Origin: Thermoguttaceae bacterium
GTDB taxonomy: Bacteria > Planctomycetota > Planctomycetia > Pirellulales > Thermoguttaceae
Direction: 5' to 3'
Length of the DNA stretch: 64,000 bases
Assembly (NCBI GenBank): GCA_025060325.1
Contig: JANXBW010000004.1
Coordinates: 124,001-188,000, forward strand
Numbering within the stretch: the stretch's first letter is position 1; each line of letters opens with the position of its first letter. Shown one piece after another: positions 1-64,000 of this stretch. The position numbers and the translations under genes are program-made. The notes under the pieces were generated by a model. It had not been told where the DNA came from and searched no databases. It worked only from the letters and a program-made list of their open reading frames with translations.

Positions 1-380
1 CGGGCTTCGGTTGCCAGGCGGGTGCGGTCTACAAAGTCGAACAACCCAGTGGGGAACCGCCCCAAGAAAAGGTTATCTCGCACACTCATCGAAGGAACAA
101 GGGACAGTTCCTGGTAGATCATAGCGATGCCAAGGGCCGCCGCGTCTCGTGGATGCGTAGGCCGGACAACTTTCCCTCCCAGCTCGATCTGGCCGCGGTA
201 ATCGTCGTAACTGCCAGCCAGAATCCGCACGAGGGTACTTTTGCCAGCGCCATTCTCCCCCGCCAGGATGTGCACTTCGCCCGGGTGGAGGTCCAAATCC
301 ACATCGAAAAGAACTTGCACCGGCCCAAACCACTTGGAAATCTTTCTCAGACGGACAAGGGGTTCGACTGAGGAAGCCAT
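1..380 (-). CDS. Sugar-type ABC transporter ATP-binding protein (N-terminal part)
   Basis: The gene starts at the ATG at 380 and leaves the window, so only about 126 residues are visible. They match the first nucleotide-binding domain of RbsA/MglA/XylG-type importers, which energise sugar uptake at the inner membrane. The Walker A motif GENGAGKST is at residues 41-49, and a Q-loop follows at YQELSLVPSMSV (Gln90), typical of the monosaccharide subfamily. No clear Shine-Dalgarno precedes the ATG, and no alternative in-frame ATG, GTG or TTG lies just upstream. The partner permease and binding protein must lie outside the window, so the substrate cannot be named. Confidence 0.9.
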   Translation of the reverse strand, partial: MASSVEPLVRLRKISKWFGPVQVLFDVDLDLHPGEVHILAGENGAGKSTLVRILAGSYDDYRGQIELGGKVVRPTHPRDAAALGIAMIYQELSLVPSMSVRDNLFLGRFPTGLFDFVDRTRLATEA

Positions 381-714
381 ATGATCGTCGCTTTCTTGAG
401 CGATGTGTTCGCGGGGACCTCGAAGCTTTTTCGATAACGCACACGGCTTAATAGGGTCGGATTTCCGCGGTTTCTCGATCAAGCCGTTATGAGAACAAAA
501 CTGCTCGCACAGGTCAAATTCGCAAACTTTCCCCCCTGGAAGAGGCTCGCTACCAAGGCGAGGGTGCTGCCTGGGCCACTTGGATGTATTTCACTTCAAG
601 CTTGCCAATCAAAACCGAGCCTGCAATCGCAAGCGCAGCAGGAAGAGTACGGCGCCAGAACTTGGGGGCCGCTTTTCTCACCGGTGCCTACAGAAGTCTC
701 TAGAAGTGACCAAA
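381..714. other. Intergenic, no gene seen
   Basis: This stretch lies between the ABC ATPase start and the end of the downstream-reading pseudouridine synthase gene. Short open frames here lack family resemblance or a ribosome binding site. It presumably holds the ABC promoter; no convincing -35/-10 pair was identified. Confidence 0.5.
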
Positions 715-1398
715 TCATTCATCCTTCACCCCAAGCCGCCTCCAAACCGGGGGGACCGGGGCAGAGATTACTATCCGCTTACCTGTGCGTGGATGACTGA
801 ATTGAAGCCTCCGCGCATGGAGGGCGATTCCCACCGGAAAATCGACTTGGGAGCCGTATTTGCGGTCTCCAAGTACCGGGTGCCCATGGAGGGAGAGCTG
901 CCAGCGAAGTTGGTGCTTTCTCCCGGTGAGTGGACTAAGTTCGACCAAATACCAGCGACCCACAGGGCCAAGCGATTCGTACCGCGTGATAGCTTCCACG
1001 GCTACCGGGTCATCCGGGCTTCCACGCTTGACCTTCCGGTGCCGCCGGTCCAGGACGAGCCAGTCGCGCCAAGTTCCGAAGGATGGCTCTGGCTTTCGCT
1101 CAATGATCGCCCAGTACCGTTTGTCGACCTTTCTTTCGCGAAACTGCTTGCAAAGACTAGCTGCGGCTTGCCGACTTTTGGCAAAGACCAAAAGACCCGT
1201 TACCGGGGTATCCAGGCGGCTCACCACCCCCAAAAAAGGCGACGCTTGCGCCTTCTCGCGCTGTTCTAAAAACAAGCGCAATAGTCCGATCACCGTCCGG
1301 CGGTCATCTCCCACCCCCATCGTGGGCATCCCGGCCGGCTTATTAACGGCGATGAGGTCTTGGTCTTCGTATAGGATCTCGAATGGCGGAACATCCAT
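715..1398 (-). CDS. RluA-family pseudouridine synthase
   Basis: This predicted cytoplasmic RNA-modifying enzyme isomerises uridine to pseudouridine in rRNA or tRNA. The catalytic block reads SRLDTPVTGLLVF, the family's R-L-D-x-x-T-G motif with the nucleophilic Asp. Later conserved blocks are KRYWAII and LSPLTGRKHQLRWQLSLHGHPVLGD. I chose the ATG at 1398 (start MDVPPFEILYED) because the family begins there. The frame stays open a further 40 codons upstream, but those residues are not conserved-looking. At 227 aa it is a single-domain member without the N-terminal S4 domain, so its target (RluC, RluD, TruC or RluA type) cannot be assigned. Confidence 0.9.
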   Translation of the reverse strand: MDVPPFEILYEDQDLIAVNKPAGMPTMGVGDDRRTVIGLLRLFLEQREKAQASPFLGVVSRLDTPVTGLLVFAKSRQAAASLCKQFRERKVDKRYWAIIERKPEPSFGTWRDWLVLDRRHRKVKRGSPDDPVAVEAITRYESLGPVGRWYLVELSPLTGRKHQLRWQLSLHGHPVLGDRKYGSQVDFPVGIALHARRLQFSHPRTGKRIVISAPVPPVWRRLGVKDE

Positions 1399-1649
1399 GC
1401 TATTGTGTAAGCACCTCAAAGGGCCCAAAGCCCCATTTGGGCTCGCTGGCGCGGGTGGCATCTCCAGCCGGCCTGCAGTAGCTCCGCTGTGTGGATACCA
1501 TACGGGCTTACCGTTCACAGTTCGTCGGGCTAGGCATCCCGCGAACTGTATCCCCGCGGCTGACCAGGGATTTAGTAGTCCCGCGATGAAAGCCGAAGTT
1601 AATTAACCAACCATCGGAGCGGTTTCGCAGATTCCAAACGTTTAAGCAG

Positions 1650-2297
1650 ATGAACCCAGGCAACGACTCCCAAAAGTTTCCCAAAAAACTAATATTAGCC
1701 AGCCGATCTCCCCGGCGAAAACAACTTTTGACGGAAGCCGGCTACGAGTTTGAGGTGCACCCGTCCGGTATCGAAGAACAGCCGGCCCGTCCGGGGGAAA
1801 GTGCGGCAGCTTATGCCATGCGGCTTGCCTACGAGAAAGCTGCTTCTGTGGTATCCGGAGGGATTGGAGGGTTGGTTTTGGGATGCGATACGGTGGTGGA
1901 ATGTGATGGGCAGATTTTCGGTACGCCGGTAGACGAAAGGGATGCCGAGCGGATCTTAAAGGCGCTTCGGGGCAAGCGCCACCGAGTTGTAACCGGCGTT
2001 TGCCTGTGGGATACGGAGGTGGGTCGGGCGCAGATTCAGGCCGCCACGACGACCGTGGAAATGGACCACTTGTCGGACGCAGAAATCACGGAATACCTCA
2101 ATTCGGGTCAATGGCGAGGGAAGGCGGGGGCATTTGGCTATCAAGACCGCTTAGGTTGGGTGCGTATCGTCGAAGGGAGCGAGTCTAACGTTGTGGGTTT
2201 GCCACTTGAATTGCTGGCCGAAATGCTTCGGTTCTTTTTTCTGGAAAAAACCGAGGGTGCCTCGCTAAGCCAAACCGGGCAGGTAACCGAAAAATGA
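1650..2297 (+). CDS. maf: Maf-family nucleoside triphosphate pyrophosphatase
   Basis: The 215-aa protein belongs to the Maf/YhdE family, which hydrolyses non-canonical or specific NTPs (dTTP/UTP or m7GTP) to the monophosphate and pyrophosphate. Family motifs are visible: ILASRSPRRKQLL near the N-terminus, LGCDTVV in the middle, then GKAGAFGYQ and the C-terminal GSESNVVGLPLELL. The start follows the conserved N-terminus; no strong Shine-Dalgarno is visible. It is divergent from the pseudouridine synthase, with 251 bp of shared upstream DNA. The C-terminal tail after the conserved LPLELL block is about 30 residues and looks lineage-specific. Confidence 0.95.
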   Translation: MNPGNDSQKFPKKLILASRSPRRKQLLTEAGYEFEVHPSGIEEQPARPGESAAAYAMRLAYEKAASVVSGGIGGLVLGCDTVVECDGQIFGTPVDERDAERILKALRGKRHRVVTGVCLWDTEVGRAQIQAATTTVEMDHLSDAEITEYLNSGQWRGKAGAFGYQDRLGWVRIVEGSESNVVGLPLELLAEMLRFFFLEKTEGASLSQTGQVTEK

Positions 2298-3067
2298 TCG
2301 ATATTTGCGGCAGGGCAACTTGGCGCGTGAGAGCTCTTTCGAAACCCGCGGCTAGTCCCGCCGCAAGGCCCGGGAATGATCGTGTGAAAGCTAGAGAATC
2401 TAAGAGCCAGAGAGTGTAAAGGGTTGCCGAAATAGATGGTTTTGAATTCGGGTCTGGAGGTTTGACGGAAGAACCAGCAGGCTTAAGGAAAGGGGCGATC
2501 GTAAACTGCATGCCCGCGCCACCGGCTGCCAAGGAGTTTCGTGGGGGCCGTTCTCAAGTGCCAGGAAAAGGAATTACCCGAATCCCGGCTTGGGCTTAAC
2601 CGATTCTCCCTTAGTAGCGCCATCAGTTGCCGGCTCTCAGATTCTTTCTATGCACGTGTTTCCCACCGGTAACCGAGCGATCGTTTTGGGCACTGCGCTC
2701 GGGGTGACCGTCTGTTCCAACACGGCTTAGGGCAGCGGGGTGGGAAAAGGCGCCTTAGCGACTTCGGTTAGCAAATTGCCTTGGGATCGCGGCGGGCTGT
2801 CGCACTCAACAGGACATTCATAGATCTCGGTAAGAGGCTCGCCCCCAATAGATGCTTACCGGCTTTCGGAATAAGGGCGGCCTAGCGACCAAGTCATCCC
2901 CGGGACCAATGCAAATCTGAACCGCATAAGTGCCGGGGGACTAGACAAAACGTCAACCGTTTAGTAAGCTTTTTCCAAATTACGGGAGGGTCCCGCCCTA
3001 AACACTATTCGAAGGCCCAGTTTGCGGGCATTGACCGGTTACTGTGGATTTGGCTCTTTAGGCGGCT
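2298..3067. other. Long intergenic region, nothing recognised
   Basis: The 770 bp between maf and the TPR gene carries no frame with recognisable protein features and no RNA I can identify. It presumably includes the promoter of the TPR gene. Confidence 0.5.
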
Positions 3068-3409
3068 ATGCAAGCTCAAGATGCATTTGAATTCGGTTGT
3101 AAGTTCTTAGAGAAGCAGGACCTCGAGAAGGCCGAGCAGGCGTTTAAGCTGGCCTTACAGTTTGACCCCGGTTTTGCCGAGGCCCACAACGGTTTAGGGG
3201 TAGTGTACGCTTTGCGCGGCAAATGCCCGCAAGCCCTGCTTCATTGCGCCAAGGCAATTGAGCTTGATCCTAACGAGCCGGAATTTTATCGCTCCCGGGC
3301 CTATATCTATTTGCGGATGAATGACGTCCGGGCGGCCCAAATGGATCTGTATAAGGCGAAAAAACTAGAGGAGTCGCGGGCGGCAGCAGAACCCGCCGCA
3401 GCAACTTGA
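3068..3409 (+). CDS. Small tetratricopeptide-repeat protein
   Basis: The 113-aa protein consists of about three TPR units, with typical small/large residue spacing in FLEKQDLEKAEQAFKLALQFDP, then AEAHNGLGVVYALRG, then ALLHCAKAIELDPNEPEFY. TPRs are helical protein-protein interaction modules. There is no signal peptide, so it is probably cytoplasmic. AGGCGG a few bases upstream of the ATG can act as ribosome binding site. The tail is alanine-rich. A specific partner cannot be inferred, since the gene stands alone between two long spacers. Confidence 0.85.
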   Translation: MQAQDAFEFGCKFLEKQDLEKAEQAFKLALQFDPGFAEAHNGLGVVYALRGKCPQALLHCAKAIELDPNEPEFYRSRAYIYLRMNDVRAAQMDLYKAKKLEESRAAAEPAAAT

Positions 3410-3577
3410 GTTTTTGCTTGACCCTCCCCGGTGGATCACTGGCCGACCGGCAGGATTTATGCTCCTCGCCCACTGACGCTCGGTTCCCTTCCCCCAGTTT
3501 GCCCCCGCACGGTTCAGGAGTCTGCCGGCCGGTAGATGTGGCTTTGGTTCCGTACACCCTCGCTTGTACTAAAGCCA

Positions 3578-3590
3578 GGGCAGGGTAGGG
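3578..3590 (+). repeat. KOPS-like polar motif, two overlapping copies
   Basis: GGGCAGGG (3578-3585) overlaps GGGTAGGG (3583-3590). The orientation points toward the dif candidate at 19.0 kb. It sits in the loop of a 6-bp hairpin. Confidence 0.6.
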
Positions 3591-3629
3591 GAGACCTGGC
3601 TGGCCAAGGCGGAAAACTGGGAGCTTCAG

Positions 3630-3637
3630 CCCTGCCC
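3630..3637 (-). repeat. KOPS-like motif in the opposite orientation
   Basis: CCCTGCCC on the plus strand. It is one of five GGGNAGGG copies in the window that point away from the dif candidate, and it pairs with the copy at 3578. Confidence 0.5.
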
Positions 3638-4032
3638 TCGGGTAAAGAGGACGATTGCCCCCTTAAAATTGACCCAGCTGACGGCTGACAAGTACCCACA
3701 GCCTCAATTTTCCGAAGACCCTTGCAATATTCCCCGCCCCTACCTAATCTGAAAAGCGTTCGGATGCTAAACAGCACCCAAGCCCCGGTATACTTGGGCC
3801 TTAAAGCAGTTGGGACCTCAGGTGCTGTTCGGGGAAGGATCCGCTTCCGTCCTGATTAGGTAAGAGCTGTAAGGAGTAGCTGCGTACGGGGAAAGACGCT
3901 AGTGTGAATGCTTCGGCCAGTCTCCCCGGGCCGCCGTGTCGACTGCCTCTTTATCCACAGGAAGGGAAAACGGCAAGGTATCGGGTTGAACAGCGTGGTG
4001 GTTCAGCGTTGGCAAGCTTGGAGGAACTGACG

Positions 4033-4674
4033 ATGGAACTCGCAGGTGACAAGAACCCGGTCCGGAAATGGTGGCGAAGTGCTGGCCTTGCACTCTTAGG
4101 CTTGCTGATAGCTTGTGGGGTGGGTGTCGGCACATGGTGTGTGCTCTCGGCACCCCCGAGCTACTCGCCGCCCCAAAATCGACCAATTCCCGACGTTCCT
4201 TTCGTACCCACACCGCATGACATCGTGATGGAGATGCTTAAGCTCGCGGAAGTCGGGCCAAACGATGTTGTTTACGATTTGGGATGCGGTGACGGCCGAA
4301 TAGTTGTTGCCGCGGCAAAACACTTCGGAGCAAAGGCGGTCGGTGTGGACAAGAATCCGCAGCGGGTGGCCGAGAGCTTGGAAAATGTCAAGAAAAACGG
4401 GGTTCAGGATAAGGTGACCATCATTCAGGACGATCTCTTTAACATCGATTTGTCTCCGGCCACCGTTATTACCATGTACCTCCTTCCATCGGTCAATAAC
4501 GCTCTGTTGCCTAAGCTCGAAAAGCTCAAACCCGGCACGCGGATCGTTTCGCACGATTTCGACATCGACGGTGTGCGACCGAAGAAGGTCCTCCGGGTGC
4601 AATCAAGCGAAAGTCATCGCGAGCACACGATCTATTTCTGGGTAGTGCCTTTCGAAAAGGAGAGCACGCGATAG
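4033..4674 (+). CDS. Membrane-anchored class I SAM-dependent methyltransferase
   Basis: The 213-aa protein has one N-terminal membrane segment (about residues 17-38, LALLGLLIACGVGVG) followed by a class I methyltransferase fold. The SAM-binding motif I is YDLGCGDGRIV (81-91), with acidic Asp106 in VGVDKNP and motif IV-like QDDLF. The layout VPTPHDIVMEMLKLA...VTMYLLPSVN...PGTRIVSHDFD resembles the small FAM173/ATPSCKMT-like protein lysine methyltransferases, so a protein substrate is possible; this is inference. GAGGAA at 4021-4026 sets the ATG at 4033 rather than an upstream in-frame start at 3904. The catalytic domain could face either side of the membrane. Confidence 0.85.
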   Translation: MELAGDKNPVRKWWRSAGLALLGLLIACGVGVGTWCVLSAPPSYSPPQNRPIPDVPFVPTPHDIVMEMLKLAEVGPNDVVYDLGCGDGRIVVAAAKHFGAKAVGVDKNPQRVAESLENVKKNGVQDKVTIIQDDLFNIDLSPATVITMYLLPSVNNALLPKLEKLKPGTRIVSHDFDIDGVRPKKVLRVQSSESHREHTIYFWVVPFEKESTR

Positions 4675-4961
4675 TATCGGCGTTGACCTGAAGCGTCGAG
4701 GCTCACCGCTTGAACGGTAACGCTACACCGTTAGCCGCGCGACTATCTAGGCAGTCCTCATAATTTGCACAAACGGCCGCGGTTCCCGTGGAGGGAGGCC
4801 CCTAGTCGGGTTTGTGGGACTGTTTGGATGGTTGCGCGGCTAATTTCTTGCGCTGGTTTCTTAGCTAAGCCACGCCGTTTCCCGGGGCAGAAGTGGCGAT
4901 GAGAAACGTGGCGGTTCCTTCGCCCCCAGCTGCGAAAGAACGGGAGAGGAATGTCAGAGGA

Positions 4962-6344
4962 CTATCGAACCTTGCACTGGAAGCGGATGATTCCCCCTTG
5001 GTTTGGTGGAAGGGGCTGGGTAAGCTCCCAACGAAGGATGGTCGAGCCTGCTTCCCCTGACTGGGTATTGAACTGGTGAGGCAGCGAGCACTCGGCCGAC
5101 CCGTCCAGATACTCCAGTCGCGGGCTGAGATTGTCAACAATTGTTACGTTTCCGATGATTTCCGTCCCCACATTATCAAACCGGATGGTAAATGCCACGG
5201 TCTCGCCTGGCGCAGCATGTCCGCGAGAGGCAAGCTTGATTATCCGCAGTTTGGGGAAGGTCGGCGGTTCGTCTAGCCCGTAAATGACATCCACGCGAGT
5301 AACCCCCGGCAAAGCAACCGCCGCCTTTCGATCTATGAATACTTGAAGGACCGCTGCGTGCGACCAGGCTTGAGCCGCCTGAGCTGCCGCAGTGAGGAGA
5401 GCAAACTCGCCGGTGTCAAACGTACCGGTCTTGACAACGGTAAGATTTTCGTGGGGCAGGAAACCGTCATGAAACCCGCGGGGGCCAAAGGCTGCCGAAA
5501 GGGCTCCGTCACCCTCTTGGGTTTGCAGTTGATTGAGTCTTCTCTCGGTTGCTCGCTCTTGAAGTTGATAATGCTGCTTACTAGATAAAGGTCCCAAGTG
5601 CTCGTGACTTTGGGCAAGCCCCGTCGTGTTGACGGTCGAGGCGAGAAATTCCAGTTGCTCTTCGCTGCGGAAACCTACTACCTGCCGGACCGCACCAAAC
5701 CGGGGGCTATAAATGAATACGGAGTTAGCGGGCTCCACCACCTGGCGCCCAGCCAAGGTGCTGTAACAGGCCACGGTATCGCCGACGTTCACTCCGCTTA
5801 TTACCCCGTCTGGGGCCATCCGAACTTGAGGGACATTGTCACCGCCATCCACGAGGTACTCGTCGCTCGGCCATGGCTTCCTTGCCCCTGGCGGTTGATA
5901 GGGATAAACCAGGCCTCCTTCCCGAGGGATAAGAGGCGCCGATTCAATCCGCCATTCCCCCTGGGAGGGCGCCGCAGAAGCGGGAGACGTCGAAGTCATC
6001 TCCTGGTGTGCAGCCGGCAGAACCTGTTGATCAGCTGGAAGCGGATCGCCGAGGTGAATCGCTCGGTATTCAGAAGCCCAAGTACCGGTGCGCGGAACCG
6101 GAAGACCTAGTCCGCCCGCGGCACCATCTTTTGTTGCCACTTTGGGCGATATCCCTTCCGTTGAAAGGGGCTGGATACAACTATGGTCACTGCAGGCACC
6201 CGCAGGCAGGGTAGGTGGGCGACGGTGCTGAGATTCGGGCAAGAGTCGACAAGAGCTCAGGACGAGTACACAGCCGGCGATTGTGAGTCGAATCCACCAG
6301 CGTGTCGCGGGAGGGATGGACTTTTTCCCGTGAATTGCATCCAT
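4962..6344 (-). CDS. Planctomycete lipoprotein with C-terminal DUF11-like domain
   Basis: The 460-aa exported lipoprotein has a basic n-region, a hydrophobic core and the lipobox LSSC with the acylated Cys at residue 32. A proline-rich low-complexity linker follows. The middle part holds a conserved-looking block (YLVDGGDNVPQVRMAPDGVISGVNVGDTVACYS, shown by its key words DGGD and GDTVA). The last 90 residues look like a DUF11 beta-sandwich (PGETVAFTIRFDNVG, then VTIVDNLSPRLEYLDGS). DUF11 domains are typical of cell-surface proteins. The ATG at 6344 is preferred over a GTG three codons earlier. It follows two other exported-protein genes on the same strand, suggesting a shared envelope role. 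Confidence 0.8.
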   Translation of the reverse strand: MDAIHGKKSIPPATRWWIRLTIAGCVLVLSSCRLLPESQHRRPPTLPAGACSDHSCIQPLSTEGISPKVATKDGAAGGLGLPVPRTGTWASEYRAIHLGDPLPADQQVLPAAHQEMTSTSPASAAPSQGEWRIESAPLIPREGGLVYPYQPPGARKPWPSDEYLVDGGDNVPQVRMAPDGVISGVNVGDTVACYSTLAGRQVVEPANSVFIYSPRFGAVRQVVGFRSEEQLEFLASTVNTTGLAQSHEHLGPLSSKQHYQLQERATERRLNQLQTQEGDGALSAAFGPRGFHDGFLPHENLTVVKTGTFDTGEFALLTAAAQAAQAWSHAAVLQVFIDRKAAVALPGVTRVDVIYGLDEPPTFPKLRIIKLASRGHAAPGETVAFTIRFDNVGTEIIGNVTIVDNLSPRLEYLDGSAECSLPHQFNTQSGEAGSTILRWELTQPLPPNQGGIIRFQCKVR

Positions 6345-6508
6345 GCTAAACACTCTTAGCGACTCTGCCGCACAGAGTTTCCCAGCAACGCCCGAGAGGG
6401 CTCGTAGACATTTCCCTTCCGGCGGCCACAGTGCCTATAACTCTTAGTAGCTTACGGGTGTAGGTACCTTCCAGGGAATAACGGCTCGATTCGCCGTGCA
6501 CGCCTGAT

Positions 6509-7327
6509 TCAAAAAACGCGTCGGGGCATGCTCGCCTGTTTCGTCGGTACCTGAGGTCCCTCTGGCGGGGCTTTTGTTTCCGCCGCTTGTGCTGGGGACC
6601 GCATCACCGGTGGACACCCGTACAAAAACTGCTCGTCAGGAACAGGGAATGTCGCCGGAACCCGACCCCCTAGCCGGACAATCGCAACCGGCCGTCCCAG
6701 TTGGTCAGCGATAGTCAACGGGTCGGTGCCGGGGGGAGCTTCGAACCAATTCTGTCCCGTGTTTTCCGTCGCAATCGGCAGCGCTCGCTGGGGGTCTTCT
6801 AAGTAAACGACCCGGGTTACAAAAAACCCCTGCAGCGCAAGCCGAAGGTCCTCAAGCGTCAGTTCGATCACAACCGGGTATTGCCACTCCAAGCCCAGGG
6901 GCGGATAAATCCGGTCGATGATCTCCACTGTGGGGTACACTTCCTTGCCAGGGAAGAAGGGAATGTCTGTAATGCGAAAACGATACACCGGGCCAATAAG
7001 AAGGCCCACGGTCAACGGAGCCGGGGCAGGTTCCCCAAATGTCCCCCCCTCAGCCACTGAGATGGACACACCGCTCGGAGCGCGGATCTGGACAGGCTGA
7101 AAATATCCGACGACCGGGCCACCGCCCTGTAACCGAGTGGCCCCCACAGTTCCCGGCTGCAGATTTCCTTGATGAAAATAGTGGACGGATGGTTGTTGAG
7201 CAAAGCAGGCGCTTGGGGCCCCAACGGTGAGGGTCCATCCTGCCAGCCCAGCAAAAAAAGCGAGCCAGACCACCGGATCCTTGGCTCGCGTGAGGGACAC
7301 TTTTCGCTTCTTAGAAGGAACACCCAT
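6509..7327 (-). CDS. Exported planctomycete protein, paralogue of the 7662-8699 gene
   Basis: The 272-aa protein has a basic start (KKRK), a hydrophobic stretch and a likely signal peptidase site near SACFAQQ, so it is probably periplasmic or surface-located. Its core (YRFRITDIPFFPGKEVYPT, PVVIELTLEDLRLALQG, FFVTRVVYLEDPQ, AIVRLGGR) is clearly related to the protein encoded just upstream on the same strand. No characterised family is recognised and no function can be assigned. AGGGA six bases upstream supports the ATG at 7327. It lies 164 bp upstream of the DUF11 lipoprotein gene and is probably co-expressed with it. Confidence 0.75.
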   Translation of the reverse strand: MGVPSKKRKVSLTRAKDPVVWLAFFAGLAGWTLTVGAPSACFAQQPSVHYFHQGNLQPGTVGATRLQGGGPVVGYFQPVQIRAPSGVSISVAEGGTFGEPAPAPLTVGLLIGPVYRFRITDIPFFPGKEVYPTVEIIDRIYPPLGLEWQYPVVIELTLEDLRLALQGFFVTRVVYLEDPQRALPIATENTGQNWFEAPPGTDPLTIADQLGRPVAIVRLGGRVPATFPVPDEQFLYGCPPVMRSPAQAAETKAPPEGPQVPTKQASMPRRVF

Positions 7328-7345
7328 CAGATGTCCCTGGCTCAT

Positions 7346-7661
7346 TCGTTAGCGCGGCTTCTGCGGCCGAAGAATTCTCGCCTCGCTCATTCTTAGGAAA
7401 TGTTCTTACCCGCCAAACCGCACCCGAGGGTTGTTTGTGACTCCCGAAAGGTGGCGTTATCGCCTCTTGCAAACGCTGAGGGACGTTACCGTTACGTCGG
7501 TTGTTTGCCTTCAGATAGCTCCCCGATTCCGAACAAAAAGTGCCCTTAATTTCTCCGGGCACTTATTGGGTTCCGCCTAGGGTTTTCAAGGGATATTCGC
7601 CGCGAATAGCCGGGCTCACTAGTTTTGGGAGCCTCTAAGACCCGCCCAGCCGAGGAAAGTC
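7346..7661. other. Intergenic with terminator
   Basis: The 316-bp spacer between two related exported-protein genes contains the minus-strand terminator at 7535-7564, so the downstream gene probably has its own promoter here. Nothing else is recognised. Confidence 0.6.
7535..7564 (-). terminator. Rho-independent terminator
   Basis: Read on the minus strand, AAGTGCCC pairs perfectly with GGGCACTT (8 bp, 11-nt loop) and is followed by a T-run (TTTTTG). It lies about 100 bases downstream of the 7662-8699 gene and would end its transcript. Confidence 0.8.
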
Positions 7662-8699
7662 TTAGGGCGTAATGCACTCGAATTGATTGCCCAGCGGCTG
7701 CCCGCCACCCCCGAATAGAGGACCAGTCTTTTCGACGATATATGCCTTACTAGCCGGTCGTGGGTACCAGAAGCCCGGGTCCTGGCGCACATGAATTCGC
7801 ACGGCCCGCGGCTGGCGTGGGATAAACATCGCCGTGTGGTTACGCATCACGTGGCGCTGGAGGGAGGCCGGGGCACCAAGCGGCACGTGGGGTGGTCCAG
7901 GGAGGCCAATCGGCGTGCCGCACATGGGCATCCCGTATTCCGGCCCGGTCACGCCGGAGATGTAGTTAATTGGCACCGTTCCGGTGCTCACAGGTACGGG
8001 CATCGGCTGGGGGCCACCCGGAACGTATTGAGCAGGGGCCACATCGCCGTCAATAGGCGCGGGCATTTGGAGGTCCTTGTTGCCCAATCGAACAATTGCC
8101 AGGATGGAGCCGCGCCGGTCAGCCTCTTGAATTGGATCCACGCCCGGATCAAGCCGCGTGCTCACTAGCGTTTCCACCCCGGCAAGAGCTAGCTCCTGGA
8201 ACTCCGGATCCGGGAGGTAAATGACTTTGGTGACGAAGTTACCAGCAAGCACCTGATCAAAATCTTCCGGAGTAAAAACAACGGGAATGGCGTTATGAGC
8301 CAGGAAGGCTTCGGTCCGCGGCATTGCCGGAGCGACTTCTAATGTGGGATAAAGTTCCACACCGGGTCGCCCAGGAATGTTACTTAACTTCAGTCGGTAG
8401 ATCGCACCTTGCGGGAAGTCAAACCGGCCAGGACAGACAAGTGGTTCCGAATCGAACGCCCCTGGTGCCGTCACATCCCACTGAACATGCATTCCCTCCG
8501 GGCCGACAAACGCAATTTGCGAGGTCACCGTCGGCACGGGGGCCACTGCGGGGAAACCAATGACGCCGGGGCCGGGACCTCCCACGCCAGGACCTGGCTC
8601 GAGGATCCGTTGCGCCGGGGGGATTTGACATCCGATGGCCAGTAGGGCGATCAGAGCGAAAGCCACCTTCATCAAGCGTCCATGCTCTTTCAGCTTCAT
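7662..8699 (-). CDS. Planctomycete lipoprotein related to the 6509-7327 gene
   Basis: The 345-aa lipoprotein has a short signal ending in LAIGC (Cys24 from this start) and then a Pro/Gly-rich linker. The core (IYRLKLSNIPGRPGVELYPT, IPVVFTPEDFDQVLAG, NFVTKVIYLPDPE, DRRGSILAIVRLGN) is homologous to the core of the neighbouring exported protein. The C-terminal third is rich in Pro, Gly and Met and looks disordered. Starts at 8726, 8699 and 8672 are all possible; 8699 gives a basic n-region. No function is known to me. A perfect 10-bp inverted repeat lies 55-80 bp upstream. Confidence 0.75.
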   Translation of the reverse strand: MKLKEHGRLMKVAFALIALLAIGCQIPPAQRILEPGPGVGGPGPGVIGFPAVAPVPTVTSQIAFVGPEGMHVQWDVTAPGAFDSEPLVCPGRFDFPQGAIYRLKLSNIPGRPGVELYPTLEVAPAMPRTEAFLAHNAIPVVFTPEDFDQVLAGNFVTKVIYLPDPEFQELALAGVETLVSTRLDPGVDPIQEADRRGSILAIVRLGNKDLQMPAPIDGDVAPAQYVPGGPQPMPVPVSTGTVPINYISGVTGPEYGMPMCGTPIGLPGPPHVPLGAPASLQRHVMRNHTAMFIPRQPRAVRIHVRQDPGFWYPRPASKAYIVEKTGPLFGGGGQPLGNQFECITP

Positions 8700-9281
8700 T
8701 CCTTCGACCCCCAAAGTGCAAAGCATGTTTATGTGCCCAGGTGGGGTATGGCCACTTTCTGGGAAGGGTTCCCCAGAAAGTCAGGGGACGGGCGTGCTCA
8801 TCCATGGCACGGTTTTCGGCATATGCACCCTATCTTGAGATATCGTCTTACGCTTTTAATCGGCATGACCATAATGGGCGGATTCACTCGTTCGGAGGAA
8901 AAAAACCTGCGTGGGCCACTCAGTTCGGAAGGTGAAGCAGGCCCGGGGGCTTCGGCTCATCCCGGTCAAAAGATCTGGACTAGCAGGGTAGGCAAGACGA
9001 GGAAACCAGGATAAAGACGAAACGGGGGGAAACCCTAGACTTAAGCTCCAAAGTTCCGCCGACTACTTGAAGGGCGGCGCACCCAAAAGCTGACAAACAA
9101 GCTGCGTAGCGGAAATCATCCGCCCTACTAAAGGGATAAATCCCCGGCAGACATCGGGTCAGAAATTCCGCGGCGGAGATGGGGTTAGAAATCGGGGAGA
9201 AGTGAACAAAGTAGGCATACGCTTCCACTCTACGGGGAACTGGCCGGCTTGGCCGGGTTGTTCTCTACCAACGGGCGACTT
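8700..9281. other. Intergenic, hairpin only
   Basis: The 582 bp between pdxA and the lipoprotein gene hold the inverted repeat at 8754-8781 and presumably the lipoprotein promoter. Short frames here lack ribosome binding sites or family features. Confidence 0.5.
8754..8781. promoter_or_regulatory. Perfect 10-bp inverted repeat upstream of lipoprotein gene
   Basis: ACTTTCTGGG (8754-8763) and CCCAGAAAGT (8772-8781) are exact complements with an 8-base spacer. There is no T-run on either side, so it fits an operator or a 5' UTR hairpin better than a terminator. Confidence 0.5.
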
Positions 9282-10343
9282 CTAAACCGGCCCCGCGAGC
9301 TCCACTCGTCCCTCGTGGCCCTGTCGTACTCGGGCCAGCTGCGCCGCAAGCCTAATAGCCTCGATCATGCTGTCCGGACTGGCTCTGCCTTGCCATGCAA
9401 TATCGAAAGCGGTCCCGTGGGCAACGCTGGTTCGAATAATCGGTAGCCCCACAGTCACATTGACCGCGCGGTCCATCCCCAAAAGCTTGATGGGAATGTG
9501 CCCCTGGTCGTGGTACATCGCCACGACGCCGTCAAAATTCCCCTGGGCCGCCTGGACGAAAAGCGTATCGGCGGGCAGAGGGCCGAAAACATTGATCCCC
9601 GCCCGACGAGCATCCTCAATGGCAGGTCTTAGGATCTCTTCTTCCTCGGCGCCGAAAATTCCATGCTCGCTCGCATGGGGATTAAGGGCTGCTACTGCGA
9701 TCCGGGGGGAGGGCGCTTTGAGCTGAGTGAGGAAATCGTGAAGGAAGAGAATCTTATCAAAGACGCTTTCTCTAGTAATCTTTCCAAAGATCTCCCGCAT
9801 TGCCGTGTGCAGTGTCACATGCGCAACCGCAAGCCCGGACTTCTCCCCGGACTCTTCAGGGGGTGCAAGGTAGAGAAGCATGGCGAATTTCTCAACCCCG
9901 CAAATTTCTGCCAATAACTCCGTATGCCCGGGGTAACGAAAGCCCCCAAGGTGCATCGCCTCCTTACTAAGGGGAGCTGTTGCCAGCGCGGCGCATTCGC
10001 CGGCGAGGGTAGCCTTGGTAGCGGCGATAACGGCCTCGGCGGCAATCCGCCCGGCTTCCGGCTGAACAACGCCCGCTGCTATCTCCCGATCGGTCATTCC
10101 ACAAGGGATTACAAATATTCGCGAGGGCGAAGGTCTTGCATCGGCAGGGGAAGGGACTACATGAATCTCTGCTCCCGAGGGGAGAAACTGGCAAACAGCC
10201 CGCCGGATAATCTTCGGATCCCCGAAAACGATAGGCCGACACACCTCCGAAACGCGGCGGGAAGCGCAAGCTCGGACCACAATTTCAGGTCCTACCCCGG
10301 CTGGGTCCCCCATGGTGACAGCCACTAGTGGAAGTCGGCTCAA
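9282..10343 (-). CDS. pdxA: 4-hydroxythreonine-4-phosphate dehydrogenase
   Basis: PdxA oxidises 4-phosphohydroxy-L-threonine with NAD in the DXP-dependent pyridoxal phosphate pathway. The 353-aa protein shows VTMGDPAGVGPEI at the N-terminus, YPGHTELLAE with a metal-binding His, AALNPHASEHGIFGAEE and YHDQGHIPIKLLGMD near the C-terminus, all PdxA hallmarks. The start is TTG at 10343, which overlaps the stop of the upstream nucleosidase-like gene in a TTGA arrangement. This suggests translational coupling, and no ATG fits the conserved N-terminus. The PdxA2-like decarboxylating dehydrogenases are a less likely alternative. Confidence 0.93.
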   Translation of the reverse strand: MSRLPLVAVTMGDPAGVGPEIVVRACASRRVSEVCRPIVFGDPKIIRRAVCQFLPSGAEIHVVPSPADARPSPSRIFVIPCGMTDREIAAGVVQPEAGRIAAEAVIAATKATLAGECAALATAPLSKEAMHLGGFRYPGHTELLAEICGVEKFAMLLYLAPPEESGEKSGLAVAHVTLHTAMREIFGKITRESVFDKILFLHDFLTQLKAPSPRIAVAALNPHASEHGIFGAEEEEILRPAIEDARRAGINVFGPLPADTLFVQAAQGNFDGVVAMYHDQGHIPIKLLGMDRAVNVTVGLPIIRTSVAHGTAFDIAWQGRASPDSMIEAIRLAAQLARVRQGHEGRVELAGPV

Positions 10344-11251
10344 GTTGGATTCTCCGCTTGCCTTAAAGCAGATTCCCCGGTGGCACCGATATCTGCCAGT
10401 TTGTTAATCAATTTGACGATGAATCTCGCGAGTTGATCGCTTGCCATCAATCGCCTTTCGAATAGTCGCCAGGTGGCCTTGAAACCCCCTTTTCGCAGAA
10501 TGGATCCGATAATCGCCCCGGCTCGGCCTGCCCAACTCTTTTGCGACTCGATCCAATTTGCCTCCGGAGAAGGGACCTCATCGAATGCCTCGCTCACCAC
10601 CCGGACGACAAGAGTGCTACCTAAATTGCTGCGGCAAAACTGAACGAGGTCTGGCCCAGTGCAATCATAAATCGCCGCGCCTGTCCTCTCTCCGACGTGC
10701 CGTTTTTCCTCCAGACCCACAGGAGGTTGGGAAAGACAAGCGAGCCGGACACTTGGCAATTTCGACTCTCGAAACCACTCCCTAAGCTCCGCAGGGATCT
10801 CAAGCCGGGTTACCTCCTCCGGCAAGCTGACGCCGGCGCCGCACAGGGAGCTTACAGCCACGACTTCTCCGACCCCCAGCTCGCTATCAAGCGCTCCTGC
10901 GAAACCTGCCGAGATCATCCACCGCGGAGCGTACCCGTGGCTTAATGCTTCCGCCGCATTTGAGAATGGTAGAGCCCCTATCCGAGGGTAACAAATGATG
11001 AGAGGGAAGGCTCCTAATCTTCCCAGGCAAACTCGGAACGATTGCCCCTCGAAAACGGTCCGCTCCGCAAGCGCATCCTCAAGTCCCCCCGCCTCGTAGG
11101 CCCGCGAAAACAAAACCCCCGCGATGTAACCAGGCTCCAATGCGGGTTGCGACCGGTTTGCAGCCGGCATGTTGGAAAGATGGCTAAGCGGGCTTTTGTT
11201 CGCCGGGAGATTTGGCCGCGCCGGGGTTTCGTTGGAACCTTCAGCGTCCAT
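10340..11251 (-). CDS. Nucleoside phosphorylase / nucleosidase-like protein
   Basis: The 303-aa protein carries a PNP/UDP-phosphorylase fold signature: MISAGFAGALDSELGVGEVVAVS, then AAIYDCTGPDLVQFC (in place of the usual substrate-binding E-M block) and VVRVVSEAFDEVPSPEAN near the C-terminus, where MTA/SAH nucleosidases and futalosine hydrolase carry SD. The normal catalytic Asp region reads SEAFDE. The acidic substrate-binding motif is unusual, so activity on MTA, SAH or futalosine cannot be stated. The first 40 residues are low complexity, and the true start may be further in, for example ATG at 11170. It overlaps pdxA by four bases, so the two are probably co-translated. Confidence 0.7.
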   Translation of the reverse strand: MDAEGSNETPARPNLPANKSPLSHLSNMPAANRSQPALEPGYIAGVLFSRAYEAGGLEDALAERTVFEGQSFRVCLGRLGAFPLIICYPRIGALPFSNAAEALSHGYAPRWMISAGFAGALDSELGVGEVVAVSSLCGAGVSLPEEVTRLEIPAELREWFRESKLPSVRLACLSQPPVGLEEKRHVGERTGAAIYDCTGPDLVQFCRSNLGSTLVVRVVSEAFDEVPSPEANWIESQKSWAGRAGAIIGSILRKGGFKATWRLFERRLMASDQLARFIVKLINKLADIGATGESALRQAENPT

Positions 11252-11490
11252 GGAGCACTGAGTTAATGGCGTTTTGATGCCTTGCGAGTTTTCGCGGATT
11301 GCCTCACCAAGTTGGCATGAGCTTCAGCCGACTGGCGGCGTCGGGGGGATTAATCTTAAAAGCGCAGAAACTTGCGGAACCTCCCTGGGCATTCTAAACT
11401 TTAGGTTTACACATCTCAACGCTTCGCCGCTCCTTGCCGGACGTGCGAGAAGCCTCCAGTTTGGCCATTTTTAGAGGCGGGGATTGCTCC

Positions 11491-12273
11491 ATGAGAAAAG
11501 CAGTCGCGCTTGTCGTCGGTATCGGCTTAGGTTTGGCGCTTGCGATCGGGCCGGCCGAAGAGGGCCGAGCCTTCTGGGGCTGGGGCGGTTGTGGCGGATG
11601 GTGGTGTGGTCCCCGGTGGGACGGTGGTTGTTGGTACCTTGGCATCAGACCGGGGCCAATCCGTAGGTTGCTTTTTGGGCCTTACCGCTGGTATTGGGTA
11701 CCCACGCACTGTCTGTGGACAATAAGCTCATGTTGCCTGGCGGATTGTTGTTGCGGAGGGGAGTGCCCGGTCGTTCATGAGCATCCGAAGCCACCAGCCC
11801 CGCGTCAACAGCCGACAGCGGCGCCCGTGGATCAACCACCGAAAGAAGGGGAGGTTCCAACCCCACAAGCACCTCCCGGTGCTCAGCAGGAAAGTGCCCC
11901 GGCCGGAATAATGCCGCTTCCCATGCCGGCAACACCGCAAGCAAATGCGCGGGGAGGGCAGGGGAGGGGAGGTGTGGCAAGCCGTGTGAACACTCGGACG
12001 GGTACAGCGGAAATCCGGCTGGTTGTCCCGTGGGAGGCTCGTGTCATCATTAACGGGCATCGCACGCGAAGTGCCGGTCCCGTGAGGCGCTATGTTTCTT
12101 TAGGCCTCGAGCCGGGGAAAGTTTATCGCTATACAATTCGCGTTGAGCTTTCCGATAAAGATCGGTCAGTTTTTCAAGAGCAAGATGTTTGGCTTGCCGC
12201 AGGTCAGGCCGTCGAACTTGCCGTGAGATTAACGCCGTCTGACAAGGGGCTTTTGGCATCTATGCGCCAGTGA
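11491..12273 (+). CDS. Exported TIGR03000-domain protein
   Basis: The 260-aa protein starts with a signal peptide (MRKAVALVVGIGLGLALAIG, cleavage near GRAF), then a Gly/Trp/Cys-rich segment and a long Pro/Gln-rich linker. Residues of about 175-255 match TIGR03000, a domain found almost only in planctomycetes: VPWEARVIINGHRTRSAG, then VRRYVSLGLEPGKVYRYTI and AGQAVELAVRL. The function of the domain is unknown. The ATG at 11491 is chosen because the signal peptide begins there. A KOPS-like cluster (11951-11968) lies in the linker, coding for Gly/Arg-rich sequence. It stands alone between oppositely oriented pdxA and asd. Confidence 0.85.
   Translation: MRKAVALVVGIGLGLALAIGPAEEGRAFWGWGGCGGWWCGPRWDGGCWYLGIRPGPIRRLLFGPYRWYWVPTHCLWTISSCCLADCCCGGECPVVHEHPKPPAPRQQPTAAPVDQPPKEGEVPTPQAPPGAQQESAPAGIMPLPMPATPQANARGGQGRGGVASRVNTRTGTAEIRLVVPWEARVIINGHRTRSAGPVRRYVSLGLEPGKVYRYTIRVELSDKDRSVFQEQDVWLAAGQAVELAVRLTPSDKGLLASMRQ
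11951..11968 (+). repeat. KOPS-like polar motif, three overlapping copies
   Basis: GGGGAGGG (11951), GGGCAGGG (11956) and GGGGAGGG (11961) overlap inside the linker of the TIGR03000 protein gene. They point toward 19.0 kb. The run of four G-tracts could also form a G-quadruplex. Confidence 0.6.
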
Positions 12274-12521
12274 CTAGGAGGGTTGCCTTTGGGAGATAGG
12301 GGGGCTTTGCCTGAGTGACTTGGAGCGAGTGGAGAGAGGACGGGGCTGGGACTGAATAGTTGGGAGCTTGGCCAGCCTCGGCCTGAAAAGTGGGAGTGCT
12401 CAGCGGTTGTCATCGGCATTCCGCCGGAGTGAGGTCGGCGGCTAGACGGCTGGTAAATGCCGGACGACCTTTGGTGATGAGGTGTAGGTAAGCAGTCCGT
12501 TATACCTATTTAAAAGGAGGC

Positions 12522-13535
12522 ATGCGGTTGTTCGACAACATTGCGGTCGTTGGGGCCACTGGAGCGGTTGGCCGGCTGATTTGTCGACTTTTGGAAGAGC
12601 GGCAGTTCCCCTTCCGAAATATTCGCTTTTTTGCGTCCGCGCGCTCTGCGGGTAAGACGATCACATTTAAAGGGAGGGAATACCCCGTTGAGGAATTGCG
12701 GCCGGAAGCCTTTGACGGAATACAACTTGTCATCAGTAGCACGCCGGATGAGGTGGCCGGCTGGTTTATTCCTGAAGTGGTGAAACGTGGCTGCATTGTT
12801 GTCGACGAAAGTGCTTACTGGCGGATGAACCCGGACGTCCCGCTGGTTATCCCGGAGGTCAATCCGCACGCAATTCGCTCTCACAAAGGCATCATTGCCA
12901 GTCCCAATTGCTCCACCACGCAAATGGTGATGGCCATTAAACCGCTGCATGATGCCGCCCGCGTGCGCCGGGTGATTGTCAGCACTTATCAAGCCACCAG
13001 TGGCGCTGGGGTGGCCGGTACTCGCGATTTGATCAACGGAACGAAGGCTTATTTTGACGGGCAAGATTACAAGTACGAATGCTTCGCCTACCCGATCGCA
13101 TTCAATTGCATCCCGCAAATCGGAAGCCCGAAGCACAAGGGTTATACTTCCGAGGAAATGAAGATGGTGCTTGAAACGCGCAAGATTCTGGAGGATGAGT
13201 CGATCCAGATCTGCGCCACTTGTGTACGTATTCCTGTGCGGAATTGCCACAGCGAAAGTATTGTGGTCGAAACTGAGCGAAAGGTGACCGTGGAAGAAGC
13301 CCGGGAACTTTTCGCGAAAATGCCGGGCGTCGTTGTTGTGGACGATTTAGACAAAAAGCTTTACCCGATGCCGATCAATTGCGATGATCGCGATGAGGTA
13401 TTCATTGGCCGGATCCGGGAGGACTTGTCGCATCCCAACGGCCTTGCATTTTGGTGCGTAAGCGACAACCTGCGCAAGGGCGCGGCGACCAACGCTGTTC
13501 AAATTGCCGAGCTGTTGCTGCGGGAAATGACTTGA
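12522..13535 (+). CDS. asd: Aspartate-semialdehyde dehydrogenase
   Basis: Asd reduces aspartyl phosphate to aspartate semialdehyde with NADPH, the branch point to lysine/diaminopimelate, threonine and methionine. The 337-aa protein has the NADP loop VVGATGAVG, the catalytic Cys130 in ASPNCSTTQ and the active-site His243 in RNCHSES. The last motif differs from the more usual G-H-S-E by having Cys before His. A strong AAGGAGG at 12514-12520 lies only one base from the ATG at 12522. The in-frame TTG at 12528, seven bases away, may therefore be used as well or instead. It stands as a single gene. Confidence 0.95.
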   Translation: MRLFDNIAVVGATGAVGRLICRLLEERQFPFRNIRFFASARSAGKTITFKGREYPVEELRPEAFDGIQLVISSTPDEVAGWFIPEVVKRGCIVVDESAYWRMNPDVPLVIPEVNPHAIRSHKGIIASPNCSTTQMVMAIKPLHDAARVRRVIVSTYQATSGAGVAGTRDLINGTKAYFDGQDYKYECFAYPIAFNCIPQIGSPKHKGYTSEEMKMVLETRKILEDESIQICATCVRIPVRNCHSESIVVETERKVTVEEARELFAKMPGVVVVDDLDKKLYPMPINCDDRDEVFIGRIREDLSHPNGLAFWCVSDNLRKGAATNAVQIAELLLREMT

Positions 13536-13615
13536 GCTTTCCTGGGGTTGGTAGCCGTCGGAGCTAACGCATTGCCAACTTCTCGTACCGGTCACCGGGC
13601 CTGGCATGCGGCGCG

Positions 13616-14554
13616 ATGAAATGGTTTCGGTGCGTGCTGGCCTACGATGGTAGCGGCTTTGCGGGTTGGCAGCGTCAACCGGGCCAGAGGACTGTTGAAG
13701 GAGCGGTGGCCGAAGCGTTGGAAAAGATTTTCGGCCATCCTGTTGACATTTCCGCCGCAAGTCGCACGGACGCAGGAGTCCATGCCCTGGGGCAGGTCAT
13801 TGGCTTTGGGGTGGAGACGCGGTTAGCTCCGGAGCTCGTGCTAAGAGCCCTGAACTCCCGACTGCCGGAAGACGTCTGCGCGACGGTTGTTGAAGAGACT
13901 TTTCCTGGTTTTGATCCCCGCCGACACTCTTACGGAAAGCGCTATCGCTACTGGATCGGCGATGGGCCGGGGTGGAGTCCATTCCTCCGCCACTACCAAT
14001 GGCAGTGGAAGCGAGGAAGACTCGATTGCCATGCCATGCAGGAGGCAGCAAGATTGCTCCTGGGTACTCACGACTTTGCTTGTTTTCAAAACACGGGTTC
14101 GCCGCGGAGTTCCACCACGCGAACGCTTTACCAAGTCATCGTCGAACGGGTAGAACCGTCACGTTTTAGCGAGAACGTGCCACCTCAGAAGGGTAGGGTA
14201 GGGGAGGGGTTCTGGAGCTGGAACCGTGCGGAAGGACGTGAGGACTTAGGAGCGGAGGCTTTCCTTTCGCAGTTATGGTGTCGGGGTGGGGTGTTTATTT
14301 TGGTGGAGGGGGATGGCTTCCTTTATAACATGGTGCGATCAATCGTGGGCACCCTGGTGGAGGTCGGTCGCGGTGCTCGGCGACCGGAGTGGGTCGGGCA
14401 AGTCCTTGCTTCGCGTGATCGTCGCCAAGCAGGGCCTACTGCCCCTCCGTGGGGACTCTACTTAGAAAAAGTCTTTTGTTGCGATTCGATCGACGGTGGA
14501 ATCACAGTGCCGGCCAGCGGTACCACCCAGTTGCCGCCGCTTTCCACGGAATGA
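13616..14554 (+). CDS. truA: tRNA pseudouridine(38-40) synthase with lineage-specific insertion
   Basis: TruA converts U38-U40 of tRNA anticodon arms to pseudouridine. The catalytic Asp52 lies in SRTDAGVHALGQ, and FDPRRHSYGKRYRYWI and EGDGFLYNMVRSIVGTLVEVGRG are family blocks. At 312 aa it is longer than the usual 250-270. Residues of about 181-224 form an insertion between the RTLYQV strand and the GVFILVEGDGFLY strand, and a C-terminal tail of about 25 residues follows. The insertion contains KGRVGEG, encoded by a tandem array of the polar GGGTAGGG motif. Both halves of the active site look intact. Confidence 0.95.
   Translation: MKWFRCVLAYDGSGFAGWQRQPGQRTVEGAVAEALEKIFGHPVDISAASRTDAGVHALGQVIGFGVETRLAPELVLRALNSRLPEDVCATVVEETFPGFDPRRHSYGKRYRYWIGDGPGWSPFLRHYQWQWKRGRLDCHAMQEAARLLLGTHDFACFQNTGSPRSSTTRTLYQVIVERVEPSRFSENVPPQKGRVGEGFWSWNRAEGREDLGAEAFLSQLWCRGGVFILVEGDGFLYNMVRSIVGTLVEVGRGARRPEWVGQVLASRDRRQAGPTAPPWGLYLEKVFCCDSIDGGITVPASGTTQLPPLSTE
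14191..14208 (+). repeat. KOPS-like polar motif, three overlapping copies inside truA
   Basis: GGGTAGGG (14191), GGGTAGGG (14196) and GGGGAGGG (14201) overlap and point toward 19.0 kb. They lie within the part of truA encoding a non-conserved insertion. Four G-tracts with one- or two-base loops also make it a G-quadruplex candidate. Confidence 0.65.
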
Positions 14555-14713
14555 CGCTTAACAATCGCAGCCCATCCCTGAGCGCAACCCGACGCGCCCG
14601 CCTCTGCGCGGTACTCCATGTTGTGAGAGCCCCACTTCCCCGATTACGCTCGGAATCCGGGTAGGTGGTCAGTTCCTCTTGCTGGGAAACAAGCACGATC
14701 AGCCTATGCTGTC

Positions 14714-15898
14714 ATGCGAATCGCCCACATCATAACCCGGCTTATTATCGGCGGGGCACAGGAGAACACCCTCCTTTGCTGCGAAGATCTCATCAACCTT
14801 TTTGGCGAAGATGTGTTGCTTATCACTGGCCCGCCCCTGGGACCTGAAGGAAGTCTCGTTGACCGCGCCATCCGCAATCGTGTGCCGCTAAAGATCATCC
14901 CCTGGCTCCGGCGGGAGATTCATCCCTGGCGCGATCTCCGGAGCTACTGGGCAATTCGACGAGTGCTCCAGGTTTTTCGGCCAGATGTTGTTCACACACA
15001 TAGCGCCAAGGGGGGAATTTTGGGGCGCTTGGCGGCTTACCGCCTGCGAGTTCCTGTGATCGTCCACACAGTTCATGGGGCCCCTTTTCATCCGTATCAA
15101 CACTTTGTCGCGCGGGAATTTTGTCGGCTGGCTGAAGTTTGGGCCGCGCGGTATTGCGATATCTTTATCACCGTTGCAAACGCAATGAGGACCCTCTTGG
15201 TTCAGGGGTCAATTGCGCCTCCTGAAAAATGCATAACCATCTATAGCGGTATGGAAATTGAACCCTTTGTCAACTGTGGGACATACCGGCAGGAGACCCG
15301 TCGGAAGCTGGGATTTTCGGCGGACGAGGTAGTGGTGGGCAAAGTTGCCCGGCTTTTCCCGCTTAAAGGTCATGACGATGTGATCGAGGCGGCCGGCCCG
15401 GTTATAGCACAAAACCCTAAAGTCCGCTTTTTGTTCGTGGGGGGTGGGATCCTCGAAAATGATTTAAAGAAAAAAATCCAGGACAAAGGGTTGGCAGATT
15501 ATTTCGCGTTTACGGGCTTGATTCCCCCGGAGAAACTCCCTGCGGTGATAAGCGCGATGGATATTCTTGTGCATACCAGTTTGCGGGAAGGGCTGGCCCG
15601 GGTACTCCCCCAAGCTTTGCTGGCGGGAATACCCGTTATTAGTTACGACGTTGACGGGGCTCGCGAGGTGGTTATCCCGGAAAAGACAGGGATACTTCTT
15701 CCTGCTCGTGATGTCGCCGGGTTAGCCTCCGCAATCTTAAGATTGGCACAAGACCCTGCGATTCGTCGGCAATTTGGTGAGGCAGGCCGACTTTTGTGTC
15801 AGGAAATCTTTCCCCATGAGAAAATGACTCGCGAAATCCACGCTCTTTACTGTAAACTCCTCCGGAGTAAAGGGTACCGTGTGGACATGGTGGGGTAG
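14714..15898 (+). CDS. Glycosyltransferase family 4
   Basis: The 394-aa GT-B enzyme transfers a sugar from a nucleotide donor, probably for an envelope polysaccharide. The N-terminal domain has IITRLIIGGAQENTL and VVHTHSAKGGILGRLAA. The C-terminal donor domain has VGKVARLFPLKGHDDVIEA and TSLREGLARVLPQALLAGIPVISYDV. The family EX7E motif reads E-x7-Q here, the second Glu being replaced by Gln, as in some GT4 subgroups. The last codons and stop overlap a GGGTAGGG pair (15893-15905). The acceptor and donor cannot be predicted. Confidence 0.88.
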   Translation: MRIAHIITRLIIGGAQENTLLCCEDLINLFGEDVLLITGPPLGPEGSLVDRAIRNRVPLKIIPWLRREIHPWRDLRSYWAIRRVLQVFRPDVVHTHSAKGGILGRLAAYRLRVPVIVHTVHGAPFHPYQHFVAREFCRLAEVWAARYCDIFITVANAMRTLLVQGSIAPPEKCITIYSGMEIEPFVNCGTYRQETRRKLGFSADEVVVGKVARLFPLKGHDDVIEAAGPVIAQNPKVRFLFVGGGILENDLKKKIQDKGLADYFAFTGLIPPEKLPAVISAMDILVHTSLREGLARVLPQALLAGIPVISYDVDGAREVVIPEKTGILLPARDVAGLASAILRLAQDPAIRRQFGEAGRLLCQEIFPHEKMTREIHALYCKLLRSKGYRVDMVG

Positions 15899-15905
15899 GG
15901 TAGGG
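15893..15905 (+). repeat. KOPS-like polar motif, two overlapping copies
   Basis: GGGTAGGG at 15893 and at 15898 overlap the stop codon of the GT4 gene and point toward 19.0 kb. Confidence 0.6.
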
Positions 15906-16164
15906 GAGTGGAAAAGCGCAGGTCTTCCCTTGGAGAACTGCTCGTTTGGTTATAGCCGATGTTGCCGGGGGGAGAGGACGTCGGAGGGTGTTTTCCGAGC
16001 TGACCATTCTCTGGTGCCGCTGTTGTTGGTTAGTGATCGAGCGAGTTGCGGACTAAACTGAAGGGAGGCTTTCCAAGAAGGCTCCGCCGATGTGTCCCCG
16101 GCGAGCGGACATTCCTCGGTGAGTTTGGCTTCCATTTTGGATTTAGGCAAAGATTGAGCCAGGA

Positions 16165-17001
16165 GTGAGTCAGGCACTTACCCGCAGGCTAGGACCTTAT
16201 CGGCTTATTAGCCTCGTGTACACAGGCGCCACTACGCAGCTGTGGCAGGCTGTTCACGAAGGCGAGCACAAATACTACGCCGTGAAGGTGCTTCTGGATC
16301 AATTTCGTGAGAGCCGGGAGCATCTTCGTTTCCTTCGTCGCGAGTATGAGGTTGGCCGGCAGCTCCTCCATCCGCGGATCATTCGCGTCCACAAGCTGGA
16401 ATTGGGGCCGAACGCTGCTTATTTAGTGATGGAGTGGTTTCCGGCACCCAGCATGCGCTCCTGGATCCAGCGGGGTTTAGGCGATTTGGCTTCGCAAATT
16501 GAGAAGATCATCCTGCAGGCTACCGAGGCGCTTGCCTTCATGCATACGCAGGGATGGATCCACCGCGATGTGAAACCCGACAACTTTCTTGTCTCTCCCC
16601 AAGGGGAGGTAAAGCTTATCGACTTCGCTCTTGCCCGCCGGCAAGCCGGAATATTGGAGCGGCTCCTTCCATTTCGGAGAAGAATCCAGGGGACGCAAAG
16701 TTACATGTCGCCGGAGCAAATCCGCGGGCAGCTGCTGGAGGCAGCCTCGGACGTCTACAGTCTTGGGTGTACTTTTTTCCACCTTCTGGCCGGCCAACCA
16801 CCGTTTTCGGGGACGACCACGACTGAGCTTCTGCACAAGCACTTGCGGGCAGTACCGCCACCGCTTGAACGTTACCAGCCCAAGGTGAACCCCGCCTTTG
16901 CGGACTTGGTCCGCCGAATGCTCTCAAAGTCGCCCAAGGAGCGGCCGCGATCTGCACAGGAAGTTCTCGAGGAGTTAAACCGGATCCCGGTCTTCCGGTA
17001 A
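16165..17001 (+). CDS. Stand-alone Ser/Thr protein kinase domain, atypical
   Basis: The 278-aa protein is a bare Hanks-type kinase domain with no membrane segment or sensor. Lys41 (YYAVKV), the catalytic loop HRDVKPDNFL (Asp135, Lys137, Asn140) and the APE-like block GTQSYMSPEQIRG are present. The metal-binding DFG is DFA (Asp153 kept, Gly lost), and the glycine-rich loop is poor (LVYTGATTQLWQAV, a single Gly). It may therefore have low activity or a different ATP-loop geometry. The start is a GTG at 16165 with AGGA directly adjacent, which is not ideal; no in-frame ATG fits. There is no phosphatase or FHA partner nearby. Confidence 0.85.
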   Translation: MSQALTRRLGPYRLISLVYTGATTQLWQAVHEGEHKYYAVKVLLDQFRESREHLRFLRREYEVGRQLLHPRIIRVHKLELGPNAAYLVMEWFPAPSMRSWIQRGLGDLASQIEKIILQATEALAFMHTQGWIHRDVKPDNFLVSPQGEVKLIDFALARRQAGILERLLPFRRRIQGTQSYMSPEQIRGQLLEAASDVYSLGCTFFHLLAGQPPFSGTTTTELLHKHLRAVPPPLERYQPKVNPAFADLVRRMLSKSPKERPRSAQEVLEELNRIPVFR

Positions 17002-17763
17002 GAAAGCTTTTCCGCTTGCCTTGGCGTTGGGAGATTTAGGCTGGCAGAAAGGCAATCATCACCCGGCTCAGTGAAAATCTTACAGTTTAAGCAGATTATC
17101 CAGATTATCAGGAAATTCTCACGGCTAGCAGCTCAAAGCCGCACCCTGTGCGACGAAAGAGTCGGAAAGCCAGTTCGGCGGTCGCCGCCTCCGGAAAAGC
17201 TTGCGTGGGCCTAAGACCCGGGCGGGTTTGAGTCGTTTCTGAGTCCTCGAGTTTTAGGCCTCGCCGCGTGGAGCTAACCGTGGATCGCGCCCCGGAGTAC
17301 CTCCAATCGCCTCAACATCCCGAAGCGGCGCCTGGCCGCAAGTGCTCGGCAGGCCTAACGGGCCACGGGGTTGGAATGGTTCACCCTGCGGCGTGTGCGG
17401 GCCGATACATTTCAATTTGGCAGCTGGATATGCCAATTGCTTAAAATTCGAACCGTCGATACATTAGCCAAATCCCATAAACTTTGCAAACTTGCGCAGA
17501 AATGGGCTTTGCTTTTATGGGACTTTAGCGGCAGAAATATTGCCAGCAGCGGGGGCTACCGGCTAGCATTTGGCTCGCCCGACCGGGGTTTGCTTCCATG
17601 CTCCGGTGTGTCCGACCGATTTTCGCGGCGTATGAGCGAGGGCAGTTCAGTTGACTGAATGACTGGCCTGAACAAGGTTTGGGGCGCCCCTCCCCCACTG
17701 GTAGGACTGCAGTACGCTCAGACGGCAAAACAAGCTCACCCACTGTCTTAAGGACAGCGCAGC
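17002..17763. other. Long intergenic region
   Basis: The 762 bp between the kinase and accA have no supported gene. A tandem 9-bp repeat, CAGATTATC twice, lies at 17092-17109. One GGGGAGGG copy on the minus strand (17688-17695) points away from dif. The accA promoter is presumably here. Confidence 0.5.
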
Positions 17764-18810
17764 ATGGCGGTAGGTGAAAGGCGACTTTCGTTCGAGCGGC
17801 CGATCGAGGAACTTCAAGCTCGTATTGCCAAGCTAGAGCGGCTAGCCCAGGAAGATCCCGAGGTGCGACAAGAACTTCAGCACCTCCGCCGCGAGCTGAT
17901 CGAGACATTAAGGCGGATCTATTCTTCGCTTACTCCGTGGGAGATTGTCGAGGTCGCTCGTCACCCCGATCGACCCATGACGAGTGATTATTTGGAACTA
18001 ACTTTCGATGAATTCGTGGAACTGCACGGGGACAAACTTTTCGGGGATGATCGGGCCATTCGCACTGGTTGGGCCAAGTTAGAAACCTTCAAGGTAATGG
18101 TCGTCGGTCATCAAAAGGGGAAAACCACCCAGGAACGGATTCAGTGTAATCACGGTTGTGCCCATCCCGAGGGTTACCGCAAGGCCATCGCGAAGATGCG
18201 ATTGGCGGCCAAGTTTCGTCTTCCGGTGATTTGTCTCATCGATACGCCTGGGGCTTACCCGGGGGTTGGCGCTGAGGAGCGGGGCCAGCATCAAGCTATC
18301 GCCGAGTCGATGTTTGTTATGTCGCGGTTGCCAACACCTATTATTTGCGTGGTAATTGGGGAGGGTGGGTCAGGAGGCGCCTTGGCCATTGGGGTGGGCG
18401 ATCGCGTAGCGATCCTTGAGTACGCGTATTATTCCGTTATTAGCCCCGAAGGGTGCGCGGGCATCCTGTGGAAAAGCGAGGACTACAAGCAACAGGCTGC
18501 CAACGTTCTCCGAATGACGGCAAAGGATTTGCTTCGGCTAGGTGTTGTGGATGACGTATTGCCGGAGCCGCTTGGAGGTGCGCATCGCGACCCGCATCAG
18601 ATGGCTACTACTTTGAAGCTGTATCTGCGATCGCAACTTCGTGAACTAACGGCGATCCCGATCGAGGAACTTCTGGAGCGGCGGTATCAAAGATTCCGGA
18701 AAATGGGGACGTACTTCGAGAAGGGGATGCTCGTCGGGCCGTGCCTTGAGCCTCAGGTTGCTCGCGAACAAGTGCCGGCCGCGCCCATCAGTACCGTTGA
18801 CGAAGTCTAA
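17764..18810 (+). CDS. accA: Acetyl-CoA carboxylase carboxyltransferase subunit alpha
   Basis: AccA with AccD transfers the carboxyl group from biotin on AccB to acetyl-CoA, giving malonyl-CoA for fatty acid synthesis. The 348-aa protein has the N-terminal helical region (RPIEELQARIAKLERLA), LTFDEFVELHGDKLFGDDRAI, NHGCAHPEGYRKA and the CoA-binding and oxyanion blocks DTPGAYPGVGAEERGQ and GEGGSGGALAIGVGD. The length is slightly above that of E. coli AccA (319 aa) because of a C-terminal tail. The gene converges on a cvpA-like gene across the spacer carrying the dif candidate. accD is not in the window. Confidence 0.97.
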   Translation: MAVGERRLSFERPIEELQARIAKLERLAQEDPEVRQELQHLRRELIETLRRIYSSLTPWEIVEVARHPDRPMTSDYLELTFDEFVELHGDKLFGDDRAIRTGWAKLETFKVMVVGHQKGKTTQERIQCNHGCAHPEGYRKAIAKMRLAAKFRLPVICLIDTPGAYPGVGAEERGQHQAIAESMFVMSRLPTPIICVVIGEGGSGGALAIGVGDRVAILEYAYYSVISPEGCAGILWKSEDYKQQAANVLRMTAKDLLRLGVVDDVLPEPLGGAHRDPHQMATTLKLYLRSQLRELTAIPIEELLERRYQRFRKMGTYFEKGMLVGPCLEPQVAREQVPAAPISTVDEV

Positions 18811-18885
18811 CTTTCCGAAGAAAAACTCGGCTGAAATCTCCGAGGCCAAACCGCAGGAAAACGGGGGCAGCAACAGTCGAGCCGA

Positions 18886-18893
18886 GGGCAGGG
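18886..18893 (+). repeat. KOPS-like polar motif nearest to dif on the left
   Basis: GGGCAGGG about 110 bp left of the dif candidate. It is the last plus-strand copy of the GGGCAGGG/GGGTAGGG form. Confidence 0.6.
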
Positions 18894-19002
18894 GTGGTTT
18901 ACCCGCAGGTAGGTGGTGCGCGAGCTTAATCTGTGCTTAAGACCCACGGGCGGTCTCGCTTGGCGACACTTAGGTTGCACGGCGAATTTGTGGGCCTCTC
19001 CA

Positions 19003-19030
19003 ACGTCCGATAATGTTTCTTATGTTCGGT
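19003..19030 (+). other. dif: Candidate dif site (XerCD chromosome dimer resolution site)
   Basis: The 28-bp site divides into an 11-bp XerC-side arm ACGTCCGATAA, a 6-bp centre TGTTTC and an 11-bp XerD-side arm TTATGTTCGGT. Against E. coli dif, 17 of 28 positions match. In the 17-bp core from ATAATG to TTATGTT, 15 match. The outer CCGA and TCGG keep partial dyad symmetry. It lies in a convergent intergenic region exactly where the polar GGGNAGGG motif changes strand, which is how dif and KOPS are arranged in E. coli. XerC, XerD and FtsK genes are not in the window. Binding and recombination are inferred. Confidence 0.8.
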
Positions 19031-19443
19031 CAGATCCCGAGTTTTCCCCGGGATTTGCCGGCCTTGCTAGTCGGCCTTGTCTTCGGGCTCGGCCAAACCA
19101 GTACGTGCGATCTTTCGTTCGCTTGTCGGTGCCGAAAAGAGTTTTCCCGGCAGCCTGTGTTTTCCCTTCACAAGAGGCTGGGGCGGCCATCAACGAAGCC
19201 AGCGAAAGCACCGAACCGAGATCACGCGGCTAACCGCCTGTGCCCGCCCCGGCAAGCGCTTGCCGCCCGTCGCAAACGGCGCCAACCAGTCCTTGAGGGA
19301 CGGGAGGTTTTGCTTACAGATCAACAAGCGTCGTTAACGAGAAGCTGAGCCGCGGCTTTGATGCCAAACGCGGTAGGCAACCGAAGCGTGTTTCTTACAC
19401 CCAACTCGCGTCCGTTCGTCACAACGAAGCCCGAGCGGGCAGG

Positions 19444-20010
19444 TCAGCTTTCGGGAAGTTGTGAAGACGCTTCTTCGCTGCTGGTGTGAAAATCGAGTTC
19501 GGCCTCAAACTCGTCGAGGTAGCTTTTTAACGCACTGTGCACTTCTGGCGGAAGTGAAGACCTCGCCCAAACTATGCCTTTAGCCAACAGGCGTCCGCTT
19601 GTCGAGCGGAGCACCCACTCTCGGGTTGTCTCGGTTAGGGTTACACCGAAAAAAGTCAGCACCACACAAATCGCAAGTCCCTTAAGTAGCCCGAAGAGTG
19701 CCCCCAATTGCCTATCGAATTCTTGAAGCTTTAAGCGGTCGATAAATTCGCGGATGGCACGGAAAACAAGCCAGATTCCAAGCGAGGTCAAAAGAAATAT
19801 CACAAACATCGCAAAAAACTGGTTCCAAGGCGCCGTGCTCCCAAACAGAGGAGCCAGGTAGTTGCCCCAACGTATGGCTGCTACGGCGCTTCCCACCAAA
19901 GCAACTAGCCAAGCTAATTGCCAAACAAAACCACGCACGGCGCCCATTAGTAATCCGCCAAGGAGCAGCACAAGAACGACAACGTCAAACACTTCCAGTT
20001 GCTGACCCAT
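19444..20010 (-). CDS. CvpA-family membrane protein
   Basis: The 188-aa protein has four predicted membrane helices: VVVLVLLLGGLLMGAVRGF, then WLVALVGSAVAAIRWG, FFAMFVIFLLTSLGIWLVF and LGALFGLLKGLAICVVLTFFGV. This is the CvpA (colicin V production) pattern, including the R-G-F after helix 1. CvpA-like proteins affect envelope integrity, but their biochemical role is unknown. A GGAG nine bases upstream supports the ATG at 20010 over an extended start at 20064. The C-terminal 50 residues are charged and cytoplasmic. It lies 103 bp downstream of dtd and may be co-transcribed with it. Confidence 0.85.
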   Translation of the reverse strand: MGQQLEVFDVVVLVLLLGGLLMGAVRGFVWQLAWLVALVGSAVAAIRWGNYLAPLFGSTAPWNQFFAMFVIFLLTSLGIWLVFRAIREFIDRLKLQEFDRQLGALFGLLKGLAICVVLTFFGVTLTETTREWVLRSTSGRLLAKGIVWARSSLPPEVHSALKSYLDEFEAELDFHTSSEEASSQLPES

Positions 20011-20113
20011 GGAAGCTCTCCGTTGTTGACAGGGGATATCCCCAAGTCGCCCACTTGAGAACATTCACAACTGGATACTCCCCGAAAGGCAAGCCACCGC
20101 AACTTGGGTACAG

Positions 20114-20560
20114 CTAAAGTTCTTTGCTATCAAGCCAGATGGTCACAGGTCCGTCGTTTACGAGTTCCACCAGCATATGTTCACGGAAGCGGCCGGTCGC
20201 TACCGGTATTCCCTTAGTCTTGATATAGTTGACGAAATATTCGTAAAGGGCTTGGGCTTTCTCAGGAGCAGCGGCACCGACAAAGCTCGGACGACGACCC
20301 TTCCGACAGTCGGCAAAAAGTGTAAACTGACTTACCACCAAAACTGACCCGCCAACGTCGGCCAGCGCTAGATTCATTTTGCCCGCACTATCTTCGAAGA
20401 TCCGCAGGCCGATTGTCTTCTCAGCCAATTTCACGGCATCTTCCTCAGTATCATCCTGTCCGACGCCAAGCAGCACAACAAATCCACGGCCGATCGTGCC
20501 CACGATTTGTCCATCCACAGTTACCGTGGCCCGCGAAACGCGTTGGATACAGGCACGCAT
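20114..20560 (-). CDS. dtd: D-aminoacyl-tRNA deacylase
   Basis: Dtd hydrolyses D-amino acids (and glycine mischarged on tRNA-Ala) from tRNA, a proofreading role in the cytoplasm. The 148-aa protein has the exact family length and motifs: [17 protein letters not shown] at the N-terminus, the active-site [17 protein letters not shown], and [11 protein letters not shown] at the C-terminus, which carries the cross-subunit Gly-Pro motif. Cys in the [10 protein letters not shown] block replaces the more common Thr (ADTRKGRRP). It probably forms a small unit with the cvpA-like gene. Confidence 0.96.
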
Positions 20561-20873
20561 GGCGAGTAGGTTACTCCTTCGTTCGGGTGTAGTAGCTGCT
20601 ACAGCGTTTGTTCGATTAAAAAAAGACGAGTGACACCGTCAGCTTTTCCCACGGGCTTGTTCATAACGATCCTCCGCGCAGCAAGCCCGGCGTATCTTGC
20701 CTTTCTTCAGGACGGTTGACCTTTGCTTGCCGAGAGTGCTATCTTCTTCCGCAGCCAAATCTCCGGGTTCCATTTTTTCTTACTGAGCGGACAAATTTTT
20801 AGTATGCGGAGGAACTGGTTTTCCAAAAAATAGGTTTTGCTTTAACGGCTTTTTAACCAGTCGGAAGGGTCCC
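20561..20873. other. Divergent intergenic region
   Basis: The 313 bp between divergent dtd and the aldolase gene presumably hold both promoters. No gene or clear structure is seen. Confidence 0.5.
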
Positions 20874-21533
20874 ATGGAAGCCAAATCTACTGTCGAGAAA
20901 ATCATCGATTGTGGAATTGTGGCCGTGGTTCGTTCGCCGGAGGGTTCCGTGCTCGTCGATGTGGCGCAGGCTTTGTTCGAAGGTGGGGTGGAGGTGGTGG
21001 AAATCACCTTCACGGTGCCGGCGGCTCATCGAGTACTGGAAGCGGTCCGCTCGGCCCTTGGCGATAAAATCCTACTGGGAGCCGGAACAGTCCTCGATCC
21101 GGAAACTGCTCGTGTGGCTCTCCTGAGTGGGGCGGAATTTATCGTCGCACCCACCCTTAATTTGAAAGTGATCGAGCTTTGCAAGCGATACGGAAAGCCC
21201 GTTATTCCCGGGGCCTATACCCCGACAGAGATCCTAACCGCCTGGGAAGCGGGGGCCGACATTGTGAAGGTGTTCCCCGCCGACGTCGGAGGGCCTACCT
21301 ACCTGAGGGCCATTCGCGCCCCTCTTCCTCAAGTGCGATTATTGCCGACCGGAGGTGTTAACCTCCAAACTGCAGCCGATTTTCTTCGCGCGGGGGCTTG
21401 CGCTCTTGGCGTGGGAGCCTCGCTGGTCGAGCCAAAAGCAATTGCCGAGCGGGATTTCAATCGGATAACCAGTTTGGCCCGGGAATACGTAAGAATTGTC
21501 CGGCAAACCCGTCAGGAACTAGCAGGTCGCTAG
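20874..21533 (+). CDS. eda: KDPG / KHG aldolase
   Basis: The 219-aa class I aldolase cleaves 2-keto-3-deoxy-6-phosphogluconate to pyruvate and glyceraldehyde 3-phosphate, or 4-hydroxy-2-oxoglutarate to pyruvate and glyoxylate. The Schiff-base Lys132 sits in ADIVKVFPA. The general base Glu43 is in VEITFTVP, and GAGTVLDPE and LLPTGGVNL are family blocks. GGAAGG about eight bases upstream supports the ATG. Neither edd nor a KDG kinase is adjacent, so use in Entner-Doudoroff or uronate catabolism cannot be decided. The ROK kinase at 25 kb is too far away to link with confidence. Confidence 0.93.
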   Translation: MEAKSTVEKIIDCGIVAVVRSPEGSVLVDVAQALFEGGVEVVEITFTVPAAHRVLEAVRSALGDKILLGAGTVLDPETARVALLSGAEFIVAPTLNLKVIELCKRYGKPVIPGAYTPTEILTAWEAGADIVKVFPADVGGPTYLRAIRAPLPQVRLLPTGGVNLQTAADFLRAGACALGVGASLVEPKAIAERDFNRITSLAREYVRIVRQTRQELAGR

Positions 21534-21614
21534 GTCGCCATTGACCCTGCTTTTTTCCATGTTCTCACCAAGTTCACCTAAGTAGAGGGCATTAACAGAC
21601 CCCGAAGCCCCACC

Positions 21615-22688
21615 ATGCCGCGAATTCGAGCCACCGAGCTTTGGACAAAGAAGGTCCGTCCGGAAGCACGCGTTGTTGTCTTGACCGGTGAGGATCCGTT
21701 TTGGAAGGCAGAAGTCCTTCGTGAACTTCGCAAGTTGTTGGGATCAAGCGAAGGCGAATTGCAAGCTAATGTTCGACGTTTCGACGGAACGGCTATCAGC
21801 TGGCATGATTTCCGGGAGGAAATTGAGACCCCTTCGCTTTTTGCGGCGAACCTTCTCCTCGTTGTTGACGATGCAGATAGCTTTGTCGCAGCTTATCAAA
21901 AAGAACTTGTCCGCTTCGTTGATTCTTCTTGCCCGGCCACGATCATTTTGGTGTTGAGACAGCTTCACTTCGGTTCCAAATTGGCCAAGGCTGTTGTGGA
22001 AAAAGGCCTTTGGATCGACTGCGCTCCGGCACAGACCTCCGAACTCCTGCAATGGCTTCCGGTTTGGGCTTCGTGGAGATACCAGCTTCGTGTTTCAGCC
22101 GCCGCTGCTCGAACCCTGATTGAATTCGTCGGCGAAGACCCCGGGGTTTTGGACCAGGAACTTGCGAAACTGTCACTGCTGGTTGGTCCCGCGAAACCTC
22201 TTACGCCTCAGGCAGTGCAGGAACATTGCCTTGGCGGGCGGGTAAAGACGGTGTGGTTCCTGCTTGACCTTGCCCTGGAGGGGAAGCTCGGGGAAGCGCT
22301 AGCGGAGCTCCATCGCCTCTTGGGGAGTGGAGCACATCCGTTGAGCCTACTTGCACAGATCACTGGTTCTTTGCGCCGCCTCTCTCTTGCGGCAGAGCTT
22401 GCACTTGCCGAGCACGCCGGACCCAGCGGACTGCGGCGCGTGCTCCAAGCCAGCGGCGTACCTCCCTCGGTAATCCCAAAGGTGGAGGGTCAGCTTTCTC
22501 GCCTGGGGATGGGTTTTGCCCGACGACTTGCGGATATTCTGGTTGCCGTCGACGGCCAGCTAAAAGGGGGGAGCCTCCTTCCTGAGCGGATCGTGCTAGA
22601 AAGACTGTTAACTTGGCTGGCTTATCCCGGGGCGCGCACTGGTCTAGGCCCAGCAGGAGAAGAGGCCGCGGACGTCACAGCTACCTGA
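21615..22688 (+). CDS. holA: DNA polymerase III subunit delta
   Basis: The 357-aa protein matches HolA, the clamp-loader subunit that opens the beta ring. The N-terminal AAA-like domain has VVVLTGEDPFWKAEVLREL and TPSLFAANLLLVVDDADSF, without a functional P-loop, as expected for delta. The lid and collar domains follow (LIEFVGEDPGVLDQELAKLSLL, KTVWFLLDLALEGKLGEALAELHRLL, PLSLLAQITGSLRRL). No clear Shine-Dalgarno precedes the ATG. It follows eda by 81 bp on the same strand and may share its transcript. Confidence 0.92.
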   Translation: MPRIRATELWTKKVRPEARVVVLTGEDPFWKAEVLRELRKLLGSSEGELQANVRRFDGTAISWHDFREEIETPSLFAANLLLVVDDADSFVAAYQKELVRFVDSSCPATIILVLRQLHFGSKLAKAVVEKGLWIDCAPAQTSELLQWLPVWASWRYQLRVSAAAARTLIEFVGEDPGVLDQELAKLSLLVGPAKPLTPQAVQEHCLGGRVKTVWFLLDLALEGKLGEALAELHRLLGSGAHPLSLLAQITGSLRRLSLAAELALAEHAGPSGLRRVLQASGVPPSVIPKVEGQLSRLGMGFARRLADILVAVDGQLKGGSLLPERIVLERLLTWLAYPGARTGLGPAGEEAADVTAT

Positions 22689-23107
22689 GCTGGCCGGATT
22701 ATTTCGGAGGGCCGTACCCAGCTGAGGGCCGCGCCCTGGCCGCCGAGAATGAGGGACCCTGCCACCTTTGCAAGCCCGCCCGAGCTCTCCGTCTCACAAG
22801 TGAATTTTGAAAAACAGCTTATATTACTAATGTTTGTGTCGGCCGAAATAGCCTCGGGCCCGGCTTGGGTTAGCCGTCGCCGCTTGCGGTTGCCTTGTGT
22901 CATCGCTCATTGGTACCATCCCCGCTGCAAAAATAAATGCAAGGTCTTGTTCCAGCCATCTTTTCCTGGTGAACACCGGTTATGGGTCGGTGCCGGCGTA
23001 GGGCAACTGATTTTTGGCGGCGTTTTCCGAAACAAGGCACTCTAAGTTTTGGTAGTTGGCTTTTCTTTCGCGTTTAGAAGTCATAATTCGGGCCGGCAGA
23101 TTGGCAG
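22689..23107. other. Intergenic, nothing recognised
   Basis: The 419 bp between holA and the large lipoprotein gene have no supported gene or RNA. Confidence 0.5.
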
Positions 23108-24799
23108 ATGGCTCGAACCTGTTCTCACATCGCCATAGTTGTTCTCATCGGGATCCCCTTGGGGTTCGGAGCTTTAGGGCTTTCGGGATGCTCCATGCTC
23201 GCGCCGACCCGGAGGCTCGAACCCCGACAAACAGGGGGCGCAACCACACCGGGAAATGAGCCATCGGAAACTCTGAATCCTTCCTCGGTTTCTGGCCACC
23301 AGAGCCTTCCACAGATCGCAGTTCCTCAAGACCCCGGGTACTCAGCCAGGGTCACGCTCTCGGGTGAGAATCGTTGGCCGGAGGGTCGCAGCGACCTCCG
23401 TACCCCTGCCGGGGTAGCAAACCTTTCGGGAATCGGGGGAAATAGGGCTGGGGAGGTAGGCGGCAGCCTGCAGTCCGCAGGGGATATCCAAGGCATCGAA
23501 TCGGAACTGAGCGCCCTTCCCCTGCCGGAAAATGTTCGCTCCCGGTTGCTTGAGGTGTTTGCCCAAACGGACCCCGCGATCCGGCCACTCTTACTAGCTC
23601 AGACTTATTTGTTCTGCCAGCTCACTGGAGGCGTTCCCCCTCCCCTGCCCTGCCCTTCCCTACCGGCGCAAGCTGAGTCAATAGCGACTGAATCCTCGCC
23701 ACAACTCCGTTTGGATAGGCCTTCAAACCGGCAGGGCGTGACGAGCATTGCGGATTCGAGGTCCCCCAGCTTGCCTTCGCAAATGCCCGGCACCGGCTCA
23801 GGGCGTTCTAACGGTACTGGGCGCGGTGACCTCATTCCGGCGGGAAACTGCAACGGGACGCATGAGGTTCAGGAAGCAATTCCGAGAGCTCTGGATCCTC
23901 AGGGTGCCGAGTCGAGCGTCATCCCCGCAGAGTATTTGCCCGATGGGAGGAGTCCTCCGCTTGCCACCCCGTCTGTCGTCGCCTCGCCGGTGGCCGGTCG
24001 CGAGCCTATCACGGATAACCTGCCCAGCCGAATTCCCCCACCCCCATCGTCAGAGCGTCAGCCGGAATCGCCAGGTCCGCATTCCGATTGGCGAGACCAC
24101 CTTCTTGAGGCCGTTACTGCTTTGGAAAAACAAGTAGGAGAAGCCCAAGAACCTGAGGATGTGGAAGCTCTAGCCGCCAAATTAAGACTTCTGAAATTGG
24201 CGGCCGGACTCAGGGATGACGCTCTCGAGACCCCTCGGGGCCGCAGCGACCCCCTAGCCGATTACTGGGCCAAACAGGTTTTCGCCCTCTGGCTCCTGAC
24301 CGACGCAAGAATGGTTAGCAACCGGGAAGCTAGACTCAGAGAGGCGGCCGAGCGCCTAGACGAGGCTGTGAGTGCTCTCCGGGAACAGTGTCCGCTTATT
24401 GTCCGCAATCTTGCCTTCGTCACCGACGTTCAGAGTTACGGAGTCTTCACGCCATTTGAACGGTACGAATTCGTTCCTGGGCAGCGTCTCCTGCTATATG
24501 CGGAGGTCGAAAATCTTCAGAGTCTGCCCACCCCGAAGGGTTACCACAGCAAATCCCGGGCTCACATCGAGATTACGGAGTATCAGGGCAAGTGCGTAGG
24601 GGAAAGGTCTTTCGCCCCGACCGAGGAGTATTGTCGCAACCGGCGGCGAGACTTCTTTCTGGGTTTCGAATTCGACCTCCCCAGCGACCTGACACCGGGC
24701 CGATACTACCTTGAACTGAAAATCACCGACCTCCACTCAGGAAAGGTTGGCCGCTCAACAGTGGAATTTACCGTAATCCTCCCAAAATCCTCACAGTAA
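23108..24799 (+). CDS. Large planctomycete lipoprotein, function unknown
   Basis: The 563-aa protein has a lipoprotein signal with lipobox LSGC (Cys28). About 280 residues of Pro/Ser/Gly-rich linker follow. A helical segment comes next (about 330-420, LLEAVTALEKQVGEAQEPEDVEALAAKLRLLKL and similar heptads), with a conserved-looking C-terminal beta-rich domain (FERYEFVPGQRLLLYAEVENL, FEFDLPSDLTPGRYYLELKITDL). I do not know a named family for it, though proteins with this C-terminus seem typical of planctomycetes. Four overlapping KOPS-like motifs lie in the linker (23638-23660), coding for VPPPLPCPSLP. Confidence 0.8.
   Translation: MARTCSHIAIVVLIGIPLGFGALGLSGCSMLAPTRRLEPRQTGGATTPGNEPSETLNPSSVSGHQSLPQIAVPQDPGYSARVTLSGENRWPEGRSDLRTPAGVANLSGIGGNRAGEVGGSLQSAGDIQGIESELSALPLPENVRSRLLEVFAQTDPAIRPLLLAQTYLFCQLTGGVPPPLPCPSLPAQAESIATESSPQLRLDRPSNRQGVTSIADSRSPSLPSQMPGTGSGRSNGTGRGDLIPAGNCNGTHEVQEAIPRALDPQGAESSVIPAEYLPDGRSPPLATPSVVASPVAGREPITDNLPSRIPPPPSSERQPESPGPHSDWRDHLLEAVTALEKQVGEAQEPEDVEALAAKLRLLKLAAGLRDDALETPRGRSDPLADYWAKQVFALWLLTDARMVSNREARLREAAERLDEAVSALREQCPLIVRNLAFVTDVQSYGVFTPFERYEFVPGQRLLLYAEVENLQSLPTPKGYHSKSRAHIEITEYQGKCVGERSFAPTEEYCRNRRRDFFLGFEFDLPSDLTPGRYYLELKITDLHSGKVGRSTVEFTVILPKSSQ
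23638..23660 (-). repeat. KOPS-like polar motif, four overlapping copies
   Basis: On the plus strand CCCTCCCC (23638), CCCTGCCC (23643), CCCTGCCC (23648) and CCCTTCCC (23653) overlap. This is the largest array in the window. It is in the opposite orientation to the copies left of 19.0 kb, so it also points at dif. Another copy, CCCTTCCC, lies at 23514. Confidence 0.65.
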
Positions 24800-25143
24800 T
24801 CGGCGCGAGGTCTCACCCCCAGGGTAACGGTTGAACCCCGCTTTGTAGCTTTTCCAGAGGATGCCCGGTGCCCCGGTTCATCGAAGGGCTTAATACTCTC
24901 ACGAGTTTTTTGGGTTGCTGACTAAAATCTCGGCAATTTGTCAGGCACCCGGCGCTCTTTCGAGCTGAGGTGTCCGAAGGTAGGCGCCGACCATGCTCTG
25001 CGCGCAAAGCTTATAATCGATAGCCAATGCCTTTGCGGCCGCGTACCGGGGGCTTGGATAATTCGGGATCGGCAAGCCGTTGGCCCTAAACTGGAAGTCA
25101 CGGGAGGTGCGCACGCGGGTTTCCTATTGCGTTCACAACGGCC
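24800..25143. other. Intergenic, nothing recognised
   Basis: The 344 bp between the lipoprotein and the ROK kinase have no supported gene. A weak hairpin followed by TTTTTT near 24900 is too short to call a terminator. Confidence 0.45.
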
Positions 25144-26103
25144 ATGTTTCTTGGCATAGAGATCGGTGGAACAAAACTTCAGATAGCAGTGGGTGACGGC
25201 TCTGGACCGCCTCTTACCAAACTGGAGAGGCTCTCCGTGCCGGGTGGGGCGGACGCGGCGTGGATTCGAAGCTCAATCGTGCCCTTGGCCTCCCGCTTCG
25301 TGGCCGAGTTTGATGTTCGAGCAATCGGGGTGGGATTCGGAGGCCCGGTTGACCCCGTCTCTGGCCGAGTTGTTCGCAGTCACCAGGTAGTGGGATGGGA
25401 AGATTTTCCGCTTGCGGATTGGTTGGCTGGTCAATTAGCTCGGCCAGTTGCTGTGGGCAATGACGCCGACTGTGCCGGGCTGGCAGAGGCCCTTTTAGGC
25501 GGAGGCAAGGAGCACCGCTACGTGTTTTACACAAATGTCGGCAGCGGGATAGGCGGGGCGATCGTTATCGATGGCAAAGTTTACACGGGAAGTAGAGGAA
25601 TTGCCGCGGAAATTGGTCATCTTCGGCCGAATTGGCAGGTGACAGATCCGGCGGTGGACGTGGAGACGCTTGCGAGCGGGTGGGCAATCGCCCGAGCTGC
25701 CCGGGAAGTGCTCTCGCGGCATGGGCCTCACGATTTAGCAGTCATAGACTTGTGGGAGGCCTGCGGCGGGAACCCGCAGAACCTAACCGCTAGGGAAGTG
25801 GCCGAGGCCGCCTCCCGCGGCTGCCCACAGGCCCAGAGAATATTGGAGGAAGCCATTCGCGTTTACGGCTGGGCGATTGCACAAGCTGTTACCCTGCTTG
25901 CTCCGGAGGTCGTAGTGGTCGGTGGTGGTGTATCGCTGATCGGCGAGGAGCTATTCTTTCGGCCACTTCGCAAGTATGTGGACGAGTATGTATTTCCGCC
26001 TTTGCGCGGGTCATTCGTTATTAAGCCGGCCGCATTGGGGGAAGAAGTGGTGGTCCACGGCGCGATCCTGCTGGCCCAGCAAAAGGCGCAAGGACTGATG
26101 TAA
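25144..26103 (+). CDS. ROK-family sugar kinase lacking the zinc motif
   Basis: The 319-aa protein has the ROK fold: LGIEIGGTKLQIAVGDG (phosphate 1), VAVGNDADCAGLAEAL with the catalytic Asp, YTNVGSGIGGAIVIDGKVYTGSRGIAAEIGH, and the adenosine motif VVVGGGVSLIGE. It is probably a glucokinase or related hexose kinase. The region after the EIGH histidine, where most ROK proteins carry C-x-C-G-x2-G-C, contains no cysteine (LRPNWQVTDPAVDVETLASGWA), so the structural zinc is absent. The substrate is therefore uncertain; N-acetylated sugars or glucose are options. The gene precedes DUF2905. Confidence 0.9.
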   Translation: MFLGIEIGGTKLQIAVGDGSGPPLTKLERLSVPGGADAAWIRSSIVPLASRFVAEFDVRAIGVGFGGPVDPVSGRVVRSHQVVGWEDFPLADWLAGQLARPVAVGNDADCAGLAEALLGGGKEHRYVFYTNVGSGIGGAIVIDGKVYTGSRGIAAEIGHLRPNWQVTDPAVDVETLASGWAIARAAREVLSRHGPHDLAVIDLWEACGGNPQNLTAREVAEAASRGCPQAQRILEEAIRVYGWAIAQAVTLLAPEVVVVGGGVSLIGEELFFRPLRKYVDEYVFPPLRGSFVIKPAALGEEVVVHGAILLAQQKAQGLM

Positions 26104-26190
26104 AGCTGGTGCTTAACTTTTGGCATACTGGCCAGATAGTTCGGCAACTGCGAACAACCGTTGAAAGAAGGACGACGAGGCGGAGCAACG

Positions 26191-26421
26191 ATGGACCTGA
26201 GTCACTTTGGCAAATGGGTTTTTTGGGTCGGCGTTTTGATTGCGGGAATTGGGCTTTTTGTTTGGTGGGGGCCTCGGATCGGTCTTCCGCTGGGACGGTT
26301 GCCCGGGGACATCCACATCTCAGGCGAACGGTGGTCGTTTTATTTCCCCATTATGAGTTGCATTGTTCTGAGTATTGTGCTGACGGTGGTGCTGAACATT
26401 TTCTTCCGATTCTTCCGCTGA
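26191..26421 (+). CDS. DUF2905 small membrane protein
   Basis: The 76-aa protein has two membrane helices around the conserved loop LPLGRLPGDIHISGERWSFYFPIMSC, the DUF2905 signature. Function is unknown. GGAG eight bases before the ATG at 26191 supports this start over an upstream in-frame one. It follows the ROK kinase gene by 87 bp and is followed by a clear terminator. Confidence 0.9.
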   Translation: MDLSHFGKWVFWVGVLIAGIGLFVWWGPRIGLPLGRLPGDIHISGERWSFYFPIMSCIVLSIVLTVVLNIFFRFFR

Positions 26422-26476
26422 AGGGGACCACATAAGAGGTTGCCACGAAGGAGGGCTTGCAACACTTCTGAGGCTG

Positions 26477-26504
26477 AAAAGGCACAACTTCGGTTGTGCT
26501 TTTT
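26477..26504. terminator. Bidirectional Rho-independent terminator with TTCG loop
   Basis: GCACAAC and GTTGTGC form a perfect 7-bp stem (26482-26499) around a TTCG tetraloop, with TTTTT after it and AAAA before it. It lies between the convergent DUF2905 and GT4 genes and can stop both transcripts. Confidence 0.9.
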
Positions 26505-26663
26505 GGAGCGGGTCGGTCGGGAGCTGGGTCAGCATTGGTGGCGCGAAAGTTCCGGTTGAAAGTTGCGCCAATCTTGACTTCCGGCTGATAAATAGCGATT
26601 TCTGCGGCCTTGCAATAAAGTCGGCGCCCGACAGAGTTCGCCCGAAAAAGAAGACAAGCGAAG

Positions 26664-27818
26664 TTAGGCAGCCTTTCGCTTCGTGGCATGGCACTCTGTA
26701 TAGAGGTCGAGGATCTGAGAAACTTTGTCCTCGAACCGATGTCGCAAGGCTGTGGCCCTAGCCGCTTCGCCCATCTCCCGTCTTAGAGCTTCTTCCGAAA
26801 GCTGCTCCATGCGATCGGCAAGTTCCGCAATATCCCCTGGATCGTCCAGCACAAAGCCATCTTTGCCATCTTCCATGAGTTCGCTCGCTCCGTTTTGGGC
26901 CGTCGTAATGACGGGCAGACCACAAGCGAGGGCTTCCAGCACGGCCAGGCTACAACTGTCATACCATGTAGGATGTACATACACGTCGGCCGCAGCGTAA
27001 TAAGGCCTGGGATCGTCAACACTTCCCACAAATGTCAGCCAAGCCTTCTCCTTTCCGAGCCAATTGTGTAGCCAGCGGCGTCTGAGGTGGCCACCCAAAA
27101 CGATTATGCGGAATTTCCTACCTTTTCGGGCGAGTATCTCCCCTGCCCTTTTCAGCGCGGACAGTCCTTTTAGCCGGAAATTGAAGGCGGCCAGCAGGTA
27201 GACCGTTGTCGCCTCGTCAACTTTTAACGCCTTCCGCATTGGCTTGCGGTACTCTGCTCGAAGCCAAGGGCAGAAACTTTCAACATCGACGCCGTTGTAC
27301 ACGATGCGGATGCGCTCATCCGGGAGGTTGTATAATCGCCGGATGCCATCTGCCTGCCGACGCGACAGCGGGACAATAATTCCATGATGTCGCCGAATTT
27401 GTTCCGCGGCAAAGCTGTAACGTAATCGGTAGGAGGGCAAGCAGCGAAGGAGAAGTTTCTTTCCGACTCGAGCTGCGGGAGGCAGTGCTGCTAGCTTGTG
27501 CTCAGCAATCAGTGGATAGGGACCGCCGTGGTAATGTAGGAGGTCTCCACCCCAACCGTCTCCCATGTCGTGGACAATATCACAGGCAAGTTGCCTTGCC
27601 ACCTGCTGGGCGGCATCGGCAAAAGCAAACGGGCTTCGACTTTTTACCCCAACTTGATGCAGCGTGATGGGCAGGTGCTCCCAACTGCCTCGCAGTTTTT
27701 TCACAATCACATGCACCTGATGTCTCCGGGCGACGAGGGACTGAACGAAGGCAAAGGTCCACCGCTCCTGCCCCCCGCCGGTTGGGCCAAATACCTGCGT
27801 GATGATGGCAATTCGCAT
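26664..27818 (-). CDS. Glycosyltransferase family 4, LPS-core type
   Basis: The 384-aa GT-B enzyme begins MRIAIITQVFGPTGGGQERW, which resembles WaaG-like glucosyltransferases. The donor domain contains IRIVYNGVDVESFCP, VYVHPTWYDSCSLAVLEALACGLPVITT and GFVLDDPGDIAELADRM. The first acid of the EX7E motif is Asp (D-x7-E). The ATG at 27818 is chosen because it starts the conserved fold; an extended frame to 27950 would overlap the upstream heptosyltransferase gene. It is the last gene of the gmhA-hldE-like-waaF-like series on the minus strand, so a role in adding a sugar to the heptose core is the best inference. Confidence 0.87.
   Translation of the reverse strand: MRIAIITQVFGPTGGGQERWTFAFVQSLVARRHQVHVIVKKLRGSWEHLPITLHQVGVKSRSPFAFADAAQQVARQLACDIVHDMGDGWGGDLLHYHGGPYPLIAEHKLAALPPAARVGKKLLLRCLPSYRLRYSFAAEQIRRHHGIIVPLSRRQADGIRRLYNLPDERIRIVYNGVDVESFCPWLRAEYRKPMRKALKVDEATTVYLLAAFNFRLKGLSALKRAGEILARKGRKFRIIVLGGHLRRRWLHNWLGKEKAWLTFVGSVDDPRPYYAAADVYVHPTWYDSCSLAVLEALACGLPVITTAQNGASELMEDGKDGFVLDDPGDIAELADRMEQLSEEALRREMGEAARATALRHRFEDKVSQILDLYTECHATKRKAA
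27141..27148 (-). repeat. KOPS-like polar motif inside the GT4 gene
   Basis: CCCTGCCC on the plus strand, pointing left toward dif. Confidence 0.5.
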
Positions 27819-27891
27819 AGGTGGGCAATCCACGCCAAGAGGAAGTGAAAATTGTTTCGCCTTTTTTTCCGCGGAAGCAAGCTCCCCAAGT

Positions 27892-28995
27892 CTAGTGGCC
27901 TGCATCAACAGCCCGGAAGGTTGCCCATTGACAAGGGAAGCCTTCGGCAACCTGTTGGAACGCCCCGAAAACTAGCGAGGGTTTTAATTCGCGCATACAC
28001 TTGTGGTGACCAAGCGGACAAACCGCTTCCAGACATCCTAGGCAGGGAAGCTCGACAAACAAATCAATGGTTCGGACAGTGGGATTTGCTCCCCAAATCG
28101 GGTCGGTTGGACCGTAAAGGGTTATCACCGGCTTACCCAAGGCCGCCGCAATGTGCCGAGGCCCACTGTCGGGCGAAATAACCACTTGGCAAGCCTCCAA
28201 GCAAGCCTTTGCCAAGCCCAGTCCGAGGGATGGCAGGTCGGCAACGGATCGGACGCGTGGATGACTGACTTCAGCTTCGATTTGGCGGCCAATGCTGCGT
28301 TCGTCGGGGCCGACGATGATGAGTACTTGCCAAGTTGTTGCCCGCACAACCATTCGAGCAAGTTCGAGGTAATATTCCACTGGCCAGCGTCTGGCGGGTC
28401 CTTGGGCGCCAGCGTAGACAAGTCCTAGGATGGGCCCATTTCCCAAAAAACCAAGTTTGGCAAGCACCTCTGCAGCCAGCCGCTTTTCTTGGGGTGTTAC
28501 TGCCAGTTCGAGGTGCGGCGACTCCGGTGGGCAGCCGATGGCCTCGGCCAGCGCAAGGTATGTCCACACCATCGGCTCTGGGACGATTCTCCCGGCTTCC
28601 GTACGCGGATAAATCTTGTCTGTTAACAAAAGGCTACGGGCGTCGCGAGCATAACCGACTCTTCTCCGGGCGCGCCCGAGAAAAGCTAAGAGAGCCGTCC
28701 GGAGCGAATTCGTAAACAGAACCAAGATTTCAAGTTGTCGGCCCCGGAGCTTTTGGACGAGCTTCGTCTGGGAGTGAGGACCTGTCAAAAGGGTTGGCTC
28801 CCAAGGCCAGATTTCGTCAAACCACTCCGTGCCGGCGAAAAGTTCAACCATCTTGGGTCGCATGATCCCAACCAGGGTGGTTGGCCGGGGAAAACGGCGC
28901 CGAATCGCTCGGATAGCCGGAGTGGCCATTACTGCATCACCCACCCAGTTAGGCAAGAAAAGCCCTACTGTCTTCACCGCTTGTGTAGTTGTCAT
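27892..28995 (-). CDS. ADP-heptose:LPS heptosyltransferase family (GT9)
   Basis: The 367-aa protein matches WaaF/WaaC-type heptosyltransferases, which add heptose from ADP-heptose to the LPS inner core. Visible blocks are LFLPNWVGDAVMATPAIRAI, GPARRWPVEYYLELARMV and the C-terminal ISPDSGPRHIAAALGKPVITLYGPTDP. The catalytic Asp of the N-terminal GD motif is present. A C-terminal Cys cluster (PCLGCLEAVCPLGHHKCM) follows, as in WaaF relatives. It lies 96 bp downstream of the hldE-like gene and 73 bp upstream of the GT4, consistent with one operon. Confidence 0.92.
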   Translation of the reverse strand: MTTTQAVKTVGLFLPNWVGDAVMATPAIRAIRRRFPRPTTLVGIMRPKMVELFAGTEWFDEIWPWEPTLLTGPHSQTKLVQKLRGRQLEILVLFTNSLRTALLAFLGRARRRVGYARDARSLLLTDKIYPRTEAGRIVPEPMVWTYLALAEAIGCPPESPHLELAVTPQEKRLAAEVLAKLGFLGNGPILGLVYAGAQGPARRWPVEYYLELARMVVRATTWQVLIIVGPDERSIGRQIEAEVSHPRVRSVADLPSLGLGLAKACLEACQVVISPDSGPRHIAAALGKPVITLYGPTDPIWGANPTVRTIDLFVELPCLGCLEAVCPLGHHKCMRELKPSLVFGAFQQVAEGFPCQWATFRAVDAGH

Positions 28996-29091
28996 CAGTT
29001 TGGCATAACTCGATGTGCCGCGTGATTATTGTCCAAATTTTTCCGAATTGGCGTGAGCGTCTACTTCGCGCTTGTGGCATCCGGCCACGTC

Positions 29092-30663
29092 TTATGCTGC
29101 CGCAGGGAATGGGAGAATCGTCGGTTCGTTCTCCGGTGGCATTTCGGTGGCTGGTGCTTTGGGCGACTTTTCTACGTAATTCCTACCCAAGCGAATAACT
29201 GGCCGACAGGCCAAAATTGGGGCGGTCATTATTCGTCCGCCGTAGAGTTCGACGACCTGCCAGCCAATTGTTGCATCCCAGGCGGCCTCGATTCCTTTGA
29301 CAACCACTTGTGGACGAAGTAGATTGAGCACGTCGCTGAAACCTAAGTCCTCCGCAAGCACCACTAAGTCGACACAATCCAAAGCAGCCACCATTGCCGC
29401 CCTTTCCGCTTGGCAAACAAGCCCCCCTGCCCTGCCCCGAGCGTCCCGTAAGCACCGATCGCTCCTTACGCCGACGATGAGACAGTCACCCAAGCTTTTT
29501 GCCCATTCCAGTGCAGAGACCTGGCCAGGTTGGAGGACCTCGAAGTTGCCGCCGGCAAACACAACTCGCTTACCTTGAAGCAGCCCCTGGGCCAGGTACT
29601 GCGAAAGCTCCGACAGGCTGAGCACTTTTCCATGGCAGGGGGACTGGGCGTCGCGCAGAATGGACTGGAGGTCCCGCCGTGTTATTTGCCAACGAGTGCC
29701 CGGTGGCAAAAGTTCATGCTGCCTGCTCTTGATGGCGCGAGTAAGCTGGTAAAGCTCCCAGGCAAGACGCCACTCACCCCCTAGGGCGTAAACAAAAGCT
29801 GAGAGCGCCAAGACTTCCGGCAAACAGTCATCGGTGATAATGGTCCCCGACGGATCCGCCGCGCTTTGAGCACCGTCTTTCTCGGGAGTAACGCACACAG
29901 CTCCTTGCGGATAATCCCAAATCACTAAAGCCTGGATTCCGTTTTGCTGCGCTAGTTTAGCGGCAGTTGACAAATCGACTTGCGGGTGGGCGCTAGGTTG
30001 GCCGGCAGACGCACCAAAGGCCGCACATTCCACAAACACACAGTGCGAGCCACTATAAAGCGACCAATCCGAATTTTTTGGAATGGCCGCGACCACGTGG
30101 CCACCCCGAGTAAGAGTTTCGTTGACAAGTTGTCGCAGATGTTCAGGCAGCAGGAGTTGTTGATGGCCGGGTAGAAGCAGGATGGTCGCCCTCTCCTCAA
30201 GAAACGACCACACTTTGCGGACAGCAGCCAGGGAGGTCGCGGGGCGAGCCTGGGCGGAGTATCCCTGCCAGTCAGCCCGGAGAAGTTGGGCAAAGTTCGC
30301 AGAGGCGGCCCGACCCAAGAACCGCATGACCACCCGTGTCTGGTACTCCGCATCGGTAATTAAGCCTGCCGTGCTAATGTCCTGAGAGTCAAGCAACCGC
30401 CGCACAAAGCGTGCCTCCTCGGTTTGCCCCAACAGTGCGACGGGCAGTCCCCAAGCACCAAGGGCGGTCAAAGAGGCGGCTACCTCCCCTGCCCCGCCGA
30501 GTTGGATTTCCTCGCTGACAACCTCGAGCACCGGCACCGGGGCTTCCGGGGCAATTTGGCGGACAAGCCCCAGGACCTCGTGCCGGAGGAATAGTTCCCC
30601 AAAAACCAAGATCTTAGGGCACAATCCCTGTGCCAAGAGTTGACGAAGAGCTTCCCGATGCAT
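29092..30663 (-). CDS. Degenerate HldE/RfaE-like bifunctional protein (probable pseudo-enzyme)
   Basis: The 523-aa protein has the two-domain layout of HldE: a PfkB-type sugar kinase and a nucleotidyltransferase, which together make ADP-heptose. The overall match is clear at the C-terminus (LGDCLIVGVRSDRCLRD, CQAERAAMVAALDCVDLVV, LRPQVVVKGIEAAWD). However, the nucleotide-binding H-x-G-H motif, normally HPGH, reads QPGQ (FEVLQPGQVSALEWA). The kinase anion-hole motif GAGD is replaced by a region reading TIITDDCLPE. Both activities are therefore doubtful. The start at 30663 has GGGAG nine bases upstream. Two motif clusters (29425, 30487) lie inside the gene. It sits between gmhA and the heptosyltransferase. 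Confidence 0.8.
   Translation of the reverse strand: MHREALRQLLAQGLCPKILVFGELFLRHEVLGLVRQIAPEAPVPVLEVVSEEIQLGGAGEVAASLTALGAWGLPVALLGQTEEARFVRRLLDSQDISTAGLITDAEYQTRVVMRFLGRAASANFAQLLRADWQGYSAQARPATSLAAVRKVWSFLEERATILLLPGHQQLLLPEHLRQLVNETLTRGGHVVAAIPKNSDWSLYSGSHCVFVECAAFGASAGQPSAHPQVDLSTAAKLAQQNGIQALVIWDYPQGAVCVTPEKDGAQSAADPSGTIITDDCLPEVLALSAFVYALGGEWRLAWELYQLTRAIKSRQHELLPPGTRWQITRRDLQSILRDAQSPCHGKVLSLSELSQYLAQGLLQGKRVVFAGGNFEVLQPGQVSALEWAKSLGDCLIVGVRSDRCLRDARGRAGGLVCQAERAAMVAALDCVDLVVLAEDLGFSDVLNLLRPQVVVKGIEAAWDATIGWQVVELYGGRIMTAPILACRPVIRLGRNYVEKSPKAPATEMPPENEPTILPFPAAA
29425..29437 (-). repeat. KOPS-like polar motif, two overlapping copies
   Basis: CCCTGCCC at 29425 and 29430 inside the hldE-like gene (coding for ARGRAGG), pointing left toward dif. 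Confidence 0.6.
30487..30494 (-). repeat. KOPS-like polar motif
   Basis: CCCTGCCC in the N-terminal part of the hldE-like gene, pointing left toward dif. Confidence 0.55.
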
Positions 30664-30740
30664 CCATGCATCTCCCTCTGGACTTGCTAGCCGCCGGTAC
30701 ACTAGAGGGCCAAGATAAGAAGCACTCTCCTTAATAAGTC

Positions 30741-31355
30741 TTAAGCGAGCGAACCGTAGCGACCCTGCCGGTGGATGCGAGCAAAAAGATCGTCCACGAC
30801 CCAGTGGAGGACGCAACTATGGATGGCCTCCACCATCCCCATATCCGCTAAGGGAACATGGAGCCCCATTTGCTGGATTTTCTTGAGTCGCCCGCCATCG
30901 AACCCTGTGAGGCCGAAAGTAATCAGCCCGTTGGCGTTTGCCCACTCCACAGCCTTAATGACATTAGGGCTATTACCCGAGCCGCTGATGGCCACTGCGA
31001 GGTCGCCGGGCTCGGCCAGGTTGACAAGCTGCTGAAGAAAGATTTCCTCATAAGCCAAATCATTGGCCAAGGCAGTAATCCAACCCACGTTGTCCGCCAA
31101 GCTGACGACTTTCAGCCGTGGCCGGCGCTGCTGCCATAAATCCTCGTTGCTTAATGTGCCCTTGGCCAGGTCCTCGGCAAAATGGCTTGCCGTAAGCGCC
31201 GAGCCACCATTCCCAAATACAAAAACCGTCCTACCCTGCGAGTAGGAGTGGTAGATGATTTCCGATAAGCGGTGGACGTCTTGGAAATTGAGTGAGCGGA
31301 GAATCTCCCCCAACTTCACCAGGTAGGATTCTGCGTCGTGGGTAATTCCGAGCAT
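30741..31355 (-). CDS. gmhA: Phosphoheptose isomerase (SIS domain)
   Basis: GmhA converts sedoheptulose 7-phosphate to D-glycero-D-manno-heptose 7-phosphate, the first step to ADP-heptose. The 204-aa SIS-domain protein has VFVFGNGGSALTASHFAEDLAKG, close to the GmhA G-N-G-G-S-A block, then AISGSGNSPNVIKAVEWAN and LTGFDGGRL, and C-terminal VEAIHSCVLHWVVDDLF with a conserved His. The ATG at 31355 is chosen because the fold begins there; the frame is open 29 codons further. It starts the heptose gene series. A gmhB phosphatase is not in the window. Sugar-phosphate SIS proteins of other specificity are a minor alternative. Confidence 0.9.
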   Translation of the reverse strand: MLGITHDAESYLVKLGEILRSLNFQDVHRLSEIIYHSYSQGRTVFVFGNGGSALTASHFAEDLAKGTLSNEDLWQQRRPRLKVVSLADNVGWITALANDLAYEEIFLQQLVNLAEPGDLAVAISGSGNSPNVIKAVEWANANGLITFGLTGFDGGRLKKIQQMGLHVPLADMGMVEAIHSCVLHWVVDDLFARIHRQGRYGSLA

Positions 31356-31473
31356 ATCCGGCGGTGTTAACTTTTCACGTCGGCTGGAATCGTGCGTCCC
31401 CCCCGGGATTAACAAGAGCTTACCTTGGCCGGGCCACCGCAACTACCAGTTTCAGGGCCCCAAATTCGCCGGG

Positions 31474-31486
31474 CCCTCCCCTGCCC
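31474..31486 (-). repeat. KOPS-like polar motif, two overlapping copies
   Basis: CCCTCCCC (31474) and CCCTGCCC (31479) upstream of gmhA, pointing left toward dif. Confidence 0.6.
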
Positions 31487-32253
31487 TACCTCTTGCGATC
31501 AAACGCAGGGAAAACTGCGTTACTGCAAAAGAGGCCATCCACACCACAAACCTCTGGGCTCCTTGACGCTGCCCCCGGGCGATCGTCGTCTCCGTCCTCC
31601 CTGGCCTAACTGACCGCACCCGCCGCCTGCCGAATGAAATCCTCACGTATCTTTTGAAGCGAAGGCCCCGGAACGAGCTCTAAGTGCAACACCCTGCGAC
31701 CCCAGTAGGCCGATCCGACCCCTGCGGTTTCCTCGTTCAACAATCGCCGGGGCAGAACACTGCTCTGGTAGATCGGTCCCAGTTTTTTGGCAGCTCACCC
31801 TGCGGCAAATGTTTATTCCCCCATTATTCCTTATCTGAGGCAAGAAGCTACCGGCCCCCGAGGCGAGCGTCAATATAGGAACCGACCGCCCGTCCCTCCC
31901 ACGCGGGGGTTAAGATCCTGGGTTTTATAGGGGGATTTCGAAACGACCAGTACGGCAGTCCTGAATCGGCGGGCAACCAAAGATCGCTATGGTGATTTAT
32001 TTGATGACAAATCCGACAGGTATTTGGCCCAGGCAGTCCAAATCCCGGTTATCCCGGCTCATGTCGATTTCGAACCCTCCTTCACGTTGGATCGCGCCGA
32101 ATATGGCCGGCCAATTGGCGGCGAATAAACCGACCAGACTTTACCCGGAACTGGCCCCGGAGTTGGGGTAATTTAGCTCAAAGCCTCTGAGCAAAGACGA
32201 CTGCCTCTGATCGCTTAAACTCTATGCGTGGCTTGCCAACGCCGCGCGGGGTC

Positions 32254-32266
32254 CCCTCCCCTGCCC
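32254..32266 (-). repeat. KOPS-like polar motif, two overlapping copies
   Basis: CCCTCCCC (32254) and CCCTGCCC (32259) just beyond the priA stop codon, pointing left toward dif. Confidence 0.6.
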
Positions 32267-32269
32267 CGG

Positions 32270-34570
32270 CTAGAGCATATCAAGGGGGTCAATGTCGTGC
32301 GTCACCGTCACATCCTCGGGACATTTAAGCTGCTCACTCACCTTCCTGGCCGCTTGTTGACAAAGCCCCGGCTCGGAGGAAAGGAGCACGACATGATAAC
32401 GATGCCGCCTGGCCATTCTGCTTAAAAAACACGGCGCCGGACCCAAAAGACGGTATTCAGCTTCGGATGGTGAAAAGTTTCGCTTGATGACATCGGCAAC
32501 ACTTTCGGCGACCAATCGGACCAGATCTTGCTTCTTTCCGCGGATCACGAATCGAACGGCCCTCGAGAACGGCGGATATCCGAATCTTTGCCGGATCGGG
32601 ATTTCCGCCGCCGCAAATTTTTGGTAATCGTGTGCGGCGGCAGCTTGGATGACCAGGTGCTCCGGACAGTAAGTTTGGATTATTACTCGGCCCGGCCGAT
32701 CGCCTCGGCCTGTACGACCAGCTACTTGGGTCAGAAGCTGGAATGTTCGCTCACTTGCTCGAAAATCTGGGAAATGGATGGCCAGATCGGCGTACACCAC
32801 ACCGACTAAGACTACATTTGGAAAATCAAGCCCCTTGGCAATTATCTGTGTTCCCAGAAGGATCTGAAGCTCGCCCCGCTGGAAAGCTGCTAGTGTTTTC
32901 TCATAGGCCCCTTTGGCTCGCATCGCATCGGCATCGACCCGGGCAATTTTCGCATCGGGAAATCGCCGTTTTAACTCAGCTTCAAGCCGCTGTGTACCAA
33001 AGCCAAGTAAACAAAACGGGTGGGCAGAGCAAGAGGGACAGGACTGGGGAATAAATTGCTCATAACCACAGTAGTGGCAAATAGCCTTAGATTCCAACTT
33101 GTGGAACGTAAGCGCGATGTCGCAGCCTGGGCATCGAAGCACTTGTCCACATACCGGACAAAGAACGGCTCCTGCAAATCCCCTTCTATTTAACAGAAGA
33201 AGCACCTGCCCGCCTTCGCCCAAAGTATCATGAATCGCTTGATGCAGCGGCGGGGAGATAATCGACCGCGTCTTTGCCCGCCAATTGGGATCGCGCAAAT
33301 CAACAATTTCCACTTGTGGCAGGGGCCGGCCATGAACTCGCTGCCGCAGCTCAAGGCATTGACAAATTCCCGAGTGAGCAGCCCAAAATGTCTCAAGCGC
33401 CGGGGTAGCCGATCCCAAAATCACAGGAATGCCCAGAATTCTCCCCCGAGCTATTGCCACTTCGCGGGCGTGGTATCGCGGCGCGGTCTCCTGCTTAAAG
33501 GACCACTCATGCTCTTCGTCTACAATAATCAGCCCTAGCCGTGGCGTGGGAGCAAAAACCGCGCTTCTCGCACCAACAACCACCGAAATGTCGCCCCGGG
33601 AGATCTCGGTCCAAAACCGCCGTCGTTCCCCTTTAGATAGTTGACTGTGGAGCACCGCCACTCGATCGAACCGTGATTGGAATCGCTCCACCATCTGCGG
33701 CGTGAGACTGATCTCCGGGACCAAAACAATTGCTTGTTTACCAAGGCGGAGCGTTTCCCCTATGGCCCGAAGGTATAGCTCGGTCTTGCCACTGCCCGTC
33801 ACCCCATGGAGCAAAAGCACTTCATGTCCGCCGCGCTCGAGCGCTTGGCAAATGGCGTGATAGGCTGCCGTTTGCTCGGCGGTAAGCTGTGGCGGAGCTG
33901 TGGCCAACACTGTCCCGGAGGGCCTGTATTCCGGTGCCGCGCTTATGTGAGAAATTGTCACAAGCCCCCTTTTACGCAGAGCGGTGATTGGCACTGTGCT
34001 GCAGGCTACCTCTTTCGTCAACGACCGCACCAGGACCGGGCCATGCGCCGCGAGAAATCGAAGTATTTGCCACTGTTTACGGGAAATTTCCGAGGGCCGC
34101 TCCCCGCTACGAAGAAGCTCGTAGCCCTGCTCTGTAAGCTGAGCACACGGCCGAGTGGGGACCTTGCCCTCCCGAATTGCAGTGGGAAGGAGAGTCTGCA
34201 GCACCTCCGACCAGTCCGCCACATAGTAGTCCACCATCCAGCTTGCCAGTTCGAGGAGGTCTAGGGGAAGGGGCGGCAATTGGTCGGCAACCCCTTGAAC
34301 GGGTTTGAGCTTTCGCTGACCAAGAGTTTGTGGCCCCAGCTGAACACAGTAACCAAAGTGGATCCGTCCTCCTTTCCCGAGCGGCACACGGAGGGGAGTT
34401 CCGGGTCCTATCTGGCCGGATAAGTTTTCCGGAACCAAATAATCGAACAAACCGCGAGGTGCCCGCGGAAAAGCTACTCGGGCCACATAGATCTCCCGAG
34501 TTGACAGGGGGGCCCCCCCTCCAAAGTCAAACAACCATTGGTTCTTGGGCTCACCCACCGGGTTTGCCAT
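32270..34570 (-). CDS. priA: Primosomal protein N' (replication restart helicase)
   Basis: PriA is the 3'-5' DNA helicase that reloads the replisome at stalled forks. The 766-aa protein has the N-terminal 3'-DNA-binding domain (VARVAFPRAPRGLFDYLVP), Walker A HGVTGSGKTELY, the DExH-type box VDEEHEWSFK and motif III GSATPALE. The zinc-binding insert includes CPVCGQVLRCPGCD, CHYCG and CPSC, and helicase motifs V-VI include TQIIAKGLDFPNV and QVAGRTGRG. The ATG at 34570 is preferred; a TTG 19 codons earlier is possible. It is divergent from nadD. Confidence 0.96.
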   Translation of the reverse strand: MANPVGEPKNQWLFDFGGGAPLSTREIYVARVAFPRAPRGLFDYLVPENLSGQIGPGTPLRVPLGKGGRIHFGYCVQLGPQTLGQRKLKPVQGVADQLPPLPLDLLELASWMVDYYVADWSEVLQTLLPTAIREGKVPTRPCAQLTEQGYELLRSGERPSEISRKQWQILRFLAAHGPVLVRSLTKEVACSTVPITALRKRGLVTISHISAAPEYRPSGTVLATAPPQLTAEQTAAYHAICQALERGGHEVLLLHGVTGSGKTELYLRAIGETLRLGKQAIVLVPEISLTPQMVERFQSRFDRVAVLHSQLSKGERRRFWTEISRGDISVVVGARSAVFAPTPRLGLIIVDEEHEWSFKQETAPRYHAREVAIARGRILGIPVILGSATPALETFWAAHSGICQCLELRQRVHGRPLPQVEIVDLRDPNWRAKTRSIISPPLHQAIHDTLGEGGQVLLLLNRRGFAGAVLCPVCGQVLRCPGCDIALTFHKLESKAICHYCGYEQFIPQSCPSCSAHPFCLLGFGTQRLEAELKRRFPDAKIARVDADAMRAKGAYEKTLAAFQRGELQILLGTQIIAKGLDFPNVVLVGVVYADLAIHFPDFRASERTFQLLTQVAGRTGRGDRPGRVIIQTYCPEHLVIQAAAAHDYQKFAAAEIPIRQRFGYPPFSRAVRFVIRGKKQDLVRLVAESVADVIKRNFSPSEAEYRLLGPAPCFLSRMARRHRYHVVLLSSEPGLCQQAARKVSEQLKCPEDVTVTHDIDPLDML

Positions 34571-35019
34571 CTCCCAATGAGAGCGTTCGTTCCCGAAAGC
34601 CTCGAAGCATTGTTTCCCGAAGTTCAAACGCGAATTGGCCCAACGCCGCTTGACCCCCGGTCAGACGGCGTGGTTGGCCCCAAGGGAAAGGGACCTTTTT
34701 AGGTCGGATCCGAGGTCCGAACGATACTTACGGTTCTCCCGCTTCAGCACGGGGCAGGCGTGCCGCACCGATTCTTTCCGCTCAGGTAATCCGAAGAAAG
34801 GCTCTGTCCATGTTGGTCCCACGATAATTCCGGCCATTGTTGAAAAGGAACCGCTGCCCCCGCAAGCCAGCTAAAATTTCACCTCGCGAGATGTTTTCCG
34901 AGGTTGTCCAATGGCTTGATGCTCCCCGCAGGAGATCGGGGACCTCTGGAGTCCTTGCCAGCCCGGAATATTGGTGGCTGTGCCAAAATTTGGCGGAAAA
35001 AAAGCAAGGTCACTCACAC
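34571..35019. other. Divergent intergenic region
   Basis: The 449 bp between priA and nadD presumably hold both promoters. The nadD frame is open upstream to 34837, but those residues lack family resemblance. Confidence 0.5.
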
Positions 35020-35634
35020 ATGCGTCTGGGAGTCTTTGGAGGGACATTTGATCCCGTGCATTGGGGCCATCTGCTTCTGGCGGAATGTTGCCGCGAGCAA
35101 GCAAACCTCGATGAGGTGTGGTTCATTCCGGCAAGTACCCCCCCTCATAAGAGGCAGCGGCGGCTGACTGATGCGCGCTTTCGGGTGGAAATGTTGGAGC
35201 TAGCGGTGGCAGGCCATCCCAAGTTCCGAGTCTCCAAGATGGAAATCGAACGAGGCGGGGTCAGTTACACCATCGACACACTTCGGGCACTTCGGCAAGA
35301 TTACCCAGATGCTCAGCTTTTCCTTATCTTGGGGGCCGACTCGATCGAGGAACTGCATACCTGGCGGGACGCGAAAGAAATCTGTCAGGTGGCTTTACCG
35401 CTAGTCGCTCGACGGCCGGGGCATGAGATTCGGGCCGCCCCTGAATTCGTCGAACAAATTGGAGGTGAGCGCTGGCAGGCGATTTTGGCCGCCGCGGTCG
35501 AAATGCCATTGGTAGAGATTAGCAGTTCGGATATTCGGCGGCGGGTATCAGCGGGGAAAAGTATCCGTTATCGAGTACCCCGTTCGGTGGAGGAATACAT
35601 TTATGCTCATGGCCTGTACAAGGAGACCTCATAG
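35020..35634 (+). CDS. nadD: Nicotinate-nucleotide adenylyltransferase
   Basis: NadD adenylylates nicotinate mononucleotide to deamido-NAD in NAD synthesis. The 204-aa protein starts MRLGVFGGTFDPVHWGHLLLAE with the nucleotidyltransferase HxGH motif (HWGH). It contains FIPASTPPHK, the specificity block LILGADSIEELHTWRD and the C-terminal ISSSDIRRRVSAGKSIRYRVP. AAGGT nine bases upstream supports the ATG at 35020 over an extended start. It stands apart from the usual obg/rsfS neighbours. Confidence 0.97.
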   Translation: MRLGVFGGTFDPVHWGHLLLAECCREQANLDEVWFIPASTPPHKRQRRLTDARFRVEMLELAVAGHPKFRVSKMEIERGGVSYTIDTLRALRQDYPDAQLFLILGADSIEELHTWRDAKEICQVALPLVARRPGHEIRAAPEFVEQIGGERWQAILAAAVEMPLVEISSSDIRRRVSAGKSIRYRVPRSVEEYIYAHGLYKETS

Positions 35635-35929
35635 CCTCGGCCGGCAGGTCGCCTCGTTGTTCACCATTTGGGCTGAGAACGCAGGGCAGCCGAATCGAAG
35701 AGCGTTGGTGCCACACGGCTCCGGAGAAGGTCGCTGAGGTGAAAGCGCGGCGGAAGCCAGCGGTAATCAGGAGTGAGAACAACAACTAAAGCGGAACGAA
35801 TGCTCCCGCTACCTCCCATGTGGGGGGCCGAAGGGCGCGGCGCTCCCGGAGCTAGCGGCGAATATCTGGGATAGCAGCCGCCTTTTAGGGTGCCCAACCG
35901 GCAAATGTGCAAATCCAGCAGGGAGAAGT

Positions 35930-36232
35930 TTAAAGTTGAGGAACCTCATCATTATCTGAAGAAGGAGTGGGCGGCCCGTTCTGCGGCTTCTCCTCCAAGA
36001 TATGCCGGAGAAACTCGACCCGCTCCTGACGAGTAGTAGCGGGGTCAAGGAAAACGATCGGTTTCCCCCGGAAGACGCAAAGGGTGCCGGGCTTTCCCCC
36101 TAGCCATGAAAACCGGATCTCATACCCGGACGCCCGCAACCGGGAGATAAGTTTTTGTTCTAGCTCCTTTTGCGAATTGCTCCCGTCGACCGGAATCGCT
36201 GATCGGCTTAGCCCGTCCCTGGAAGATGCCAT
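35930..36232 (-). CDS. Small conserved-looking hypothetical protein
   Basis: The 100-aa cytoplasmic protein has a helical first half (SQKELEQKLISRLRASGYEIRFSW), a short strand-rich centre (GTLCVFRGKPIVFLDP) and a helix with acidic tail (TRQERVEFLRHILEE). GGAGG eight bases upstream makes the ATG at 36232 well supported. No named family is recognised. The gene is convergent with nadD and stands alone on its strand. Confidence 0.65.
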   Translation of the reverse strand: MASSRDGLSRSAIPVDGSNSQKELEQKLISRLRASGYEIRFSWLGGKPGTLCVFRGKPIVFLDPATTRQERVEFLRHILEEKPQNGPPTPSSDNDEVPQL

Positions 36233-36620
36233 CTGCTTTCCTCCATAGAACCGATCCTGGGTCACCCATAGCGCCTGAAGCCGGCCCCGCAGGCTCTGCG
36301 CTCGAAGGGCTCCATCAATTTGGCGGTTAAATTCCGGCAGATCGGAATCCGCGGAATGATATTCAGGTCGCCGCGGTTGACGACGATACCAATTCTTGAC
36401 AAACGAGGGAGATCTATTCCTGCTGCCTGTAAAGATGGGCGCTTTAGGTAATATCGGATGGCAGAGAAGGATTGCTTGCCTGGAATTTTTTTGCGGAGTT
36501 GAACCGGCCTTTTAAACCGTACCGGACGCCTCAGGGTTCCTATGGGGAACGTCGGGGCCAAGGTGTCGGCGTTGTCCCATTCGCTGCGTCAATAGAGTTG
36601 CCGAGTTGGAAAGGCAGGCT
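36233..36620. other. Intergenic, nothing recognised
   Basis: The 388 bp between divergent genes presumably hold two promoters. A minus-strand open frame (36262-36561) has no family features. Confidence 0.45.
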
Positions 36621-37442
36621 ATGGAAGACCAAAACCTTGCTCGCGAGGTTGCTGTGCTTCGAGAGCGGCTCATGCAGGCCCAGCGGATGGTTGCTTTGGG
36701 GGAACTGGTCAGCACGGTGACCCACGAGTTTAACAACGTCCTTACTACGATTATCAACTATGCGAAACTAGGCCTGCGGCATAACGATCCGGACACGCGG
36801 CAAAAGGCCTTCGAGAAAATCTTGGCCGCCGGAACGCGGGCGGCCCGAATAACAAACGGCGTTCTGGCGATGGCGAGGAATCGTTCCGTTGCCAAAGAGC
36901 CGGTCAATTTCGCCACTTTGATCGAAGACACTTTGCTTCTCCTGGAACGAGAGCTTAACAAGTATCGCATCGCCGTGGATTTGCAGCTGCGGCCGGTACC
37001 GCCTGTATTGGCCCATCCGGGCCAGATTCAGCAGCTCCTCCTTAATCTGATCATCAACGCCCGCCAGGCAATGCCTCGTGGGGGCCGGCTTGTGATCAAG
37101 CTCGGGTACGACTCTGACACACGGATGGTGGAGCTTGTTATCCGGGATTATGGGTGCGGAATCCCATCCGAACTTCTGCCCCGGATATTTGAACCGTTTT
37201 TCACAACTAAAGACGGGTCGGATGGCTCCGGCAAAGGTGGCACAGGGCTTGGCTTGGCCCTTTGCCGCGAAATTGTTGAGACGCACGGCGGGCGAATCCG
37301 CGTGGAGAGCACGGTGGGCGTTGGGACGGCTTTCATCATTCGCTTTCCCGCGGCTGAGGAGGCCTCGCTCAGCTCGGCCGTTTACTCCGGGCCGCAAGAA
37401 AGTCCAGCTACTTGTCCAGAGATTTCAACAACGACCGAGTAG
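36621..37442 (+). CDS. Soluble NtrB-type sensor histidine kinase
   Basis: The 273-aa protein starts with a coiled-coil (LAREVAVLRERLMQAQRM) and the HisKA box THEFNNVLTTIINYAKLG (phosphoacceptor His35). The HATPase domain follows: N-box LLNLIINARQAMP, G1 RDYGCGIP, F-box FEPFFTTK, G2 KGGTGLGLALC and VGVGTAFIIRFP. There is no membrane segment or recognisable sensor domain, so the signal must come from a partner or the coiled coil. No response regulator gene is adjacent. AGG before the ATG at 36621 supports this start over a TTG five codons earlier. Confidence 0.9.
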   Translation: MEDQNLAREVAVLRERLMQAQRMVALGELVSTVTHEFNNVLTTIINYAKLGLRHNDPDTRQKAFEKILAAGTRAARITNGVLAMARNRSVAKEPVNFATLIEDTLLLLERELNKYRIAVDLQLRPVPPVLAHPGQIQQLLLNLIINARQAMPRGGRLVIKLGYDSDTRMVELVIRDYGCGIPSELLPRIFEPFFTTKDGSDGSGKGGTGLGLALCREIVETHGGRIRVESTVGVGTAFIIRFPAAEEASLSSAVYSGPQESPATCPEISTTTE

Positions 37443-37769
37443 GTTCTCCCTGCAAGCTTCGCCGTCGCCTTAGGCTCACCTGAGGCCCCCAAGCCTCGGC
37501 TGGACAGTCTCCCCTGCCCCGCGACGGAAATGCTCTGCCGCTTCACCGCTTAAGCTTTTCGCTCACTAGCCCCTCCCCCGTTTTTTCTTGTAAGTTTGAT
37601 GCTTTTGTGCACAATGTTTTGGTTGTAAATGCGATCGGCAGCGGTCTTCCGGTTGAAGCGCTCTCCAAAAGCCGCTTGACAATTCTTTGCGGCAAGGATG
37701 CGCTTTTGCCGGCGTCCGGCGTTGTGAGGTGAAAAATAGGCCGTTCTTTAAAACATTGGAGGACACTCC
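37443..37769. other. Intergenic with KOPS-like motifs
   Basis: The 327-bp spacer has CCCTGCCC at 37512 and CCCTCCCC at 37571. A T-run follows at 37580 without a clear stem. It presumably includes the promoter of the ceramidase-like gene. Confidence 0.5.
37512..37519 (-). repeat. KOPS-like polar motif, rightmost GGGCAGGG-type copy
   Basis: CCCTGCCC on the plus strand, pointing left toward dif. I see no further GGGNAGGG copy from 37.6 kb to the window end. Confidence 0.55.
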
Positions 37770-39191
37770 ATGCTGAGGAGGTCGAAAAAGTTCTCTTGGC
37801 CGCTCGAGGCGGTTATTCGACTAGCGATCGGAGTAGTTGTCATACTTCTGACGCTCTTTCCGAGGCCATTTGCCAACGATTCAGTGCTTGCCGAAACGAC
37901 AGAACCGGTTGTGCCCGCAGCCGGAGCGGCAGCTGTCGAATTGCAAGCCGACGACACGATGGTCATCGCGGGTGGTATTCACCCCCGGTTCGTCCAGGGG
38001 CAAGAGGGACAGCTGCGGGCGACAGCCTTTGTGCTGGCAGGACCCCGCGGTCGAAAAGTCGCTTTTGTCTCGTGCGATGTGTTGATGATCACCAAGGACC
38101 TTCTCGAGCCATCGCTCGAGCGAATTAAGAAAGAAGTGGGTATCCCTCGGGAAGCAGTCCTTGTGGCACCCACGCACACTCATCACGCGCCAAGTACGGT
38201 TCGTGTTCACGGTTACGGGCCTGACGAAAAATTTTGCCGGCAACTTCAGGATGCCATTGCCGAAGCGGTGATCCAGGCGGCTCGGAACATGGAGCCTGTA
38301 AGCGTGTACTTTGCGATGGGGGCGGAAAAGACGATCGGGCAGAACAGCCGACTGCTCCTTGCCGACGGCACGATCTACTGGATCGGGCCCCGAAATGATG
38401 CGGTTCGGCCAACCGGCCCCGTTGACGTCGACTTACCCGTGCTTATCTTTCGGAGAACAGATGGTTCCATGAAAGGGTTTTTGTTTGCGCACGCCACTCA
38501 TGCGATTGGAGCTGTAAGCGGAAATGTTCGCTCGCCAACCTTCTACGGTCTGGGCGCACAGGCACTCGAAAAAGAGTGGGGGGCGGTGGGAGCTTATTTC
38601 CCCGGACCATGCGGGTCAACCCATCGGCTCGATGTCCCGCCAAAGATAGCTCAGGACCGAATCATGGAAGCGATTCGTGAGGCAGTCGCCCAGGCCAAGC
38701 CATGGCAAATTGAGCCTTTGCGATATGAAAGACGCGAGTTTCGCTTTCGGGTCCGACATTTCAGCGAAGAGGCGGAGCAAAAGGCCGTCGAGGATTACTG
38801 CCGGAAACGGGCAGGCGAGTCGGCTGACGCTATCATCCAGGTCTTTCGTCAAATGCGCCGAGAACTGGCCCCGCTTCAGGGCCAAGAGCGGACCACGGAG
38901 ATCCAGGCCATTCGGATGGGGGACCTGTGTTGGGTGGGGGTTCCGGCGGAGCTCTTCCCCAGCTTGGGTTTAGAAATGAAACGCCGCTCGCCATTTCCAG
39001 TGACTTATGTTATCGAGCTAGCAAACGACTGGATTGGGTACGTTCCGGACTTGGAGGGATTTGACCTGGGCGGATACCAGGTGTGGACCGGGTTTCATAG
39101 CTATGTGGAACGCGGCACGGGCGAGCGGCTTGTGGATGAGGTCGTGTCCCTGCTCAATCAGCTTGCGGCTGAAGCCGCTCCCGCGAAGTAG
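37770..39191 (+). CDS. Exported neutral/alkaline ceramidase-like protein
   Basis: The 473-aa protein has a signal peptide (LAIGVVVILLTLFPRPF, cleavage near VLAE) and the N-terminal fold of neutral ceramidase (Pfam family with PF04734): IHPRFVQGQEGQLRATAFVL, VAFVSCDVLMI, the metal site LVAPTHTHHAPSTV, and FAHATHAIGAVSGN. It lacks the C-terminal domain of true ceramidases, which are about 640-700 aa. Such short versions are frequent in planctomycetes, where the substrate is unknown; an amidase or hydrolase role outside the cell is inferred. GGAGG nine bases upstream supports the start. Confidence 0.85.
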   Translation: MLRRSKKFSWPLEAVIRLAIGVVVILLTLFPRPFANDSVLAETTEPVVPAAGAAAVELQADDTMVIAGGIHPRFVQGQEGQLRATAFVLAGPRGRKVAFVSCDVLMITKDLLEPSLERIKKEVGIPREAVLVAPTHTHHAPSTVRVHGYGPDEKFCRQLQDAIAEAVIQAARNMEPVSVYFAMGAEKTIGQNSRLLLADGTIYWIGPRNDAVRPTGPVDVDLPVLIFRRTDGSMKGFLFAHATHAIGAVSGNVRSPTFYGLGAQALEKEWGAVGAYFPGPCGSTHRLDVPPKIAQDRIMEAIREAVAQAKPWQIEPLRYERREFRFRVRHFSEEAEQKAVEDYCRKRAGESADAIIQVFRQMRRELAPLQGQERTTEIQAIRMGDLCWVGVPAELFPSLGLEMKRRSPFPVTYVIELANDWIGYVPDLEGFDLGGYQVWTGFHSYVERGTGERLVDEVVSLLNQLAAEAAPAK

Positions 39192-39291
39192 CAAGAGTCC
39201 CAGAGAAGCTACTCGCATTTCAACCAGGCGCAATTCCCGATTTCCTGCGGTCGTGAGCTTCTTGTTGATAAACACGGCCAAGGCCAGTGCC

Positions 39292-40920
39292 TTAAATCCG
39301 GCGCCAAAAGCGTAGGGAAAAGAGGACGAGGATCGGGTAGACCTCCAGTCGGCCAAGAAGCATCACGGCAACAAGCACGAGTTTACTCATCGGCTGAAGG
39401 TCGGCAAAGTTCCGCGCCGGCCCCACAAAACCAAGCCCTGGTCCAACGCCATTAAGGCAGGTGGCCACAGCACTGGCACAGTCAACAAGCTTCGCCCGAA
39501 GAAGCGCCACGGGGTCGGCATGCACTGTGCCCGGCGGTTCCGAAGAGGATTCAACGCTCTTTGGCAAAGCCGCTAGCCCAGTGGCCGAAGCCCACTGCCT
39601 ATCAGGTTCAACCGCCACAAGCGCTAGCCAAGCCGCCAAGAAAATAATCGCGATGAGGCTAAAGTACACGAGAATCTGGACGCGGATCTCTGGCTCCTGG
39701 ATGACCCGGGCACCGACACGAATATGGCGAACAACATTGGGGCGAAATGTCCGCTCAAGTTCCAACCGAAGAATCTTGGACAAAAGAAGATGGCGAATAA
39801 CCTTTAGGCTGCCACTTGTGCTACACGAACAGCCGCCGACAAACATCAGGGTAAGAAGGATTGCCCGGGACAACGTATTCCACTGATCGAAATCGTCAAT
39901 GGTAAAACCAGTTGTTGATATGATTGCCACCACCTGAAACGCGCTTTTCCGCAGGGCGGTCACTGGATCCGGAAAGTCACCAAGGGCAAAACCCATCCCC
40001 CCAACAACAAGGATCGCCAAAGCGATGACAAATAGATAGGTTCTAAATTCCGGGTCGACCAACAGGCGTTTTGGCTGCGAGTAGACAAGCCAGTAAAGAA
40101 GCACAAAGTTGGTCGATCCTAGGATCATAAAAAGCGTAATGAAGAGTTCAACGGCCCAATTGCCGAAAGCGGCGATACTGGCATTGCGCGTGCTAAATCC
40201 GCCGGTGGCTACTGTCCCAAAGGCATGGCACAAGGCTTCGAAAGGGCCGAGGCCGGCAACAACGAGGAGAATCACCAAAATAAAGGTTAGGCCGAGGTAA
40301 ATGCCGCCGAACACCCAGGCGGTATGTTGACTTAAGGCATACGGCCGGGTTTGAGCCAATGCAGGGATTTCGCTCTGCATTAATGCCCTGCTGGCTGAGC
40401 CGACGCCTAAAATAGCCACAAACAGGACGATGATTCCCAACCCACCGATGAAGTGGCTTTCCGATCGCCAAAAAAGGACACTTCGGGGGACAAGCTGTGG
40501 ATCTTCGACATCAGTGAGGATGCTTGCCCCAGTGTCAGTGAAGCCCGAGGCGGACTCGAAGATGGCATCCACTAAGCTTAACGGAACGGGCCTTCCTTCT
40601 GCGTCTCTTCGTCCACAAGTTCTGCTAAAAAGAAAAGGTAAGGCCCCCAAAACGGTGGCCAAGATCCACGCCAGGCCGACAACGGCCAAAGCCTCCTTGC
40701 GAAAGAGCGGGTCCTTTCGATGTTTGTAGCCCACTAATGCAAACAGGCTGCCGACAGCCGCAGTTGCCGCAGCCGCCCCCCCAATCCCCCAAAAGCCACG
40801 CGGGTCGAAGCTCTCAACAACACCAAAAATTGGTAACGACCAGGGCAGGCTGAATATCATAGCCCCGGCAAGCAGCCAACAGATTTGTCCCAATAGCCAA
40901 GCGACAACACCAAAATTCAT
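39292..40920 (-). CDS. trkH: TrkH-family potassium uptake membrane subunit
   Basis: TrkH is the K+ translocating subunit that works with the cytoplasmic NAD-binding TrkA. The 542-aa protein has many membrane helices and the four pore loops: ESASGFTDTGASILT, FGTVATGGFSTRNASI, AIISTTGFTIDDFDQW and ATCLNGVGPGLGFVGP. The C-terminal YPILVLFSLRFWRRI is also typical. A loop of about 45 residues before the last pore loop (residues 445-490) is longer than usual and Ser/Pro-rich. trkA is not adjacent. AAGG upstream supports the ATG at 40920. Confidence 0.94.
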   Translation of the reverse strand: MNFGVVAWLLGQICWLLAGAMIFSLPWSLPIFGVVESFDPRGFWGIGGAAAATAAVGSLFALVGYKHRKDPLFRKEALAVVGLAWILATVLGALPFLFSRTCGRRDAEGRPVPLSLVDAIFESASGFTDTGASILTDVEDPQLVPRSVLFWRSESHFIGGLGIIVLFVAILGVGSASRALMQSEIPALAQTRPYALSQHTAWVFGGIYLGLTFILVILLVVAGLGPFEALCHAFGTVATGGFSTRNASIAAFGNWAVELFITLFMILGSTNFVLLYWLVYSQPKRLLVDPEFRTYLFVIALAILVVGGMGFALGDFPDPVTALRKSAFQVVAIISTTGFTIDDFDQWNTLSRAILLTLMFVGGCSCSTSGSLKVIRHLLLSKILRLELERTFRPNVVRHIRVGARVIQEPEIRVQILVYFSLIAIIFLAAWLALVAVEPDRQWASATGLAALPKSVESSSEPPGTVHADPVALLRAKLVDCASAVATCLNGVGPGLGFVGPARNFADLQPMSKLVLVAVMLLGRLEVYPILVLFSLRFWRRI

Positions 40921-40993
40921 AGCGTACCTTGTTGACCTACTTCCTGCCGCCGCTGTTCGCGTTGCTCGGTTGCGACTTCCCCCGTGAGAGGCG

Positions 40994-42106
40994 CTACTCC
41001 ATAACTTCTTCCAAAACCTGAACTACGCTGTCTGTCGACACATTGTCGACTACTTCCACTTGGCCAATCCGTCGCGGCAGGATAAACCTAAGTTTACCGT
41101 GCACAGCCTTCTTGTCATGCTGCATCAGCCGAAGAAGAGACGGTATATCCACACGCGGGAGCCGGGTCGGAAGTCCTAAGGTGCCCAAAAGCGATTGTTG
41201 ACGATCTGCTAACCCCGGTGGGGCAAGTCCGAGCCGTTCCGCCAATTTGGCCGCGCATATCATTCCCACAGCCACCGCCTCTCCGTGAAGCCACTCTTCA
41301 TACCCGGTGAGCGATTCAATGGCGTGGCCAAAAGTATGGCCGTAGTTAAGGATCGCCCTTAGTCCCGTTTCTTCCCGCTCATCCTTTTCCACTACGTCCG
41401 CTTTTAGTCGACAGCACCGCTGGACGACGGATGGAAGCACCTTTTGGTCGCGAATCCTCAAGGCATCGCAATGCTTTTCCAAAAAAGCGAAGAATTCTTC
41501 GTCCAGAATAACGCCGTACTTCACGACCTCCGCAAGTCCGGAGCGATACTCCCGGTCGGGCAACGTGTCGAGAGTGGCGACATCAATTAAAACTCCGCGT
41601 GGCTGATAAAAAGCCCCCACCATGTTCTTTGCTTCGGGCAAGTTGACGGCTACCTTTCCGCCGACAGAGCTATCGACTTGGGCAAGGAGGCTAGTGGGTA
41701 CCTGAAAAAAGGGGACACCGCGGGCATAAGTGGCCGCCACAAAACCCGCTAAATCACCGACCATGCCGCCGCCCACAGCGACAACAAAGGTCTTCCGATC
41801 GGCTCGGCGGCGCAGGAGCTCCCGCCACAGAGTTGTCGCAGTCTCCACCGACTTGGTTGTTTCGCCCGGCGGAACGACAACTAGTTCGGCCGCTACTCCT
41901 GCTTCCCGCAAACTGTCGCACGCCGTTTCCGCGTGCGGGGTAACCACATTCGCATCAGCTATGACTACCGCCAATGTTACCCGGCCAAGGCCAGCAACCA
42001 CCGATCCCAACTGACGAAGAATGTCAACGCCGATCCAGATACGATACGAGCGCTCACCTAGATGGACGAATACCTCCGAGACGTTGGGAGAACTTAGCAA
42101 ACTCAT
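40994..42106 (-). CDS. aroB: 3-dehydroquinate synthase
   Basis: AroB cyclises DAHP to 3-dehydroquinate in the shikimate pathway, using NAD and a metal ion. The 370-aa protein has the NAD-binding blocks PPGETTKSVETATTLW and VAVGGGMVGDLAGFVAATYARGV, then PTSLLAQVDSSVGGKVAVN and AKNMVGAFYQP. The metal ligands are in LAEVVKYGVI (Glu), NYGHTFGHAIE (His) and LHGEAVAVGM (His). The start overlaps the stop of the upstream small gene by four bases (ATGA), indicating translational coupling. Confidence 0.97.
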   Translation of the reverse strand: MSLLSSPNVSEVFVHLGERSYRIWIGVDILRQLGSVVAGLGRVTLAVVIADANVVTPHAETACDSLREAGVAAELVVVPPGETTKSVETATTLWRELLRRRADRKTFVVAVGGGMVGDLAGFVAATYARGVPFFQVPTSLLAQVDSSVGGKVAVNLPEAKNMVGAFYQPRGVLIDVATLDTLPDREYRSGLAEVVKYGVILDEEFFAFLEKHCDALRIRDQKVLPSVVQRCCRLKADVVEKDEREETGLRAILNYGHTFGHAIESLTGYEEWLHGEAVAVGMICAAKLAERLGLAPPGLADRQQSLLGTLGLPTRLPRVDIPSLLRLMQHDKKAVHGKLRFILPRRIGQVEVVDNVSTDSVVQVLEEVME

Positions 42107-42387
42107 TGTGTACCCCCGGTGCTTTCTGGCAGCGAGCTTTCCACCGCTGTCCCTTGGCTCACTAAAGCAGCAAGTCGCTCCACATCCTCTGGTCGAAGCA
42201 CAATCCGGCGAATAAATCCCGTAAACACCCGAATGTAAAAAAGTTCGCCGGCCAACCAGGGCTTCGCGTGCACCAATCTGTGGATCGCCAACCGCACTTC
42301 GGGCGCAAGCCGCTCACCGTCCGGCGACCAGACGGTTTCCTCTTCAATTACAAGGGCATCTCGATAGGGATCGTAAGCGTCGCCCAT
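42103..42387 (-). CDS. Small hypothetical protein coupled to aroB
   Basis: The 94-aa protein has no signal or membrane segment. Its sequence alternates short helices with an Arg/Val strand (FYIRVFTGFIRRIVLRPEDVERLAALV). No named family is recognised. GGTGG a few bases upstream supports the ATG at 42387. The ATGA overlap with aroB and the shared strand make it part of the aroB unit, but nothing in it indicates a shikimate enzyme. Confidence 0.65.
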   Translation of the reverse strand: MGDAYDPYRDALVIEEETVWSPDGERLAPEVRLAIHRLVHAKPWLAGELFYIRVFTGFIRRIVLRPEDVERLAALVSQGTAVESSLPESTGGTQ

Positions 42388-42614
42388 ACGGACCACCGCG
42401 AACAAACGCCAGTTAATTCCATTACAAACACTGGAGGGCCTTCCGGGGGCGAGGCACATGGCTTGCTTGCCGAAGTTCAAGATTCAAAGCGAACACGCCG
42501 CCGGGAGAGACTTCCCGAACCGGGTCCACAGACCTTAATCCCAGACAGTGACGTCCGAGTAATTTAAAGCTGCCAAATCTCCTTCCGTAACTCCCCTCTT
42601 AGCGCCCAAAAACC

Positions 42615-43703
42615 CTATGCCCGCTCGAAAGGAAACGGTATCACTTCGTCTATGGAAGTTGCCCCAACGGCGAGCATCACCAGCCGGTCGAATCCCAAAG
42701 CGCATCCACAGCAATCTGGAAACCCGGCTTCCTCCAACGCCTGTGCAAGCCAACTTTCTTGGGGGAGCGAAAGCTTTCCGTCGCGCACCCGCCAACGGTT
42801 GTTTTCTTCGAAGCGGCGCCGAAGTTCTCCCGCATCGCTCAGTTCGTGGTACCCGTTGGCCAACTCGATTCCCCGGATAAAAAGTTCATAGCGTTCCGCT
42901 ACGGGCGGATCGTCGGATCGAATCTTCGCGAGTCCTCCTTGCGTTGCCGGAAAGTCGTAAACAATGGTGGGGCGCTGCCATCCAAGATGAGGCTGAACAA
43001 GCTCCGCGAAAAGAAGCTCACGCCACGAGTCGGTATCCTCGTACGGGATGTCCGGAGTGGGAACACCGTGAAGATCGGCTACCGTGGCAAGCTGCGAACC
43101 GCTGGCCCTAAGGGGATCAACGCCCGTGTAAAGCTCGAAAACTTCTTTATAGCGAACAAACTCAGCGGGGGCAGTCGTCAAAACCACCTGAGCTAATTCC
43201 GCCAAAAGTCCCATGCCCGCCTCAAGGCCGTCTCCCACTCGGTACCATTCCACCATGGTGAACTCAGGATTGTGAAGCGGACCGCGCTCCGCCCAGCGAA
43301 ATGCCTTGGTGATCTGAAAAATGGCGCTTGCCCCGGCGGCCAGCAGCCGCTTCATGCCGAATTCCGGGGAAGTTTGAAGCCACATTTGTCTCACAAATTG
43401 GTCGCGGTCCCAGCCGGCCACCCACGCCGGGGAGTCGTGATTGACCGTGGCAGCCTCATTTTCAAGCGCTGCCTTAGGAGTCGATCTCTTGACGCTCGGA
43501 GGTGGGATAGGGACCGCCAACGGGTCAATATGACGGTCCACGATAGTGTCCGCCGACAACAGCGGCGTCTCAACCTCCAAAAAGCCGCGCTGCCAAAAGA
43601 ATGCGCGCACAGCCCCCAACAATTGAGCCCGGCGCTCTAGGATCTCAAGAGAGGCGGTCGGACGCCAATCGCCGCGATGGGATACCGAAGACAAAGGGGC
43701 CAT
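42615..43703 (-). CDS. epmA: EF-P--(R)-beta-lysine ligase
   Basis: EpmA (PoxA/GenX) is a short class II lysyl-tRNA synthetase homologue that attaches (R)-beta-lysine to a lysine of elongation factor P. The 362-aa protein lacks the anticodon-binding domain. It has RAFFWQRGFLEVETPLLS, LQTSPEFGMKRLLAAG, motif 2 FRWAERGPLHNPEFTMVEWYR and motif 3 CGCALGFDRLVMLAVG. An insertion of about 25 residues (PPSVKRSTPKAALENEAATV) sits before LQTSPE. The downstream neighbour of efp on the same strand, 37 bp away, it fits EpmA rather than a true LysS. Confidence 0.94.
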   Translation of the reverse strand: MAPLSSVSHRGDWRPTASLEILERRAQLLGAVRAFFWQRGFLEVETPLLSADTIVDRHIDPLAVPIPPPSVKRSTPKAALENEAATVNHDSPAWVAGWDRDQFVRQMWLQTSPEFGMKRLLAAGASAIFQITKAFRWAERGPLHNPEFTMVEWYRVGDGLEAGMGLLAELAQVVLTTAPAEFVRYKEVFELYTGVDPLRASGSQLATVADLHGVPTPDIPYEDTDSWRELLFAELVQPHLGWQRPTIVYDFPATQGGLAKIRSDDPPVAERYELFIRGIELANGYHELSDAGELRRRFEENNRWRVRDGKLSLPQESWLAQALEEAGFPDCCGCALGFDRLVMLAVGATSIDEVIPFPFERA

Positions 43704-43740
43704 CCCGAGAGGGTTTCAGGTAATGGGGAGACCTTGGGTA

Positions 43741-44313
43741 TCACTCCTCTTTGACGCGTTCGATGTATTCCCCCGTGCGTGTATCCACCTTAATGAGGTC
43801 GTTGATTTCCACGAAAGCGGGGACCATTAACTCGGCACCAGTCTCCACCCTGGCAGGCTTAGTCACATTGGTGGCTGTATTCCCTCGGGCTGCCGGCTCG
43901 CAGTACTCTACTCGAAGAACCACATGGTACGGCGGGGTCACTCCAATAGGTGCCCCATTGAAGAGGAGCATCTTGCAAATCATGCCCTCTTTCAAGTATT
44001 TCCAAGCTTCGTCGACCTGGTCCAAGGTTAGGTCGTACTGCTCATAGGTTTCCGTGTTCATGAAAACAAAATGGTCACCCTGGCGATAAAGGAACTGAGC
44101 TTCGACCTCCTCGACGTCGGCCGCCTCCACCTGATCACCCGTTTTCCACGTTCGGTCAATCACGGTGTTCTTGATCAGGTTCTTTAACTTGCACTTGTAT
44201 AGGGCCTGACCTTTCCCGGGTTTCACAAAAGTGAATTCCACGATCAAATAGGGTTCCCCATCGATTTGAATTTTCAGTCCCTTTCGCAGGTCGCCAACGT
44301 TGTACGTTGCCAC
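43741..44313 (-). CDS. efp: Translation elongation factor P
   Basis: EF-P binds ribosomes stalled at polyproline and helps peptide bond formation. The 190-aa protein has its three beta-barrel domains, with the modification loop FVKPGKGQALYKCK carrying the acceptor Lys34. The C-terminal signature MVPAFVEINDLIKVDTRTGEYIERV is present. The start is GTG at 44313, with GAGAGGGG eight bases upstream. Lys34 together with the adjacent epmA and nearby epmB predicts (R)-beta-lysylation rather than rhamnosylation or an unmodified loop. The Pro-rich exported proteins in this window would be natural clients. Confidence 0.97.
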   Translation of the reverse strand: MATYNVGDLRKGLKIQIDGEPYLIVEFTFVKPGKGQALYKCKLKNLIKNTVIDRTWKTGDQVEAADVEEVEAQFLYRQGDHFVFMNTETYEQYDLTLDQVDEAWKYLKEGMICKMLLFNGAPIGVTPPYHVVLRVEYCEPAARGNTATNVTKPARVETGAELMVPAFVEINDLIKVDTRTGEYIERVKEE

Positions 44314-45103
44314 GATTTAGTCCCCTCTCAGGTCCAACTTCCCGATTCATGACGCCGTCACGTTTGCGATACCAATTGAATTTCCGGCAGACCGTTCGGA
44401 ATCTTCCCCTCCCAAGCTGCCGAGGATGAGGTACCCGAAGCAGAATAACTTCTCGAATTCGCCCAAGCTCCGAAACGCTGCCTAGCGCGCTCCAAACCAA
44501 CCAGAGCCGACCCAATGCGGAGTCTTCCCCGCAAACACGGCTGAATTTCTTTTCACACAAAACCTACGACCCGTCGCCGCTAATGGGCACCCTCTTGCCA
44601 AAGAAGGAGCGAAATAGGCAACCAAGTTTGTTAGTATACTTAGATTGCCTTTGCCACGACTCTTTTTCCCGGCTTGCCGGATTGGGATTTAGCATAACGA
44701 TCTGGAAATTAGTTGGCAAACGGGCGGGTTCCATTCACATATGCCGTAGCGGCTTACCAGACAGGGGGGGAGCATGCCGGGAGTTTGGCCGGGAACTCGG
44801 TAAGAAAGACCACCGGACCTGTCCGACCTTCGGATCGAAAGGTTTGCCGGATTTCGAGAGTCCTGACTTTCCCCACATCCTATCGGTATGGCGCCCTGGC
44901 ACCGAAGTGGGTTTCACCCCAAGATTGAAAAAGCAAAAGCGGGGCAATAGTTAGAGATTGCCATTACCCCGCGGCAGAAGGGGCCCGGATTGATTTCCTG
45001 CGCGCTGAAGAAGGTTTCGGGGCCCTGAGAGTGATTTTCCAAGGTTTCAAGATTAAGCAACCCTTGGCTGCCTAAGCCAGTTGATAGTCGCCATCGGTGC
45101 ACC
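44314..45103. other. Long divergent intergenic region
   Basis: The 790 bp between efp and epmB hold both promoters. A plus-strand open frame (44583-44954) shows no family resemblance and no ribosome binding site, and I do not call it. Confidence 0.5.
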
Positions 45104-46174
45104 ATGCTGGGGACTGAAAGTTCCGTTCTCCTTAAGAGCGTAAAAGGGCCTTTGGGCCCCCTGCAGAATGCTCGCCAGGGCGCCGATTCAACGTCCTGGA
45201 AAAGGCTTTTAGACTCGTGTTACACTTCCCTTCCGCGGTTCTTAAAACGAGTAGGTTTGGACCATCTTGCCTGCTCGCCTCAGCTTCGTCCGGGCGAACC
45301 GGCTGATGCCTTTGGGCTCCTTGTGCCTGAACCTTTTGCCCAGCGGATCAAACCCGGGGATCCGTACGATCCCCTGCTGAGGCAGGTGCTACCAACAGAA
45401 TTGGAAACGCGGTCGGTACCTGGCTTTTCTCATGATCCGTTGCAAGAAAGTGCTCAGGCCGCCACGGGTGCCATCTTACGCAAATACCCTGGCCGATGCC
45501 TTGTGTTAACCACAGCTCGATGTGCCATCCACTGTCGGTTTTGTTTTCGCCGTTGCCGGGATTACCGGGGTGTTTTAGAAGAGCCTGGTTTGCTGGCCCA
45601 TGGGATCGACCTTATCGCAAAGGACTCGTCCATTCGCGAGGTTATCCTAAGCGGCGGGGATCCCTTGGTGCTGGACACCGCGGTGCTCACCGAGTTTTTG
45701 TCTGAGCTGGCAAGGATTGACCACATCAAACGTGTACGAATTCACTCGCGAGTACCTATCGTTTTGCCGCAGCGTGTTGACGAACAACTCGTAAATCTTT
45801 TCACTTCTTACCGGCTCCCGCTTTTCTTGGTTGTCCACACAAACCACCCACTTGAGCTTGATGACGAAGTGGCGCGAGCCATCCGGCAGCTAGTTTCGGG
45901 CGGAATACCGGTGCTCTCCCAAACCGTCCTTTTGCGTGGTGTCAACGATAAGGTGGAACCGCTGGTTGAACTTTTCGAAAGGCTACTCGACCTTCGAGTG
46001 GTGCCGTATTACCTCCACCAGCTCGATAGGGTTCAGGGGGCAGCCCATTTTGAAGTGAGTGTGGAGGAAGGCCTAAAACTTGTGGCCCGGTTGCGGGAAA
46101 GTCTCCCTGGCTACGCAGTGCCGCGCTATGTCCGCGAAGTGCCCGGTCTAAAGGCGAAGGAAATTCTCGGCTAA
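45104..46174 (+). CDS. epmB: EF-P beta-lysylation protein, lysine 2,3-aminomutase family
   Basis: EpmB (YjeK) is a radical-SAM, PLP-dependent aminomutase converting (S)-alpha-lysine to (R)-beta-lysine, the substrate of EpmA. The 356-aa protein has the 4Fe-4S motif CAIHCRFCFRR (Cys140, 144, 147), the LILSGGDPL-type block VILSGGDPLVLD, and PYYLHQLDRVQGAAHF. The PLP Lys is probably in the last residues (VPGLKAKEILG). The length matches EpmB, not the longer catabolic KamA. It is divergent from efp-epmA, so all three genes of the pathway lie within 3.6 kb. Confidence 0.93.
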   Translation: MLGTESSVLLKSVKGPLGPLQNARQGADSTSWKRLLDSCYTSLPRFLKRVGLDHLACSPQLRPGEPADAFGLLVPEPFAQRIKPGDPYDPLLRQVLPTELETRSVPGFSHDPLQESAQAATGAILRKYPGRCLVLTTARCAIHCRFCFRRCRDYRGVLEEPGLLAHGIDLIAKDSSIREVILSGGDPLVLDTAVLTEFLSELARIDHIKRVRIHSRVPIVLPQRVDEQLVNLFTSYRLPLFLVVHTNHPLELDDEVARAIRQLVSGGIPVLSQTVLLRGVNDKVEPLVELFERLLDLRVVPYYLHQLDRVQGAAHFEVSVEEGLKLVARLRESLPGYAVPRYVREVPGLKAKEILG

Positions 46175-46229
46175 AACTCGGTGAAAAGGGGGCGAATAGA
46201 AAAGGGGGACGCTAACCACCCCGGTAAAC

Positions 46230-46415
46230 TCATGCCTGTAGTTCCACTCCGCTCGTCATTTTCCAGAGCAAACCGGAAAAAAGCGAGGCGGCCGGGCCGA
46301 CGGGAAGAACCCCAATAAACGACATAATCACACCCGCCGGTGCCCAGCCGCCTTTTTTAAGATCCTTGGGCGCCGCGATCAACCTTAACGGATCGAGCGC
46401 CCAACGCCAAGTCAA
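46230..46415 (-). CDS. Possible small membrane protein after the DUF1559 gene
   Basis: A 61-aa frame begins 23 bases beyond the DUF1559 stop and encodes a hydrophobic stretch (AGVIMSFIGVLPVGPAASLFSGLLW). The start codon is TTG and there is no good Shine-Dalgarno. It could be chance. Its position directly behind the DUF1559 gene is the only support. Confidence 0.25.
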   Translation of the reverse strand: MTWRWALDPLRLIAAPKDLKKGGWAPAGVIMSFIGVLPVGPAASLFSGLLWKMTSGVELQA

Positions 46416-46438
46416 AGATCGATCAAGCTAAGCTTTCG

Positions 46439-47416
46439 CTAAAAGCTGCCCAACGGTTCGGCCCCCCGGGCGGTGCTGAGAGCCCGCCAAACCGCCAGAT
46501 CAATCGAATTGGAAATAAACCGGGCTGACCCATCGCACAGAGCCACTTGCACACCACCCGGATGTCGGCTGCGCGAAGCAAAGTTGGTCGGCTCGGTGCT
46601 GGTGCTGACGTCGCACGGCGGGTTCGGTGGCCTATTCTGGCAATAAGTCGCCGTGTAAATCCTGTCAGGGAGTGGACTGTTAGGTGCCAAGTAAGTGGTG
46701 AACCCGGAGGCATCACCCCACCAACTGAACCCGCGCAAATCAGTACCCTGACCGATGATGACTTCGCCGATCAAAAGGGTGTTGCTCAGCCCGTCAGTGA
46801 TGGCGGAGAAATTCCGGGAACGGTTGGGGTTAACCTCTAACCAGCTCCCCGACGCGCGGACATAGTCAAACGGGGCGCCCCTATGAACTAGGGTAGGATC
46901 CGCTGGATGTGCTGAGCCTTCGGTGTACCAAATGATGGTATTCCCGTAATTTGCCGCGTAATTGTGGGACTTGATTTGACCAATCGGGTTATTGGGCATA
47001 TCGCTGGGGCACAAGAAGGTTGGGATCACAGCGGTCGTCACCGGCAAGTTGGCCGGATGGTTATAGCGGTTTCTCCATGGGCGAGGGTTAGGCGGGTCGG
47101 GAAAACCGTCCGAGCCTGTACCTTTCGGCCCGTGTTCATACTGCTGGAACAAATTGTTCAACTCAATAAACGGCAAGAGCGCCACCTTCCACGTACCCCA
47201 ACAACAGGCATAGGCTCCCACCATCACGGCGTTGTGGACGTCATGATAATTGTGGATGCCAAGAGCAATCTGTTTGATGTTGTTAAGGCATTGGCTGCGG
47301 CGGGCCGCCTCCCGGGCCGCCTGAACAGCCGGCAAAAGCAAGGCTATCAAAATACCGATGATGGCAATGACGACAAGCAACTCGACAAGCGTAAACGCAG
47401 ATCTTCTCTTCACCAT
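46439..47416 (-). CDS. DUF1559 protein with type IV pilin-like N-terminus
   Basis: The 325-aa protein begins with a short basic leader and the prepilin motif [34 protein letters not shown], processed by a prepilin peptidase before Phe (key residues FTLVE). The DUF1559 body follows, with CLNNIKQIALGIHNYHDVH, FLCPSD, TDGLSNTLLIGE and the C-terminal HPGGVQVALCDGSARFISNSID. The family is massively expanded in planctomycetes and is thought to act at the cell surface. The exact role is unknown. GGGGAGG eight bases upstream supports the start. The lipoprotein gene next to it is a usual companion. Confidence 0.93.
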   Translation of the reverse strand: MVKRRSAFTLVELLVVIAIIGILIALLLPAVQAAREAARRSQCLNNIKQIALGIHNYHDVHNAVMVGAYACCWGTWKVALLPFIELNNLFQQYEHGPKGTGSDGFPDPPNPRPWRNRYNHPANLPVTTAVIPTFLCPSDMPNNPIGQIKSHNYAANYGNTIIWYTEGSAHPADPTLVHRGAPFDYVRASGSWLEVNPNRSRNFSAITDGLSNTLLIGEVIIGQGTDLRGFSWWGDASGFTTYLAPNSPLPDRIYTATYCQNRPPNPPCDVSTSTEPTNFASRSRHPGGVQVALCDGSARFISNSIDLAVWRALSTARGAEPLGSF

Positions 47417-47684
47417 GGCAAGACCTCCCCGGGCTAGAGATAACTAAACCCACCGCAAAACCTCGGACCTCAGCCGCCCCACTGAGGCTCCCATAGAAAC
47501 CATTGGGATAAGGACATGCCCACTCGAGAAGACGACCCCAGACTGGTCACTCCGCGGTAGCCCAAGAACCAAACCCTAACCGCCGCCTCTACGACGACCG
47601 AACCTGAATGAAATCCCGGCCTACCTCCCCCTGAGCGCCCAGAATTTAATCGTGAAGCCCGTTAGACAACTTCCCTATGTAATT

Positions 47685-48113
47685 TTACGGGATGTTGAAC
47701 TCAAACATGGCGCTTGACTGACCTGGTTTGATCTCCACCTCTTGAGTGCTCTGAGCGCCCCACTCGGGGGGAATCCGCTCCTCTGCGACCACCGACGAAT
47801 CTCCGGGCGCCTCGCCCGGCGCTACCTGGGGGCCACCTGCCGGGGCTGAGAAACGCACTCGATAACGCCCCGGGGGCAATCCCTGGTCAGCCGGAATGCT
47901 AAACTTTCCGTTGGTAATCTGTGCCCCAGCCATGAGCTGCTTAGAAGGGTCCACAGATGTAAACGTAACCGTGCCGCGGTCCAACGGCTGACCTTTGAGA
48001 GTGACGGTTCCGGAAATGGCGACCTTGCCTCCCGCGCCGGCTCCTCCGCACCCACCGTTTAAAACTGCTAAGATTAGGCAGAACAGCAGACTACCGACGA
48101 GAATTCGATTCAT
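47685..48113 (-). CDS. Small carboxypeptidase-regulatory-like lipoprotein
   Basis: The 142-aa lipoprotein has a signal ending in the lipobox NGGC (Cys22). A single beta-sandwich domain of the carboxypeptidase regulatory-like type follows: VAISGTVTLKGQPLDRGTVTF, then GAQITNGKFSIPADQGLPPGRYRVRFSA. Such small lipoproteins are regularly encoded just upstream of DUF1559 genes in planctomycetes, as here with a 268-bp gap. This suggests a joint surface function. GGAGA about nine bases upstream supports the ATG. Confidence 0.88.
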   Translation of the reverse strand: MNRILVGSLLFCLILAVLNGGCGGAGAGGKVAISGTVTLKGQPLDRGTVTFTSVDPSKQLMAGAQITNGKFSIPADQGLPPGRYRVRFSAPAGGPQVAPGEAPGDSSVVAEERIPPEWGAQSTQEVEIKPGQSSAMFEFNIP

Positions 48114-48576
48114 GAGACTGTCTCCAGATTTACTAAGTCAACACCCGATCCCCAATCCCGGTAGCAAACCCAATATAGATGCCTCAATATTTTCAGCCTG
48201 CTGCAATGTTTGTCAAGTTGCCCCGAAAATTAATGCGTGACCCGTTTTTGCTACCCGTCAACCTTCCCCAGGCAATTCTCCCCCAAGTGCTTATCTAGAC
48301 CAGCCGCCGAAACCGTTTTGAGGTGAACTTTCTTAGAGCATCGCGCAGCCAGTACCATGAAACTTCTACCCAGAACCATACTACAACCCTGCTTCTATGA
48401 AATTTTGAACAGGAATAAACCGCAAAAAAGTGAGCCTCGGGGCCTGGCGGTCACCTCCTCGGCTTGCTTGTTTCCTGCCTAGCCCTGGAGTACAACCCAA
48501 GATCGGGGCAAAGGGAGCGAGGATTGCGGATGGGTCGGCTGTGGTGGGGTCAATTCCTAGCTACGAGGGTAGACAC
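48114..48576. other. Divergent intergenic region
   Basis: The 463 bp between divergent exported-protein genes presumably hold two promoters. No gene or clear structure is seen. Confidence 0.45.
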
Positions 48577-49788
48577 ATGTTGTGGAAACTTCTTGCAAGT
48601 GCTTGGACCAGAAGAAATGAGCCCCCCGGCGTAGTTTGGCTTATGGGGGTAGTTGTGGGAGCGATGTGGGCGGGACAATTTACCGTGGAAGCGCAGCCAC
48701 CCCGCCGGCCGCCCGGCGATCAATTCCCCGCTCAGGAAGGCATGGGGCCGGTGCCGCGAGAATTTGGGCCGCGCGAGGGAGTCCCCAATTTTCCCGGTGC
48801 ACCTCGCGAGGGCCCCGGAGGGCCTCCCGGAGAAATGCCGCTGCTTGAGGCCTCGGGAATCATTCAGGCAGTCGGCCCCGGGATGATTCGCATTGTGACT
48901 CCCGAGGGGCAGGCCTGGGTCCTGCAAGTTGCACCCGATGCCAAGGTGGAGGTGCTGGGGCCCGCAACCCGGGAAGTTCTCCGCCCGGGCCAGCTAGTGC
49001 GATTTGTTGCGGAAGTAGACCGGCGGAAGGGCACGGTTGAATCGCCAGTTGAGTCGATCTTGATATTCACCGTGAACTATTCAAAAGCGGAGACGCAGCC
49101 TGGGGTGTTCCCCGAGGCTACTGGACAAGAAGGGCCCCCTGGGGTTGCGGCGCCGGAAGGGGGCGCCCTAGTGCCGGATGGAGTGCGGCGGACCCCTCCC
49201 CCCGGCTCTGGCCGGTCGCGGATGGGGAGGAAGCCTAGTGGGGCTAACGGGGAAGCACTCCCGCCGATAGTGCGACTGGACATCCGCGGTCGTCTTTCTG
49301 GGATTACCCGCCAGGGGCGGCTGGTCGTTTCTCCGCCGCCAAACATTTATCTGCGGGGGCCCATCGAAATCAGCCTTGCTGACCAGGCCGACATTCGTGT
49401 CGACATCTCCCAGCCCCAGGCTTACACCATGGCCAGCCCGGGAGATCGGGTCCGGGCGAAAGGTTTTCAGGTCGGCCCCAATGCCGGAGTCGTGTCCGAA
49501 GTGGTGATCGAATTAGCAACGCCTCTTGGCAATAAGCCCGATTCAGGTGCTGACCGATCGCGCGAGGCTGGTAGTCGAGGTGGGGGTGCTCGGGAACCAT
49601 CGGGACGAGCACGGCGCGCGGAGGATGGGGCAACAACTCCCAAATCGGGGGGCTCTTCGAGCGTTCGCGCCCGGGAAGAGGGTGCAAAGGAATCGGGGCC
49701 GAAGGAGTCTGACCGTACAGATTCTGAAAAGGAGAGAGGACCTGCCGGCGAGGGGACCGAAGCCCCGATGGGCGAGAGAGATGGGTAG
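48577..49788 (+). CDS. Exported Pro/Gly/Glu-rich protein, function unknown
   Basis: The 403-aa protein has an N-terminal membrane or signal segment (VVWLMGVVVGAMWAG, cleavage near VEAQ). Long disordered Pro/Gly-rich and, at the C-terminus, Ser/Glu/Arg-rich segments surround two small beta-domains. These are similar to each other in outline: GIIQAVGPGMIRIVTPEGQAWVLQVAPDAKVEV and GRLSGITRQGRLVVSPPPNIYLRGPIEISLADQADIRVD. They resemble each other as OB- or KOW-like strands, but no family is recognised. GAGG nine bases upstream supports the ATG at 48577. The many Pro-rich stretches may need EF-P. Confidence 0.75.
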   Translation: MLWKLLASAWTRRNEPPGVVWLMGVVVGAMWAGQFTVEAQPPRRPPGDQFPAQEGMGPVPREFGPREGVPNFPGAPREGPGGPPGEMPLLEASGIIQAVGPGMIRIVTPEGQAWVLQVAPDAKVEVLGPATREVLRPGQLVRFVAEVDRRKGTVESPVESILIFTVNYSKAETQPGVFPEATGQEGPPGVAAPEGGALVPDGVRRTPPPGSGRSRMGRKPSGANGEALPPIVRLDIRGRLSGITRQGRLVVSPPPNIYLRGPIEISLADQADIRVDISQPQAYTMASPGDRVRAKGFQVGPNAGVVSEVVIELATPLGNKPDSGADRSREAGSRGGGAREPSGRARRAEDGATTPKSGGSSSVRAREEGAKESGPKESDRTDSEKERGPAGEGTEAPMGERDG

Positions 49789-50764
49789 GCCCGTCCCGAT
49801 ACCCCGACAGGACACCCCTACTGCATCCCCTGGGTGGTGCCTCGGGGTGCCGCGCTCAAGTTCCAAGGCCGCCGGCCACTTTGGTTCCGGTGCGTCGCCA
49901 CCTTTTGAGAGGCACCCGAAAAGTCTTCACAGGGACTTTCCCGGGCGTGTTGTCAGGTCCAAGAAGGGTCGGTTGAAAACCGGGTAGGCGGTCTGGGTGC
50001 GAGCTTTTCTTTGAAAAGCCGCGAATGACGATTCGGCGGCACATTTGCCGGGGTAAGCCGAGGAAAAGCCTGTGTGGCGCGTTTTTCGGTGGTACCCGAC
50101 CAGGTCCCCATGTTGCGCGGAGGCTACCCGTGCGTCGCCATGACCATGCCTACCCAGCTTATCTAAACCGGTTTGGCCTTGTGGGACAGCTTGAACTGGT
50201 CCCGCGGAGTCAGGGCCAATAGCTGTCAATTCTCCGGCAACTTTTCCTTGCTGATTCGACTCCACCCACTATTGATCTACCAGCTCGGCAGCCGCGAGGT
50301 GCTCTTACTTAAAACAAATCCGGGCTACGAAGCAAAGAGGCTGCCACCAAACCGATTCCTCGATTTAACGGGCCACAAATCGGCAGATTTTTGGGGGCCA
50401 AAAATCGGCCGACTCGAATGCACCATTTAGACATGCTCGCCGTACCTAACCCCAGGGGCGGCCCGGAACGAGTAAATTGCTAGCGACTCGAAAATGAATA
50501 GAATGGCGACTGATTCTGGGAAATCTCCGAGCTATCTAGACGGGTGAGAAGGGATAGTCTGAGCAGTCTATCGAGACCTTGTGGGAGAAGAAGTCTGGCG
50601 GATTAGCGTAACCTTGAGAACTGATTGCTGGCTCGATCGCGGGTGCTTGAAATGGGCGCCGATACTAAATCCGTAGCCGCTCCCGCCCGCTTCCGCTCTG
50701 ACAGGATAGCCGACTGCTTTTGCGATCGGCGGGCTCCAGATTTGCCCTGTGAGATTCTGGTTTG
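49789..50764. other. Long intergenic region with strong hairpin
   Basis: The 976 bp between the exported protein and the MMPL gene contain no supported gene. The perfect 9-bp hairpin at 50386-50406 is the clearest structure. Confidence 0.55.
50386..50406. repeat. Perfect 9-bp hairpin with GGG loop
   Basis: GATTTTTGG (50386-50394) pairs with CCAAAAATC (50398-50406). After one mismatch, four more pairs extend the stem (CGGC with GGCCG on the other side). There is no T-run after it. It could be an operator, an mRNA end or part of a small RNA. Confidence 0.5.
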
Positions 50765-53134
50765 ATGACTAACCGTTCCTACATTCGTCGTGCTTCCTGG
50801 ACTTTGGGAGGCATCCTGCTTTTCCTCCCGTTTTTGGTTTGGGGGGCGGCCGGCAGTATGATCCGCGTTCAAAACGCCCCCGCTTTTTGGCTCCCTGAGC
50901 ATTTTCCCGAACGCCAAACTTTCTCAGATTTCTCCCGGCGGTTTGGAATCTTGGACTCTGTCCTGGTTAGCTGGGAGGATTGCACAGTTGACGATCAGCG
51001 CCTCGTCGCTTTTGCCGAGCGCGTCAGATCGCTGGGCCTGGGAGATGGCAGTGTCTCGGGACCCAGACTTTTCCCGGAAGTTCTTACGGGGTACGAGGCG
51101 GTTCGCGACCTTATGCGCGAACCCCTTCGCCTCAGTCGGGAGGCGGCCTTACGGCGTCTTCGGGGTGTCCTTGTCGGGCAAGATGGCCTGGCGAGCTGTG
51201 CCTTGGTAATGCTGAGCCCTGAGGCAGGACGGGATCGGGAAAACACGATCGCGCTACTTCGCCAGGCCGCCCGCGAGGCAACCGGTCTAAGCGACGAGGA
51301 CATCTACCTGGCCGGCTCAATTGTCGACGGGGCCGTCGTAGACCGGGAAAGCGTCCGGGTCATGACGGTTTACGGACTGCCTGCAGCAGTCCTGTCGCTT
51401 GTTGTCTGCTACCTCTGTCTTAGGTCGTGGATTCAAACCCTGGCAGTTGTCGCAGTCGCAACCATCGGTCAAGGTCTCGTCCTGGCTCTCGTTTGGTTTT
51501 CCGGCCTTACCATGAACGCCGTTTTGGCGGTCATGGCTCCGCTTGTCTTCGTGGTGACGATTTCTGGGGGAATTCACCTATCTAATTACTTTACTGAGGA
51601 ATGGAACTCGAAAGGGAGCAAAGACCCCATAGCTGCCGCCATCGCAGCCGGGTGGGTGCCCTGTTTGATAGCTGCACTCACCACTGCCATCGGAACTTTT
51701 TCTTTGGTGGCAAGCCAAATTACCCCGGTTCGGCATTTTGGCATCATTGCCAGCATCGGTATTTTGGTTTGTCTCGTACTGCTTTTCTTGGTTCTGCCTG
51801 GGGCGATGGAAGCCCGACTTATTTGGTGTCAGAATCACGCCGACGCAGCTCGGCATCCTCCTCACCCTCTTCGCGCACCCCATGGTTGGGGACTTGGGCG
51901 ACTTGGAGGCCAGCTGTTTTCTCTTGCGGGCTGGAAAGTCCGGGTCTGGGAGGTTTGGGGCCGGGTGGTTGTACGTTATTGGCCGTGGGTACTTGCCGGC
52001 TGCGCTTTTGCCACAGCGTACACGGCACTTGGCATCCCTCGGTTGCGGACTTCAGTGAACGTTCGCAACCTCTTGGTTCCGGAAAGTCCAGTCCTAGCTC
52101 AATACCGTTGGCTAGAGGAAAAGATCGGTCCCTTGGTGCCGGTCGAACTTGTGGTGCGATTCGACTCGGAGTGTTCCTTGGACATACTCCAGCGGGTGGA
52201 ACTGATTCGGGAGATTGAGGCAGCAATGAGCCAGGTGCCGGAGGTTGGTGGCGTGATCTCCGCTGCCTCGTTTCTTCCTCCAGCACCGGCAAGTGGGGGT
52301 GCCCGAAGTACTCTGCGTCGCACTGTTTTTAAGAATCGGCTAGAGGCTAGACTCGAGCAGTTGGCCCGGGCGCACTGGTTCGCCCAGGACGATTTGGGGC
52401 AGTGGTGGCGAATAAGTGCTCGTCTCCCCGCCTTTTCGGATCGGGATTATGCCGTCCATTTGCACGAGATCGAAAAGCGCGTCCACGTGGTCTTGGCGTC
52501 GCATTCCTCGACTGGAGTCCACATCATCCCGACCGGCTTGACCGTGCTTGTTGAAAGGGCCCAGCAAGCGCTTCTCCAAGGAATGCTGCTTAGCTTCCTG
52601 AGCGCTTTCTTAATCGTGGCGGTCGTATTGGCCATTGTTCTTCGCGGAGTAGTGATCTCCGGGGTAGCCATGCTCCCCAACATTTTCCCCTCGGTGTTGG
52701 TTTTTGGCCTGCTAGGGCTGCAAGACATCAGGATCGATCTTGGCTCCGTCATGACCGCCAGTATCGCTCTTGGTATCGCTGTTGACGGAACGGTCCATTA
52801 CCTCACCTGGTTCCAGCGAGAGCTAGACCGTGGTTCCTCGATATCGCAAGCGGTACGACGCGCTTTCCATCATTGCGCTTGGGCTATGGTCCAAGCCACG
52901 TTAGTGTGCGTAGTGGGATTCCTGTTGTTTGTGGGAAGCAGTTTCTTGCCGATGCGGCGCTTCGCGACGACTCTGGTGCAGTTGCTCATCGCAGCATTGG
53001 TGGGGGACTTAGTTCTGCTTCCCGCACTACTACTGAGTCCGCTCGGTCAATGGCTCTTTGCCCGAAAGTCGGCCCCTGCAGTTTTGCCTGTGGCTCCCTG
53101 TGTTAGTTTACCTGTGGAGACAGTAGGTAAATGA
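50765..53134 (+). CDS. MMPL/RND-superfamily exporter
   Basis: The 789-aa inner-membrane protein has the RND duplication: one N-terminal helix, an extracytoplasmic domain, five helices, then a second domain and five helices. It has [30 protein letters not shown] in the first repeat and [30 protein letters not shown]-like helix 10 residues ([14 protein letters not shown]) in the second. MMPL proteins move lipids or hydrophobic molecules using the proton gradient. The ATG at 50765 is preferred to a TTG one codon earlier. It overlaps the GT2 gene by four bases (ATGA), so the cargo may be a glycolipid made by it; this is inference. HpnN-like hopanoid export is an alternative. Confidence 0.88.
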   Translation: [789 protein letters not shown]

Positions 53135-54549
53135 CACCCTTGGCCCTTGGGCTAGCCCTCATTTTGGCATTGGTCTTCCTGGTGCAACTGCCACCGATTG
53201 TCGCATTTATCCGGACGCTCCGGCGGGGCATGGGGGTAACGTGCCAAGCCGGCCTGGATGCTCGGCCTATTGAGCGACACATTGAGGCAGCTGTCGAGGC
53301 CACTGCGGAGCGGAAGCAGGTCGCTCGCCGGCAAAGGGGTGGCTCGGCAGTCGCTGTGCTGGAAAGGCCGACCGTGGAGAGCACGAGCGCTGAACCAGCT
53401 CCTCGGGCAGTTTGTGTGCTTTGTTTACGTGGGCGCGATCCATTTCTTGCGGAGTGTCTTCGAGGGCTTCTGCTGCAGGAATATCCCGATTATGACGTGC
53501 TAATTGTTGTGGACTCTGAAACAGACCCAGCTTTGGGGACAGTCCGCGCTATCCTGCGGGAGATCCCCGCGGACGAACGGAAGGCACGCGATGTGTGGAT
53601 CGAGACAATCGACCAGATCTACCCTTATTGTGCACTAAAGGGGAGCGCCCTTATTCATGCTGCCCGGGTTATTCGGCATCAGCCATACGAGGTAGTGGCC
53701 CTTCTTGATGCCGACACCGTTCCTCATCGGACTTGGTTGGCCGAACTGGTAGCGCCGTTTACCAACCCGAAGATCGGTGTCACCTCGGGAAACCGTTGGT
53801 ACATGCCGAAGGATTCGGGGTGGGGAAGCCTCGTTCGCTACGTGTGGAACGTTGGGGCCGTGGTTCAGATGTTTTGGAACCATTTCACCTGGGGCGGAAG
53901 CGTCGCTTTACGGAAAGAGCTTTTCTGCGATCGTGAACTTTCCGCTCGGTGGCGCCGCTCTCTTTCTACAGATACGGTCATTTATCAAGTGGCAAAGCAC
54001 CATGGCTGGGACACCTGCTTTGTACCGACGATCCTAATGGTCAACAGGGAAAGTTGCTCCTTAAGGCGGCTTTTCCCGTGGATAACGCGGCAAATCCTGG
54101 TAGGAAAACTATACCATCCCGGTTGGCCGTGGGTTCTGGGTCACGGCCTGGGAACAACATTTTTCCTTGCTGTCGCTATCCTTTTCGCGGTGTGGGCTTT
54201 AGTTCAGAGCAGTTGGCTCCCCTTCTTCATCGTCCTGGCATCTCTGCTCGGTTATTGGATCGGAAATATCGGCATCGTATACGCCATGGAAAAAGCCGTG
54301 GCGCAAATCGTTAAGCTGCAGGGTCAAGACCCCCGCTGGCTAACTCCTAAGGTGTGGGTGAAGCTTATCTTAGCAATGCCTGTCACGCAGTTTTTTAACG
54401 CGGTGGCGATTTTGGCAACCTTCTTCGTACGGAAGGTGAGCTGGCGGGGAATTGTTTACAGGCTTAAAGGTAGGCGGATCGAAATGGAAGCCTATCGCCC
54501 GTTCGCACCGGCCGTAGCCGGGGTAACAAGCGGTACTCAGTCCTTATAG
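53131..54549 (+). CDS. Membrane-bound family 2 glycosyltransferase
   Basis: The 472-aa protein has an N-terminal membrane helix and a linker. A GT2 catalytic domain follows, with PDYDVLIVVDSETDP, VVALLDADTVPHRTWL (DxD), TWGGSVALRKELF and the (Q/R)xxRW-like region ITRQILVGKLYHP. Three or four C-terminal helices complete it (TTFFLAVAILFAVWALV, LPFFIVLASLLGYWIGNIGI). The layout resembles ceramide or polyisoprenyl glycosyltransferases and processive GT2s. The start overlaps the MMPL stop (ATGA), showing translational coupling. The product is unknown. Confidence 0.88.
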   Translation: MTPLALGLALILALVFLVQLPPIVAFIRTLRRGMGVTCQAGLDARPIERHIEAAVEATAERKQVARRQRGGSAVAVLERPTVESTSAEPAPRAVCVLCLRGRDPFLAECLRGLLLQEYPDYDVLIVVDSETDPALGTVRAILREIPADERKARDVWIETIDQIYPYCALKGSALIHAARVIRHQPYEVVALLDADTVPHRTWLAELVAPFTNPKIGVTSGNRWYMPKDSGWGSLVRYVWNVGAVVQMFWNHFTWGGSVALRKELFCDRELSARWRRSLSTDTVIYQVAKHHGWDTCFVPTILMVNRESCSLRRLFPWITRQILVGKLYHPGWPWVLGHGLGTTFFLAVAILFAVWALVQSSWLPFFIVLASLLGYWIGNIGIVYAMEKAVAQIVKLQGQDPRWLTPKVWVKLILAMPVTQFFNAVAILATFFVRKVSWRGIVYRLKGRRIEMEAYRPFAPAVAGVTSGTQSL

Positions 54550-55266
54550 CCCGTCATCCCGTCTTGGGGCGAAAGCCCTAGTGCCAGCCGTGCGCCCCGG
54601 GCCTCCTGCCCCTTGATGGGAAGGTACTTGAAAGACCGATGACCCCGCAGAGTCAAAGCTTCGGCGCCACCCCGGCTAACCTCCAAAACTTGCTCGCAAG
54701 TTCAGCCAGGTCTATTTCCCTTTGGCGAAGCGGTCTCTTGTCTCGTAGCGTTTTCCCCGAAACTGCTGCGCGCCTTGGCCAGCCTGCGGTATGCTTCTGC
54801 AGTACCAGGACCGCCTGATGCTCTCCAAGGTTGTGGCCGGGGCAATCCAAGGCTTCCCGTGAGCGACAAACCCGTCTTTCCATCACGTGCGGCAGTGACT
54901 GCAAAAAAAGCGGCCAAGCAGTGCACCCTCTGTTGCTTTCCCAGAACCGCCGGCGGCGAAGGTAGTGCCTCTAAGGCCGTTAGTGGAAGCGTCACGACTT
55001 ACCCCGCCTTTACCGTGGTTGCGGGTTGCATCGAGTTATCAAGCGAATCAAAATCGGAACAACCCTCGCCGAGTGGTACTCCGGAGGGTTAGGGCCCTTC
55101 CTAAGGGACTAAAGTTGGAAAGACCGGACTTGCCTTCGGCGGAAATGGGCCGACGACCTTGGGTCAACCTGGCTCGTTGACCGGGGCGTTTTGCCGTCCC
55201 AGCCATATAAAGCTTCCCGCCTCGAACGACGTTATCTCCATCCTGTAAGAGGAGGATCGCGTCGCA
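54550..55266. other. Long intergenic region
   Basis: The 717 bp between the GT2 and DUF1080 genes have no supported gene. AGGAGG lies just before the next start. Confidence 0.5.
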
Positions 55267-57717
55267 ATGACTCGCGCGCCTTTAGCTGCTTGCATAACCT
55301 TTGCTTTTATAGGAGCGTTTGCGGAAAGAAACGCGTTAGCTCAGGAACGGATGGTTCGCCTTAAGTTGACGCGACCTGATTCGTTCGTGGGGTGGGATCA
55401 CGGCGGATCAACAACGGGCTGGCAAATTGACAACGGCAAATTTGTAGCGGAAGCGCCCGCCGCTTTGCTCCTTTCAGGATGGACTTTCGGCGATTTCGAC
55501 CTGACTCTTTTCTGGTCGGTCGGACCGGGCGGCGCAGCTCAGCTTGTGCTGCCGGAAGCCCCTAAAGGAGACCAATTGCACCTAGTCCTCTCCGCTGGTG
55601 GACAATGTGGACGGCTTTCTTTTGCTGACAAAGAGCTTGCCCCGGGACGCGATCTGGGCATCAGGGCTAATCGATCAAACCGTCTCCACGTAGTGCGGAA
55701 AGGAAAGAAGCTTGAAGTGGGCATCAACGATCAGCGACTCTATGAAGCGGAACTTCCGACGGATAAGCGAGTTGGGTTAGGCATTCAGCCGCAGGCGGGG
55801 AAAGTCGCTTTCTGGGGAGTGGAAGTGGCGGAACCTGCCGGCTCCCCGATGTTTAATGGACAAGATTTCAGTGGTTGGTATACTCGGGGTGACATCCGAC
55901 GGTGGCGGTATGAAGGGGGCGAAGTCGTCCTCGCCGGCCGTGCTGGCGACTACCTCCGCACGGAAAAAACTTATGGGAATTTCCTCTGGTGCTTGGAATT
56001 CAAGATGCAAAAAGGTGGTAATTCCGGGCTTGGTTTACGCACCCCTCATGAGGGTTGGCCCACGGCCGACGGAATGGAACTCCAGTTGCTTGATACGCCC
56101 TACGACGCCCAGATTGAAGACCAGCCGATGATGGCTGTTTACGGCCATGTGCCGCCCCTCGCCCGCGCCGATCGATCTGAACAGTGGAATCGTGTTGTTG
56201 TTAAAGCCGAAGGATACATGATTTCCGCCTGGGTGAACGGTCAGCTCGTTCAACACGTAAACACATTCCATCATCCGGAGCTGCGTCATCGCCCACTTGC
56301 AGGATGGCTTGGTTTTCAGGACCACGGGGCGTGGATCCGCCTTAGGCAGGTGACATTGGCCGAGCTGCCCGAGGGGCTGGGCTTGGAAGCCTGGTATCAG
56401 CCCCAACCTCTATCTCCGCTTGCCGAGGTGCTAGACCGGCTTATCAATCCGGAGCGGCTGGCTTTGCCCACTAAGCTCACAAGCGAGCGAGTGTTTGCAG
56501 CAGTGACGGCTCCCGTGGGATCGGCTCCTGGGGAGAAGCAGGGGGGCGATGACTCGGCAAGCAGCAACGGGAGCTCGGAGTCTGGTGGCATCAATTCGAC
56601 AGTGCTAGCGGATTTTGCCGGTCCGGCTGCGCTCACCGGCTTGACTCACTTCGGAGGTCGCTGCCGGCTGCGACTATTTTTCGACGGGGAGTTGCAACCC
56701 CGGTTGGAAGTGACGCCGGATGATTGGCACATAAAGTTGCCGACCATCGGAAAGGATCGTAATCCGCTTCTGACGTGTTTACCCTTTGCGCGCCGTTTGC
56801 GGATCGAAGCGGTCGACGCTGAGCCTTGCCGATTTTACTTTGACCTGGTCCGCTTCCCAAGTCCCGAGGGTGTGACGACCTACCAGGATATCCGAACCAC
56901 GTTCCCCCGAGGTTGGTTCGAAGCCGTCAACGCCATTCTCCGGTGGTTAGGCAGTGGGCGCTACCAGGAATTCTCGCCTTACGAACGGCAAGTTTCTGAG
57001 CCGTTGACACTAGGCCCGGGGGAGCGCAAAAAAACCCTCACCATTGAAGGTAGCGGTGTCGTTCGCTCCTGGAAGCTTCAGGCGCCGCGGCGTGTCCTCG
57101 AAAATAATGACCTCTGGGTACAGATCTTCACTGACGGTCAGAAACAACCGTCGGTTGAAGCGCCGGTACGCTTCATCTTCCCAGGAGTCACCCGAAACTA
57201 CGAAAATTATGTCTTTGCCGACCAGCGGGGATTCACCCTTTTTCTGCCGATGCCGTTTGCCAAAGGATGGGAGATGTATCTTGTCAACAGAGGGGGACGC
57301 ACTCTGTCCGGCATAATCGCCAGCGCAACTGTGGACCGTAAAGGACCAAACGCCCAAGTGGGGGAGGTAGGCAGGCTTGTGGGCCGATTCTTCCCGGCTG
57401 CCACGTCTGGGGAAATCATTCGCCTATCTGGTCAAGGCCGGATCGTGGGACTTGTTTACGAAGTTCCTATTCAGGGCGACGGCGGGATCTTTTCGGTCTT
57501 GGCTGATGGTCGCCCGATAGACGGCTGGGCCTGCGACAGTGTCGACGGTTGGGTCGGCCGGGCCGGCAACTTCCGCGCACTCCTGAGTGGGCGGGAAGGC
57601 CCCTTATGCTGGCGGTTCTTTCACCTGTCTCCCATTCAATTTCGCGAATCCCTATTAGTGACCTCCGGCAACGACCTGGTCGGTCCTAGGCTCGTGTTGT
57701 ATTACTCGCTGAAGTGA
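55267..57717 (+). CDS. Exported DUF1080-DUF1080-DUF2961 fusion protein
   Basis: The 816-aa protein has a signal peptide (cleavage near NALAQE) and three modules. Residues of about 30-185 are a diverged DUF1080-type lectin-like sandwich (TTGWQIDNGKFVAEAP). Residues 195-365 are a clear DUF1080 (MFNGQDFSGWYTRGD, NFLWCLEFKMQKGGNSGLGLRTP, GFQDHGAWIRLRQV). Residues of about 440-816 resemble DUF2961 (LADFAGPAALTGLTHFGGRCRLRLFFDGE; FTLFLPMPFAKGWEMYLVNRGG). DUF1080 includes 3-keto-disaccharide hydrolases, and DUF2961 enzymes act on plant or microbial glycans. A periplasmic polysaccharide role is inferred. AGGAGG upstream supports the ATG. Confidence 0.82.
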   Translation: MTRAPLAACITFAFIGAFAERNALAQERMVRLKLTRPDSFVGWDHGGSTTGWQIDNGKFVAEAPAALLLSGWTFGDFDLTLFWSVGPGGAAQLVLPEAPKGDQLHLVLSAGGQCGRLSFADKELAPGRDLGIRANRSNRLHVVRKGKKLEVGINDQRLYEAELPTDKRVGLGIQPQAGKVAFWGVEVAEPAGSPMFNGQDFSGWYTRGDIRRWRYEGGEVVLAGRAGDYLRTEKTYGNFLWCLEFKMQKGGNSGLGLRTPHEGWPTADGMELQLLDTPYDAQIEDQPMMAVYGHVPPLARADRSEQWNRVVVKAEGYMISAWVNGQLVQHVNTFHHPELRHRPLAGWLGFQDHGAWIRLRQVTLAELPEGLGLEAWYQPQPLSPLAEVLDRLINPERLALPTKLTSERVFAAVTAPVGSAPGEKQGGDDSASSNGSSESGGINSTVLADFAGPAALTGLTHFGGRCRLRLFFDGELQPRLEVTPDDWHIKLPTIGKDRNPLLTCLPFARRLRIEAVDAEPCRFYFDLVRFPSPEGVTTYQDIRTTFPRGWFEAVNAILRWLGSGRYQEFSPYERQVSEPLTLGPGERKKTLTIEGSGVVRSWKLQAPRRVLENNDLWVQIFTDGQKQPSVEAPVRFIFPGVTRNYENYVFADQRGFTLFLPMPFAKGWEMYLVNRGGRTLSGIIASATVDRKGPNAQVGEVGRLVGRFFPAATSGEIIRLSGQGRIVGLVYEVPIQGDGGIFSVLADGRPIDGWACDSVDGWVGRAGNFRALLSGREGPLCWRFFHLSPIQFRESLLVTSGNDLVGPRLVLYYSLK

Positions 57718-58308
57718 ACCGCGCAGGACTTCAGGGCAAGGGGCCCGATCAATTTGCAAGAAAGCTTAGTGAGCTGAGGGGCGTGATACCCCGGGGGATG
57801 CGGGGGATTTGTCTTTACTCGGCCAGCGGTCTAAAGCGTACTCCTCGCGGATTGAGCCCAGGGATTGCCGAGGCCTGCTCTCACCACCCCCGGAAGAAGG
57901 CCCGCACGTAACCCCCGCCACATTGGCCGGAAATTACTTTCGAAGCTTGGAAGAAGCCTCCCGAAAGACATTGTTTCCAAATCTACTAATCTTTAGGGGA
58001 GGCACCGGGCCTGGCTGGTGCTTGAGTCTTTAAACCGGTAGGGTTTCCGCTTGCTGAATATTTCCCTTGCTGAATATTTCCGAAGGGGGCTGATTCCCTG
58101 GCATCCACCCCTGAACGTATGGAAAAGACCCCCACAGGTGGGTAAAATTCTGCGACCTTGGCATCCGGGTTAATTGGGCGGATCCCATTGCCCGAGCAAC
58201 ACCTTAAGCGGGGCGACCCTCTGTGGCTGGAAATACGGACGGGCGATTACCCGGAGAATAATTGCCTGGTTGCGGTAATTGCCAGACGGAGCTTGTCGAA
58301 AGGTGAGC
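57718..58308. other. Intergenic with tandem repeat
   Basis: The 591 bp upstream of the histidine kinase hold a perfect tandem 16-bp repeat at 58050-58081 and no supported gene. Confidence 0.55.
58050..58081. repeat. Perfect tandem 2 x 16-bp direct repeat
   Basis: CTTGCTGAATATTTCC occurs twice back to back (58050-58065 and 58066-58081), about 230 bp upstream of a histidine kinase gene. It could be a tandem binding site, possibly for the NarL-type regulator encoded downstream, or a simple duplication. Confidence 0.6.
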
Positions 58309-58950
58309 GTGGGACGGCTTCAACGGGAAAACCAGTTCCATAAATCTCTTCTCGAATTGGCGTTTGAGTTGCACGACGGGCCCACGCAAATCCTCTCGGC
58401 CGCTTTGATGGATCTAGAGGCGGCTCTGGGCACACGCGATCTGCCCGAGGACGCCGTCGTTAGAATCCGCGCCGCTCAGGCAAAACTCCGCTCGGGGCTG
58501 GCGGACCTCCGCCGGCTTATCCGCGCATTGGAAGGCGAGAACTTTCTCCCGCACCAAACCCGGAGTTTAGCTGAGCTCGTCCAGGAACTTGCCGATGACC
58601 TTCGGCTACGAGAGGTGACAGTCCGGGTGGCCATGCACGGTCGTCTTGAGGTGGTGCCCGGCACGACCACCAACCAGGCGTGGCGCATCATCCAGGAGGC
58701 AACAAGTAACGCGCTTCGCCACGGCAAAGCAAAAACGATCTGGCTCAGTGCCTTGGTGGTTGGGGAGACGCTTCAGATTTGCGTGCGCGACTTTGGGGTG
58801 GGTTTTGAGCCGGAGAAAACATGTGTTCACGGCATAGGGCTTCGCTCGATGGCGGAGCGGGCCGCCCGCCGAGGCGGGCAACTCTGGGTAGAAAGCTCGC
58901 CAGGGCGAGGCACTCGCGTCTTTGCCGAGCTACCGATTAGCTCGTGGTAA
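58309..58950 (+). CDS. NarL-type (HisKA_3) soluble sensor histidine kinase
   Basis: The 213-aa kinase has the HisKA_3 box FELHDGPTQILSAALMDLE (phosphoacceptor His22 from this start). A dimerisation helix and a HATPase domain follow, with EATSNALRHGKAKTI, RDFGVGF and HGIGLRSMAERAARRGGQLWVESSPGRGT. There is no membrane segment or sensor domain. A GTG at 58309 with AAAGG five bases upstream is chosen; a GTG at 58303 and a TTG at 58279 are possible. The response regulator gene starts 229 bp downstream, so they form a pair. Confidence 0.88.
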   Translation: MGRLQRENQFHKSLLELAFELHDGPTQILSAALMDLEAALGTRDLPEDAVVRIRAAQAKLRSGLADLRRLIRALEGENFLPHQTRSLAELVQELADDLRLREVTVRVAMHGRLEVVPGTTTNQAWRIIQEATSNALRHGKAKTIWLSALVVGETLQICVRDFGVGFEPEKTCVHGIGLRSMAERAARRGGQLWVESSPGRGTRVFAELPISSW

Positions 58951-59179
58951 GACTTGGCCCTTCCAACCTGTTTACACACTGGGTACAAAAGGTGGCGATC
59001 TTACAAACGTACACGAACGGCCGCGTGACTATCACGCACGGAGGCTTGTGGCGGGTTTGGCGAGCTAACAAGTGTTCAGCCTTTAAAGTTTGCCGGGCTT
59101 TCACGCAGTATCAGAACTGAAAACTTGAACCGTAACCTGACACCGGGTAACTAGTTTTGCTCCGAGTGAGGAGGCACTT

Positions 59180-59833
59180 ATGACTCAGCGGTCAAAGGAA
59201 AGCAAGATTCGACTCCTTATCGCCGATGACCACGAGATGGTGCGGATTGGGCTGCGGACCATGCTTGCCGACACCAATATCGAGGTGGTAGCCGAGGTTG
59301 CCACCGGTGAGGCGGCCGTCAACTATGTTTCCCAGCATCCTGTGGATGTTGTCCTTCTTGACCTGCGGATGCCAGACGGTGACGGCTTAAGCGCTTTGGC
59401 TCGCATGAAGTTGGCAAAACCGGAACTGCCGGTTGTGATCCTTTCTAATTACGACAATCCGAGCTTCATTGCCCGCGCCGTAGCTTTAGGGGCCAACGCA
59501 TTCCTGCTGAAAGATTGCAGCCGCGAAAAGCTTATCGACACGATTCAGCGGGCCGCCAAAAAGGAAAGCTTGTGGACGCGGGAGGAGCTCCGTCGAATCA
59601 CAGGCGCGCTAGCAGCTCCCCGACCGGCCTCCGATATTGACGTCCCACTGACTGAACGGGAATTCTTGGTATTGCGGCACGTGGCCAATGGCTTGACAAA
59701 TAAGGAAATTGCCGAAGCGATGAAGATCAGCTACGAAACGGTCAAGGAGCACGTTCAGCACATATTGCGAAAGCTTGGTGTTTCCGACCGAACTCAAGCC
59801 GCCGTGTGGGCCGTCCGGAAGAACCTTGTCTAG
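59180..59833 (+). CDS. NarL/FixJ-family response regulator
   Basis: The 217-aa protein has a receiver domain (LLIADDHEMVRIGL; phosphoacceptor Asp61 in VVLLDLRMPDGDG; conserved Ser in VILSNYD; Lys in FLLKD). A LuxR-type helix-turn-helix at about 155-215 follows (LTEREFLVLRHVANGLTNKEIAEAMKISYETVKEHVQHILRKLGVSDRTQA). It should bind DNA as a dimer when phosphorylated by the kinase encoded just upstream. GAGGAGG-like purines (gaggag) before the ATG act as ribosome binding site. Targets are not shown; the tandem repeat at 58050 is one candidate. Confidence 0.95.
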   Translation: MTQRSKESKIRLLIADDHEMVRIGLRTMLADTNIEVVAEVATGEAAVNYVSQHPVDVVLLDLRMPDGDGLSALARMKLAKPELPVVILSNYDNPSFIARAVALGANAFLLKDCSREKLIDTIQRAAKKESLWTREELRRITGALAAPRPASDIDVPLTEREFLVLRHVANGLTNKEIAEAMKISYETVKEHVQHILRKLGVSDRTQAAVWAVRKNLV

Positions 59834-60117
59834 CAGCGTTAACACCCAGGGTTGCGGGCCAAGTCGGCGGCGTTGAGCCAGGATTGATTCCGTCGCTTAA
59901 GCCCTGCGCCCCATGGCCATCCTTATGGGCCCGCCCTCTCGTCAAAATAATCCCCAATTTAAAGCTGGCAGAGGTGGAAATCGGTAGATCCCTCTGCTAA
60001 ACCATCTATGTCTTCCGCTTGCCATGTTCGGATAACGCGATGACATTTACCAAATGAAGGCGAGGTGCTTCAAGATCGGCGTAAACGCTTGCTGGAACGA
60101 GGCGAAGGAACCGCTTT

Positions 60118-61503
60118 ATGGCCAAACCCACGGACATTCGGATTGTGGACATATCCGCCAGCACCGCGCGGTATGCTTATCGAGCGCCTGTAAAATTCGG
60201 TGGCCGGGTGGTCACTGATGCCCTCATTTTCGATGTCGAGGTAGTGGTGGAAACTCGCTCGGGGAAGCGTGGCCGCGGTTTCGGCTCCATGCCGATGGGC
60301 AATATCTGGGCCTGGCCGTCGACCAAAGTGCCAACCGACCAGACCCTTCAGGCCATGGTTGCTTTAGCCAATCGTGTAGTGGCAGAGGCAGGTCGGTTTG
60401 TTGACGAAGGTCACCCTTTGGAAATCACCCATTCACTCGGCCAAAGTTACAATCGGCTGGCCGAGCAGGTAGCAAGGGAGCTCAATCTGCCGGAGCCAAT
60501 CCCCCGGCTTGCGCAACTGGTGGCCGCCAGCCCCACCGAAGCTGCTATTTTTGACGCACAAGGAAAGGCAGTAGGGGAAAACTGCTATAACCTGCTCGGG
60601 CCCACATTCGTCAACTACGATTTGGCCCACTACCTCAGCGCAGAGTTTGCTGGCGAGTACCTGGATCAGTACACCTTGCGCCAGCCCAAGCCGCGAATGC
60701 CGCTTTATCATTTAATTGGGGCGCTTGACCCCCTCACGCCGGCCGAGGTCACCCAGCCCATTGGCGACGGGCTTCCCGAGACCTTAGGCGAGTGGATCCT
60801 TTACAATGGGCTTACCCATCTAAAAGTAAAACTTGCCGGCGATGACCTCCGCTGGGATATTGACCGAATGCTTTCCGTGGAGAAAGTAGCGGCCGAGGCC
60901 CAACGGAAGCGTGGGTGCCACCAGTGGTGGTATTCCGCAGACTTTAACGAGCGCTGCCCTAACGTCGACTATGTACTTGAGTTTCTGGCCAAGGTGAAGG
61001 AGTCTTCCCCGGAAGCGTTCGATCGCCTGCAATATATCGAACAACCCACTCACCGGGACCTCGCAGCCCATCCGGAAAACCGAATGCACCAAGCTGCGCG
61101 GATCAAGCCGGTCGTCATTGACGAGTCGCTTGTCGACTTTGAAAGCCTGCTTCTTGCTCGGCAGCTTGGTTATTCCGGAGTGGCCTTAAAAGCTTGTAAA
61201 GGCCATAGCGAAGCTTTGCTTGCTGCCGCTGCTGCACAAAAGTATAAGATGTTCCTCTGCGTTCAGGATCTGACGTGCCCCGGCTATTCCTTCTTGCACT
61301 CCGCTAGCTTATCCGCGCGTATTCCCGGCGTGGCGGCCATCGAAGGCAATGCCCGGCAATATTGTCCGGCGGCTAACCGGGGGTGGGAGGAGGCTTATCC
61401 CACGATGTTCCGTATCACAGACGGAACTGTGGGAACCGAGGTCCTGTGCGGACCGGGACTCGGCTTTCGCCATTTAAGAGAGCTGGGAATCTCAGCTTCC
61501 TAA
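60118..61503 (+). CDS. Enolase-superfamily enzyme (mandelate racemase/muconate cycloisomerase type)
   Basis: The 461-aa protein has the capping domain followed by the TIM barrel. Candidate active-site residues are Lys236 and Lys238 (HLKVKLAGDD), metal ligands Asp275 (YSADFNE), Glu309 (QYIEQP) and Asp335/Glu336 (VVIDESL), and Lys358 (VALKACKGHSEALL). These match the KxK-D-E-D/E-K pattern of muconate-cycloisomerase-like members that abstract an alpha proton from a carboxylate. At 461 aa it is longer than most (about 370). The substrate is unknown; sugar acid dehydration or racemisation is possible. Planctomycete genomes commonly carry such genes. Confidence 0.88.
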   Translation: MAKPTDIRIVDISASTARYAYRAPVKFGGRVVTDALIFDVEVVVETRSGKRGRGFGSMPMGNIWAWPSTKVPTDQTLQAMVALANRVVAEAGRFVDEGHPLEITHSLGQSYNRLAEQVARELNLPEPIPRLAQLVAASPTEAAIFDAQGKAVGENCYNLLGPTFVNYDLAHYLSAEFAGEYLDQYTLRQPKPRMPLYHLIGALDPLTPAEVTQPIGDGLPETLGEWILYNGLTHLKVKLAGDDLRWDIDRMLSVEKVAAEAQRKRGCHQWWYSADFNERCPNVDYVLEFLAKVKESSPEAFDRLQYIEQPTHRDLAAHPENRMHQAARIKPVVIDESLVDFESLLLARQLGYSGVALKACKGHSEALLAAAAAQKYKMFLCVQDLTCPGYSFLHSASLSARIPGVAAIEGNARQYCPAANRGWEEAYPTMFRITDGTVGTEVLCGPGLGFRHLRELGISAS

Positions 61504-61819
61504 GCGGCCAGGTTGGCCATCAGATGCTCGCTCGGGAGCCCTGTTTGATCATCCGTTCACGTGTGGCGGTAACTGCCCAGCTGCCTTCCTGGGAATTGCC
61601 GGTCACCCGGCGTACCACGACAAGTCGTTTAAACCTCCCACCCATGGACGTGTACTTCGCACTGCCGGGATACGGGCCAATCGGGCCACCGCCTCTAGTG
61701 CCACGGCGCAAAGCAAGTCTCACACAGGAGTTAGGCTTGCTTTCCTAGTGGTCTTGGCAACCGGGGACCTCCTTTCCCCGGAGAGCTGTCAAGAGCGCTT
61801 GCCCCGAATGGGGAATCTT
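61504..61819. other. Convergent intergenic region with hairpin
   Basis: The 316 bp between convergent genes include the 7-bp stem CCGGGGA/TCCCCGG at 61761-61781. The stem lacks a T-run and is terminator-like at best. Confidence 0.5.
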
Positions 61820-62737
61820 TTACTCGATGACCGACTCGCCCTTTCCACGGGTGCTAAGGGACCTGTAGACGGCTAGATCTATAGTATCCCGAACGAAGCG
61901 CACTGACCCGTCCCCAAAAACGAAATTAGCCCCGCCCGGATGAAAACTCGAGAAGCCGTGGGCATGAGGTCCACGATAATTCAGTTTGACTTCGGTCGAG
62001 CCTAATATCATCCCGGGGAAGCACTCGTTGCCAGGCGGTGTGCCGACCCACGTGGCATAGCCCCGATCGGATGCCCGCTCGCCTGCCAGGAATGTTTGGC
62101 TCAGTCCGTCAGTAACCTGGGCCAAGTCAAGAAAGCTGTTATGGAATAACACGCCATCCCCGCGGCATTGGTTGCCAATGGGCAGATCGGCGCAAACGTG
62201 AAGATCGTCGGGGCCGAAGTTGCCCACATAGTTTGAGGTTGCAAACTCAAGATCCTCCCCCGGGTGGCTACCGTGATCCTCGTCAGCCAAGTCATGTAAA
62301 TGAAATGTATCTTGGCCGGTGTCCGACGGGCACCGATAGATTGGCACTTTAAAAACTCTCGCCGTAGCATGCAAATCCTCGGTTACCCAACGGCGATAGT
62401 CGATCAAGTTCTTCTCGATATTGGCTTGTTCTAGAAACGGAAGTATAACCGCCGCCCACGCCCAGCCCGTTGGGCCGGAGGTATAGGGGCGCCACGGCAT
62501 TGCGGGATCGACGCCCACCCAGGCGGCAGGCAATCGCCTATAAACATCATGATACATTTGCAAAGCTAAACCAATCTGCCTCAGGTTGTTGGAGCACTGT
62601 GCTCGCCTGGCTGCCTCTCGAGCCGCTTGAACCGCCGGTAATAGAAGACCAATAAGCAGCCCGATAATCGCGATCACAACCAGTAGTTCCACAAGCGTAA
62701 ATCCGTGCCGGTGCAAATCGTGAGACCGCCGGTTCAT
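61820..62737 (-). CDS. Second DUF1559 protein with type IV pilin-like N-terminus
   Basis: The 305-aa protein starts [19 protein letters not shown]; the prepilin cleavage is before Phe in GFTLVE, followed by the long hydrophobic helix and [18 protein letters not shown]. The DUF1559 body has [20 protein letters not shown] and the C-terminal [24 protein letters not shown]. It is clearly a paralogue of the protein at 46439-47416. The ATG at 62737 places the leader at the normal length. Unlike the first copy, it has no regulatory-domain lipoprotein gene beside it. Confidence 0.93.
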
Positions 62738-63171
62738 CGTCTTCGCCTCCGCCGTCAATGTAGTATCAGCTGGTTTACCCGATTTCTTAGGTAGTCAACT
62801 GAGTGGTTGACAAAGCCTGGACAGAGGGGAACTTTGTTTTTGCCCAAGGACCCTGGGAGCAAACGGACTTAACTGATCGGATGGACAGGTTCCGTACTAG
62901 AAGGCTTGCGATGCAATCAGCTCTGCCAGGCCGAGCGTACCGCCGATCATGGTTTTGAACTAGACTCCGGGAAGTGGTAGCCCACTACCCGCCCATGAGA
63001 TCACTGCGGCACGACTCATCCAGCGATGCCTTCAAGGGATTTTGGCCGGCCCAACTGACTTCGGTTCTTGCCGAACCGGGCAAAGCCGAAGACACGCATC
63101 AGACCAGCGTCTTTCGGGCGTGCTCGGGCGGCAAACCTAGCAAACTCCTACGTCCCTAGGCCGGCGAAAAG
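62738..63171. other. Intergenic, nothing recognised
   Basis: The 434 bp upstream of the DUF1559 gene presumably include its promoter. No gene is supported. Confidence 0.45.
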
Positions 63172-63651
63172 TCACGCAAACAAGACAAGCGGAGGCGCCC
63201 GGCTGAGGTATCCCCGGGGGAAGTCACCGGGAGAAACCGGGAGATCTACTGGCGAAAAAGACCATGCGCTAAATCGCTCACTTGGAAGGAGAGGTTTAAG
63301 CGAGCAAATCGACTTAAGTGCCAAGAACTGGCAACTGGGGCAGTCAAGCACAACCCACGCCAGATCTTTGCCGGCGGGTGCCTCGGCACGGATCGCGCAA
63401 TCGGTCAAACAAAAAGAATAAGCGGGAGCTGGCCCCCTAAAACCTTCCGGCCGAAACACTCCGGAGCACCACCCAGGACATGCCGAAGAGGGATTCCGCG
63501 GGAAAACCGAATGCTGACTTAAATCCCCCGTGGAGCGCCGGGCGAATTTCCCAGAAAAATCGTGAAAATGGAAAACATTACTGACAAAGAGGGCGGCCAC
63601 GTAGCCAAGCACTGCCAACCATCGTAGAGTCTTGCGGCTACTGGCTGCCAT
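63172..63651 (-). CDS. Short exported protein, DUF2946-like layout
   Basis: The 159-aa protein has an N-terminal hydrophobic segment (LRWLAVLGYVAALFVSNVF), then HFHDF, several Cys including CPGWC and DCPSCQFLAL, and a C-terminal RAPP. A hydrophobic start, a His pair, a C-x2-C and a terminal R-A-P-P are also the order of features in DUF2946-type proteins, some of which are linked to metal handling. This is a resemblance, not a firm assignment. The ATG at 63651 is chosen over a TTG eight codons earlier. Confidence 0.55.
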   Translation of the reverse strand: MAASSRKTLRWLAVLGYVAALFVSNVFHFHDFSGKFARRSTGDLSQHSVFPRNPSSACPGWCSGVFRPEGFRGPAPAYSFCLTDCAIRAEAPAGKDLAWVVLDCPSCQFLALKSICSLKPLLPSERFSAWSFSPVDLPVSPGDFPRGYLSRAPPLVLFA

Positions 63652-64000
63652 GATGCGATTTCCGCGAGGTGACAAATTCGCAGATTGCTTGTCGGCTCAA
63701 ATGAGAATTAAAAAGCCCCGGAGAGATCACGAAACCACCGAAAAGGGGACAACGTTCCTACCGGTCCTTAGTTGCCCGACTTCGTTCTTGTGGCGGCGGC
63801 CCCGGTATCGGCTGCGACTTCGGTGACATTTTTTCGGCTAGACGACCGAGAGTCAAACGACTGCCAGCGCACGAGGTTGAGCACTTTCTTAAAGGCTTCC
63901 CCGGCGCACGGCCCCTGCGGGGAAACCTCGCGGGCGCCCTTGAAAGGGCAAGGGTAGGCTTGAAAAGAAAACCACGGGGGTAAAAAATGGTGGATTTCGC
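63652..64000. other. Window end, no gene seen
   Basis: The last 349 bp presumably hold the promoter of the short exported protein. No supported gene or structure is seen. Confidence 0.4.

Follow-up and report, generated by a model that had tools for sequence, protein, structure and literature searches.

A probable chromosomal dif site at the convergence of KOPS-like motifs in Thermoguttaceae and related planctomycetes

A 28-bp sequence beside accA in a Thermoguttaceae genome is very probably a chromosomal dif site, at which XerC and XerD would recombine sister copies brought together by FtsK moving along GGGNAGGG motifs (KOPS). The sequence data supply the candidate site, its conservation, its near-uniqueness, the convergence of motifs upon it and the predicted genes for XerC, XerD and the FtsK gamma domain; binding, recombination and the loading and activation of FtsK we infer from the E. 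coli and Vibrio systems. By that analogy, XerC and XerD would bind the two 11-bp arms, and sister dif copies would be recombined within the 6-bp centre, converting a chromosome dimer into two monomers before division. The gamma domain would load FtsK onto GGGNAGGG, and FtsK would pump DNA toward the site from either side, so that sister dif sites would meet where the motif polarity converges.

A dif-like site and converging motifs

The site has the architecture of dif. The window, the whole 64-kb stretch of DNA that we analysed (C44:124001-188000), belongs to a draft genome of 4,777,664 bases in 89 contigs that is 95.57% complete. The first-pass annotation had proposed a 28-bp dif-like site at 19003-19030, and the sequence read there, ACGTCCGATAATGTTTCTTATGTTCGGT, has two 11-bp arms, partial dyad symmetry and a 6-bp centre. 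The site, its parts and its neighbours are as follows.

19003-19030, plus strand: predicted dif site of 28 bp, ACGTCCGATAA TGTTTC TTATGTTCGGT, recognised by its core match and its relatives
19003-19013, plus strand: left 11-bp arm, ACGTCCGATAA, the XerC side by analogy with E. coli
19014-19019, plus strand: central hexamer, TGTTTC, the variable part among relatives' sites
19020-19030, plus strand: right 11-bp arm, TTATGTTCGGT, the XerD side by analogy with E. coli, with less constant outer bases
17764-18810, plus strand: accA, acetyl-CoA carboxylase carboxyltransferase alpha (TIGR00513 above cut-off)
19444-20064, minus strand: CvpA-like protein, convergent neighbour (NF008100 at 20.9 bits, far below cut-off)
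20114-20560, minus strand: D-aminoacyl-tRNA deacylase (dtd), often close to the site in relatives

Sequence comparisons within the window and the draft genome single out this site. Compared with the core of E. coli dif, its inner 17 bases have two mismatches, which agrees with the 15 of 17 identities claimed earlier. Over its full length the 28-mer is identical to E. coli dif at 17 of 28 bases, and 6 of 11 arm positions are palindromic, the same number as in E. coli. Nothing else in the window matches the dif core with three or fewer mismatches; among 100 dinucleotide-shuffled windows, 3 held one or more matches of that quality. A search for a better dif elsewhere in the 4.78-Mb draft found none: the next best candidate was one further match with three mismatches, at C44:212127, and the window site is the sole match to ATAATGTNTNTTATGTT with at most one mismatch. 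The convergent gap said to hold the site, between accA and a cvpA-like gene, is real and spans 18811-19443, with a weak family match for CvpA.

Copies of GGGNAGGG point toward the site from both sides. To its left in the window, 16 lie on the plus strand and 4 on the minus strand, and to its right 1 and 16, respectively. Their total of 37 compares with 18.4 expected and was reached by no shuffle. The strand switch that had been claimed for this motif is strong in the window, and the following overlapping arrays and pairs take part in it.

11951-11968, plus strand: overlapping KOPS-like GGGNAGGG array, pointing to dif
14191-14208, plus strand: overlapping KOPS-like array, pointing to dif
15893-15905, plus strand: overlapping KOPS-like pair, pointing to dif
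18886-18893, plus strand: KOPS-like GGGCAGGG, the closest to dif on the left
23638-23660, minus strand: overlapping KOPS-like array, pointing back to dif
29425-29437, minus strand: overlapping KOPS-like pair, pointing back to dif
31474-31486, minus strand: overlapping KOPS-like pair, pointing back to dif
32254-32266, minus strand: overlapping KOPS-like pair, pointing back to dif

The same polarity recurs in relatives and is independent of gene orientation. Across 15 genomes, 307 copies of GGGNAGGG within 20 kb of the site point toward it and 32 away. Split by place, with gene strands taken from a simple longest-reading-frame picker, the toward-to-away counts were 105:12 in sense, 115:7 in antisense and 87:13 in intergenic positions, and coding bases near the site in these genomes were balanced (241 kb toward versus 258 kb away). 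Composition-matched control octamers that do not overlap the motif were not significantly polar (GGGACGGG, 13:6; GGACGGGG, 6:11; GGGGACGG, 12:11). Those sharing motif sequence were polar, less strongly (GGGANGGG, 110:45; GGNGAGGG, 93:42; GGGGANGG, 105:47).

Ranking octamers by polarity brought the KOPS-like motif to the top. When five genomes were pooled over up to 100 kb per side, GGGCAGGG came first with 94 copies to 6; taken genome by genome, it was first in the source genome, G026 and G053, fifth in G001 and thirteenth in G063. It was also the top octamer (145 to 10) in a pool of ten further genomes outside that first ranking, scored within 20 kb of the site, or less at two contig ends. 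The overlapping form GGGNAGGGNAGGG occurred 37 times toward the site and never away from it in the five genomes. Near the site, out to 20 kb, these five genomes carry the motif at 0.35 to 1.0 per kb; at greater distances the density is 0.1 to 0.3. Genome-wide, GGGNAGGG showed no over-representation, with 1084 copies versus 1129 for the backwards pattern.

The polarity switch lies at or near the site in every genome surveyed. All 15 genomes have it nearby; the peak interval includes the site in ten of them and lies 1.2 to 3.5 kb from it in the remaining five. Tested against random points, position gave fractions of 0.067 to 0.333 in the ten stretches of 37 to 40 kb, a weak result, and of 0.013 to 0.050 in the five stretches of at least 200 kb, a moderate one; it is therefore the polarity counts, and their recurrence, that carry the case. 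G026, a genome of the same family in one contig of 4,810,751 bases, sampled as 50 stretches of 20 kb, extends the pattern to chromosome scale: its cumulative GRGNAGGG count climbs up to dif, descends until about 3.1 Mb and is flat after, with the peak less than 5 kb from dif. With 100 kb on each side of dif removed, GGGNAGGG counts were 35:21 on the left and 14:33 on the right (Fisher p 0.0014).

Conservation and genomic context

Close relatives carry the same site. We searched for the core pattern ATAATGTNTNTTATGTT with at most one mismatch and used the pattern read backwards as control. Of 80 genomes from the order, the source genome included, 71 had the core (59 without mismatch and 12 with one), and the control matched in 12 of the 80. 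Copy number was one in 59 of the 71 core-positive genomes and higher in 12; the one-mismatch matches of two of the 71, G011 and G031, are possibly due to chance. Looser patterns, applied to genomes without a core match, recovered sites with intact inner arms and an altered centre in 5 of 24 genomes in one run and 12 of 19 in another, with no control matches in either. Centre variants in G054, G071, G019 and G059 bring the order to 75 of 80, again including the source genome. Five genomes that are 68 to 91% complete (G003, G005, G013, G046 and G075) yielded no site even with variants.

Conservation extends through the class. A draw of 393 genomes from the phylum contained the core in 202, and we tallied these by kinship by hand from the table. 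From the source genome out to its order, 33 of 40 genomes matched (controls 1 of 40), becoming 40 of 40 once variants were counted. The corresponding numbers for the class were 49 of 59 (controls 9 of 59) and 57 of 59, with G365 and G392 still lacking a site after variants; this tally counts G339 on two one-mismatch sites and G424 on three sites. We set aside the matches beyond the class (120 of 294) as support because controls often matched in that group. Many genomes of a different family in the phylum, f53, carry ATAATATATATTATGTT, among them G283, G309 and G192; this is perhaps that family's own dif variant. A scan of named genomes for ACGTCCGATAATGTNTNTTATGT returned at least 117 stretches; among 80 listed matches, 72 bore planctomycete names and 8 bore others, such as Omnitrophota, Dadabacteria and Bacillota.

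Variation within the site falls mainly in its centre. Variant sites have unchanged inner arms and an altered centre, which on comparison of the sequences is the pattern expected of a Xer site. The bases flanking the 28-mer vary freely across 30 loci. In the 30 sites extracted, 1 of 210 cells deviated in the left arm (seven positions outside the search pattern) and 8 of 120 in the right arm (positions 25-28). At these positions outside the search pattern the left arm thus varies less, unlike the rule reported by Kono et al. 2011, in which the XerC arm was more variable in all phyla covered (PMC3025954).

An integrated phage or plasmid of the Xer type could leave an attachment scar that resembles dif, and we consider this origin very unlikely for the window site. 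Xer-using mobile elements carry dif-like sites, and the arms seen here do occur on ten viral contigs, which shows that mobile elements carry such sites. Unlike those copies, the window site is chromosomal, has the recurring neighbours accA and a cvpA-like gene and lies at a motif convergence found in all 15 genomes. It is also mostly single-copy per genome and has no second copy in the window.

The neighbourhood recurs, with informative exceptions. We surveyed 15 genomes, over up to 60 kb per side in five and about 20 kb in ten. accA lies less than 1 kb from the site in 14 of the 15, to the left in 13 and to the right in G053; in G009 it sits on the opposite side, at 6.3 kb. In 12 of 15 genomes a cvpA homologue comes within 1 kb of the site, across from accA in 11 of these 12. 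The distance to cvpA is 9.5 kb in G076 and 17.4 kb in G060, and no homologue was found in the flanking DNA examined of G066. Among the named loci, at least 117 in number, 43 have accA to the left and cvpA to the right, and 31 have neither in the flanking DNA examined. In G053 (G053:C1:2049540) the site is inverted with respect to accA as well as cvpA, and the motif convergence is unchanged, which suggests that the orientation of dif itself is free.

These exceptions bear on a second alternative, that the 28-mer is a conserved non-coding element of accA or cvpA, such as a terminator or a regulatory site, and is similar to dif by coincidence. Common ancestry of the neighbourhood might preserve such a sequence, given how regularly accA lies within 1 kb. 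Yet the site stays constant while its neighbours shift in G009, G076, G060 and G066 or are flipped in G053, its flanks vary freely at the 30 loci, and the motif polarity switches near it in all 15 genomes. Because it keeps to the motif switch where neighbours have moved or inverted, the site is more than a piece of the accA region, and we regard an accA or cvpA element as still less likely than a mobile-element scar.

Terminus and origin

KOPS polarity, instead of GC skew, marks the site. The skew is weak, with no consistent switch at the site in contig C44 of the source genome, nor within 100 kb of it in four other genomes. Across the 50 sampled stretches of G026, three arcs had skews of 0.022, 0.018 and 0.007, and dif coincided with no switch. 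The GC-skew test is therefore uninformative here. The earlier claim that the site marks the chromosome terminus holds in that FtsK guide sequences converge there; it should be read as that convergence and not as the point where replication forks meet.

The weakness of the skew also bears on the least tenable alternative. G-rich motifs track skew in many bacteria, which, with the dif-core matches in about 3 of 100 shuffled windows and the polarity of motif-sharing octamers such as GGGANGGG, would count for a chance resemblance combined with a GGGNAGGG polarity born of strand composition or gene orientation, but the comparative data refute this for practical purposes: the site is conserved across genomes, a weak skew without a switch speaks against strand composition, and the polarity is independent of gene strand where coding bases are balanced.

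Positions of dnaA give a mixed picture of the origin. Motif polarity in G026 fades between about 3.1 and 4.8 Mb, and the antipode of dif (4.27 Mb) falls inside that zone. The best dnaA match of this genome is about 183 kb from dif (G026:C1:2045204-2045665 and G026:C1:1862426), and a second, weaker DnaA-like match sits at the record end; a placement of dif opposite a dnaA-linked origin was not seen in G026. In G063 the best dnaA match is about 488 kb from dif (G063:C10:3624264 and 3136221), and in G053, a genome of 6.65 Mb, dnaA is 1.85 Mb away. dnaA may lie away from the origin in G026 and G063.

Recombinases and translocase

The predicted protein partners are encoded. The two top-scoring Xer proteins of the source genome pass NCBIfam equivalog cut-offs, one as XerC (351 bits against 335) and one as XerD (344 against 330). 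The FtsK gamma domain (PF09397) was above cut-off in all five genomes, and also in 8 of 14 control genomes. It aligns with FtsK gamma of 2ve8/2ve9 (E 2.9e-11), which we take to be KOPS-bound FtsK gamma structures. The FtsK reading frame of the source genome continues beyond the gamma domain for about 119 residues as a proline-rich tail; the tail is 131 residues in G001 and 65 in G026.

The residues expected to read KOPS are partly kept, and those expected to contact XerD are mostly not. The KOPS-reading residues reported for FtsK gamma, in E. coli numbering, are N1296, R1300 and E1303 (PMC2533119). Read by eye, R1300 is kept in all five genomes and, unlike in E. coli, position 1303 is aspartate and 1296 glycine. 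Reported E. coli FtsK-XerD contacts comprise an R1289-E184 salt bridge and its neighbours (PMC5052618, Table 1). With E. coli numbering transferred through our alignment, FtsK Q1288 and R1289 and an acidic residue at XerD 119 are kept in five of five genomes. Position 184 of XerD, glutamate in E. coli, is instead R, R, R, R and K in the five; XerD Q123, Y187 and W188 are replaced in all of them, as is FtsK R1292, by glycine. Judged by these alignments, the E. coli-type activation contacts of FtsK gamma on XerD are mostly not kept: the guide motif is retained, and most activation contacts are not.

One doubtful but conceivable extension is that FtsK still drives chromosomes to dif with a rewired FtsK-recombinase switch. 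The charge reversal at the XerD salt-bridge position, the loss of the matching FtsK contacts and a left dif arm more conserved than the right would fit such a change. FtsK might then activate by way of new contacts, or by acting on XerC first, and such a step might partly explain the apparent essentiality of ftsK in a planctomycete.

Relation to known systems

The system is of a known kind, and its planctomycete member appears to be undescribed within the literature searched. Searches over partial listings, with subscription journals mostly outside their coverage, found no paper on planctomycete dif or KOPS. Kono et al. 2011 reported dif predictions in 16 phyla and a failed prediction for Cyanobacteria and Planctomycetes (PMC3025954). 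Like the sites they report, the one here is a 28-mer with an inner palindrome, usually one per chromosome. With dif of E. coli and Vibrio cholerae it shares the 11-6-11 layout, TTATGTT in the right arm and genes for XerC, XerD and FtsK gamma, and the polar motif found here, GGGNAGGG, is the one that serves as KOPS in E. coli and Vibrio; in V. cholerae, KOPS GGGNAGGG and GGGCAGGG are reported to be strongly polar (PMC2533119). It differs in its left arm, which is ACGTCCGATAA here and the proteobacterial arm in E. coli and V. cholerae, and in a GC skew that is weak and does not switch consistently at dif.

Weak skew makes these genomes useful. GC skew commonly serves to locate the terminus; in the five examined, where it is weak and uninformative, the site and its KOPS motifs offer a usable landmark. 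Given so weak a skew, strand composition is unlikely to have produced the KOPS polarity of these genomes, which makes them a useful case.

The site and its motifs also bear on division without FtsZ. FtsZ is reported absent from the phylum (PMC6952346), and FtsK is reported conserved across it (PMC6952346, PMC10632474). Reports on Planctopirus limnophila describe ftsI, ftsW and mreB as deletable and ftsK as apparently essential (PMC6952346, PMC10632474). The conserved KOPS and dif sequences suggest that pumping DNA toward dif is a job that FtsK has retained in this class.

Some genomes and viruses carry unusual dif-like copies. G424 has three dif-like sites with differing centres, on contigs C2, C68 and C136, and in G339 two sites, each with a single mismatch, face opposite ways with about 50 bp between them (G339:C1:4500923-4500997); these are possibly mobile Xer modules or inversions. 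Viral contigs with dif copies may represent phages that use host XerCD. A PHROGs search with two reading frames beside the copy on viral contig L350 gave no match. On viral contigs L346 and L348, a dif copy with planctomycete-type arms accompanies a terminase large subunit (phrog_38). Phage contig L353, of 5,577 bases, encodes a major head protein (phrog_514); a dif site lies close to one of its ends and a degenerate dif-like site close to the other (positions 154 and 5272), an arrangement that, from its sequence, is as expected for a phage integrated at dif.
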